IMG/VR virus record: IMGVR_UViG_3300027778_000006
Coordinates: 1-39,585 of that record
DNA from: a virus
DNA length: 39,585 nucleotides
Strand: one strand, 5' to 3'
Positions 1 through 39,585 of the stretch are shown piece after piece. The position numbers and the translations under genes are program-made. Below the pieces are notes generated by a model that was not told where the DNA came from, searched no databases, and worked only from the letters and a program-made list of their open reading frames with translations. Every line of letters begins with the position of its first letter. Positions within the stretch are counted from its first letter, which is position 1.

Positions 1-1492
1 GCGCAACAGTTTCACTTACCTGCCATGCAAAAATCCCTTTGAAGAACATGTCGTCTGGCGAGTCATACGCGGCGTGCTGAAGCGTTGTATGGGCCAGCTG
101 CCTGACGGCATCATAAGACTGAATAGCGGAAATGGTCACACTCTGCAAGGTCACATGTGTAACAGAGGGGCTGATAGCAGAGCCTTTCGGCGGGATCATA
201 TCTCCCGGAGACGGGTAGGCAGTCTGCATTGACCACAGCAGCATGGCCTGTGATACAAAGGCGCTGACCCTCGGGATCTCAATATTGTCAGAACGCAGAA
301 CGAGCTCGCAGATGCCGCGTGCAACCGAGAAGCTGGCAACGATATCCGGTGACGGGTAGAACGCTGACGCCATAACGGTTTCGCGCATCTGGTAGGAGAA
401 GACGCCCGTCATGTTGGCCGGCGGCAGATAATCGGCTTTCTGCAGCACCAGCTGATCGGTTTCGCGAACTATGTCAAACGACTGCACCACGTTCGACTGG
501 GCATGTAACACCATCTCCGCCAGCTGCCGGGAGGAGGTAGTGGATCGGGGTGTCGGAAAATCCGAGTTCTGCAGCACGGTTTCAACCGTTTCGCGGACTT
601 CATTTGTTCCCTGCAACGGCAACGGGTCCTGCCACGCGTACATCGCCAGTTGGACAGACTGCGAAGCACCGGTGAAAGACTGCGGCAGGAAGGACCCTGT
701 AAGCCCCTGCAGCACTTTAAACGCTGCCTGACGTGTCACGGTGTCAGATTGAGGCAGATAGCCCATAGGCGTTCGGCGCAGGAGCAACTGGGATACCGAC
801 AACGCGAACACGTCCGATTTATAAATTGCCAGGGGCTGACTGCGAAGAACCAGTTCGGCTACGGTCGCCACATAGTCCATCGAAATAGAAACGTGTTCCT
901 GATCGTCTGACTGCAGCGCCAGCTGGATTACCTGTCTCGCTTCCTCGATGCCGAACGGCATGCCCATTGGATAATTCAGCAGCGCCAGCTGCCGGGCAGT
1001 CAGGACTTTCGTGACCGACTGGTCAAACGGGAACGTCGATTTGCGAAGGACCTGCTGCACAACCTGATAGGTGGTCTCAATGGAAATTGTGTCAGCGACA
1101 GTTGGCCACAAAGATTTCTGCCAGACGTATTGCTGCGCCTGCAGCGCCACCGCGTGAATGGTCGGCACACTGTTCAGCACCATCAGGGCCTGTTTGTATT
1201 CCCCGTAAAACACCAGGTCCAGAACGCGATAAAGCACCTGCGTATATTCTTTATACAGGTAACTGTATTCCTTCGGCGTAGACGTAGCGGTCAGGTAATC
1301 GATCGATTCGGCATACAGTTTAGCGCGGGTCTTATCGCTGATGAGCCACTGCTTCGCAAGGTTGATTTCTTTGACAAGGTCGCCGGGTGGTTTCGTAGAG
1401 GTGAGAAGGTCCCGGCTCTCTGAAAGCAACCGGCCCTTTGGTAAATCGCTGATGAGCCACTGGCGCGAGACTCTGAAAATATTAACGGCCAT
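1..1492 (-). CDS. Large degenerate-repeat virion protein, partial (C-terminus beyond left edge)
   Basis: The frame opens with ATG at 1492 (protein start MAVNIFRVSRQWLISD) and has no stop through 497 codons to the window edge; I checked every triplet. From about residue 130 onward the protein consists of loosely repeated units of roughly 20-40 residues. Each has a core like (Q/E)LVLQ or ELVLRS followed by a segment such as YPSPDI and a serine/glutamine-rich stretch ending in VRQ or ARQ. Examples are QLVLQKADYLPPANM, ELVLRSDNIEIP and QLLLRRTPMGYLPQS. Near the N-terminus the segment QWLISD occurs twice (about residues 11-16 and 48-53). There is no signal peptide or membrane segment. It is the last gene of the tail/adhesion cluster, 9 bp after the lectin-like paralogues, so a distal tail or fibre role is inferred. 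I do not recognise the family. Confidence 0.8.
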   Translation of the reverse strand, partial: MAVNIFRVSRQWLISDLPKGRLLSESRDLLTSTKPPGDLVKEINLAKQWLISDKTRAKLYAESIDYLTATSTPKEYSYLYKEYTQVLYRVLDLVFYGEYKQALMVLNSVPTIHAVALQAQQYVWQKSLWPTVADTISIETTYQVVQQVLRKSTFPFDQSVTKVLTARQLALLNYPMGMPFGIEEARQVIQLALQSDDQEHVSISMDYVATVAELVLRSQPLAIYKSDVFALSVSQLLLRRTPMGYLPQSDTVTRQAAFKVLQGLTGSFLPQSFTGASQSVQLAMYAWQDPLPLQGTNEVRETVETVLQNSDFPTPRSTTSSRQLAEMVLHAQSNVVQSFDIVRETDQLVLQKADYLPPANMTGVFSYQMRETVMASAFYPSPDIVASFSVARGICELVLRSDNIEIPRVSAFVSQAMLLWSMQTAYPSPGDMIPPKGSAISPSVTHVTLQSVTISAIQSYDAVRQLAHTTLQHAAYDSPDDMFFKGIFAWQVSETVA

Positions 1493-1501
1493 CGATCCGC
1501 C

Positions 1502-2818
1502 TTAGTTGACGATTTTAAAGCCGTATTTGAGCGCCGCCGCTTTTGCCGGTGTCCACGCATCTCCTGACGGTGTTTTGTTCAGGACAACCGAACGCATCTG
1601 AAGACCGCTACCCGCCGCAACGACCCCCAATGAGTTATCGGTTTTGGTCGTCGCATCCTGTGTCGGGATAGACATGGTGTGCGAAGACGCAGAGGCGTTC
1701 TGGAAACGGGCATGAATCTGAACCGCGTATACCGTGCCTGCAAACTGTGGGATAGACGACGTGGTAGTCTGGTACATATCTTCCGCTCCGGCTCCGTCGC
1801 CTGACAGATAGGCCGCAGGAGTCGTAGTATCAGCGATCGGATCGTTAACGACATCGTAGTTGCCATTAAAACCATCGGGACGGGTGAACATCGTGCTGAC
1901 GTCTGTATCCGGGGCCTCCCCCATAACGCGGGTGGTTTTTCCCAATCGGCTGTTCGGCGCCACGCCATCCGTCAGGTCTAAACAATAGATGTCGCTGATG
2001 TACACGCCGCCCATGTCTGCGCTAGGAACGAAGTTCTGGCCAAAACAGTAGGCATGACGGATCTGAAAACCGTTAGCAAATGGCGCATCGTATGTCGCAT
2101 TCCACGTTGCTGTGCCTGCGTAAATGTCGTCCACCCAGATTTTAATGGTCTGTGCAACAGTATCGACCTCACATTCGAAGAAATGGTCAGTGTCATACTT
2201 CAGCAGAATGCCTGCCGCGTTAGGGTCTGCCGCGCCTTTAATCCGGAACGTCGGCGGGTTTATAGGCCCTACTGCGGCGTCCGTTACCGACGCCCAGTTG
2301 ACCGCGGGGCGACCGGCATTGTCTGCACCAAAGGCGGATTGCGCTGCGGCGAAAGTCCCGCCAACCGCGAAGTACCGCAGCTGCATGGTGGCAGTCGGAG
2401 CCAAACGGACTCTCCCTGCTGCACAAAACTCAAATAGCTGCGGACAGTTGTATGTGGTCCCGCCAGTGATGTAGGAACCGGATTTAAAGCGCGCCAGGAA
2501 CCCCACGACATATTTCGTTTTAGGTGTAGCGAACAGCCTTTCCAGTCCATACACCCCGCCGCCTGATTGGTTCTGTCCGGCATTAGGTGGGTTAATGGAA
2601 AATCCGAGGCGCTTTTTCGTTGCGACAATAGGATCCTGATAAATGCCCATTGTGTGATAAGCAACGTTAACTCCGTACAGACCATTGGTAGTGTCTGCGA
2701 CGCCATTATAACCTGCAAACTCACGCCACTCGCTATCGGTCTGAATAGGCCGTTTTGTTGAAAAGTCGAAGTTGCCCACGTCAAAACGCTGGAACGACTC
2801 CATCATTATTGCACCCAT
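1502..2818 (-). CDS. Tail-associated lectin-fold-like protein, paralogue 4 (divergent)
   Basis: This 438-aa protein is the most divergent and longest of four tandem paralogues. It keeps the family landmarks: a short N-terminal segment (MMESFQRFDV, replacing the DGFEQF of its relatives), and a beta-rich core with HFFECEVDTVAQTIKIWVDD near residues 225-245. That core matches the WYYxELVMDRxAxTVxVYVN block of the others and is typical of concanavalin/LamG-like jelly rolls. A GVYISDIYCLD block and a C-terminal half with DVSTMFTRPDG follow. ATG 2818 is chosen because GGGGG lies 4 bp upstream; ATGs at 2806 and 2803 have worse spacing. It sits 9 bp after paralogue 3 and 9 bp before the repeat protein. 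A glycan-binding virion role is inferred from fold and context only. Confidence 0.8.
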   Translation of the reverse strand: MGAIMMESFQRFDVGNFDFSTKRPIQTDSEWREFAGYNGVADTTNGLYGVNVAYHTMGIYQDPIVATKKRLGFSINPPNAGQNQSGGGVYGLERLFATPKTKYVVGFLARFKSGSYITGGTTYNCPQLFEFCAAGRVRLAPTATMQLRYFAVGGTFAAAQSAFGADNAGRPAVNWASVTDAAVGPINPPTFRIKGAADPNAAGILLKYDTDHFFECEVDTVAQTIKIWVDDIYAGTATWNATYDAPFANGFQIRHAYCFGQNFVPSADMGGVYISDIYCLDLTDGVAPNSRLGKTTRVMGEAPDTDVSTMFTRPDGFNGNYDVVNDPIADTTTPAAYLSGDGAGAEDMYQTTTSSIPQFAGTVYAVQIHARFQNASASSHTMSIPTQDATTKTDNSLGVVAAGSGLQMRSVVLNKTPSGDAWTPAKAAALKYGFKIVN

Positions 2819-2827
2819 GTCGCCCCC

Positions 2828-3868
2828 TTAGCGCGTGATGATACCGAAGCTGGAAGCCTCAACAATGTTCTGTGACCAGTCACCGCCTCCCGGCGGGGTT
2901 TCCAGTGTTGCCTGCAAATATTTGTTCGATTCGGTCAGCCCCACTTGCACCTCTGACTCAGTGCCGCTGACGTTCATGTACAGACCGAGATTTCGGGTAT
3001 CGAGGTCTCCTTTCCGTGCCAGCGCCACGATGCCAACGCCGTAAATCTGGTTATTGTTTGGCAAGAGGTCATTCGATTTGAAAATGTCCCGGTCACCATT
3101 AATATTCGACTGCAGATACGGCTTGTTCGTTTCCAGCGCGCCAAGTTGCCCGGCCACGGAGAAATGTGTAGTCGGGGCAGGCGTGGCGCCGTTGGCGACA
3201 ATAGCCCACTGGGTTGTGACGTCAGCGGATGGCTTTCGGGTTGCCACGGCCGCCGGTCCAACGCGATCAACGCGAACGCCGCCGTTGTTATCGAGGATGT
3301 AGAAATCATCGATCAGCTGAACGCCTGCAGCAGACTGGGTTGCGGTCTGGCCCCATGTGATTGTGACGGGACTCGGCATCGCTTCGCTAAACGGCTGGGT
3401 CAGCTGCAGTTCGTTATTCGCGTAGACCGTGACGGCGTCGTTAGCCACGTCCACTACGACTTCAATGAAGTACCAGGCATTCAGGATCAACGTGCTGGCA
3501 CCGGTATAAGTCTGACCGCCATAGGTCGCTTCCAGTTTGCCGTTCGTCACATTCCAGTTGAGGTCGATAACGCTTTCGATACGGCACACACGCATGCGCG
3601 CGCCGGTCGCTTTAATCGCGAAGCCAAAGACCACCTTCGTCGCCGTGGCGGGCGAATAGCCGTAGGAAATAGACGGGACTACCGAGGCATTAGCGGCAAC
3701 CGAGAACTGCAACGCCCCCTGACCAGTTTGACGACCTTCGGCAATCGCGAACGTCGTGGCAGAGGCGTTACGTACAACATAACCTGCCGCCTCCAGGTAT
3801 TTCTGAACAGTCGCACCCGTCTGGCCGATTGCCATGTAATGATCGAAACCATCAATCCATCTTAACAT
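2828..3868 (-). CDS. Tail-associated lectin-fold-like protein, paralogue 3
   Basis: This 346-aa protein starts at ATG 3868 (MLRWIDGFDHYMAIG). GGAG lies 8 bp upstream, and the start aligns with the IDGFEQF starts of its paralogues; an upstream in-frame ATG at 3937 would run into the previous gene. Order of elements: N-terminal DGFDHY; beta-sandwich core with WYFIEVVVDVANDAVTVYAN (about residues 160-180); an IDDFYILDN block; VDRVGP and the RKPSADVTTQW segment near mid-protein; IFKSNDLLPNNNQIYGVGIV (about residues 275-295); and the terminal SSFGIITR. All of these recur in the neighbours at 3883 and 4833. The fold resembles LamG/concanavalin-type carbohydrate-binding modules. No catalytic motif is visible, so adhesin or decoration is more likely than depolymerase. 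Confidence 0.82.
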   Translation of the reverse strand: MLRWIDGFDHYMAIGQTGATVQKYLEAAGYVVRNASATTFAIAEGRQTGQGALQFSVAANASVVPSISYGYSPATATKVVFGFAIKATGARMRVCRIESVIDLNWNVTNGKLEATYGGQTYTGASTLILNAWYFIEVVVDVANDAVTVYANNELQLTQPFSEAMPSPVTITWGQTATQSAAGVQLIDDFYILDNNGGVRVDRVGPAAVATRKPSADVTTQWAIVANGATPAPTTHFSVAGQLGALETNKPYLQSNINGDRDIFKSNDLLPNNNQIYGVGIVALARKGDLDTRNLGLYMNVSGTESEVQVGLTESNKYLQATLETPPGGGDWSQNIVEASSFGIITR

Positions 3869-3882
3869 TTTCTGTACTCCGG

Positions 3883-4833
3883 TTATGGGCGGACAACGAC
3901 GCCAAAGGGGGTATCGAGGACACTGCTGTCTGTCCATGTGGCGCCAGCGGGGTCTGTTGGGAAGACAGCATAATTGTATGTGGGCGTGGTAAGCAATGCG
4001 CTGACCAAAGTTTCCTTTTGAGGACCTGCTTTAGCGCCGACAGCAATGCCAATCTGGCGGTTATCAATATCCGATTTCCGGGCGCGGACGACGACGCCGA
4101 CTGCGGTGATTGGTTTGCCATTGCCGGTCGCCCCCGAAAGGAATAAATCCTGTGCACCACTGACCGCAGACTGAATGTATTGCGTCTCAACCGGAGGACG
4201 GTTATCGACCATGGCGAAGTGGTCATCTCCTGTTGCAGCGGACCATTCTTTCGTGACGTCCTGGGTAGGAATGCGGATCGAAATCGCCTGCGGCCCTACG
4301 CGGTCAACCGGGTTAGGGTTCCCACTGGTGATGAAGAAGAGGTCATCGAGGCGTTTGGTTGCTTTGGCGGGCGAGGGCCATGTGCATTTCCAGGTATTCA
4401 GGTTCTGCATGGCGGCCGGCATCGCGACGGTCAGGTCTTTCACGTTGTTCACGTAAACTTCGATCGTCTGGGCAGCGCGGTCCATGACCAGCTCGAAGTA
4501 ATACCACAGGCCGATAACCGGAATGACCGCCCCTTTTGACCCATTGATCTGCAGTTTGTCCGGCCATTCCAGTTTGAACGCGTTGTCGATGCTGACGATA
4601 TCTTCCCGCGAGGTGTCACCCTTGTAGGCGAATGCCAGGATAACCCGGTTGGCGCCACTGGTGAACGTGCGGGAAATGGACGAATCCGGGTCGCCGCCAA
4701 TGGCAACACAGACCGAATTCGAGGTCCGACCGTCCGCCAGTGAAAGCGTGCCAACTGGCGCATAACCGGCCTGCGCTAAGTCGGTCGTTGTACCATCTTT
4801 GAACTGCTCGAAGCCGTCCATAAACATGATCAT
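3883..4833 (-). CDS. Tail-associated lectin-fold-like protein, paralogue 2
   Basis: This 316-aa protein begins MIMFMDGFEQF. ATG 4833 overlaps the TAA of the upstream paralogue (TAATG) and has GAGGAG 9 bp upstream; ATG 4827 is an alternative start. Family landmarks are WYYFELVMDRAAQTIEVYVN (about residues 112-131), the LDDLFFITSG block, the VDRVGPQAISIRIPTQDV segment, DLFLSGATGNGKPITAVGVV, and the terminal DTPFGVVVRP. The first half looks like a concanavalin/LamG jelly roll; the second half is a conserved module I cannot name. Tight packing with its paralogues suggests co-translation and possibly assembly into one tail-tip structure. Function is inferred from position and fold. Confidence 0.83.
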   Translation of the reverse strand: MIMFMDGFEQFKDGTTTDLAQAGYAPVGTLSLADGRTSNSVCVAIGGDPDSSISRTFTSGANRVILAFAYKGDTSREDIVSIDNAFKLEWPDKLQINGSKGAVIPVIGLWYYFELVMDRAAQTIEVYVNNVKDLTVAMPAAMQNLNTWKCTWPSPAKATKRLDDLFFITSGNPNPVDRVGPQAISIRIPTQDVTKEWSAATGDDHFAMVDNRPPVETQYIQSAVSGAQDLFLSGATGNGKPITAVGVVVRARKSDIDNRQIGIAVGAKAGPQKETLVSALLTTPTYNYAVFPTDPAGATWTDSSVLDTPFGVVVRP

Positions 4834-5780
4834 TAAATGTTTCTCCTCAACACGGCACCGAACTCCGCGTCTTCAATAGATGATTTGGTATCGCCGTCCA
4901 CGGGGAACTGTGAGTACCGGTAACGCCAGTCCATCGGCACATCTCGGACATCCACATCGCGCCCATCGAACCGGGCGGTAATGTACAGGTCATCAATGGT
5001 CGTTTTACGGATCAACGTTACCATACCGAGGGCGACGACCTTATTATTATCAGGCAGTTTGGCAGAAGATTTAAACGACTCTTCCGCGTTGCTGACATTC
5101 GCAATCAGGTATTTATCCAGCTTATCAATTGGCAGGACGCCGACCATCGCCCAGTGCTCTGCAGTCGGGCCTTCTGATGGCGCCCACGCATTCGGAACGG
5201 CATCTTCGGTCGGGAATCGGGTGGTGATCTGCATAGGGCCTAACCGGTCGTTATCCCGCATGTAGAAATCGTCATAGTTCCGTGTCCCCCCGCCAGTGCC
5301 ATCGTTGACGGCATCGAATGGATTTAGGCGCACGGTGATTGACGATTCGGCTGCCATCTCTTCCGGCATGACAACCTGCATATCGGCTTTCCCGTTCAGG
5401 AAAAGGGTGACCGTGCGCGCGGACCGGTTCAGCAGCATTTCGACGTAGTACCATCGGTCTTTCACGGGGCCGGCGTTTCCGGCGACATCCCCGATCATCG
5501 GCCTGCCGGTATCTTTGTTCAGCGTCAGCACGATGCCACCGGTAAGCTGCAGAAGTGGCCCACGGGCGGCAAAGCGCACCGCGAACCCAACGGTAAACAG
5601 ATTGCCGCCCCATGCCGCTGCGCGCGAGATAGACGAGCCTGTCAGCACCATACAGCGCCCGGACTTTCGCCCGGTTGCCGTGGTTACCGCGCCCATGACG
5701 TCATAGCCTGCCAGTCGCATCTCTGCGCCAGCGTCGGCCATCTTGTCGAACTGTTCGAACCCATCAATAAAAAGCGCCAT
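4833..5780 (-). CDS. Tail-associated lectin-fold-like protein, paralogue 1
   Basis: This 315-aa protein starts at ATG 5780 (MALFIDGFEQFDKMA), 2 bp after the TAA of the DUF2793 gene, with GGGG 5-6 bp upstream. The in-frame ATG at 5813 lies inside the preceding gene and lacks support. Shared family elements are DGFEQF, RWYYVEMLLNRSARTVTLFLN (about residues 110-130), NYDDFYMRDNDRLGP, TRFPTEDAVPNAW, SFKSSAKLPDNNKVVALGMV, and the C-terminal AEFGAVLRRN. It is the first of the four-gene array and ends in the TAATG junction with the next copy. It is probably a virion surface or tail-tip protein with a lectin-like fold. No enzyme motif was found. Confidence 0.83.
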   Translation of the reverse strand: MALFIDGFEQFDKMADAGAEMRLAGYDVMGAVTTATGRKSGRCMVLTGSSISRAAAWGGNLFTVGFAVRFAARGPLLQLTGGIVLTLNKDTGRPMIGDVAGNAGPVKDRWYYVEMLLNRSARTVTLFLNGKADMQVVMPEEMAAESSITVRLNPFDAVNDGTGGGTRNYDDFYMRDNDRLGPMQITTRFPTEDAVPNAWAPSEGPTAEHWAMVGVLPIDKLDKYLIANVSNAEESFKSSAKLPDNNKVVALGMVTLIRKTTIDDLYITARFDGRDVDVRDVPMDWRYRYSQFPVDGDTKSSIEDAEFGAVLRRNI

Positions 5781-5782
5781 GA

Positions 5783-6508
5783 TTACCCCACGATATTTAA
5801 TCGGAAATTCCATCCGAAGTTCTGGAATCCCGGAATGATGTTGTCCGGCGCTTCAAGGATAAACAGATCGCCTGCGCCAAAGGATACCGGTGACGCCACG
5901 GTAAATACTCCGGTGGACTGTCCGCTGTCAATGGAAATCCTGCCGACGATAGTCGAGTTTCGTTTGAGAATCAGCTCCACGTAACCCGGTGACCCTTTCG
6001 CCATCTGGAAAGAACTGCCTGCTGCATTCACCGGCATCGATACTGCCTGCACCATTGGCAGAAACATCAGCAGTTCCTTTGACGCCACGGAATACGGAAC
6101 CGTGCCGCCGATGTCGTAATAGACCGGCACCAGTCCGGGGTCCGTTCCCGGAACCGCGCCGGTAGACTCGTCGAGCCAGGCCACCCCGTTGAACCAGATC
6201 CATGAATTCAGGTTAGCCAGTCGAGCTCGCGTCCCGCGTGCCGGTTCAAAGAAGGCCCACTGGCCAGCGATGCGATAGGCCATCTTGTTATCCTGATTGG
6301 CCCATTCTCCTGTTGCCCCCGATGCCACAATGTACTGGTCTCCATCGTCCACGTTTTGAGGCGGTGACGCGAAGTTCATGTTCAGAATGTACGGAGATAG
6401 CAGGGCATCCACCAGCTGCAGGTTCGTGTTCATCGGGCCGCCCCAGAAATCCTCTCCGGCGACCCATCCATATTGCACCTTAAATCGTGGCGCGGACTTT
6501 GCTGGCAT
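5783..6508 (-). CDS. DUF2793-family tail-associated protein
   Basis: This 241-aa protein has a central region (about residues 40-115) that matches the DUF2793 pattern I know from phage and GTA-like tail genes: PPQNVDDGDQYIVASGATG, then GEWANQDNKMAYRIAGQWAFFEP and WIWFNGVAW. DUF2793 proteins are usually encoded next to tail-tip genes and are thought to be virion components; their biochemical role is unknown to me. The C-terminal half (about residues 130-241) is beta-rich, with SVASKELLMFLPM and an EAPDNIIPGFQNFGWNFRLN end, and may be a separate receptor or trimerisation module. ATG 6508 has GAGGAAATAGATA upstream. The gene lies 11 bp after the tip protein gene. Confidence 0.82.
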   Translation of the reverse strand: MPAKSAPRFKVQYGWVAGEDFWGGPMNTNLQLVDALLSPYILNMNFASPPQNVDDGDQYIVASGATGEWANQDNKMAYRIAGQWAFFEPARGTRARLANLNSWIWFNGVAWLDESTGAVPGTDPGLVPVYYDIGGTVPYSVASKELLMFLPMVQAVSMPVNAAGSSFQMAKGSPGYVELILKRNSTIVGRISIDSGQSTGVFTVASPVSFGAGDLFILEAPDNIIPGFQNFGWNFRLNIVG

Positions 6509-6519
6509 TATCTATTTCC

Positions 6520-9500
6520 TCAAAGTGTCTTCGGTAGCGTGTTAGCCCAGCCATGGTCCCAATCATATGACCAGTTGCCAGCGAAGTCTGGGTCTGGCGG
6601 TTGCGGCGGGTCAATAATGACAGGCGGTTCTTCCGGTGGCCAATCAGGATCTACCGGTTCAGTCGGGTCCGGAGTAGTCGGGTCAATCGGGTCTGGCTCT
6701 TTCGGCGGCTCAGACGGGTCAGGCGGATTACTCGGATCAGTCGTTACCGGCGGAGGCGTGGTTGTCGGTGGCTTATTACCGCCGCCGGGTTTCTGGCCCA
6801 CAGGACACGCGTATGACGGAACAATGAGGAAGAATGAGTACCCCTGCCACGACATCAGATCATCTTTCACCGAGAACAGAGTTGCCTGAATTGTGACGCT
6901 GCCGCATGCCTGGAATGCGCGGCCTGCAATCTGACCGTCGGCTGCAGCCATTTCAGGGGTGTAGGTGAACCCTCGACCTTCGATGTCATATTCACGCAGT
7001 GTCGTCTTCGTTGCACCGCCGGATGAATTGGCTTTGGTGTAACCGACCCACAGACGGTATTTAGTTCCCGGCTCCGGCCCGATATTATCGACAAGGTGGT
7101 CAATCGCATCCCCTGCCTGGCTAAGACGGTCGCGGTCTTTCCACTGGAACACAACCGGGCGACCTGTTACCACGCCATTCGAGTCAGTGCTGAAGGTGGT
7201 GACCGGGACCCACCAGCGCTTACCGTCCACCAGCACGTTGCCCGGCGGATACGGACGTACCGGCCTTTTCTTCAGCTGCAAGTCGACGCCACTGATGTCG
7301 GTCAGCTCATACGGAACAGAGAACGTGTCTGGTTTCAGTTTGACTCGAACACGGTCTTCACCCGCGTAAGCAAAACTCGACATCCCATTACGGCGCTGGA
7401 AGAACCAGATAGGCGCATTCTTACCGTGCATAGCTGGCACTGTGTCCGCTACACCACGCCCGATAATCAGCGTGCCGTTACCGATGCCGTCGATGCGGAT
7501 GATCTCGCTGTCAATCAGCGCCAGGTCACCGATGTTCACACTGGACAACGGAACGCCATCTTCATCAGAAGACGAGGAATACTGGATCTCGGTATCGAGG
7601 TAATCGATCAGCGCGCTGGTGGTTGCCCACGGGGTGAACTCGCCAGAGCCGCTATTCCGGTATCCATCTTCGGTGTATGTGGTTTTATCGCCCACGGTCA
7701 CCGCAGTCAGACGGGATGAGTAAAACCCGAAGGAGTCTGTCAAACGGTCAGATGGACGTGCCGCTACTGCCATCGGACGGGAGTTAGACAGCGACAAATT
7801 CTTACGGAACAACTCCAGATACGGGGCTTCAAACACCTGCGAATCCATGCGGACCGGCATCAGCGTTAACTGGCCTGCTGACTCGGATAGCTGGGCAATC
7901 GATACGCCGTCGGACGGGATATCGTCGGCATCCGGTGATGCTTCCTGGCCCGACTGCTCTGCCAGCATTGCCATCATCAGACCCTGTGTTTCAGTAGAGT
8001 CGTCTTCGCCGCCATTATCCGGGCTGACTGTCTGGCTGCTCTGCTGCGCCATCATCTTCATCTGCAGGAACGTCGCGATGTCCTGAACCACGAAACGCAT
8101 GGTGTAATACTGCCATGACTCATACCCAATGCGGCGGGACCAGAGACGGGCGACCATCGGGAATTCGCGACCGTCATCCTGTTCAGTGACACCCAGATCA
8201 TTCATGGCCTGCGCCCAGAGGTATTCATAGCCCTTGCCATTGATGCCGGTTTCTTCGCGAACCATGATGCCCTCTTCGTTGTAAAAGCGCATCAGATAGG
8301 CAGTTCCCGGCTCTGGCCCGATGTCACCGACCTCATGATCAATTCGGGTATCTTCCTGCGCCACACGATCGCGGTGATTCCAGCTGAACGCTAATACCGG
8401 CGTATTTTTATTCAGCTGTGCCGTGGTGGCGAACCAGCGCAGATTTCCGTTCATGAAAACGTAGCCCGGTGCGTATGGCCGGATGAAACGGAAGTTCATC
8501 AGAACCGTGTCAATCGGCGCGTCTTCTTCCTTCACACGACCCGCAAAGGTGTAAGGCAGAACCTTACCGTTAACGGTCTCGCCGCCAACATAGGCCAGTG
8601 AGTCGCTGCCCACGTCCTCTTCGAAGAACCACGCAAGAACCCCCGCGAAGTGCTGGAATGGGATCGTGTCATAGACCCCGCGGCCTACCGTCAATTTGTA
8701 GGTGTCATTCAGCTCTTCTTCGATTGCATCAACGCGAAGAATTTCCTCATCGATCATGATGCAGTCGCCGACATCCGCGAACTCCATGTCCTTCGTTTTC
8801 TCAATGCGAATAACTGTATCGAGATAGCCTACGGGTGCCGTCAGTTCGCCCAGCGGGTTAAAGCCGCCCTGCCCACGGACATCAAAGGCGGTCTCACCAT
8901 CGGCTTTCATCGCCAGGTCATAGCCCATTGAAATCGGGGTTGGCTTCTCTGCCGCCATGCCGTAATAACCGTACTGGGGTTTGATTGCAGCGAACTCGCC
9001 TTCCGGGAACATGCGATTAAGAAGCGCGTATGGCACCTCGTAAGCGCGACGACGGGCGATAGAAGGTAAACGGTCAGGCGGGTTAGTCTGCGGCGGCTGA
9101 ACAGCGGCTGTGCCGTTTACTGGCATGGCGAATACGTCCTCAATGCCGGCCACTTCAATCTGACCGCCGGTAATCGGGTCTTCGCGTACTTCACCGGCTC
9201 GGACTGCGATATCGATGCCGCCGCGTTTCGGATCCTGAATACGGAAAATGCTGCCCGGCTGAATGGCCCAGCCCCGGTGGTCCAGCGTCAGTTTAAAACC
9301 GCGCAACGGAATCGACTGGGCGTTCAGGTCTCGGTCTGCCAGACGCTGCGCCAGCGCTTTCGTTGGGATGCCGGGGTAATCGACGGATGAACTGACAATC
9401 GACCCGGCGGTCTGGATACCGGCGAGGTTATGCGCTCTCATCTTCCCGTCTTCATTCGACAGCGGACTATGGAAAGCGACCACGATTTCGTTAAGCAGGC

Positions 9501-10326
9501 CGGTGCCAGCGGAAATAGAACACTCCGTGATGTTGACCAGTCCGCTGTCGGTTGTGAAGACCGGCAGGTCCTCTCTGACGTAATCGTCGCGGATAATCTT
9601 GATCGTCATCAGCCCGTTGCGCTTGTCCACGAAAATCGTGGCGCCAAGGTGGTCGATGATACTCTGCACGAACTGATCGAGGTTGTCGGTGCGTTTCCAC
9701 GCCAGACAGATACCGAGGCCTTCGTTGTAGATTAAGTCGGCCGCATAGCGCCAGGCGGCATCATCCATCAGACTCGCAGGGATACCACGACCCCACACGC
9801 GATCGGTACAGGCCTGATAAATGATGTGCACGCCATTCATCGCCTGAATAGCGCCATGCTGGGTTTTACCATCGGAGTCGACGTAATCGTCTTCCAGGTT
9901 AATCTGGATTTTCTCCGGATACCAGACAGGCCCGTCCCAGCCCTTACGCAAACGACGCACTTTAAATTCCCACGGCTTCGGGTACGGGTTCATCGCTGAA
10001 ACCATGCCATCGTAATAGAGAGTTACCAGCCCACGGAATGCTGGCGCAAGACCGGGCAGGATCTTCTTCAGCTTTGCCGAGATAGTCTGGTTCGCTTCAC
10101 CCATATAAAGTTCGGCGGTCCCTTTAATCCCGCCTTCCCCTTTGGTGCCGCCGAACAGGTTTTCAGCGTCGATGTTGAACGACTGGTTACTGGTGAGTTC
10201 GCCGCGCCATGCACGCCGGTCGCCGACTTTAATTTCCAGCAAGGCATCCACGGGGCCACGACAAATCCCCATGTGCATTGACAGATAATATTTAAAGCCG
10301 ACCGTGACTTTGGAAGCCTTGCCCAT
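6520..10326 (-). CDS. Tail tip / central baseplate protein (lambda gpJ-like position), with internal duplication
   Basis: This 1268-aa protein is the largest of the distal tail proteins. Residues 1 to about 420 form the hub: they include WEFKVRRLRKGWDG and a block around PGSIFRIQDPKRGG with GQIEVAGIEDVFAMP, typical of phage-tail-3/tip proteins. Two related halves follow, about residues 425-740 and 830-1165. Both contain YLDTxI, a (C/L)xIDxEIxRxD block, GRGVxDTxP, RPYxPGxVxxxGxxRWxxxT, DRxxxxxxxIDHxVxxIGPEPGT and a WQxYxxxxxV end. A Gln/Ser/Asp-rich linker separates them. About residues 1180-1255 are a proline/aspartate/glutamate/threonine-rich tail. ATG 10326 overlaps the upstream TAA (TAATG) and follows GGAG. 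It probably closes the tube and contacts the receptor. Confidence 0.85.
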   Translation of the reverse strand: MGKASKVTVGFKYYLSMHMGICRGPVDALLEIKVGDRRAWRGELTSNQSFNIDAENLFGGTKGEGGIKGTAELYMGEANQTISAKLKKILPGLAPAFRGLVTLYYDGMVSAMNPYPKPWEFKVRRLRKGWDGPVWYPEKIQINLEDDYVDSDGKTQHGAIQAMNGVHIIYQACTDRVWGRGIPASLMDDAAWRYAADLIYNEGLGICLAWKRTDNLDQFVQSIIDHLGATIFVDKRNGLMTIKIIRDDYVREDLPVFTTDSGLVNITECSISAGTGLLNEIVVAFHSPLSNEDGKMRAHNLAGIQTAGSIVSSSVDYPGIPTKALAQRLADRDLNAQSIPLRGFKLTLDHRGWAIQPGSIFRIQDPKRGGIDIAVRAGEVREDPITGGQIEVAGIEDVFAMPVNGTAAVQPPQTNPPDRLPSIARRRAYEVPYALLNRMFPEGEFAAIKPQYGYYGMAAEKPTPISMGYDLAMKADGETAFDVRGQGGFNPLGELTAPVGYLDTVIRIEKTKDMEFADVGDCIMIDEEILRVDAIEEELNDTYKLTVGRGVYDTIPFQHFAGVLAWFFEEDVGSDSLAYVGGETVNGKVLPYTFAGRVKEEDAPIDTVLMNFRFIRPYAPGYVFMNGNLRWFATTAQLNKNTPVLAFSWNHRDRVAQEDTRIDHEVGDIGPEPGTAYLMRFYNEEGIMVREETGINGKGYEYLWAQAMNDLGVTEQDDGREFPMVARLWSRRIGYESWQYYTMRFVVQDIATFLQMKMMAQQSSQTVSPDNGGEDDSTETQGLMMAMLAEQSGQEASPDADDIPSDGVSIAQLSESAGQLTLMPVRMDSQVFEAPYLELFRKNLSLSNSRPMAVAARPSDRLTDSFGFYSSRLTAVTVGDKTTYTEDGYRNSGSGEFTPWATTSALIDYLDTEIQYSSSSDEDGVPLSSVNIGDLALIDSEIIRIDGIGNGTLIIGRGVADTVPAMHGKNAPIWFFQRRNGMSSFAYAGEDRVRVKLKPDTFSVPYELTDISGVDLQLKKRPVRPYPPGNVLVDGKRWWVPVTTFSTDSNGVVTGRPVVFQWKDRDRLSQAGDAIDHLVDNIGPEPGTKYRLWVGYTKANSSGGATKTTLREYDIEGRGFTYTPEMAAADGQIAGRAFQACGSVTIQATLFSVKDDLMSWQGYSFFLIVPSYACPVGQKPGGGNKPPTTTPPPVTTDPSNPPDPSEPPKEPDPIDPTTPDPTEPVDPDWPPEEPPVIIDPPQPPDPDFAGNWSYDWDHGWANTLPKTL

Positions 10327-10529
10327 TAGCTGTCTTTCTCCATCTGGTGCGCCAGCTCAATTACACGGTTCATTTGCGCATCGTTGTAGGTGCGGACTTT
10401 CTCTTCGTCCATGCCGTTCTGGAGAGCGTGCATGATCTCCTCATCGGAGAGACCTGCAGACTTAAGCCGGTTAACCAGGCCTCTGCCGCAGAGACCGGCA
10501 GCGCGGATGTGTTTAGTCGTGATGATCAT
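10326..10529 (-). CDS. Small conserved tail-module protein
   Basis: This 67-aa protein begins MIITTKHIRAAGLCGRG. It has AAGGGC upstream of ATG 10529 and ends in a TAATG overlap with the tip gene. It is predicted mostly helical, with DEEIMHALQNGMDEEKV followed by a C-terminal helix. I recall proteins of this type (TTKHIR...GYCGRG starts) from tail modules of other siphophages, always just before the tip gene, but I cannot name a function. By position it could be an assembly factor for the tip or a small hub component. It has no membrane segment and no complete zinc motif (only one Cys, in CGRG). Confidence 0.75.
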   Translation of the reverse strand: MIITTKHIRAAGLCGRGLVNRLKSAGLSDEEIMHALQNGMDEEKVRTYNDAQMNRVIELAHQMEKDS

Positions 10530-10538
10530 ATTCTGCCC

Positions 10539-10781
10539 TTATTTTTTAGCCGACTTGGCTTTCACTTTACTGGTGCGGAAATTGCCGGTGGCCAATACAA
10601 ACCAATCCGAAATCCACATCTCGCCAAAGACCACCGTCTGCGGAACGCCTTCATCGATCTGCGGGATATTCATATCATCGTAGGTTCCCGGCTGCGGCTG
10701 TTTCGGCTTTGGCGCCAGCGCAACAGAGAGGGCAATGCTCACCACCATCATGATAATCATTGCCCAGGTCATCGGTTCCAT
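10539..10781 (-). CDS. Small tail-tip assembly protein with N-terminal hydrophobic helix
   Basis: This 80-aa protein has a hydrophobic segment at about residues 5-24 (MTWAMIIMMVVSIALSVALA), a KPKQPQPG linker, and a C-terminal part with DEGVPQTVVFGEMWISDWFV and a lysine-rich end. The segment (G)xPQxVVFGxxxIxxxxV resembles the start of many phage tip proteins (G-x-P-I-P-V-V-F-G-T-x-R-I), where a hydrophobic N-terminus is also common. It may be a tip fragment encoded as its own gene, or an analogue of lambda gpI. ATG 10781 has AAGGGGG at good spacing. The hydrophobic helix could insert into a membrane during infection; this is an inference. Confidence 0.75.
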   Translation of the reverse strand: MEPMTWAMIIMMVVSIALSVALAPKPKQPQPGTYDDMNIPQIDEGVPQTVVFGEMWISDWFVLATGNFRTSKVKAKSAKK

Positions 10782-10790
10782 AGAACCCCC

Positions 10791-11615
10791 TTAGAAAATC
10801 GGGTCGCCAGAAAACGGAGACTTACCCGGCATGTGCGGGATGCCGCCGTAATTTAGCAGATTGTTAAATTTCTTATCGCAGACTTCAGTCACGCGGCTGC
10901 AGCCGGGGTACAGGTTGATATCGTCACCCTGTGCCACGCCGTCCGAACGACCCAGCAGCGTGATGGTGTTGCCAATGTGCTCTTTGATTGCCCTGCGGTT
11001 AGGCCCGCCGGTCCGACGGTCAATCCACTCAATGAAACCAGCAGTGAAGTAGTTATCACCGAACGCCGACAAATCCGCAAGCACTGTAATGGTGCCAGCG
11101 TCAGCCGTCACAACTTTCGTTGTCAGCTTGTGCGCTTCTTTGTTCACTTTGCAGGTTGCCTGGTCATACAGTGCATACGGGCATCCGCGCTGGTAAGTCA
11201 GGCGCAGGCCGTTTCGTTTCATGGTAGGCGACAGCGTCATGCAGGTGATTTCTGCCACGCCGGGGTTTGTGAAGTTCACGTTGTTGATGAAGCCGACATA
11301 GTTGCAGGCCATCTCATCATCGTTTTCGTGTTTGCGGAATCTCTTCACCACGACGTCATTCACGGGAGGCGTGTTAACGAACAGTGAGATCAGGTCTTCG
11401 GTAATCGGCATCCGGATTGTCATGCCATCGGTCTGAACTTCGCCGGTCTGGTTGACGCCGTCGTCCTCAATACCGATCGCTTTGTAGAGGTTGCCACCTG
11501 CGGAGATATCAGAATCAGCGCCCGTCCTGTACCACACCTTGTTATCAATTGAGAACTGGTATAGCAGGGACGGACGACCGAGATATGTACTTGCTTCGTA
11601 TTGATTGTAAGCCAT
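10791..11615 (-). CDS. BR0599/DUF2163-type minor tail protein, lambda gpL-like
   Basis: This 274-aa protein has a C-terminal third matching the phage BR0599 family: GCSRVTEVCDKKFNNLLNYG, then GGIPHMPGKSPFSGDP. The N-terminal half fits the DUF2163 pattern (YRTGADSDISAGG, GMTIRMPITEDLI). Four cysteines are spaced as in this family: Cys145 and Cys155 (GCPYALYDQATC, C-x9-C) and Cys239 and Cys246 (GCSRVTEVC, C-x6-C). In lambda gpL, a positional analogue, C-terminal cysteines hold an iron-sulphur cluster; the same is inferred here. It sits between the distal tail protein and the small tip genes. ATG 11615 has GAGG about 9 bp upstream. It is probably part of the ring joining the tube to the tip. Confidence 0.85.
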   Translation of the reverse strand: MAYNQYEASTYLGRPSLLYQFSIDNKVWYRTGADSDISAGGNLYKAIGIEDDGVNQTGEVQTDGMTIRMPITEDLISLFVNTPPVNDVVVKRFRKHENDDEMACNYVGFINNVNFTNPGVAEITCMTLSPTMKRNGLRLTYQRGCPYALYDQATCKVNKEAHKLTTKVVTADAGTITVLADLSAFGDNYFTAGFIEWIDRRTGGPNRRAIKEHIGNTITLLGRSDGVAQGDDINLYPGCSRVTEVCDKKFNNLLNYGGIPHMPGKSPFSGDPIF

Positions 11616-11626
11616 TTGCGCGGGCC

Positions 11627-13321
11627 TCAGATGTTGGCCGGCGTGCCGTCTCTCCTTTCGATAAAGCCGTGCAGCGCCAGCATAACTTCACATGCGCCGG
11701 TAAGGTCTGTCAGGTGTTGAATCTCCACCGTGTCCGACCCTAACCGGCAGTACGGCATGAAGCATAACACCCGGACATTGCTTTTTGCGATATTCCCGAT
11801 TGTCTGGTCGAGATAAAGATACTCGGTATCGTTTTCAGCCCTGCTGCTGACAATGCGGTTTTCATAGACCGTGCCGTCGTTTGTTTCCAGGTAAATCCAG
11901 CGGCGGATGTCCTGCGTCAGCGCGCTGTAATACGAATACCCGGTTCGCTGAACTGCGAGGAAGCCGCTGCTGGCGTCGATGTCCTGCACCAGCGTCATGT
12001 CTTCCATCCAGTTCGGCGCATGAAAGGGCATCTGTTGCCCTGCCATTGCGTAAATCAGTTCGAGGAATGAGTAATACTGGTGCGTCCCGCGCAGCTGCAG
12101 GGGCAGCGACCAGTCCATTGTTTCCTGATTACCGGCGTCCATTACATACGGCACGCCTGTCTGGTTATCCGTCTGGAAGATAACACGGTCGAATGCGTGC
12201 GTGATGTTCTCCCGCCAGTTCGGGCGCAGGTTAATGATCGGCAGGTCGGTGATACCGTTCCGGGGAAACACCTCGCCATCAAATGCCCACGACGGCTGGA
12301 TGAACGACTCCGCATCCACACAACGGAACCTGATCTGATAATCCGCCGCCTTGCTCATGTAGTTCGTGGCGCTGACCTGCTCATCCACCACCGCCTGACG
12401 GCAGGGCAGCAGCTGGAAGTTCTGCCACGACTTAAGCAATCCGCGTGCCAGGGTAATCTTCGTATCGGTTACCGACAGGACCGGCAGCAGCTCATAATCG
12501 AAAACGCTGGCGCCACGGACGATCGCTATACACCCGTTGTGGAAGTTCCTGTATTTGAAATCGCCACTGATTACAGTGGTTCCTTCCTCATAGGCTTCTT
12601 TGATGAACTGGGTATCGAACCATAACGGGATCAGCACCGGGTCTTTCCCCAGTGCCGCAACAGCTAAGTCCATGACCTGCCTGCGATTATCCAATCCCCG
12701 GAACTGCGCTTCAACATACCGGCGCGGGAACCGGCGAATCTTCCTGCGCTGCTCTCCGCCCGATTCCGAAGTGACCACTGTAGTGAGGAACGCGAAGGTC
12801 TCCGTCACGCTGTCTGCCCAGTTAGGGCGAGGGAGAAACACCGGCAGACTCAGTGTGCTGTTGCCACCGCTGGGCTTCGTCCCGATGTCCGGCCAGGTAT
12901 AATCGTCGCCGAAGATGCCGTCAGGCGATGAGATCACTTCTGCACCGACGTTCCCGTCCCGGTAGAACGCAAACCCGATGTAGCCCGGCGTATTGGCAGG
13001 AAGGTTGTAGTAGGAGGCATCGAGGCGGTGCCAACCATTAGAAATCAGAATCTGCGGTCCGGACTTAACCCCCTCGACGATAGTCGCGGTAACCGCGACC
13101 TCAGAATCCACATACACCGTGCCGCCGTCATCAGACATCATCTTAACAATGTATGTGCCGCCTTCGAAATACTGCCACTTCGACATGTAATACGTCTGGT
13201 TGGCCGGTGCCTGATCCAGCCGGTCCTGCGGGTACAGCATCCACGCATTTGACATCGCCGCCGATTTAGCAGCAATGTCCGCGCTGAAGTCCCTGGAGCC
13301 TTTAACAATCTTCGTTGCCAT
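11627..13321 (-). CDS. Distal tail protein with PA14-like N-terminal domain and duplicated core
   Basis: This 564-aa protein lies directly downstream of the tape measure gene, where the first tail-tip ring proteins are encoded. Residues about 25-145 have the pattern of PA14-like beta sandwiches: WQYFEGGTYIVKMMSDDGGT, VYVDSEVAVTATIVEG, NGWHRLDASYYNLP, GYIGFAFYRDG. Two related modules follow. The first contains LPVFLPRPNWADSVTETFAF and RRFPRRYVEAQFRG; the second contains LPIINLRPNWRENITHAFDR and QETMDWSLPLQLRG. They share LP-x4-RPNW and a beta-rich continuation, which suggests an internal duplication. ATG 13321 has AAGGGGCC upstream. It may act as a Dit-like ring protein with a sugar-binding arm. 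Confidence 0.75.
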   Translation of the reverse strand: MATKIVKGSRDFSADIAAKSAAMSNAWMLYPQDRLDQAPANQTYYMSKWQYFEGGTYIVKMMSDDGGTVYVDSEVAVTATIVEGVKSGPQILISNGWHRLDASYYNLPANTPGYIGFAFYRDGNVGAEVISSPDGIFGDDYTWPDIGTKPSGGNSTLSLPVFLPRPNWADSVTETFAFLTTVVTSESGGEQRRKIRRFPRRYVEAQFRGLDNRRQVMDLAVAALGKDPVLIPLWFDTQFIKEAYEEGTTVISGDFKYRNFHNGCIAIVRGASVFDYELLPVLSVTDTKITLARGLLKSWQNFQLLPCRQAVVDEQVSATNYMSKAADYQIRFRCVDAESFIQPSWAFDGEVFPRNGITDLPIINLRPNWRENITHAFDRVIFQTDNQTGVPYVMDAGNQETMDWSLPLQLRGTHQYYSFLELIYAMAGQQMPFHAPNWMEDMTLVQDIDASSGFLAVQRTGYSYYSALTQDIRRWIYLETNDGTVYENRIVSSRAENDTEYLYLDQTIGNIAKSNVRVLCFMPYCRLGSDTVEIQHLTDLTGACEVMLALHGFIERRDGTPANI

Positions 13322-13330
13322 GATGGCCCC

Positions 13331-16300
13331 TTATGAGTTAATCATCTTCTTCAGCGTCGGCAGCTGGCTGCGCATGCCGACAATCATCGCCTGCTGGCCT
13401 TGCGGCGTCTTCAGTGCTTCGGCCATGGCCTGACGCTGATCATCGACTGCAATCAGTTTAATAGACTGCGGACCGCCGCTCTTACCGCCATTCAGCGCAT
13501 GACGAGGATCGCCACGGGTCAGCACCTCTTCGCCTTTCTGCAGAATACTCGGCACCTCGTTAGGCTGAAGGCCGGCTGCCACCGGGTTAGCCGGTCCGCC
13601 TGCAATACCGCCTGTGTGATACTTCGGTGCGCCAATGAACGCAGAAGGTGAAATCATTCGGGACCTGCCACCGGGATTACCCGCCATGCCGCCGCCGTGG
13701 TTCTGCCCTGCCATTCCTGCCGCCGCTGTGCCAACAGACCCCATTACCCCGCCAGCGCCTGCATACGTTTGCAGGGCCTTCAGGATCATGGTCTTCAGAA
13801 TCGCCATTGCCAGTTCACGCAACAGGTCGGCGAAGAATTGCAGCATCGTCGTGCCGAGGTTCGCCATTGCATCGCCCCAGCTTTCGGTGCCTGCAATCAC
13901 GCCTGCCAGGTTATCCGTAACGCTCTTAAACGCGGTGTCCACGCCGTTAAGCATCCCGCTGACCAGTTGAGTGTAAAACGCCTCTGTGACGTGCTGGACG
14001 TTCTCCATCTTCGTTTGCATGGTGTCCAGTGACAGCATCAGCGCCTGGAAGGCTTCCGGATCCATTGCCGCCTGATGTGCCATGGCAAACTGCCGCAGCG
14101 CATCCACGTTAGCCAGGACCTTCTGGGCGGATTCATCGTACAGCGCATTCAGCTGTTCAACCTTTTCACTTTCGGTGATCTTGCCTGCCTGATAAAGCGC
14201 GGTGATCCGTTCTTCCTGCGCCTGACGCTGCGAGGTAGTTGCGGACATCTGCTTCTGGAGGCGGTCGATTTCCGACAGCGCAATCTGCTGGCTGGTGGCT
14301 TCAGTGGTCTGCGACTTCATGACATCCACGCGTTTCTGCATGGCCGCCGCGCCTTCCTTATCGAACTTCGCAATCTTCGCAATGCGGTTTTCCAGGTCCT
14401 TGTACTGGTCAACTGCCGCTTTGACTGCCGCTGCTTCACGTTCGCCGAAGCTGGTGTTCGGGTCCTGGAAGGTCTGTTTCTTCTGAACACGGGATTCGGC
14501 CTGTTCCAGATCCGTCATCGTGCTGCTGACCAGATTGGCTTTCTTGTCTGCCCCGCCATTTCCTTTCTTCGCGTGGTCCGCTTTGTACCGCTCCCGCTCA
14601 TTGGCTTCTGCCATGGCAATGATGGCCTGGGTTTTCTTCAGCGTGTCGCCGCCGTACTTCTGCGCGGTCTTCAGCTGCTCCGCATACGACTCACGCACCA
14701 GGCGCAGACGTTCCTGCAGATTATCCTTCGCTACGCGCTTATCCGCTGCCAGACCCTGCTTCGCCAGCTGGGCCTTCAGCTTGTCCATCTTCTTATTGAA
14801 TTCTTTCTCGCGGCTGGCTTCCGCGTCGAACCCACCGTCAGAAGTAGTCCGCTTAAACTCGCCGCCTGCCCCAGCTCCTTTCAGGTCACTCTGCAGGTTG
14901 TTGACTTTCGTAGTCAGCGTGGCCGTCAGATTGGCCTTCGCCTCATAGTCCGCCATCAGTTTGCCGAAGTCAGCGCTCTCACCTGCCAGGAAATTCTTCA
15001 GGTACTGGAATGATACCACCGCATATTTAATCATTCCGTCGACAATCCTGCGCACCGTTTCCGACTGGTCATAAAGAACCTTGCCGATATCGAGGGCGAT
15101 CAGGATCGTACCGAGAATCGGAATAGCCCTCGACAGGGCTTTCATGGCCACTGCCAGAATACGGGTCGCCACCGTGGCAGTTCCCATTCGTGCGGAATAC
15201 AGTACCAGTTTCTCCGACATCGAGGTCAGGAAGCCTGCGGCCTCCATCGCACCCTTACCGAGACTCTTGAAAGACCCGCCAAGGCTGACACCGTACTGAA
15301 TGGCTTTTGCAAATGCGATATTCGCCAGCGCCCACTTAACCAGATCAAGATTGTCTGCAAGGAACTTCGCTATATCTGCCAGGCCCGAAAACGCCGCGCC
15401 GAGGTTATCTGCCAGTTCGCGGCCTTGCGGTCCGGACAGCAGTGTCGTCATCTTTTTCAGCAGCTCGGTGTAAGCATCGAGGAAGCCTGAATTACTCAGT
15501 GCAAGGTTAAAACGGAACTGAGCATTTTTCATGGCGTTCTGAGTCGCCACGATACCGGTCTTCATCTGCTCTGCGGCATCCTGTGAATCTTTTGCCAGTC
15601 CGCGCATGATTGTGATTACTGCATCCGCTCCCAGCACACCGTTCTGCATCTGATTCTTAAATTCTTCCGTGGACAATCCGAGTGCTTTAGCACCTGCCTC
15701 ATACGCACCCGGAATCTGCTCACCGAACTGGTTCTTAAATTCTTCAGCCTGGATAGAACCTTTCGAAAGCATCTGCTCAACGGCTAGGTAAACAAGGTTC
15801 ATCTGGTCAGACGTTTTGCCGTAGGCAGTACCGATAGACGTGATGTTCTCAAACAGCTCTTTGGTCTGATCCTGTTTCATCCCTGCGCCGAACGATGCGG
15901 CCGAGAATTTACCATACGATTTTGCCAGCTCTTCGAGGTTGGCACCGAAGTAGTCGGCAACCTTGTTAACGTATTCCCACTCTTCGCCCTGCTTACGCGT
16001 GTCCTTACCTACGGATACCGCCAGCGCCGCCAGGGTCTGCTGCTTAACGACTGCCGCGTTAATTGCGCTGTTAGCCAGGTTGATGGCACCGTAGACGCCG
16101 CCGTATGCAGCAGTCAGTGACAGGATCTCACCGCGAATGCGCTGCACCAGAGAAAGTGCGGTTTTGCCACCGTCGTTGAATGCGCCGAGTCCTTTGCCTG
16201 CCTTATCACCAGCAGCACCGTTTTTCTTATACGCTTCAGTCAGCGTGTTGGTGGCATTGGTTACGTTGCGCGTGGTTTCCAGCAGGTTCTGTTCTGCCTG

Positions 16301-18136
16301 CTGCATGTTGCGCGTGTCAATACCTGCGGCCCGAAGTTGCTGCTGTGTGGATCGCGCGGCAGTCGAAAGCTGATTGAAGTTTTCCGACGCACCCTTCAGA
16401 ACGGCCTGTGCGCTTCGCAGGTCATTGGTGATCTGTTTGGTATTCGCGCCATTCTGCGTCAGTGCCTGTGTAAGCTCTATAACGCGCTGACGGGCGGTAG
16501 TGTATTCCTGACGTGCTCCGCGCACCGCCTCGACCTGCTGGCGGAACGAATCGGCCAGTTGTCCGAGCGCGCTGACCGCCTGTGTCGCATCCTTCAGTTC
16601 TTTTACTTTCTGACCGAAGTCCGCAATTGGCCGGCGTGTCTTTTCCACCTGCTTCTGAATGCGTGCCGCAACCTCGTTAATCCCTTCCATTGACGACGTC
16701 GCCTGCTTAGACGGGTCGATGATATCGCGGATTTGTTGGGATAGCGGTTTGACGGCGGCAGACATGGATCGGGCGGATGCCGCTGCGCTGGACCATCCGT
16801 TAGCCACGGCAATCTGCTGCTGGGCAACAGCGCGTAACTCTTCCTGCTGGCGTCTCAGGTTGTCGGCCAGTTCTTTATCTGCCGCTGACTTCTGCGCATC
16901 TCCGAGGTTTTTAAGCGCCGAGGTGGTTTCGTTGGCCGCGGCCACCAGCTGCCGTTCGACTGTCGCCATTTCGCGCGTGTCGATGCCAAGGGCTTTAAGC
17001 TGCTGTTGAGAACCTTTAGCCGCTGCAGAAAGCTCGTTATATTTTTCAGCAGACGCCCTTAACGCCCCCTGCGCGGTTTTAAGCTGGGCTGAAATAGCTT
17101 TCGTATCCGCCCCGGTCTGCGTCAGCGCATCTGCCAGTGACAGAACCGTACTGCGGGTCGTCGTGAATTCTTGACGTGCTGCTTTAGCCGCATCTACCTG
17201 TTTACGGAAACCGTCTGCCAGCTGGGCCAGTTTGCTAATGGCGTCCTGTGATTCTTTAATATCACGAACACGCTGATTAAAATCGTCGATCGGACCGGCA
17301 GACGCCTTCGCTTCACTGGCTACTTTTCGAACGGAATCCACGATCCCCTGAACAGTGTTCTTCGCCTGTGCGGACGGGTCAATGATGCCTTTGATTTGCG
17401 CGGCAAGGGACTGCACGGAGGATCCGGCAGTGCGTTGTGACTCACCTACACTTCTCCAGCCATTAGCAATCGCCCGTTGCTCATTAGCCAGTTTTTCCAG
17501 TTCTTCCCTTTGCCGACGTAGCCCCGCCTGCAGTTCGCTATCTGCTGCAGCCTTTTCGGCCGCCGCCAGTTGTTTCAGATGGTCTGCGTTGCTGACAATC
17601 GCCTGGTCGTGTTTAGCCAGCTCACCGTTTGCTTTATCGACCTGGCTGCTCAAACGGGACAACGCGGATTCCGCTTCACCCGCAGAAATACCATAGCCTG
17701 CCAGTTTGTCGCTCATCTTCTGCAACCGGTCGGTCTGGGTCTGGACGGCTTTATCCGCTCTCACCCGTACCGCAGTCAATTTCGACAATTCTGCGGCCTG
17801 CGACTTCGTTACCTTTTCCTGCTGCGACAGTTTGTTCTGGAATGCAACCTGTGCCTCTGCTGCCTTAACTGCCGCTTCTCTTGTGGCATCGAGGGCTTTC
17901 GCCTGGTTCTGAAATGCTTTGACATCCGCCGCCTGACGAACGACAGCTTTCGCTGCTTTTTCCAGCTCCAGATATCCCGCTTCCAGGTCCTTAACCGTCG
18001 CCTCTCCTTTCTTAGCGGCGTCACGCTGGTCATTCATGGAACGGGATAATTTGTCGATCGTTTTGGTCAGGGCATCAATGGTCTGTTTTGAATAGTCCTT
18101 TGCCCTGATCCTTAGCGTGATGTCTTTGTCAGCCAT
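13331..18136 (-). CDS. Tail tape measure protein (lambda gpH-like)
   Basis: This 1601-aa protein is by far the longest gene product here, as expected for a tape measure. Residues 1 to about 640 are a long Lys/Glu/Ala/Gln-rich coiled coil with a tandem duplication: GIIDPSAQAKNTVQGI near residue 250 recurs as DIIDPSKQATSSMEGI near 474, so the period is about 224 residues. Residues about 700-880 match the tape-measure N-terminal domain (KQGEEWEYVNKVADYFGAN, EFKNQFGEQIPGAYEAGAKA). A hydrophobic segment around 990-1015 (IPILGTILIALDIG) could cross a membrane during ejection. The C-terminus is Gly-rich, ending in RSQLPTLKKMINS. ATG 18136 has AAGGGT 8 bp upstream and overlaps the T-like frame by 8 bp. 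Confidence 0.96.
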   Translation of the reverse strand: MADKDITLRIRAKDYSKQTIDALTKTIDKLSRSMNDQRDAAKKGEATVKDLEAGYLELEKAAKAVVRQAADVKAFQNQAKALDATREAAVKAAEAQVAFQNKLSQQEKVTKSQAAELSKLTAVRVRADKAVQTQTDRLQKMSDKLAGYGISAGEAESALSRLSSQVDKANGELAKHDQAIVSNADHLKQLAAAEKAAADSELQAGLRRQREELEKLANEQRAIANGWRSVGESQRTAGSSVQSLAAQIKGIIDPSAQAKNTVQGIVDSVRKVASEAKASAGPIDDFNQRVRDIKESQDAISKLAQLADGFRKQVDAAKAARQEFTTTRSTVLSLADALTQTGADTKAISAQLKTAQGALRASAEKYNELSAAAKGSQQQLKALGIDTREMATVERQLVAAANETTSALKNLGDAQKSAADKELADNLRRQQEELRAVAQQQIAVANGWSSAAASARSMSAAVKPLSQQIRDIIDPSKQATSSMEGINEVAARIQKQVEKTRRPIADFGQKVKELKDATQAVSALGQLADSFRQQVEAVRGARQEYTTARQRVIELTQALTQNGANTKQITNDLRSAQAVLKGASENFNQLSTAARSTQQQLRAAGIDTRNMQQAEQNLLETTRNVTNATNTLTEAYKKNGAAGDKAGKGLGAFNDGGKTALSLVQRIRGEILSLTAAYGGVYGAINLANSAINAAVVKQQTLAALAVSVGKDTRKQGEEWEYVNKVADYFGANLEELAKSYGKFSAASFGAGMKQDQTKELFENITSIGTAYGKTSDQMNLVYLAVEQMLSKGSIQAEEFKNQFGEQIPGAYEAGAKALGLSTEEFKNQMQNGVLGADAVITIMRGLAKDSQDAAEQMKTGIVATQNAMKNAQFRFNLALSNSGFLDAYTELLKKMTTLLSGPQGRELADNLGAAFSGLADIAKFLADNLDLVKWALANIAFAKAIQYGVSLGGSFKSLGKGAMEAAGFLTSMSEKLVLYSARMGTATVATRILAVAMKALSRAIPILGTILIALDIGKVLYDQSETVRRIVDGMIKYAVVSFQYLKNFLAGESADFGKLMADYEAKANLTATLTTKVNNLQSDLKGAGAGGEFKRTTSDGGFDAEASREKEFNKKMDKLKAQLAKQGLAADKRVAKDNLQERLRLVRESYAEQLKTAQKYGGDTLKKTQAIIAMAEANERERYKADHAKKGNGGADKKANLVSSTMTDLEQAESRVQKKQTFQDPNTSFGEREAAAVKAAVDQYKDLENRIAKIAKFDKEGAAAMQKRVDVMKSQTTEATSQQIALSEIDRLQKQMSATTSQRQAQEERITALYQAGKITESEKVEQLNALYDESAQKVLANVDALRQFAMAHQAAMDPEAFQALMLSLDTMQTKMENVQHVTEAFYTQLVSGMLNGVDTAFKSVTDNLAGVIAGTESWGDAMANLGTTMLQFFADLLRELAMAILKTMILKALQTYAGAGGVMGSVGTAAAGMAGQNHGGGMAGNPGGRSRMISPSAFIGAPKYHTGGIAGGPANPVAAGLQPNEVPSILQKGEEVLTRGDPRHALNGGKSGGPQSIKLIAVDDQRQAMAEALKTPQGQQAMIVGMRSQLPTLKKMINS

Positions 18137-18347
18137 TTGTCAGACCCTTAATGATATTGGCGAAATGCTTACCGCCCTCTTTCACCATAACGCTCATGGC
18201 GGCCGCCTGAATGCCAACGAGCTCGCTGGCCAAGGACTTATTGAGGATTGCCCGTAACTGGATTGCTGTATTCCACATCCGGCCTAACGTGATGGTATCG
18301 GCGTCTGGGATGTTATGCGCCTGCAGAAATAGCACGGTTTGGCGCAT
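18129..18347 (-). CDS. T-like part of the G/GT tail assembly chaperone (probably made by -1 frameshift)
   Basis: The 72-codon ATG-bounded frame lies between the G-like gene and the tape measure, the position of lambda T. Its open frame extends upstream to about 18470 without a stop and still reads like protein before the ATG (for example EVWYSAMRQTVLFLQ). The frame is exactly -1 relative to the G-like gene. ATG 18347 has only a distant GGAAG, so independent initiation is unlikely. A slip near 18410 would give a fusion of about 240 residues. In lambda-type phages, G and GT coat the tape measure and recruit tube protein, and are absent from the virion. Its stop overlaps the tape measure start by 8 bp. 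Confidence 0.78.
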   Translation of the reverse strand: MRQTVLFLQAHNIPDADTITLGRMWNTAIQLRAILNKSLASELVGIQAAAMSVMVKEGGKHFANIIKGLTNG

Positions 18348-18385
18348 GGCTGAATACCAGACTTCCAGGCCGTGCCGATCGTCCG

Positions 18386-18850
18386 CTACTTCAGGAGCGC
18401 GTTGATTTTCGGGGCGTGGTCCCTCAGCAGACTCATCGCCACGCCCAGCAGCTTTACCGGTCCACCGAAATCAATAATAGACAGCTGATATACCATCGCC
18501 AGTGCGCGTGCCTGTGCGTGCATAGGCCACTTCTGAATGGCTTCCATGTCCTCATCCTCCGTGGCATCCGCGCCAAGGGCAATGACGTCCACCACGATAG
18601 CAGGGGCGGTCATGGCGATGTCGGTAAAGAAAGCCGCCATATTGGCCATGCTCTCTTCGGCGCCGGTTGTATCCTTCGCAGCAATCTCCTGATAGTGATC
18701 CCATACGGTCATCAGGCGGTCGAGGTTTTCAAAGTTTCGCTGAATGAGGATATTGAGATCCTGAAAGTTGAGGCCGCGGACATCTGCCAGCACGTTGCCA
18801 TAGCCGTCTTCTACTTCTTTGCGCGGTACTGAATATTGTTTCAAGCCCAT
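18386..18850 (-). CDS. G-like tail assembly chaperone (pre-tape-measure protein)
   Basis: This 154-aa protein (MGLKQYSVPRKEV) has GGAG 9 bp before ATG 18850. It is acidic and helical, with IVVDVIALGADATEDEDMEAI and a C-terminus MSLLRDHAPKINALLK. Gene position (after the tail tube and its terminator, directly before the tape measure), size and the overlapping -1 frame identify it as the G-like chaperone. Chaperones of this class hold the tape measure in solution while the tube polymerises. It begins 40 bp after the terminator that ends the tail-tube message, which would lower its expression compared with the tube. Confidence 0.82.
   Translation of the reverse strand: MGLKQYSVPRKEVEDGYGNVLADVRGLNFQDLNILIQRNFENLDRLMTVWDHYQEIAAKDTTGAEESMANMAAFFTDIAMTAPAIVVDVIALGADATEDEDMEAIQKWPMHAQARALAMVYQLSIIDFGGPVKLLGVAMSLLRDHAPKINALLK
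18409..18415 (-). other. Candidate -1 frameshift site between G-like and T-like frames
   Basis: In the overlap of the two frames (18388-18470), the minus strand reads GCC CCG AAA ATC in the G-like frame. A slip at C-CCG-AAA lets the proline tRNA re-pair from CCG to CCC, and lysine tRNA from AAA to GAA with one G-U pair. No classical X-XXY-YYZ heptamer occurs in the window of overlap, so this is the best candidate rather than a clear site. The G-like stop (TAG) follows 21 bp later. Confidence 0.45.
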
Positions 18851-18889
18851 CTGATTTATCTCCGGTGTGTGATAGCACGCTTAATCTAG

Positions 18890-18923
18890 CAAATAAAAAG
18901 GCCGGACAAATAGCCCGACCTTT
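18890..18923 (-). terminator. Rho-independent terminator after the tail tube gene
   Basis: The minus strand folds into an 11-position stem, AAAGGTCGGGC paired with GTCCGGCCTTT, containing one mismatch and a G-U pair, around a TATTT loop (hairpin 18923-18897). TTTATTT follows. It lies just downstream of the tube gene stop, so it separates the abundant tube message from the chaperone and tape measure genes. Confidence 0.85.
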
Positions 18924-18946
18924 AGTTTTGATGCGAATGTCCGCTG

Positions 18947-20107
18947 TTATGCAGCAGTCAGGGTCACATTCACCGTCTTCTGCTCATTGGTCGAACCGAG
19001 AACCGCGCGTACTGTCGCGTTGCCTGCGGTAGTCCCTTTGACGCTGGTGGTCGCTTTACCCTGGGCATTCGTTACTGCCGATGCCGCAGTCAGGGTCGCG
19101 CCGCCCACACCACTGATGGTGAATGCGATATCCTGGTTCTGCAGGGCTACGCCGTTGCCGTCCAAGACTGTGACTTCGATAACCGAAGTAGCCGTGTTGT
19201 TAGCGACGATACTGGATGGCGAAGCGGTCATGCTGCTCATTGCCGCGCCGCTGCCGGTATCCGTAACAGGCGGTGCGTAGATCACCTGCAGCGGGGTATT
19301 GCAGTCACGACGCAGAACACCGAAGTTAAACGGCAGCGTCTGCCAGTCGTCACCCTTCAGAGCGAAGTCACCGTTAGGCGTCAGAGTAACCATTGGGAAG
19401 TAATAGTTTTTCTGCAGGCCTTTAGGGTTATCGGAGATAAAGCGCAGTGCGCCGCGTACCTGGTCATCAGAAGCGATAATCACTTCCTGTGCCTGTGCGT
19501 AACGGTTGTACTGGACATATACCTTCGAATCCGCCAGCAGGTCTGGCGCATCGGCTTCGATGTACAGCTCACCAGTTGATGCGTCCAGCTCGAAGTTCTC
19601 GCCCGGCAACGCAGACAGGCCGCTGACTGTTGACAGGTCACCAGAGCCGATTGAGATAGAAGCGTTCGCTGCGGCATAGAAGATCTGGAAGGACGAGGCT
19701 ACGATTGCGCCCAGACCCTGCGGCTCTTCCGGAGAAACGCCCAGCTGGTAGAAACGACCACGCAGAATTTTATTGCCGCTGTTGATCACTTCTTTAACGC
19801 CGGTTGCCTGGGAGCGCAGACGGTTATCGATCTTACCGCCGAAAAACAGACCAATGTTGTTCATTGAGATGTTATCGGTGGTGAACGCGCCGCTGCGGGT
19901 GTTCTGCAGCATCATCTGATCATCCATCTCTTTCACGCCGAAATCACTTGAGAAGTGGTCCAGTGTGGTGACATCCTGAGTCAGCGTTAATTCCGGCGTG
20001 TTGCCCAGATACAGCTCACCCTGATACTGGTTATTAATCAGTTGGTCAAAGCGCAGACGTCCGCGGCCTAAGACCAGGTTATTTTCTTGATTCTGACAAG
20101 TCGGCAT
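18947..20107 (-). CDS. Major tail tube protein with C-terminal bacterial Ig-like domain (lambda gpV-like)
   Basis: This 386-aa protein has a tube part (residues 1 to about 285) with beta-rich segments such as LYLGNTPELTLTQDVTTLDH and a C-terminal Ig-like domain (about 290-386). The latter begins SMTASPSSIVANNTATSVI and has the Big_1 (invasin-type) pattern VTVLDGNGVALQNQDIAFTI and TNAQGKATTSVKGTTAG. Lambda gpV also carries an Ig domain at this end, displayed on the outside of the tail. ATG 20107 has a strong SD (GGAGGGG), fitting a highly made structural protein. A terminator follows 23 bp after the stop. It lies after the U-like gene, in lambda order. Confidence 0.92.
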   Translation of the reverse strand: MPTCQNQENNLVLGRGRLRFDQLINNQYQGELYLGNTPELTLTQDVTTLDHFSSDFGVKEMDDQMMLQNTRSGAFTTDNISMNNIGLFFGGKIDNRLRSQATGVKEVINSGNKILRGRFYQLGVSPEEPQGLGAIVASSFQIFYAAANASISIGSGDLSTVSGLSALPGENFELDASTGELYIEADAPDLLADSKVYVQYNRYAQAQEVIIASDDQVRGALRFISDNPKGLQKNYYFPMVTLTPNGDFALKGDDWQTLPFNFGVLRRDCNTPLQVIYAPPVTDTGSGAAMSSMTASPSSIVANNTATSVIEVTVLDGNGVALQNQDIAFTISGVGGATLTAASAVTNAQGKATTSVKGTTAGNATVRAVLGSTNEQKTVNVTLTAA

Positions 20108-20121
20108 TTGCGACCCCTCCG

Positions 20122-20628
20122 TTAATTACAATTAAGATCACGAACCAGCGTAAATCTAACTGGCTGATAGAAAAACGCCGTGGAGGAAACACCTTCCTCC
20201 GGCGGTCGCACGACAGCCTGTTCTACTTCAATCCCGCTAATCAGGTTACCCAGCATATAATATTCCGGGTATTGCCCGCCACTTCTGCCTTGTGAACGCT
20301 GTGCAGCAATTTTACCCAGCTGCTTTTCCACATCTGCCAGATACCGATACGCTGGATCGAGCGGATTCTTTGGGTCGATTGGCGCAAAGCCCTGAATGAG
20401 AATGGTCCAGCTGTCTTTGCTGACCGTCCGGTCTTCAGTTGCCCACAGTGCCACGTCTGCCCGTGGGGCTTCCAGCAGAGCGATAAGGGGTATTTCACTC
20501 TCATCACCAAACCGGTTCCGTCCGCGATAAACGCCTTTGGTCTCGGTGTAGAAGCCGCCGTCCTGTTTAATTTCCTGGAGGATTGTCGTTAATCTTTCCA
20601 GGATTTGCAATTTGATTAAAGCACTCAT
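20122..20628 (-). CDS. Tail terminator / completion protein (lambda gpU-like position)
   Basis: This 168-aa protein (MSALIKLQILERLTTILQEI) has the size and order expected of a tail terminator: directly after the Z-like gene and directly before the tail tube gene. Its N-terminus is helical and the middle is beta-rich, with DSWTILIQGFAPIDPKNPLDPAYRYLADVEKQL, a layout common in terminator proteins that cap the last tube ring. ATG 20628 overlaps the upstream TGA (ATGA), and the SD is weak, so translation is probably coupled. Assignment is by position and general features, not by a recognised motif. Confidence 0.72.
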   Translation of the reverse strand: MSALIKLQILERLTTILQEIKQDGGFYTETKGVYRGRNRFGDESEIPLIALLEAPRADVALWATEDRTVSKDSWTILIQGFAPIDPKNPLDPAYRYLADVEKQLGKIAAQRSQGRSGGQYPEYYMLGNLISGIEVEQAVVRPPEEGVSSTAFFYQPVRFTLVRDLNCN

Positions 20629-21242
20629 TCTAAAAGTCTCGACAGTTGGCGCAGGAATTCCGCTTCAACGAGGGAAGCGAAAGGATCGACGACCTCATCT
20701 CGGACGTCGTCAAATACTTGTGCAACAGATGGCCCGTAAAGTAAAGCGACAGAACCTTTCACCAGCCAAGACCGGTGCGTCGTTTTCTTATTGGTTATGC
20801 TTTCTCCCGGACCTAGTCGAATCGCCAGGCCGAGGTTGTACTTATCCTCGGACAATGAAGCGCCGGCTCGCAGGCGGACTAACCAGCCCCGTTTGATGTA
20901 CGTCGTCCGGCCTTTCTTAACGCGGACGCTGACACCTGATTTCTTCGTCGACGAGGGTGAACCGCTGGCAAAACGCGCGAGGCTGGTAGCCCGGTCTCTG
21001 GCACGGATAGCGGCTTCAAGATTATTGTCCGTGGCCAGTTTTAAAACGCCGAGGCGGTCACCCGTCAGATAGGATTTATCGAAGTTGATCTGGTCCATCA
21101 TGTTGTTGCGGATAACCGCCATCCCTTTGCCTTTAACAGTGTCGTTAATGGCCATTCGGGCGGCGGTTCGGGATACGTCAGGGAACTGAAGGAAGTAGGA
21201 TTTCAGAGAGTCGAGGACTTCGCTGTCAATGATCGGTTGCAT
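20625..21242 (-). CDS. Minor tail protein Z-like (tail completion)
   Basis: This 205-aa protein starts at ATG 21242 (MQPIIDSEVLDSLKSYF), with CGGGA about 8 bp upstream; ATG 21290 lies inside the preceding gene. The pattern FPDVSRTAARMAINDTVKGKGMAVIRNNMMDQINF near the N-terminus resembles lambda gpZ and related minor_tail_Z proteins, which act late in tail completion and head-tail joining. The middle is basic (KKSGVSVRVKKGRTTYIKRGWLVRL) and beta-rich. The C-terminus (VEAEFLRQLSRLL) is helical. The stop overlaps the next start by 4 bp (ATGA). Confidence 0.8.
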   Translation of the reverse strand: MQPIIDSEVLDSLKSYFLQFPDVSRTAARMAINDTVKGKGMAVIRNNMMDQINFDKSYLTGDRLGVLKLATDNNLEAAIRARDRATSLARFASGSPSSTKKSGVSVRVKKGRTTYIKRGWLVRLRAGASLSEDKYNLGLAIRLGPGESITNKKTTHRSWLVKGSVALLYGPSVAQVFDDVRDEVVDPFASLVEAEFLRQLSRLLE

Positions 21243-21246
21243 GCTG

Positions 21247-21597
21247 TCATTCCCGTGATACCTGCCAGATAACTTCGACCGGTCCGACAATCGGTTCCTG
21301 TGTATGCAACCGGAGGCGGGTGCCGTCTGCCATTACTACAAGCCCGGAGTGGTGTAGCGATATGGCTTTCTCTGCCAGCTCATCCCGGTCAAAAATAATT
21401 CTCTCGATACCCTCAATGCTTTCGGCAAAGCCACCGCTTTCGAGGTCGCCTACCAGCTGGATTTTATTGTGCCAGCGGACGCGAAGGCCGACGGGAGCAA
21501 CGAGATAATCATCTTGATAAGTCGAATCCCCGGAGAACGTGGTATGCACGATCCTCCGGGTACGGCCCTTAATTGACTGCCAATCAAAGGCCGCCAT
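21247..21597 (-). CDS. Head-tail connector protein (lambda gpFII position)
   Basis: This 116-aa, beta-rich protein (MAAFDWQSIKGRTRRIVHTT) is close in size to lambda gpFII (about 117 aa) and sits in the same place, between the FI-like gene and the Z-like gene. The segments VVMADGTRLRLHTQEPIVG and PVEVIWQV look like the small beta barrels of connector or neck proteins. ATG 21597 is 3 bp downstream of the upstream gene's TAA with a weak SD (TAAGA), so translation is probably coupled. No sequence motif proves the assignment; it rests on size and synteny. Confidence 0.65.
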   Translation of the reverse strand: MAAFDWQSIKGRTRRIVHTTFSGDSTYQDDYLVAPVGLRVRWHNKIQLVGDLESGGFAESIEGIERIIFDRDELAEKAISLHHSGLVVMADGTRLRLHTQEPIVGPVEVIWQVSRE

Positions 21598-21600
21598 TTC

Positions 21601-21942
21601 TTACAGCTGCTCTGAATCGTCAGAAGACTTGTCTTCGTCTTCTTTCGCTTTCTTATTCGCGGCCCGTGTCTGCGCGGCTTTCTCGGCAGGCGTCAGGTCT
21701 GAATCTTTGCTGGTCGTGTCGATTTTATCGGCGCCTTCGCCCTGATTTTTCTTCACGGAACCATCGTTGTCCGCTTCTTCCGGCAGCGTCTCATTCACCG
21801 GCTTACGCAGAGCGTTAGGGTCCAGCGCAGTCAGCGCCGCGATGTCCTCTTTGGTGAAGTTATACGTCTCGCCAGCGGCGACCACTTTACGCTTACCTTC
21901 GGGGTAAACGGTTACTGACACATTAGCTACACGTTGCGGCAT
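21601..21942 (-). CDS. Small protein with acidic disordered C-terminus at the lambda gpFI position
   Basis: This 113-aa protein has an ordered N-terminal part (NVSVTVYPEGKRKVVAAGET, then YNFTKEDIAAL and NALRKPVNET) up to about residue 50. The remainder is Asp/Glu/Lys/Ser-rich and likely disordered, ending SSDDSEQL. ATG 21942 has GAGGG 8 bp upstream. It follows the capsid gene by 63 bp, with a probable terminator between. In lambda this position holds FI, a DNA packaging accessory protein; no sequence similarity is claimed. I have seen similar short YPEGKRK-type N-termini in other phage head modules without a known function. Confidence 0.7.
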   Translation of the reverse strand: MPQRVANVSVTVYPEGKRKVVAAGETYNFTKEDIAALTALDPNALRKPVNETLPEEADNDGSVKKNQGEGADKIDTTSKDSDLTPAEKAAQTRAANKKAKEDEDKSSDDSEQL

Positions 21943-21972
21943 GATGCGGCCCTCTTAAAATTCGTCTGTTGC

Positions 21973-21996
21973 AATAAAGGCGACCATCTGGCCGCC
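21973..21996 (-). terminator. Probable terminator after the major capsid gene
   Basis: The minus strand has GGCGGCC-AGAT-GGTCGCC (7 bp including one G-U, hairpin 21996-21979) followed by TTTATT. The U-run is short, so it may be partial. It lies 10 bp downstream of the capsid stop and would limit read-through into the FI-position gene. Confidence 0.55.
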
Positions 21997-22005
21997 CTCG
22001 GATTA

Positions 22006-23076
22006 TTACGCGGTGGTCTTAATCAGGAAGGTCGCGTTCGCATCACCAGGAACCATCAGAGGCGCCGACTGGGTCATGAAGAACTCTTCCCATGGGTCTT
22101 CCTGTGAAATCCAGTTTTTAGCGAAGATGTCGATCGCTTTCCAGCCCGCCTTACCGTCTTTGATAGCACCGAAGCACTTCACGCCGTCGAAGACAGTCGG
22201 TGCGATGCCGAAGACTTCGTTAGGCTCAATGAAGTATTCCTGGGCGTTCTCTTCAGCGGTCAGGTAGGTCGCTTCGTAGATCCAGATGCGAATCTCGCCA
22301 GCGCCGTTCAGACCGGAGATACGGCCCACGTATTCCAGACCTTCGAACTGATCCAGCAGACGGGTGACCGAAGTTTCCGAACCGCCGATGTTACGATCCA
22401 TCAGACCGTTCTGGCCGAACAGCTCTTCGCGGTGACGTGCCAAGAACTGCTGGTACGCGGTGCGACCGAAGTAGGTGTCGACGATGCGCGCACCGGATTC
22501 GGTATTAGCCAGACGGCGCAGGTCCGCAATGTCCTGCATCGGGTTCGCCGCAGTCTGTGACCAGTCCGAAATGCGGGTCAGGCCAGCATTACGGTTAAAG
22601 CCGACAGTGCGGGTCGGGTACTTCTCGCCACTGATGGTAACGAAACCATCTTTAGCCGCTTTACACGCCAGCCATTCCCAGCGGTTGTAAATGCGGGTCT
22701 TCTGCTGCAGAGCGATGTCTGCGACCAGAAGGTCGTGGCGCTGCTGGTTGGTGTAGCTGCCGCCGATCATCGCTTCACCCGGCAGACGCATCAGCGGGGC
22801 GTTGATATCGACTTCGTCTTTCTCTTTGATATACGCCGGGCTAAACGCGTCCGCTGTGTAACCGGTGCGACGGTTAATCCAGCCTTGCACGTTTGGCGCC
22901 ACGAACGGAGCCAGACGGCGATAGTTGTTGCTGACGCGCTCGAAGTAAATCTTCGGCGTTTCAAACGCAATGGTGCGTCCAAAGAAGTTGAGGAACAGTG
23001 AATACGGAACCTTCAACTTACGGATCACACCGCCGGACGTTTGCAGGTCCCACGGGTTGATGACTTGATCGGACAT
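22006..23076 (-). CDS. Major capsid protein (lambda gpE family)
   Basis: This 356-aa protein matches the size (lambda E is 341 aa) and features of the phage capsid E family, which has the HK97 fold. Examples are TIAFETPKIYFERVSNNYRRLAPFV near the N-terminus, APNVQGWINRRTGYTADAFSPAYIKEKDEV, QQKTRIYNRWEWLACKAAKDG, and the C-terminal half with ARIVDTYFGRTAYQQFLARH and NEVFGIAPTVFDGVKCFGAI. It follows the decoration protein gene by 38 bp. ATG 23076 has GGGGAATTAAC upstream. It forms the head shell, with the decoration protein binding its three-fold sites. Confidence 0.95.
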   Translation of the reverse strand: MSDQVINPWDLQTSGGVIRKLKVPYSLFLNFFGRTIAFETPKIYFERVSNNYRRLAPFVAPNVQGWINRRTGYTADAFSPAYIKEKDEVDINAPLMRLPGEAMIGGSYTNQQRHDLLVADIALQQKTRIYNRWEWLACKAAKDGFVTISGEKYPTRTVGFNRNAGLTRISDWSQTAANPMQDIADLRRLANTESGARIVDTYFGRTAYQQFLARHREELFGQNGLMDRNIGGSETSVTRLLDQFEGLEYVGRISGLNGAGEIRIWIYEATYLTAEENAQEYFIEPNEVFGIAPTVFDGVKCFGAIKDGKAGWKAIDIFAKNWISQEDPWEEFFMTQSAPLMVPGDANATFLIKTTA

Positions 23077-23114
23077 GTTAATTCCCCTAAATATTGCCAG
23101 CGTGGCTGTTGTGA

Positions 23115-23513
23115 TTAGCCGAGTAAGCGGGCGACGAAGATATTGCTGCCCGGATACGCGAATGCTGCCTTACGTTCAGCCAGTGTGTCAATGGCAGCTG
23201 GCCATACAAGGGCTTCGTGGTTTGGAGCGCCTGAATCATACACCTGAATCGGGCCGCCGGAAACAGTTGGCTGCGCAGTGAAACCGACCGGAGTCAGTGC
23301 CGCTTCGCCCGCTGCTGCTGCCGGGTTGTATTTGATATAGCGATCAGCCGCTTTATCGTATGCCACGACTTCGTATTTAGCGAAAGTCAGGCCGGTGCCG
23401 CCAGCGATGCCAGACGACGTGTGCTTTGGATATTCGCCAGCCCACAGCTGTGAAGGGGCGATCCCGTCCCAGCTTTCAGTGCCAGCCAGGTCATTCGGTT
23501 CGTGTTGTAACAT
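23115..23513 (-). CDS. Head decoration protein (lambda gpD family)
   Basis: This 132-aa protein matches the HDPD/gpD family: LTFAKYEVVAYDKAADRYIKYNP, GEAALTPVGFTAQPTVSGG and AYPGSNIFVARLLG are typical. Lambda gpD is 110 aa. It binds the expanded shell as trimers and stabilises it against packaged DNA. It lies between protease/scaffold and capsid genes, as in lambda. ATG 23513 has GAGAGGAAGCAATA upstream. Nothing appears missing. Confidence 0.94.
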   Translation of the reverse strand: MLQHEPNDLAGTESWDGIAPSQLWAGEYPKHTSSGIAGGTGLTFAKYEVVAYDKAADRYIKYNPAAAAGEAALTPVGFTAQPTVSGGPIQVYDSGAPNHEALVWPAAIDTLAERKAAFAYPGSNIFVARLLG

Positions 23514-23557
23514 TATTGCTTCCTCTCTTAAGGATTAAGGTCGGCTGGTACTGACCG

Positions 23558-23971
23558 TTACGATTTCATCTCATCTGGCACAAGGGCCATAATCGAATCA
23601 AGCGGGCTGGTCGCTTTTTTCTCGCTATCGTTCGGCGGAATTTCCGGGTTAGCGGTTTCATCCATCGCTTTAGCGAAAGTTTGTGCGCCGGTTTTTTCAG
23701 CGCTGGTTTTTTCAGGCTTCTGCTCGGTAGCCGGTTTTTCAGCTGCCGGTGCCTGCGCAACCACGATTTTATCGAGAATCGCAGTAGCCTGTTCAGCTGG
23801 CATATCCAAATCATACGCCATGAAGTTCACCAGGTCAGGCTGGCTCGCGGCCATGCCGTGCGTGGTGATGGCTTTGATACGGGCGCGCTCGGTAGTTACA
23901 GCGGCTTTGGTATCAGGGGCTGTCGCAGCGTTCTGCGGCTTTTGGGTGTTCGCGTTTTCTTCCGGATCCAT
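23558..23971 (-). CDS. Nested scaffold protein from an internal start (Nu3-like)
   Basis: Inside the protease gene, in the same frame, ATG 23971 (MDPEENANTQKPQNAA) is preceded by GAGG with 9 bp spacing, a proper SD within the coding sequence. It would give a 137-aa protein equal to the C-terminal scaffold region (protease residue 305 to the end): an acidic/alanine-rich linker, a helical middle (RARIKAITTHGMAASQPDLV) and a charged C-terminus. Lambda makes Nu3 from the end of gene C in just this way. The start is inferred; no protein evidence is available. Confidence 0.7.
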   Translation of the reverse strand: MDPEENANTQKPQNAATAPDTKAAVTTERARIKAITTHGMAASQPDLVNFMAYDLDMPAEQATAILDKIVVAQAPAAEKPATEQKPEKTSAEKTGAQTFAKAMDETANPEIPPNDSEKKATSPLDSIMALVPDEMKS

Positions 23972-24883
23972 TTCGTCATCCTCGTCATCAATGTTGATAT
24001 CGCTGTCGTCAGACAGTCGGGTCATGGCCTGAATGATAGCTTCCGAAGGAGTCTGGATCGCATCAATCAGTTTTAAATCTAACGCCTGTTGAGCCGTAAA
24101 ACAATCCGCCTCTGTTGCCAGGACAGATTCTAGTGATAAACCGCGCCCCGCGGCAACTGTTTCTGCAAATCTGTTACGCGCTTCGTCAACGCCCGCCTGG
24201 AACTTTGCCTTCACTTCAGCAGACAGCTCTTCATACGGGTTGCCATCGACCTTGTGTTTACCGGCATGGATCAGAGTGATTTTGACGCCCTCTTTTTCCA
24301 GTGCGGCCGACAAATCGATGTGCATGCACATGGCGCCAATTGAGCCGACGCCACCTGAACCAATTGACGTAACCCGTTTAGCCTGCGATGCCAGCCAGTA
24401 CGCTGCGGAATAACAGTAAGAGTCAACCACGGCAAGCGTTGGCGTCTGCGCGCTGGCGATAATGGTGCCGCATTCCGCACAGCCTGCGACTTCCCCGCCA
24501 CCGGAATTCACGTCGTATACGATAAGCTCGACATCCGGATCGAGGTCTGCCGCCATCGTCAACCGGCTGATGTACTGATACCCGGTGATCCAGCCGCCCC
24601 ACGAACTGCCAAAGCGGTTGATCAGCAGACCCTGAATCGGGATAACGGCGATGCCATTGGCATAAGCGAACGGCTTAGCCTGCGGACCCGGTGAAACACC
24701 GAATGCCGCCAGCTGCGTAGGCTTGTAATCTTCTGCCATTCTTTCCAGGTCGGCGCGGTCTTCTGCTGACAGCACGCCCAGCTGGCTGATAGCTGACTGG
24801 AAATCGGTTGGACTCTGCAGGTATGCCGGGCGCTGGTGGAAGCGGGTAGCAACCTGTGTCGCCTGACTATTAATTTGCGGCAT
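23558..24883 (-). CDS. S49-family head maturation protease with C-terminal scaffold region (lambda gpC-like)
   Basis: This 441-aa protein belongs to the SppA/ClpP-like S49 peptidases. Residues about 30-280 form the protease: IVYDVNSGGGEVAGC, SYCYSAAYWLASQAKRVT, the nucleophile Ser181 in GVGSIGAM, and the probable general base Lys209 or Lys211 in AGKHKVDGNPY. From about residue 285 the protein is acidic, Ala/Pro/Glu/Lys-rich and helical, ending LVPDEMKS, like the scaffold portion of lambda C/Nu3. ATG 24883 has GAGGAAACCAGCA upstream; ATG 24922 lies inside the portal gene without an SD. The start overlaps the portal stop by 14 bp. It cleaves scaffold and processes the prohead. Confidence 0.93.
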   Translation of the reverse strand: MPQINSQATQVATRFHQRPAYLQSPTDFQSAISQLGVLSAEDRADLERMAEDYKPTQLAAFGVSPGPQAKPFAYANGIAVIPIQGLLINRFGSSWGGWITGYQYISRLTMAADLDPDVELIVYDVNSGGGEVAGCAECGTIIASAQTPTLAVVDSYCYSAAYWLASQAKRVTSIGSGGVGSIGAMCMHIDLSAALEKEGVKITLIHAGKHKVDGNPYEELSAEVKAKFQAGVDEARNRFAETVAAGRGLSLESVLATEADCFTAQQALDLKLIDAIQTPSEAIIQAMTRLSDDSDINIDDEDDEMDPEENANTQKPQNAATAPDTKAAVTTERARIKAITTHGMAASQPDLVNFMAYDLDMPAEQATAILDKIVVAQAPAAEKPATEQKPEKTSAEKTGAQTFAKAMDETANPEIPPNDSEKKATSPLDSIMALVPDEMKS

Positions 24884-26525
24884 TGCTGGTTTCCTCTTTG
24901 TCTTGAGCGTCATTCTCGTCATTGCCAGTCATGGTCTGCTGACGGTCATTGGTGTTTGGCACAGTCGCAGAGGTGTTGAAATTCAGGCCCGCCGCTTCCA
25001 TTAATTTTTTCTCTTTCTGCTGCTGGCGCACAACATCCTTGAAGTACAGACCCAGGCGGGCGGCTTCGCGGTCATATGTCGACAGGCCATTAGCGATTCG
25101 CATGGTTGCCGCCTGGGTCTCTTTGACCTCATCAATCTGGCCACGGCCTGCACCGATCCATTCGCAACCTGTCAACGCCTGCTTAACCAGCGGAGCATAG
25201 AAGATCGAAGGGTCCATCCCGACCGGCATCGGAAGGTTACCAGCATTCCAGTCTTCTTCGAACCAGAGGTCGTAAATATTCGACGCCAGACCATCCGCGA
25301 CATAGCGCTTCTTCGCTTTCATGCGCTTTTCGGTGCCGTTCATACTGGCACGCGCAGAGGAATAGTTGGTCTGCGAGAAGTCGCGCGCGAACTCTTCATA
25401 CGAAATACCCAGCGCCGCAGCAATATGACGCAGCAGAGAGATTTCGAAGTTCGTGCCGACGCCGCCCGGTGTACCCAGCGACTGCATGTTCAGTTTAGTA
25501 TTAGGGAACAGAACGGGAATCTGCGCACCATCAACCGTCAGATTATTCGACCCGCCCATGAAATCCTGCAGGCGTTCGAGATATGAGCCGAGGAAGTTTT
25601 CCATGGCACTCGGATCAGCGCCGCCCATCGAGGACGCCAGCATTTCCATTGGCAACTCGGATTCCATGGTTGCCGCATAGCTGGCCTTGATAACGGCGTT
25701 CTGCAGCGTAATGTCCTGAAACTTACGGGTCATCCGCATCTGCTTCAGCGCCGACGTCAGCTCTGAAACCGCACGGGTCTGACCCGGCATGTCGCGTTCC
25801 ATCAGATGAATAATCATCCGCCGGCCCCACGGTTTTTCCGCCTCGACGTATTTCCAGCTGACCTGATCCATCGTGCTGTAGACGTCGCCCATATAGCCGC
25901 TGCGGATGTAATAGCCGACAGGGCGCTCCCACATGTTCAGCGCCACACCCCGGCGCAGACGCAGCGTATCCTGTTCGAGATTCGGGTTGCAAAGGCGATC
26001 CGGCGCCAGCATCTGAATCGCCGTGTTGAACGGGCGGTCACTATCCCTGATCCACTCGGCAGACGCCAGCACCTCACCAGAGAAAACGTGTGATGCCACG
26101 CCCAGGCGAATCATGCCCGTCAGCGTGTCGCGACGTGTCGCATCGAGGAAGTTAGCGCGTGATTCGGAAACCAGATTGAACCTGCCTTCCACCGCCTGCT
26201 CGAACTCTTCTGCCCACGTCTCATCAAAGCGCTTATCGATCGCAGAAAGCACATCCAGATTCGGCTGCGAGATCATCAGGTACGCGGCGCCGACAATACT
26301 GTCGCGCGATGTATGCAGCACGCCTGCCAGATAGCCATCGTTCAGCAGCATGTCCCGGCTTCGGTCGTCGGCCAGCTTTTTTCCAGAGTTGATAATCGCG
26401 TCCGGCGAACCGGAATGCGGTTGCCAGCGAAGCATCTCCCGGGAAAGCACGCGCGAACCTTCGAGGCCGTGACCGACTAAAGCGCCTGTCTGCGGGCGAT
26501 TAGTGGCGATAGATAGTTTCTTCAC
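24870..26525 (-). CDS. Portal protein (lambda gpB family)
   Basis: This 551-aa protein fits the lambda-type portal family (lambda B is 533 aa). The N-terminal half has SREMLRWQPHSGSPDAIINSGKKLADDRSRDMLLNDGYLAG, the middle AIQMLAPDRLCNP and VGYYIRSGYMGDVYS, and the later part HIAAALGISYEEFARDFSQTNYSSARA, which is highly characteristic. It forms the dodecameric ring for DNA entry at one head vertex. The start is GTG at 26525, with AAGGGG 5 bp upstream; no nearby ATG fits better. It follows the gpW-like gene by 9 bp and overlaps the protease start by 14 bp. Confidence 0.95.
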   Translation of the reverse strand: MKKLSIATNRPQTGALVGHGLEGSRVLSREMLRWQPHSGSPDAIINSGKKLADDRSRDMLLNDGYLAGVLHTSRDSIVGAAYLMISQPNLDVLSAIDKRFDETWAEEFEQAVEGRFNLVSESRANFLDATRRDTLTGMIRLGVASHVFSGEVLASAEWIRDSDRPFNTAIQMLAPDRLCNPNLEQDTLRLRRGVALNMWERPVGYYIRSGYMGDVYSTMDQVSWKYVEAEKPWGRRMIIHLMERDMPGQTRAVSELTSALKQMRMTRKFQDITLQNAVIKASYAATMESELPMEMLASSMGGADPSAMENFLGSYLERLQDFMGGSNNLTVDGAQIPVLFPNTKLNMQSLGTPGGVGTNFEISLLRHIAAALGISYEEFARDFSQTNYSSARASMNGTEKRMKAKKRYVADGLASNIYDLWFEEDWNAGNLPMPVGMDPSIFYAPLVKQALTGCEWIGAGRGQIDEVKETQAATMRIANGLSTYDREAARLGLYFKDVVRQQQKEKKLMEAAGLNFNTSATVPNTNDRQQTMTGNDENDAQDKEETSNAAN

Positions 26526-26534
26526 GGTGGCCCC

Positions 26535-26795
26535 TTAAAAAATGAATTTAAATGCGCGCTGCGGTTGCGATGCGGGTCCAACACACGGACACTGCATCAG
26601 ACGCATTTGCGACAAGAGTGTCTGAATGTACAGACTCAGACGCGGCGCGCTTGCTGCAGTGAATTCCACACGTTCACCATTCTGGTCGACTACCACCCGA
26701 ACCGCGCCACCCAATACCAGTTGTTCATAGCTCGCACGGGCGTTAGCCAGTTTTTCCGCAAGCTCAGAGCAAGTCAATCCAGAACAGTCAAACAT
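26535..26795 (-). CDS. Head-tail joining protein (lambda gpW-like)
   Basis: This 86-aa protein follows the gpW pattern: an N-terminal helix (LAEKLANARASYEQLVLGG), a short beta hairpin (VRVVVDQNGERVEFTAA) and a second helix (APRLSLYIQTLLSQMRL). Lambda gpW is 68 aa; here the extra length is a C-terminal tail with CPCVGPASQPQRAFKFIF. gpW binds the portal after packaging and forms the platform for gpFII. It lies between large terminase and portal genes, as in lambda. ATG 26795 has AGGGGG upstream. Confidence 0.88.
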   Translation of the reverse strand: MFDCSGLTCSELAEKLANARASYEQLVLGGAVRVVVDQNGERVEFTAASAPRLSLYIQTLLSQMRLMQCPCVGPASQPQRAFKFIF

Positions 26796-26803
26796 GTTGC
26801 CCC

Positions 26804-28885
26804 CTACGCCATTTCAGAACCCAATTTGCTGAAATCATATCTGGAAGCAGGCGCCCTAACAATCTCGCCCTTCTCCGTCTGGATCTCAACGTAGATGTTT
26901 TTATCCCACTCTTCCGCCCACAATGGCGGCCGGTCCCAGTCAATGCGTTCGGAACCAATGTATGTCGACAGGCAGGCTCCGATGCAATAACAGCCTAAGT
27001 CCCATGCCTCATTTCGTTCTTTGTTCGGGTTCTCCCAGCCCTTCACAGTGCGCATCTCCACGCACAGTTCCCGGTAGTAATCGTCGCTCAGCCAGTCTGG
27101 GTGAACCACCATGCCCCTGCCGGGGGTCATTACGCCCAGGTGATTATCAAACTGGTCTTTGATGAGGTTTGAGTTAAGCAGCAAAACCGGAATATCTCCG
27201 CGCGCTCCGGCGAAACGGTCTTTACGCGTCGAATCCGGGTAGCTGATTATGGCGCGAGGCGTGTTCGGGTTAGTGCGCCCTTTGACCAGCAGGAACCTGC
27301 CTGACAGATTGTATTCCGGTTGGCATAGTTCACGGTAGTAGTTATAGGCGTTCGCTGTCACCCCCGCACGACCACCGGAGTCGCAGACTGTCAGTTTCAC
27401 CGCCATTGTCCCCGTAACGCCCTCAAGGGGGTACTTCTTCCGAATAACGTGCCGGGTGATAGCGTGCCAGTCATCGAGGCGAGAAGCCGGGTCCAGCGGC
27501 AACGGGTCGTCGCTCTCGTCCCGCTCTTCGCTCTTCCGGAGTTCGTAGCGGTCAATCAGGATCATGTCTGCCGGGGCGCCCGGACGGATGCCAAAAATCT
27601 GCACGACAAACCGGTCTTTCTGAACATCGACGGTGCCGATCAGGAAGCGGACGTCGGTCGGAACCGTGCGGACCGGCAGAGAGATCGCGGCGGCTTTAAT
27701 GCTCTCTGGTGACCGGACATGTGCCATAGACTTCGGCAAATACGGCTGACCCATATCCGTGTTCCAGAACTTCTTCAGCGCCTCTTCCGACATGGTGCGC
27801 TTATATTCGTCCTCGGCGTTGAGGTAATAAAACACCAGCTTTTCCCACGTCACGAATGCCGCTGCGGTGCCTTTCAGCCAGTAGGAGGCAATAAGGTTCT
27901 CGGACCGATCGCCGGTCAGGTGCCCGTCTTTATCGACGTGCATTCCCTCTGGCACCCAGATACCCCACTGCTGCATACTGCGGCGCTCTGAATAGTCGAT
28001 GCAACAGCCGCAGTTCGGACAGGCCATCGTCACGCTGCGGGCTTTTTCCAGGTTGGTCTTCTTCGTCTTATCCCAGACCAGATGTTCGAACCTGCCTTCG
28101 AAATACTCGTCACAATGCGGACACGGCCACAGCCACAGGCGGCGGTCTCCACGGTTGTACAGGCTGGCAATGCCCTCACACGGTGGCGCTTCATGTTCAG
28201 AACGGGCGATCCACTTCGGATCGATAATCGGCATTGATGGCGAGGATTCCGCCACGGTCATCGCCAGTGACCCAAATGTCGTGGTCCTTTTCGCGCCAAG
28301 GTCGAACGGGTTACCGTCCCCGCCTACGTCCATCGGGAAGCGGTCATAGTCCGTCATCACCACCCTGCCGATTGGACGCCCCGCCATCTCACCTGGTGCC
28401 GGATATGACAGCGACAGGATCGTCCCGTTACGGTAGTGCTTATCGAATACGTTATTGCCGTCACGACCTTTCACCAACTGCGCACCGACTTCCTTGCTGT
28501 GCAGATGCAGACGGTCAATACGGCGCATTGAGAAATCTCGTGCCAGGTCTTTCGTCGGGTTGTAGATGATCATGTCCATTGGGTCGACAACGGTCGAGTA
28601 AAGAACGGTGTTGATGATCATGCCGTCCGTTTTACCAGTCTGCGCGGACATCATAATCGCGATAGCGTTCTTCTCGCGGCTGGTGAACATGTCCATCGGC
28701 TCGACCATGTAGGGCGTTTCGGCGTTCTTCCACTGCCCGATGTACGCACCCGGCTGATAGACATATCGGTATTTAGCGGCGGCCCCAGAGACGGTCAGCC
28801 TTTCCGGCGGCGCAATCTTTTCGACTGCTTCCAGGAAGACGTGAAAGAGACTGTCATACTGGCTTTCAGAGTTGGTCATTTTCAT
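26804..28885 (-). CDS. Terminase large subunit (lambda GpA family)
   Basis: This 693-aa protein is the packaging motor. The ATPase has a Walker A variant near residues 78-88 (SAQTGKT) and a Walker B near 175-185 (RVVMTDYDRF). A cysteine cluster, PCPHC near 254 and ACPNCGCC near 290, fits the zinc-binding insert of this family. The nuclease half begins near residue 420 (GTVDVQKDRF) and contains VCDSGGRAGVTANAYNYYREL near 500. It hydrolyses ATP to pump DNA and cuts concatemers, with the small subunit next door. ATG 28885 overlaps that gene by 20 bp and has GAGG 6 bp upstream; ATG 28879 is an alternative. Confidence 0.95.
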   Translation of the reverse strand: MKMTNSESQYDSLFHVFLEAVEKIAPPERLTVSGAAAKYRYVYQPGAYIGQWKNAETPYMVEPMDMFTSREKNAIAIMMSAQTGKTDGMIINTVLYSTVVDPMDMIIYNPTKDLARDFSMRRIDRLHLHSKEVGAQLVKGRDGNNVFDKHYRNGTILSLSYPAPGEMAGRPIGRVVMTDYDRFPMDVGGDGNPFDLGAKRTTTFGSLAMTVAESSPSMPIIDPKWIARSEHEAPPCEGIASLYNRGDRRLWLWPCPHCDEYFEGRFEHLVWDKTKKTNLEKARSVTMACPNCGCCIDYSERRSMQQWGIWVPEGMHVDKDGHLTGDRSENLIASYWLKGTAAAFVTWEKLVFYYLNAEDEYKRTMSEEALKKFWNTDMGQPYLPKSMAHVRSPESIKAAAISLPVRTVPTDVRFLIGTVDVQKDRFVVQIFGIRPGAPADMILIDRYELRKSEERDESDDPLPLDPASRLDDWHAITRHVIRKKYPLEGVTGTMAVKLTVCDSGGRAGVTANAYNYYRELCQPEYNLSGRFLLVKGRTNPNTPRAIISYPDSTRKDRFAGARGDIPVLLLNSNLIKDQFDNHLGVMTPGRGMVVHPDWLSDDYYRELCVEMRTVKGWENPNKERNEAWDLGCYCIGACLSTYIGSERIDWDRPPLWAEEWDKNIYVEIQTEKGEIVRAPASRYDFSKLGSEMA

Positions 28886-29465
28886 CTTCAGCCTCCAACA
28901 ACCGCGCTTCTTCCTGCTCCAGTGCTTCTTCCAGCGCGCGGCCCAGCGACATGTTCGTCATCTTGATCATGCTGTCCAGTTCCTCCTGCAGCGCCACGCG
29001 TTGCTGGTCAGTAAGGATCGCACGTCGGTCGATGGCATCACTGGCCTGGCGGACGGAGGTGATGAAGTTTTTCACCCAGATGCCCAGCAGGGTCTGAATC
29101 TTTGATGTCTCCCACAACTGGCCATCTTCCCGGAGAAAGCTCAATCGGGCTCGCTTGCCGTTCCAGTATTCTTTGGACAATAGCGGGGGCAGGTCCTGCG
29201 GGTTCATGGTTCGCAGGCGCTCATCAATGAAATCGGGGTCGAAGTCGCAGAGGTACGCGGCGGCTTCCCGCAGCGCGTAGATTTCATAACCGTTTCGCAT
29301 GCCGCAGGGTTTAACGCCGGCCTGGCGGAGATACTTCATAACCGTCCGCCGGTCGCGCCCGAAGATATCCGACAGCTGCGATATGCTGACGGTTACAAAG
29401 ATGATCCCGCGGGAAACTTCATCCGGCGCGGCTTCGTTCTTTACTTTGAGGTCTTTGCTGGCCAT
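28866..29465 (-). CDS. Terminase small subunit (Nu1/DUF1441-like)
   Basis: This 199-aa protein has a winged-helix/HTH type N-terminal region (SISQLSDIFGRDRRTVMKYLRQAGVKP, about residues 27-53) as in lambda Nu1, followed by a long helical region (SKEYWNGKRARLSFLREDGQLW, LLGIWVKNFITSVRQASDAI) and an acidic end, LLEAEDENDQL. It would bind cos or pac DNA and recruit the large subunit. ATG 29465 follows AAGGTGAGTC. It is the first gene after the terminator at 29478-29516 and overlaps the large subunit gene by 20 bp. The DNA recognition site is not visible in this window. Confidence 0.87.
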   Translation of the reverse strand: MASKDLKVKNEAAPDEVSRGIIFVTVSISQLSDIFGRDRRTVMKYLRQAGVKPCGMRNGYEIYALREAAAYLCDFDPDFIDERLRTMNPQDLPPLLSKEYWNGKRARLSFLREDGQLWETSKIQTLLGIWVKNFITSVRQASDAIDRRAILTDQQRVALQEELDSMIKMTNMSLGRALEEALEQEEARLLEAEDENDQL

Positions 29466-29477
29466 GACTCACCTTAT

Positions 29478-29516
29478 GATAAAAGCCGTTGCCTGAACTT
29501 TACGGCGAACGGCTTT
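29478..29516 (-). terminator. Terminator between replication and packaging genes
   Basis: On the minus strand AAAGCCGTTCGCC pairs with GGCAACGGCTTT (12 bp with one bulged C) around a 10-base loop, followed by a TTTTATC tract. It lies 13 bp past the SNF2 helicase stop and separates the replication block from the structural block. On the plus strand the hairpin is followed only by a short T-rich stretch, so action in both directions is uncertain. Confidence 0.85.
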
Positions 29517-29526
29517 ACTTTAGCAA
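29497..29526 (-). promoter_or_regulatory. Candidate promoter for packaging/structural genes, overlapping the terminator
   Basis: On the minus strand TTGCTA (29526-29521) and TAAAGT (29502-29497) are 18 bp apart and could be the -35 and -10 of a sigma70 promoter 30 bp before the small terminase gene. The -10 lies in the loop of the terminator hairpin. Ten bases around it are identical to those around the -10 of the early promoter at 36029 (plus strand TGAACTTTAC in both). The -35 is weak (4 of 6 matches). Confidence 0.4.
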
Positions 29527-29528
29527 GG

Positions 29529-31025
29529 TCAGCTGGCTTTCCCGTACATATCATCGAGGAACCGCTGACGCACTTTGCGCTGAATATAACGCAATCGTGA
29601 CAGAAGTTTCTCTTCTCCTTCTCGTTTTTCTTTCAACGATTCCCAAACCCGCAGATCATAAGTGCCTTTTGACAGGAGCAAATGAACCATCACTTTGTGC
29701 AGCTGCCCCTGTCTGTCGAGTCTCCCGATGAACTGGAGGAAGTTTTCCAGGGAGGGGTGCAGGTCAAAGAAACACATGTGATTCGTCGGCTTCTGCAGGT
29801 TGAGACCGTGCCCCGCTGACATCGGGTGCGCCAGCAAAATCTGGATTTTACCCGCATCCCACTTCGCTTTGAATTTGCCTTCCTTATCAGCGACCACGGC
29901 TTTCGGAAAGCGCTGGGTCAGGCGATCCAGTGACTCTTCCCAGTAGTACCCGACCAGTAGCGGCTTGCCGTCCAGCTGGTCTATCAGTTCTTCCAGCTCA
30001 TCCAGCTTTTCATCGTGCAGGTGGTGTGCTTTGCGTTTGTTCACCATCTTGCCCACGCGGGTCGGGTGCGGCTCCTTCCACGTTTCATAGACCATGCCCG
30101 ACGCCATCTGGAGAAGTTTGCTCCACACCGCCGCCGCATTGTCGCCCACGATCTCGACGTCATCCAGTTCGAGCACGCTGGTCTCTTCCATTTCTCGATA
30201 CTGCCGCTGGAATTTCGACGACATCGGGATGATGTGCGGAACGAAGTGATGGCCTTTCTGGTCAGGAAGGTATTCTTTAGCGCTCATAACCAGTGTGATG
30301 TCAGAGATTTTCTTATCGATCTCCGGCTTCAGCTTTTCGATAATCTCCCACTTCTTCGACCAGCGGTTCTGTTTGAAATAGTCATCTCGGTAGTGCGTGA
30401 TGTGCGTTCCCAGGCGTTCCCCGCCGTCCAGCAGCGCCATCTGTGCAAACAGGCCTTCATAGCCTTCAGATGCGGGCGTTGCCGTCAACTCCACCATGTA
30501 ATTGATATATTCGCTGACCAAGCGGAGTTTCTTGAATCTCTGTGAGGCGTGGTCTTTGAATTTGCTCGACTCGTCAATGATAACCATGTCGTACGGCCAT
30601 TTGCGGCGCCAGTGGTCTACCAGCGCGGCGGTCATTTCCATGTTGACGATGTGAATTGAGGCGCGTGACTCCCGGCTACGGCGCAGCACCGCAGCGGTTT
30701 TGGTCTCGCGGCGGTCTTCCGGATCATCACTCAATACACAGTATTCGAATCCCGCGAGGTGCCGCCACTCTGAAAGCTGTTCCGGCCAGGTGGTTTTAGA
30801 AACACGCAAGGGCGCTATAATCAGCACCCTGTTTACTTTCAATTCTGCCAGCAGGTCGGTCATCGCCGTCCCCGCAGTCACCGACTTGCCGAGACCGAGA
30901 TCCATCCACAGCGCCACTTTCTTCGCGTATTTTATGAACCAGACACCCATATTCTGATATGGCCACATCTGTTCGCGAACTAACTCGGCCGACGCCATCC
31001 TTTCAACGGGGTCGAAATATTTCAT
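29529..31025 (-). CDS. SNF2-family ATP-dependent DNA helicase/translocase
   Basis: This 498-aa protein has the SF2/SNF2 motifs in order: Walker A in DLGLGKSVTAG (near residue 45), the DEAH-like box DESS in VIIDESSKFKD (near 154), motif III in LTATPASEG (near 182), and motif VI in FIGRLDRQGQ (near 434). Phage members of this family accompany DNA polymerase and VRR-NUC genes, and probably remodel forks or recombination intermediates. ATG 31025 has GGAGGG 7 bp upstream; ATG 31088 lies well inside the nuclease gene. It overlaps the VRR-NUC gene by 23 bp. It is the last gene before the replication-block terminator. Confidence 0.92.
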   Translation of the reverse strand: MKYFDPVERMASAELVREQMWPYQNMGVWFIKYAKKVALWMDLGLGKSVTAGTAMTDLLAELKVNRVLIIAPLRVSKTTWPEQLSEWRHLAGFEYCVLSDDPEDRRETKTAAVLRRSRESRASIHIVNMEMTAALVDHWRRKWPYDMVIIDESSKFKDHASQRFKKLRLVSEYINYMVELTATPASEGYEGLFAQMALLDGGERLGTHITHYRDDYFKQNRWSKKWEIIEKLKPEIDKKISDITLVMSAKEYLPDQKGHHFVPHIIPMSSKFQRQYREMEETSVLELDDVEIVGDNAAAVWSKLLQMASGMVYETWKEPHPTRVGKMVNKRKAHHLHDEKLDELEELIDQLDGKPLLVGYYWEESLDRLTQRFPKAVVADKEGKFKAKWDAGKIQILLAHPMSAGHGLNLQKPTNHMCFFDLHPSLENFLQFIGRLDRQGQLHKVMVHLLLSKGTYDLRVWESLKEKREGEEKLLSRLRYIQRKVRQRFLDDMYGKAS

Positions 31026-31308
31026 GCGCGCCCTCCGGTTTATCGAGCCAGTAAACTTTGATGCCTTTCTCTGCGAACTGGCGCGCACGCACCTTCTGCA
31101 ACTTACTCGGCTCTTTCCCTTCCTGCTTCACCTCAACCAGTACCAGTTCGCCATTCTTAACGAAACCCCTGTCTGGCATGCCGTTGAACTCCGGACTGAC
31201 AAACTTGAAAGCAAACCAGCCGTAATACTCCCCGATCTCGACAATATCTTTTTCATTCTTCGACTCCCGCCGGGGCCGGCAATCGTCGAAAGGGTCTTTC
31301 TTTGCCAT
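31003..31308 (-). CDS. VRR-NUC domain nuclease
   Basis: This 101-aa, single-domain protein shows the VRR-NUC signature: GMPDR (Asp46), then VLVEVK (Glu59, Lys61), followed by SKLQKVRARQFAEKGIKVYWL. The PD-(D/E)XK residues are intact. Stand-alone phage VRR-NUC proteins are Holliday-junction or structure-specific endonucleases related to the FAN1 nuclease domain. It sits between polymerase and SNF2 helicase genes, 4 bp after the polymerase stop, and overlaps the helicase by 23 bp. This grouping suggests joint action on replication or recombination intermediates. ATG 31308 has AGGA 8 bp upstream. Confidence 0.93.
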   Translation of the reverse strand: MAKKDPFDDCRPRRESKNEKDIVEIGEYYGWFAFKFVSPEFNGMPDRGFVKNGELVLVEVKQEGKEPSKLQKVRARQFAEKGIKVYWLDKPEGAHEIFRPR

Positions 31309-31312
31309 CTCA

Positions 31313-33454
31313 TCAGTCCTTCATGTAGAACGGGCCGCACCAGCCAGCGCCGCCGAGGTGCATGCCTTTGGCCCACTTAATCGGGTCAGTCATGTGCTTC
31401 TGCAGCCGCTCCTGCGTGTGGTACTTATCGTCTTTGCGTTCGTGAGAAACGATCTCATCGTGAACGTGCATGACAATGTTGAAACCGTCCGCAGCAGCCC
31501 GCATCAGACCGGCTTTCAGAATGTCACGCGCGATAGCCTGAACGATGTTTTCGACCAGTTTTCCGCCATGGGTGAACTGACGTACCCACTTTTTAGTTTT
31601 CTGGTCCTGGCCCATGTAGGTGAACTGAAGTTTTGTCCACGACTCGCCATCTGCGTTTGTCATGGTCTTCTTGATCATCTTAGGCTGGTAGTACCAGAGA
31701 CGACGCCCACTCGGCAGGCGGATAGCCAGGAACGGGGCCTTCCACTCAAATCTAACATGCCCACACTCGACATCTGTCTTCCGCTCGATACAGCGCTGGG
31801 CCGCGAACTCCAGATCACGCCAGTATTGCGTAATCTCCGGGCACAGGGTGCGGAACACAGAAACGTGCTCAGCAGATTCCTTCTGCGTCATGTCGATGCC
31901 CATGTTCTCGGCGTAGCCCCACAGGCCGGTGCGTTTGAAGTCTTCCGTCTCCATGCCGCCGCCCAGTCGGTAACCGCAGCCGAGCGTTGCCGGTTTAGCC
32001 ATGCTTCGCTGGAACTTCGTGACTTCGTCGTACTCGATCCCGTAGATGTGCATAGCGAAGGATTTATAGATATCCCTGCCGCTTTCCAGCACCTCCTGAA
32101 ACCACTTGCAGTTAGTCAGCCAGCCGATCACCACCGATTCGATGGATGCCAGGTCGCATACGCGGAATTCGTAGCCCTCTTCAGCACGGAACGCGGAGCG
32201 GATGCACCCAACAATGGCTTCCATTGGCTCTGCCATCCACAGCGCCAGCTCGTCATAACGTCCTTTGCGCAGGCACTCGGTGGTGATGTTGAGTTTCTGG
32301 ATGTTCCCGTCGGATGGCTCAATGCTCTTCGGCGTGCGGGGCAGGTTCTGCAACTGAACGCGTCGTCCGGCCCAGCGCTGGGTGCGCGTGGCGCCAGAGA
32401 ACTGAAACGCGAAGCGGAACCGGCCTTCGAACGATGCCTTCGTGATGGTCGAATACTTTCCGGGGCTGGTAGCGCTGGCCCAGCGGCGCTTCTTCAGGAC
32501 GACAACCGCTTCCGGTTCAAGATTGGCGGCGAAGCGTTTCATCGCTGTTTTGACCGACGCGGATGTCAGGTCGTCGAAGGGATAACCGCGCTTCTTCAGC
32601 CAGGGGAGCAACTGCTGCGTCGAGTTGGGGTTAGCCAGTTTGGTTATGTGGCGCAGCTCCGTCAGCAGCTCCTCTTTTCGAATAGTGCGCATCTCCACGG
32701 CGTTGTGGGCCATTCTTAGATCAACTGGCACGCCTCTGTCGTTAATCTGCTGGTCAATCGCGTAGAGGCGCCATTCTGACGGCGGAATCGGATACTTCTC
32801 TTTGTCGATGCGAACGGCAATGCCCATTTCTGCCACAACGTCCATGACGTTATACAGGCAGTAGAGCATGAACTTTTCTTCGTGATCGAGGGGGTCACGG
32901 AAGGTGCGATTGCCATTGGCTTTACGCTGTTTCTCCGGCACCGGGCAGGAGAAGAATTTGATGAGGTCTCCGCCCTCTTTCATCTTCGCGAGATTGGCAG
33001 GCAGGCCCATCTGTTGCCCGACCTGATCCAGCGTGCCGGAAAAGCCCATCATGTAGGCATGGCACATGGTGCAGCGCCAGTCGTCATATCCAATGCTGTC
33101 GCCGAGGCCCAGCACTGTGCGGGACACAGAACGTTCAAACTGGGCATTGAAGGCGCGCTTCATGACGCCGGGGTCTGTCAGTATCGCGGTTAGACGGCGA
33201 GGGAACTCGCCCATCAGATAGTTCCAGTGATACCACTTCGTGCCGTCTTCGCACCAGCTGACCATCAGCACGCGCGAACTATCGTGGTTGATGTATTTAT
33301 CCAGTCCGTGCTTTTTCAGGTCCTCTTCTGACGCGGTTTCGTAGTCGAGGAATATGAAGTCCGGCAGATCGTCACAATTGTGATATCGCTGTTTTGCGGC
33401 AGAGGTGCGAATCAGCATTTCTGCCAGTTCGCGGGTCATTTGGTTGGTTTGCAT
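31313..33454 (-). CDS. DNA polymerase, family A, with proofreading exonuclease
   Basis: This 713-aa protein combines a 3'-5' exonuclease and a family A polymerase. Exonuclease motifs are intact: FLDYETAS (ExoI, near residue 35), FNAQFER (ExoII, near 107) and YNVMDVV (ExoIII, near 202). Polymerase motif A is CDLASIES (near 437), motif B RSMAKPATLGCGYRLGG (near 488) and motif C VMHVHDEIV (near 667). There is no 5'-3' exonuclease domain. Motif B has YR where bacterial Pol I has YG, as in some phage enzymes. ATG 33454 has AGGA 7 bp upstream. It probably replicates the phage genome together with the SSB and the primase-helicase encoded on the other strand. Confidence 0.96.
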   Translation of the reverse strand: MQTNQMTRELAEMLIRTSAAKQRYHNCDDLPDFIFLDYETASEEDLKKHGLDKYINHDSSRVLMVSWCEDGTKWYHWNYLMGEFPRRLTAILTDPGVMKRAFNAQFERSVSRTVLGLGDSIGYDDWRCTMCHAYMMGFSGTLDQVGQQMGLPANLAKMKEGGDLIKFFSCPVPEKQRKANGNRTFRDPLDHEEKFMLYCLYNVMDVVAEMGIAVRIDKEKYPIPPSEWRLYAIDQQINDRGVPVDLRMAHNAVEMRTIRKEELLTELRHITKLANPNSTQQLLPWLKKRGYPFDDLTSASVKTAMKRFAANLEPEAVVVLKKRRWASATSPGKYSTITKASFEGRFRFAFQFSGATRTQRWAGRRVQLQNLPRTPKSIEPSDGNIQKLNITTECLRKGRYDELALWMAEPMEAIVGCIRSAFRAEEGYEFRVCDLASIESVVIGWLTNCKWFQEVLESGRDIYKSFAMHIYGIEYDEVTKFQRSMAKPATLGCGYRLGGGMETEDFKRTGLWGYAENMGIDMTQKESAEHVSVFRTLCPEITQYWRDLEFAAQRCIERKTDVECGHVRFEWKAPFLAIRLPSGRRLWYYQPKMIKKTMTNADGESWTKLQFTYMGQDQKTKKWVRQFTHGGKLVENIVQAIARDILKAGLMRAAADGFNIVMHVHDEIVSHERKDDKYHTQERLQKHMTDPIKWAKGMHLGGAGWCGPFYMKD

Positions 33455-33466
33455 ATTCGATCCTGA

Positions 33467-33493
33467 CGAAAAAGCCGCCCCGGAGGACGGCTT
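33467..33493 (-). terminator. Terminator after the DUF2815 gene
   Basis: On the minus strand AAGCCGTCC pairs with a GG(GG)CGGCTT arm around a short loop (hairpin 33493-33472) and is followed by TTTTTC. It lies 15 bp after the SSB-like gene and only 13 bp before the polymerase start. Partial termination would keep SSB transcripts more abundant than polymerase transcripts. Confidence 0.8.
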
Positions 33494-33508
33494 ATCAGAA
33501 GATGCGGA

Positions 33509-34213
33509 TTACAGTTCTTCGTCTTCGTCGTCTTGCGACGGTTTAGACTTGCTGCCACCCACCGCTTTGTTTGAGGATTTGGCCAGCGCGCTGGAGTCCT
33601 CTTTCTCAAAGCCGTCATCATCTTCATCGTCCCACGCGCTTTCGGTGTCGATCGGCTCTTCACCAAATCGCTCATCGTTACGACGCCATTTGACGCTGCG
33701 AAGAGAACCGTTTACGCGTTTTGAAGAAACGTTTGTTTTCTTATCAACGTAGTTCTGACCCCACATCTCAATCAGGATGTCAACGCGACAGCCCGGATAG
33801 AAGATGGTGCGGATCATCTCGTTTGAGTCGATTTCATCACCGTTCTCATCGAGGATTTCCGGCTTACGGGATTCCGAACACTTGATACGATACACGCCAT
33901 CCAGCTCTGGGCGTTCGTCCGCATCGCCTTCCAGTACAAACCAGTTAGCTTTGGCGCACTTGCAGTTTTTCGCTTCCATCAGCGCCCGGATTTTCTCAAC
34001 CAAGTACTTACGGGCGTTCGGCCAGCGATCTGATTCGATCAGGCCTTCGAGACCGTACTTCTGAACTTCAGTACCGTCATCACGCGCAAAAGTCTGCGGC
34101 TTATCCAGGTGGGGGTATGAAAGGCGAACGTCCAGGAACTTAATCGGACCTTCTTTGTAGAAAACAACGCCTTCTTCTTTGAAACGCTTTTCGATCGTTA
34201 ATTTACGGCCCAT
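33509..34213 (-). CDS. DUF2815 single-stranded-DNA-binding protein
   Basis: This 234-aa protein matches DUF2815: GPIKFLDVRLSYPHLDKPQ, KYGLEGLIESDRWPNARKYL, NWFVLEGDADERPELDGVYRI, FYPGCRVDILIEMWGQ. As I recall, a DUF2815 protein of phage Enc34 was shown to be an OB-fold SSB. Residues about 185-234 are acidic and disordered, ending KPSQDDEDEEL, like the C-terminal tips by which SSBs and T7 gp2.5 contact replication proteins. ATG 34213 has GAGGA 8-9 bp upstream. It lies 45 bp after the DUF2800 gene, before a terminator that precedes the polymerase gene. Confidence 0.92.
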   Translation of the reverse strand: MGRKLTIEKRFKEEGVVFYKEGPIKFLDVRLSYPHLDKPQTFARDDGTEVQKYGLEGLIESDRWPNARKYLVEKIRALMEAKNCKCAKANWFVLEGDADERPELDGVYRIKCSESRKPEILDENGDEIDSNEMIRTIFYPGCRVDILIEMWGQNYVDKKTNVSSKRVNGSLRSVKWRRNDERFGEEPIDTESAWDDEDDDGFEKEDSSALAKSSNKAVGGSKSKPSQDDEDEEL

Positions 34214-34258
34214 CGGTTATGTCCTCGGTATGTCACGTTTTATCCGGGTTATCGGGTA

Positions 34259-35578
34259 TCAAAGGCTGTAATCGTCGTCTTCCTCGTCGTTCATAGCTGA
34301 CTTGAAATCCGATGCCAGTGCAGGCCTTTTATCACTTTCTGGTACAAGGGAGGAAGCGCCTTTGGCCAGGGAGACGTGTGGGTCTATGATCGCCGGTAGT
34401 TCTTTCCGTTTATACCCTTTCTGCAGCAGCGCATCTTCAGCCTGCGCGGGGGAGATAAATTCTGTTTTCCACAATTCATCTTCGTCCAGGCCGGCTTTCA
34501 TCAGCGCTTTTTCCACGTCCGCCACATCTCGGAAATCGCGGAAGTTCTTGCCTTCCACCAGTTTGTAACCGGGTATAGATTCGCCCTTCATGGCGCGCCT
34601 CTGCAACTCGGTATACAGAGATTTAAACCAGTTTTCAATCGGCTTTCTGTAGTTGAGCACCTTCGCCAGCTGGGCATTATCCAGCGTCATCGGCGGTGGC
34701 ATCTCAATGTGGTAGGTGTCTTCGTCAATGTCCCGCTTCAGAGCCTCTGCTTTGCGCGGCGTCAGACGGAATTCGTCGTCTTCCGGGAACCAGAGATTCG
34801 TAACTTCCTGCGCCATTGATGCCAGCGCCGGACATGTGCTGCGAACCCGACAAAAGGTACATTGCTTCTGGCCGGCGACACGCGGGGCGTTGAGGTCCCA
34901 CGCGGCTCTGGCCTTTGGCTTAACCATCTCACCGAAGCCCAGCAGCTCTTCGACAGACAGTTCCCACTCACTCATGCCGCCCAGGCGCGGCTGGCCGATG
35001 CCTATCACAATTTTGTCGATGTCGTAAAGGTGTCGAATCTCCATATATTTCGCATACGCGTAAATCAGAAGCTGCGAGTTCTTTACCACTTCGACCTGAA
35101 CGCCTTTGCCGTATTTGAGGTCTTTGATATACAGCGTTCGTTTGTAGACAGAAGAGAAATCCAGCGTACCTTTCTGGTTAGGCACTGGGGTTAACATCGA
35201 AAAATCAACCCGGCTCTCTATGAACTTCCTGCCCGGTGTCATCATGCACCAGTCAACGTACTCTTCAACGTAGGTCATCATCGCGCGGTCAACGCGGATT
35301 TCAAACCAGTCGATGCCGTTGTCAACCCAGACCACCGTACCGACCCGATGACTGGGGCGAGTCGCCGTTATCATCCACTCTTCAGCGATTTCGTGGGCGA
35401 CACTTCCTTCTGCTGCAAAAATCCCGGTGTCATCCGGCGCCAGTAGGTTAGGGATGAGGGAACCGGGACAGGGGATCCATCGGGCAGACGCGGACGGCGA
35501 GAATATCGAATGGTCGCCGTCCGCGAATCGCTCGTAAAGAGCGTCGAGTTGATTACAGTTCTTCTTCTTCGCCTGCAT
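34259..35578 (-). CDS. DUF2800 RecB/AddB-like nuclease with Fe-S cysteines
   Basis: This 439-aa protein matches DUF2800, a PD-(D/E)XK family. Visible RecB-type motifs are GSVAHEIAEEW (His near 62), GTLDF (Asp140), IKDLKYGKG (Asp153, Lys155) and SQLLIYAYA. Cysteines match the AddB/Cas4 iron-sulphur arrangement: Cys37 in PCPGS, then a C-x2-C-x5-C cluster near 240-249 (CTFCRVRSTC). An Fe-S stabilised exonuclease for recombination or end processing is inferred. The C-terminus is acidic (MNDEEDDDYSL). ATG 35578 has a poor SD and overlaps the upstream gene by 26 bp, so translation is probably coupled. No alternative start codon follows within the next 27 codons. Confidence 0.88.
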   Translation of the reverse strand: MQAKKKNCNQLDALYERFADGDHSIFSPSASARWIPCPGSLIPNLLAPDDTGIFAAEGSVAHEIAEEWMITATRPSHRVGTVVWVDNGIDWFEIRVDRAMMTYVEEYVDWCMMTPGRKFIESRVDFSMLTPVPNQKGTLDFSSVYKRTLYIKDLKYGKGVQVEVVKNSQLLIYAYAKYMEIRHLYDIDKIVIGIGQPRLGGMSEWELSVEELLGFGEMVKPKARAAWDLNAPRVAGQKQCTFCRVRSTCPALASMAQEVTNLWFPEDDEFRLTPRKAEALKRDIDEDTYHIEMPPPMTLDNAQLAKVLNYRKPIENWFKSLYTELQRRAMKGESIPGYKLVEGKNFRDFRDVADVEKALMKAGLDEDELWKTEFISPAQAEDALLQKGYKRKELPAIIDPHVSLAKGASSLVPESDKRPALASDFKSAMNDEEDDDYSL

Positions 35579-35945
35579 CAGCGTTGTTGCCGTCGTCCAG
35601 CGCTACGATAGCGGCCTGAATCGCGTCAAACACTTCTTTCGACTTGTCTTCGGTCACGTCAGCGATAGAGTCGAAGCCGTGTTTAGCGACCAGCGCTTTA
35701 GCGGTTTTAAGGTCGGTCAGACCTTTGTACTCAACCAGTTTAGCTTTCAGCGTTTCAGCGTCGACCACTTCTGCTTTTTTGCCTTTAGCCGCGGTGGTGG
35801 TTTTGCCTTTAGCAGCGGTGGTGGTTTTAGAAGTGCCGGCATCCGCATCAGCGCCGCCAGTTGATTTCAGAGAGCCGCCCGCCAGTGCTGCAGTCAGGGC
35901 TTCGATAGCTGCGGTGTTTTTAGCCAGTTCTTGTTCTAAAGACAT
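35553..35945 (-). CDS. Small Ala/Lys-rich protein with acidic tail, first gene of the leftward operon
   Basis: This 130-aa protein has three parts. An N-terminal helix (MSLEQELAKNTAAIEALTAAL, 1 to about 22) is followed by a low-complexity basic linker with TTTAAKGK repeated twice. A helical domain then covers about residues 60-118 (LKAKLVEYKGLTDLKTAKALVAKHGF and KSKEVFDAIQAAIVAL), before the acidic tip DAGEEEEL. The helical domain resembles C-terminal modules I have seen on phage recombination or SSB-associated proteins, but I cannot name it. ATG 35945 has AAGGA about 8 bp upstream. It is the first gene after the early promoter and overlaps the DUF2800 gene, so a nucleic-acid or replisome accessory role is inferred. 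Confidence 0.75.
   Translation of the reverse strand: MSLEQELAKNTAAIEALTAALAGGSLKSTGGADADAGTSKTTTAAKGKTTTAAKGKKAEVVDAETLKAKLVEYKGLTDLKTAKALVAKHGFDSIADVTEDKSKEVFDAIQAAIVALDDGNNADAGEEEEL
35778..35825. repeat. Tandem 24-bp repeat, two copies
   Basis: Two adjacent 24-bp units (35778-35801 and 35802-35825) differ at one base. They encode the doubled TTTAAKGK linker of the first leftward gene. The near-identity at DNA level points to a recent slippage duplication that keeps the frame. Confidence 0.9.
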
Positions 35946-36028
35946 GTCGTAATCCTTTTTTCTCGGTTGTCGCGGAAATCGCGGGTTTCTCGGTTGTCGT
36001 AGCGTCGTAGTCTGCTGCGATGTGGTGA

Positions 36029-36076
36029 ACTTTACAGAACCCGATTTTCTCAGTCAACACCTTTTTATAAAATTTT
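36029..36076 (-). promoter_or_regulatory. Early leftward promoter with AT-rich upstream element
   Basis: On the minus strand TTGACT (-35, 36057-36052; 5 of 6 matches) and TAAAGT (-10, 36034-36029; 4 of 6) are separated by exactly 17 bp. An AT-rich tract upstream of the -35 (AAAATTTTATAAAAA, about 36075-36061) could act as an UP element. Transcription would start near 36022, about 77 bp before the first leftward gene. The 251-bp space 35946-36196 is the divergent control region between the leftward replication genes and the rightward HTH-primase operon. Confidence 0.8.
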
Positions 36077-36138
36077 ACCTCGCCTCGCGCACAAACCGCC
36101 TTTCTGCAAGGCGCAGCTAACTTTACGCAGGCCAGTAT

Positions 36139-36157
36139 TGTCTTAGATGTCTTAGAT
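36139..36157 (+). promoter_or_regulatory. Tandem TGTCTTAGA sites upstream of the HTH gene (probable operator)
   Basis: Two exact 9-mers TGTCTTAGA lie head to tail (36139-36147 and 36148-36156), 41 bp before ATG 36197. The same 9-mer is repeated in the gene-free region after the primase gene. A weak promoter could overlap them (TTTACG at 36122 and TAGATG at 36144, 16 bp apart), so binding here would block rightward transcription. The natural candidate binder is the HTH protein encoded next, but this is inference. Confidence 0.65.
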
Positions 36158-36196
36158 AGAGTACCATCGCGCTGCTATCACATAGGAGCGATTACC

Positions 36197-36481
36197 ATGC
36201 GACATATTCCTCTACCCGGTTACCTCTCCGGCGCCGAAGCCAATGAGATACTGAATTTCCTCATCGGCCGGGCAAACATTTACGCGTTTAACGCGCGTGA
36301 CCTAAAAACTTTCGCGCATGAATGTGGTGTACGCGCGGACAATTTATCCCGACATATCCGCGAAGGACGTTTCCCCGTTCCCTTTGCAGAGAAGATTGAA
36401 GCCGCATGCGGACGTAATTTCGTCCGCTGGGAGTGGCTGGTAAATCCGGTTCTCTGCATGGAAAACGGGGAGATCTACTAA
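36197..36481 (+). CDS. Small Cro/YdaS-like HTH DNA-binding protein
   Basis: This 94-aa protein has a helix-turn-helix region at about residues 34-75: ARDLKTFAHECGVRADNLSRHI, then PVPFAEKIEAACGRNFVRWEWL. Its layout follows YdaS/Cro-like regulators, which end with a helix reading (IP)xxxxxxIExAxGxxVxRxxLxP. The N-terminus (MRHIPLPGYLSGAEANEILNFL) adds a helical extension. ATG 36197 has AGGAG about 9 bp upstream. Its stop overlaps the primase start (TAATG), so the two are co-translated. With tandem motif copies directly upstream it is likely an autoregulator of the rightward operon. It could also mark the origin for the primase-helicase. Confidence 0.82.
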   Translation: MRHIPLPGYLSGAEANEILNFLIGRANIYAFNARDLKTFAHECGVRADNLSRHIREGRFPVPFAEKIEAACGRNFVRWEWLVNPVLCMENGEIY

Positions 36482-39096
36482 TGTCCAAAACTTCGCTGAA
36501 AGTCGTCGGCGAGGACCTGGCTGTCAACGGTTATGAATTCGTCCCGTTACGGAAAAACGAAAAACGACCAATATTTTACGACTGGTCTGCCCTCGACTTC
36601 GCTTCTGAATACCAGACGTGGATTAAGCGCCATCCCGATGCGGGCGCTGGGATCATCACGTCAAAAACCCCGGCCGTCGACCTGGATATCCGCGATAAAA
36701 AGCTGGTTCAGGAGATGTCCGACTATGTCGAACTCGGTTATGGCTCAGCGCCGGTCCGAATCGGCTTAGACCCGAAACGCCTGCTGATGTTCCGCCTGGC
36801 TGGCAAGCCTTTCAAGACCATCAAATCCGTCTGGCTGGATGAGGAAGGACAGAAATATGAAGTCCAGATCCTCGGCGATGGCCAGCAGTTCGTGGCTTAT
36901 GGTGTCCACCCGGACACAATGCAGCCTTACCGCTGGGTCGAAAACGGAGACCCGTTATCAGTGGACTGGGGCGAACTGCCACGTCTGACTGAACAGCAGG
37001 GCTTCGAAATCGTCGAAGAGTTTGACCGCCTGTGTCGAGCTCGCGGCTGGACGCACAAAACCAAACACCGCGAAGACATCACGGACGATTTTGACGACCC
37101 CAACGCGGAGTATGAGGAAGACGACTGGGTCAACAAATCGTGGGAAGCTGGCCAGAGTTATGACGGCGACTACGATGAACTCGAACGCAAAATCATGCTG
37201 CTGCCAAACGCGGACGATTACCACCAGTGGGTAAAAGTCATCGCTGGGCTGCAGACGGGTATCGAAGACCAGGAACGGGCCTACGACATCGCCCTGAAAT
37301 GGTCGGCTCAGGCCAACAACTTCGATCAGGATGCCTTCGATAAAAAATGGGAAGAGGGTTTCCGCCACGACCGCAACAAACTGGTCTCGTTCCGTTCGCT
37401 TCTCCAGGAAGCCAACGATATCGAGGAACAGCAGCGCGCGGAAGCGGTTGAAAAGCTGATCCCCACGTTCCTCGAAGCGACCAATCGCGAAGAGTGGATG
37501 GAAGCGGCCGCCAAATTCCGTAAAGCCAAGGTGTTCGGGCTTGCGCGCCAGGACGTTATCAAGATCGCCGCCGACCAGTATTTCAAAATCACCGACCGTA
37601 AACTTTCGTCGGGCGAGATCAAGAAATCGCTGGCATTCCGCGTCGACCCTGACGATATGCCCGGCTGGCTGATGCCATGGGTGTTCAATACCGCAACGGG
37701 CGACTTCGTCAACATCCGCAATGGTGCCGTCATGAAGGTGCAGGCTTTCGACCTGTCCATGAAGCGCTACATGTCAGGTGACGACGACCTGACCCCGACG
37801 AAACTGGCGATGGAAGTGTTCATGGTGCCGACCATTGAAGGCGTCATGTACAACCCGATCATGCACGGTAATCTGGCCAACTCGGAATGGAAGCCGGTGC
37901 GCGAGTGTGCGAATCGTCCGGAATTCTTCCGCTTCTTTGAGTCGGAGAACATGGCGTATTCACCGGAAAACGGCAAAGTGTTCCTGAACACCTTCCGTCC
38001 TGACACGCTGATCGATATGCCGGAAGAATACTCAAAGCGCGACCTTAAAAACGTTAAGCTGATGAAGGACTTCTTCGCCGTTCAGTTCCCAGACCAGCGG
38101 GAACGCGAGTATGTGATGGAGTACTTGGCATGGGTGATCAAACATCCAGGCCGGCGCATCAACTACGCGCTGATCATTCACGGTTGCCCTGGCTCCGGTA
38201 AGACCATTCTGTCAGAGATGTTCCGCTGCATTCTCGGCGATGCCAACGTGGGCGCGGTCAGCAACAGTGACCTGCAATCCTCGTTCACCAAATGGGCAGA
38301 AGGCGACATCGTTAAGTTCGTGGAAGAGGTCTCGGTAATCGGCCACGGTTATGACGTCCTGAACAATATCAAGGACAAAATCACTAACCCGATTATCTCC
38401 GTCCGCCGCATGCGGGAAGACTCCCTGAAGGTGCAGAACACCGCGTCTTACATCATGGTGACGAACGACCCCGCGGCCCTTCCAATCGACAGCAACGACC
38501 GCCGCTATCTCATCGTGGCCAGTCAGTTCCAGGACAAAGAGCGCGACCTGGTTCCGTTCCTGAAAGAAGAGCCGAATTTCTTCAAAAAGTTCGACCGTGC
38601 TTTCCGCCAGTCGCCGGGCGCCATGCGTAAATGGTTCAGTGAATACTCGTTCCGGAAGGACTTCAAACCGGACGGTGGTCATGCCCCTGTCGACACCAAA
38701 GCGCGTGAAAGGATGATCGATATGAGTAAGGATGAATTCACCGATAACGTGGTTTCGTCAGTGGCAGATCTCGACGTTATGAGCGTCACGGCCGAACTGA
38801 TTTTCATGCCCGATATGCTGTTATGGATGGAGCGAAACGTAACAGGTTTCAAAGCGCCGACCAGTCGATCGCTGTCCCGAAAAATGGAAGCAATTGGCTA
38901 TTACAAAGTCGGGGCGGGCAGCACTGGTCAGGTCAGATATAACGGATCTAAGGGCAGCTGTTACGCAAAGAATCCGAAGCACTTTGAACAGATGAATGGT
39001 CTCGCGGACCCGGATAAGATTCGTGACCACCTCGATAAGCACAATGCGAAATTTGACGGAGACGACGACGAATTCGATGAAAACGATCTGCTATAA
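36481..39096 (+). CDS. Primase-polymerase/helicase fusion (Prim-pol, PriCT, SF3-type helicase)
   Basis: This 871-aa protein joins three parts. Residues about 10-190 are a bifunctional Prim-pol domain with the metal-binding DxD (Asp67, Asp69 in AVDLDIRD) and QFVAYGVHPDT. Residues about 235-320 look like a PriCT-2 linker (NADDYHQWVKVIAGLQTG). About 540-720 is a DUF5906/D5-like SF3 helicase: Walker A GCPGSGKT (near 568), Walker B-like IVKFVEEV (near 609), sensor-type MVTNDPAALPIDSNDRR (near 660). The C-terminus (about 770-871) could be a winged-helix DNA-binding region, with acidic end DEFDENDLL. ATG 36481 has GGGGAG 9 bp upstream; ATG 36433 lies inside the HTH gene. Such proteins unwind origins and prime synthesis. 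Confidence 0.94.
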   Translation: MSKTSLKVVGEDLAVNGYEFVPLRKNEKRPIFYDWSALDFASEYQTWIKRHPDAGAGIITSKTPAVDLDIRDKKLVQEMSDYVELGYGSAPVRIGLDPKRLLMFRLAGKPFKTIKSVWLDEEGQKYEVQILGDGQQFVAYGVHPDTMQPYRWVENGDPLSVDWGELPRLTEQQGFEIVEEFDRLCRARGWTHKTKHREDITDDFDDPNAEYEEDDWVNKSWEAGQSYDGDYDELERKIMLLPNADDYHQWVKVIAGLQTGIEDQERAYDIALKWSAQANNFDQDAFDKKWEEGFRHDRNKLVSFRSLLQEANDIEEQQRAEAVEKLIPTFLEATNREEWMEAAAKFRKAKVFGLARQDVIKIAADQYFKITDRKLSSGEIKKSLAFRVDPDDMPGWLMPWVFNTATGDFVNIRNGAVMKVQAFDLSMKRYMSGDDDLTPTKLAMEVFMVPTIEGVMYNPIMHGNLANSEWKPVRECANRPEFFRFFESENMAYSPENGKVFLNTFRPDTLIDMPEEYSKRDLKNVKLMKDFFAVQFPDQREREYVMEYLAWVIKHPGRRINYALIIHGCPGSGKTILSEMFRCILGDANVGAVSNSDLQSSFTKWAEGDIVKFVEEVSVIGHGYDVLNNIKDKITNPIISVRRMREDSLKVQNTASYIMVTNDPAALPIDSNDRRYLIVASQFQDKERDLVPFLKEEPNFFKKFDRAFRQSPGAMRKWFSEYSFRKDFKPDGGHAPVDTKARERMIDMSKDEFTDNVVSSVADLDVMSVTAELIFMPDMLLWMERNVTGFKAPTSRSLSRKMEAIGYYKVGAGSTGQVRYNGSKGSCYAKNPKHFEQMNGLADPDKIRDHLDKHNAKFDGDDDEFDENDLL

Positions 39097-39126
39097 ATTC
39101 TGAAATTGGCCAATTTCACGATTTAC

Positions 39127-39151
39127 GCCCTGGAGAAATCCGGGGCTTTTT
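39127..39151 (+). terminator. Terminator after the primase-helicase gene
   Basis: On the plus strand GCCCTGG pairs with CCGGGGC (7 bp including one G-U) around a 6-base loop and is followed by TTTTT. It lies 31 bp past the primase stop and ends the rightward two-gene operon. Confidence 0.85.
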
Positions 39152-39221
39152 ATTGGTGACGGTGGCGCCCCGGCATTTTTTCACGAAAAATTCCGCGATT
39201 TTTTACCACTGAAAACACCGC

Positions 39222-39505
39222 TGTCTTAGAACTTTCGAAATTCTAAGACGCAGTTATCTTTTTGATTTTACAAGTAGAAATGGCCCTGTCTTCGGTGTCT
39301 TAGATATGTCTATATTCATGTGTGAGAAATAATATATGTAATGTGATGTGAGATGAAATCGATATTACCTATATAGTGATAGTCTTATTTTTCTAAGACA
39401 TCTAAGACAACTAAGACAATAAGAATATAAGACTATAAGAACTAAAGAGATTTCTGCTGTCTTAGATCTTGTCTTAGATCCTCTGTCAGCCGGAATTCTA
39501 AGACA
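39222..39505. repeat. Array of 9-bp TGTCTTAGA iterons around an AT-rich core (candidate origin)
   Basis: The 489-bp gene-free stretch 39097-39585 contains seven exact copies of TGTCTTAGA: plus strand at 39222, 39296, 39458 and 39470; minus strand at 39392-39400, 39401-39409 and 39497-39505. There are also near copies (39242-39249 with 8 of 9 bases, 39410-39418, 39382-39389, 39425-39433). Three lie in perfect 9-bp tandem at 39392-39418. A 10-bp direct repeat GTCTTAGATC occurs at 39459 and 39471. Between about 39305 and 39450 the DNA is very AT-rich, as in DNA-unwinding elements. The position beside a primase-helicase gene suggests a replication origin; a control region for a gene beyond the window is the alternative. 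I see nothing in 39506-39585. Confidence 0.8.
39223..39249. repeat. 27-bp hyphenated palindrome of the TCTTAGA motif
   Basis: GTCTTAGAA (39223-39231) and TTCTAAGAC (39241-39249) form perfect 9-bp arms around a 9-base centre containing TTTCGAAA, itself a palindrome. It is the leftmost element of the repeat array and could bind a symmetrical protein dimer. Confidence 0.9.
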
Positions 39506-39585
39506 ACACTGCTGCCGTGGCTGGAAAACGCCCGTGGAACCATAGGCCGATCCGGGAATTCTCGCAAACCGCGGCTCAGCGCCCC

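Follow-up and report, generated by a model that had tools for sequence, protein, structure and literature searches.

The window, that is, the whole stretch of 39,585 nucleotides that was analysed, is a fragment of the genome of a Casjensviridae (chi-like) phage. The closest phage is Erwinia phage pEp_SNUABM_08 (Casjensviridae), with which the window shares 69% primase identity. The left end of the window truncates an open reading frame (positions 1-1492). The genomes of relatives are approximately 58-65 kb, and therefore about 20 kb of this genome is absent from the record. Many independent contigs terminate at the right-end position of the window, GCTCAGCGCCCC, and the cos overhangs annotated in Smarc1 and Stilesk agree with this end, as does the determined cos of chi, 5'-GGTGCGCAGAGC (PMC4342425). 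Because the right end of the window is the physical end of the genome, the repeat array described below lies between the primase stop codon and cos. The following features have been identified in this region.

36139-36156, + strand: two exact TGTCTTAGA units in tandem within the HTH-primase operon's promoter region, a proposed autoregulatory site (exact match)
36197-36481, + strand: small HTH-like protein of 94 aa (phrog_7401) that heads the primase operon (annotation)
36481-39096, + strand: primase-helicase with Prim-Pol, PriCT_2 and SF3 (DUF5906) domains, the proposed initiator (domain matches)
38728-38973, + strand: winged-helix domain predicted close to the C terminus of the primase, the proposed reader of the units (AlphaFold2 model, winged-helix matches, covariation)
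39127-39156, + strand: terminator-like hairpin with a T tail, 3' of the primase operon (sequence)
39222-39505, both strands: iteron array with the unit TGTCTTAGA, a proposed replication origin (seven exact and at least two one-mismatch copies)
39223-39249, unstranded: left inverted unit pair with 9-bp arms (folds as a hairpin)
39304-39453, unstranded: AT-rich core, a candidate unwinding element (75% AT; no other 150 bp of the window are as AT-rich)
39392-39418, - strand: 9-bp tandem triple, two units exact and one variant (unit matches)
39458-39479, + strand: two 10-bp direct repeats TGTCTTAGAT (sequence)
39574-39585, unstranded: cos end of 12 nt (GCTCAGCGCCCC; complement GGGGCGCTGAGC), the physical right end of the genome

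The gene encoding the primase-helicase overlaps the gene of the 94-aa HTH-like protein by one base, and the helicase part of its product matches the NrS-1 primase (6k9c). An earlier note, made from the sequence alone, had placed an iteron-like array directly downstream of this gene, and its description is confirmed. The seven exact copies of TGTCTTAGA that it reported begin at 39222 (+), 39296 (+), 39392 (-), 39401 (-), 39458 (+), 39470 (+) and 39497 (-), and variant copies with one mismatch were located at 39242 (-) and 39410 (-). Its 27-bp palindrome is the left inverted unit pair, its tandem triple and AT-rich core are found as listed above, and its 10-bp direct repeat on the right begins at 39458 and again at 39470, 12 bp apart. 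In the region downstream of the primase stop, 10 sites of the best 9-mer were counted when up to one mismatch was allowed; dinucleotide shuffles gave at most 4. The whole window contains 13 such sites of TGTCTTAGA (shuffle mean 4.9, maximum 12). The note had named a motif common across the whole genome as grounds for rejecting an origin; the exact unit is not common across the 39.6 kb and occurs only in the array and in the HTH promoter. The array is located approximately 70-360 bp from cos. Its single-strand fold has a z-score of -4.7 and contains several short hairpins in which inverted units pair; one long stem of about 100 nt, of the pRN1/BPP-1 type, was looked for in this fold and was not seen.

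Relatives were gathered by an alignment scan, which yielded 80 loci, whereas a scan of viral contigs with a single primase sequence found none. Of 81 related loci, roughly one half to two thirds have an array in the same position, between the primase stop and cos. A 9-mer with at least six sites was found in 52 of the 81 loci, whereas 11 of 81 reached this count when the best of six control segments was taken from each locus, and the best 9-mer counts after the primase stop reach 16 in the family loci, against shuffle maxima of mostly 3-6. About a third of the loci, mostly distant ones, contain no clear array by this site-count test. For the weak arrays of the chi group, automatic selection of a 9-mer was unsuccessful, and the unit was instead chosen manually from the top 8-mer. 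The repeat word is specific to the clade, and the dialects include TGTCTTAGA, TGTCCCATAA, TGTACCAGAA, TGCCCTAAGTT, AGGTTACAA, AGGTAACAG and others. The conservation in relatives that the earlier note had asked about is thus one of place in most of them and not of letters, which differ by clade.

The spacing and orientation of the sites are largely kept across different words. Measured from the third unit, shared sites are located at about -75 and -53, at +95 to +119 and at about +153 to +223. The layout of the window is matched by L088 (8 of 8 sites), Smarc1 (7 of 8), Salmonella phage YSD1 (L022; 5 of 5) and Salmonella phage FSL SP-030 (L034; 6 of 8), with P values of 0.00025-0.0005, and by L030 (5 of 6); P for all five matched loci is 0.00025-0.0015. 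The comparison with pEp_SNUABM_08 fails at a 3-bp tolerance because the core of that phage is 5 bp longer. A counterpart of the left inverted pair is present in pEp_SNUABM_08, L025, Smarc1, L088, YSD1 and FSL SP-030. The layouts of the distant groups L050, L097 and L072 differ from that of the window. The AT-richest 150 bp of the genome lie inside the array in four of the five genomes checked (the window, pEp_SNUABM_08, G001 and BP12C); in the fifth, Smarc1, the AT-rich 150 bp of the array rank third and are near-tied.

Strong downstream arrays of other words, with up to 16 sites, were also seen in more distant primase-helicase loci (L050, L052, L056, L072, L097, L061 and L080-L092). Two loci picked up by an 18-mer scan, L014 and L015, were discarded as chance or coding matches, since they have neither array-region similarity nor further units. 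In the interval between the array and cos (39506-39573), relatives of different dialects have a common element, GG.GC.AT....GATCC.. followed by CGCGGCTC at cos, which is likely the terminase recognition region. Cumulative GC skew, proposed earlier as a check, was computed for the window, pEp_SNUABM_08 and BP12C. The minimum falls near the start of the HTH operon in all three, where transcription diverges, and for this reason the skew is not diagnostic and was set aside as evidence on the origin.

The tandem units at 36139-36156, approximately 40 bp upstream of the HTH gene, were overlooked by the earlier note. Each phage carries its own word in the operon promoter in the window, pEp_SNUABM_08 and L025-L028. 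The HTH promoter holds two to three units in the window and pEp_SNUABM_08, and in that of L025 a single clear unit with the phage's own word remains, accompanied by remnants that look like the word of pEp_SNUABM_08. Exact units are confined to the operon promoter and the array in the complete genomes G001 and G002. Outside the clade of the window, units were looked for in the HTH promoter and were absent, although the array is present. A sigma-70 scan of the + strand upstream of the HTH gene found no promoter. By eye, a candidate promoter, TTGCCT-N17-CATTAT or CATCAT, is common to pEp_SNUABM_08, L025 and L028, and the units lie in the spacer in pEp_SNUABM_08 and L028. In the window, TTGTCT-N18-TACCAT is a weaker candidate promoter that would lie over the tandem units.

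The earlier note had named two candidates for binding the repeats, the primase-helicase and the HTH protein. Close pairs of phages exclude the HTH protein as the determinant of the word and favour the C-terminal wing of the primase-helicase. Between pEp_SNUABM_08 and L025/L026, the HTH protein is 96% identical, the small terminase (TerS) 95-96% and the primase core 92-93%, whereas the C-terminal 140 aa of the primase are 68-69% identical, and the words differ (TGTCCCATAA vs TGTACCAGAA). L025 and L028 have an identical word; their HTH proteins are 57% identical, TerS 86% and the primase C termini 94%. YSD1 and FSL SP-030 have identical HTH proteins (93/93) and TerS (189/189) and an SF3 domain of 98% identity, with a wing of 67% identity and different words (AGGTTACAA vs AGGTAACAG). 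TerS is also 99.5% identical in L036 and L044, which have different words. The small terminase is thereby rejected as the word determinant along with the HTH protein. Among related pairs with SF3 identity of 60-97%, the sharing of a word was predicted best by the wing (AUC 0.85), followed by SF3 (0.70), HTH (0.61) and TerS (0.56). In a global partial Mantel test of 24 genomes, all domains correlate with the word and the wing is not singled out; this test does not discriminate, and the claim for the wing therefore draws on the close pairs. From these comparisons, the C-terminal winged-helix domain of the primase-helicase is the probable reader of the repeats.

In FSL SP-030, L036, L040, YSD1, Stilesk (L023) and much of the chi group, a convergent small gene separates the primase from the array; several records annotate it as cro/cI or HTH. 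This cro/cI-like gene differs within the YSD1/FSL SP-030 pair. A comparable open reading frame was sought in the window, L038, L045 and Smarc1 and was not found; because these carry arrays, the gene product cannot be a general reader.

The DNA identity of YSD1 and FSL SP-030 is mostly 95-99% through the HTH and primase genes, drops about 485 bp before the primase stop, at the SF3/wing junction, remains at 27-68% through the wing and the array, and is back at 95% immediately before cos. The drop between pEp_SNUABM_08 and L025 is milder. This pattern suggests joint divergence or exchange of the wing and its neighbouring origin, by which the word would switch and the layout would stay.

The C-terminal 188 residues of the primase were modelled with AlphaFold2 from 43 sequences. 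The mean pLDDT of the model is 79, with values of approximately 82-93 across the winged-helix part. In a comparison with the PDB, most matches to model residues 67-148 were winged-helix domains, with low Z scores (best 4.4); these are weak general matches that point to no specific family. A Foldseek search gave nothing significant, and neither a sequence nor a fold match of the wing to P4 alpha or SaPI Rep was found. The predicted recognition-helix residues vary between dialects (e.g., APTSRSLSRKME, APTKRSMARKME and APNSRSISRKME), and these differences are taken as a lead only. Between L042/L046 and YSD1/L040/Stilesk, a Leu/Val difference and others in the predicted wing strand seem to be paired with TGTTACC vs TGTAACC words, and the Leu/Val site is a possible specificity position.

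Three other explanations of the array have been weighed. The position of the array within about 70-360 bp of cos is what would be expected of a cosB-like packaging site bound by the small terminase. This reading is the least probable of those considered: the word differs between phages whose terminases are identical (YSD1/FSL SP-030) or nearly so (L036/L044), the HTH promoter, 3 kb away from cos, contains units as well, and the roughly 60 bp before cos form a separate element, similar across dialects, that is a better fit to a terminase site. The promoter units of the window and pEp_SNUABM_08, two to three in each, would suit operators through which the small HTH protein represses its own operon, the array being a further downstream cluster. 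That account is nearly as improbable, given that words differ where the HTH protein is identical (YSD1/FSL SP-030) or 96% identical (pEp_SNUABM_08/L025), that the word is the same in L025 and L028 with an HTH protein of 57% identity, and that outside the clade of the window the array is present but the HTH promoter has no units.

The origin could also be a DNA stem-loop downstream of the replication gene, as proposed for pRN1 and BPP-1-type phages, with the repeats being secondary. The gene order is the same (regulator, Prim-Pol/SF3/wing protein, downstream region), the z-score of the fold is in keeping with such a structure, and a stem-loop has been proposed for these systems (PMC4234260). 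The fold, however, comprises several short hairpins and not a single long stem, the units vary with the wing protein, and tandem direct repeats, which a stem-loop does not need, are part of the layout. A stem-loop origin is accordingly judged very unlikely as well, if slightly less so than the other two.

An iteron-type origin beside the Prim-Pol/SF3 gene is thus the best-supported reading of the sequence comparisons, the motif not being genome-wide and the array being at the same place in most relatives. The array itself is real, and it most likely represents an iteron origin, a generally known kind that appears to be undescribed in this family; a search of the open-access literature for an origin or iteron array of chi-like phages found none. 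That it is bound and melted by the adjacent primase-helicase through the C-terminal wing is proposed with good confidence. In the proposed mechanism, the primase-helicase would bind the 9-bp units via its winged-helix domain, assemble as SF3 helicases do, melt the AT-rich core that lies between the clusters of units, and prime synthesis for the phage's own DNA polymerase. With the array located so close to cos (70-360 bp), firing would probably follow circularisation of the genome. In the clade of the window, the primase-helicase probably also binds the units of its own operon promoter, which would limit its expression by negative feedback (autoregulation).

The closest precedent is found in SaPI Rep and SCCmec Cch2. 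The C-terminal domain of SaPI Rep acts on iterons directly downstream of its own gene, the isolated C-terminal domain of Cch2 binds such repeats, and SaPI5 Rep has been described as having primase and helicase domains (PMC7581432). The layout of the window resembles these and P4-type origins: repeats lie directly downstream of the gene of a helicase initiator, an AT-rich region by composition lies within or beside them, and the initiator has a helicase domain and a predicted C-terminal DNA-binding domain (weak fold Z). Recognition by the C-terminal domain, known there, is proposed here from covariation. In contrast to the systems of SaPI Rep and Cch2, the family of the window is one of cos phages that have a DNA polymerase of their own, the array lies right next to cos, the operon promoter holds a second group of units (in the window), and the word switches between close relatives. 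The alpha protein of satellite phage P4 is also a single primase-helicase, whose winged-helix domain binds the origin repeats (summarised in PMC4234260); such a domain is predicted in the window, but the P4 alpha primase is of the Toprim (bacterial) type whereas that of the window is a Prim-Pol. The archaeal plasmid pRN1 (orf56/orf904) and the phages BPP-1 and BIP-1 share the gene order of the window, with a small regulator gene, a Prim-Pol/SF3/wing replication protein and then an essential downstream region (PMC4234260). The 2014 pRN1 paper reported that for the wider class of Prim-Pol/SF3/wing replication proteins a specific binding site had not been found, and suggested stem-loops (PMC4234260). 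A large stem-loop is proposed for the pRN1/BPP-1 type and its authors found BIP-1 to lack origin iterons (PMC4234260), whereas the family of the window has a repeat array of conserved layout.

For the chi-like family, we somewhat favour the view that wing and origin together make up a specificity cassette, which is swapped or rapidly rewritten as one piece. The layout would stay fixed while the word changes, the origins of close relatives would be mutually unreadable, and in one clade the promoter word would change in step. Natural phages that are nearly identical and differ mainly in the wing and the word would allow direct tests, by a few swaps, of the reader, of the word and of the code that connects the two. 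Such a cassette may explain a barrier between co-infecting relatives, because an initiator would replicate no dialect but its own.
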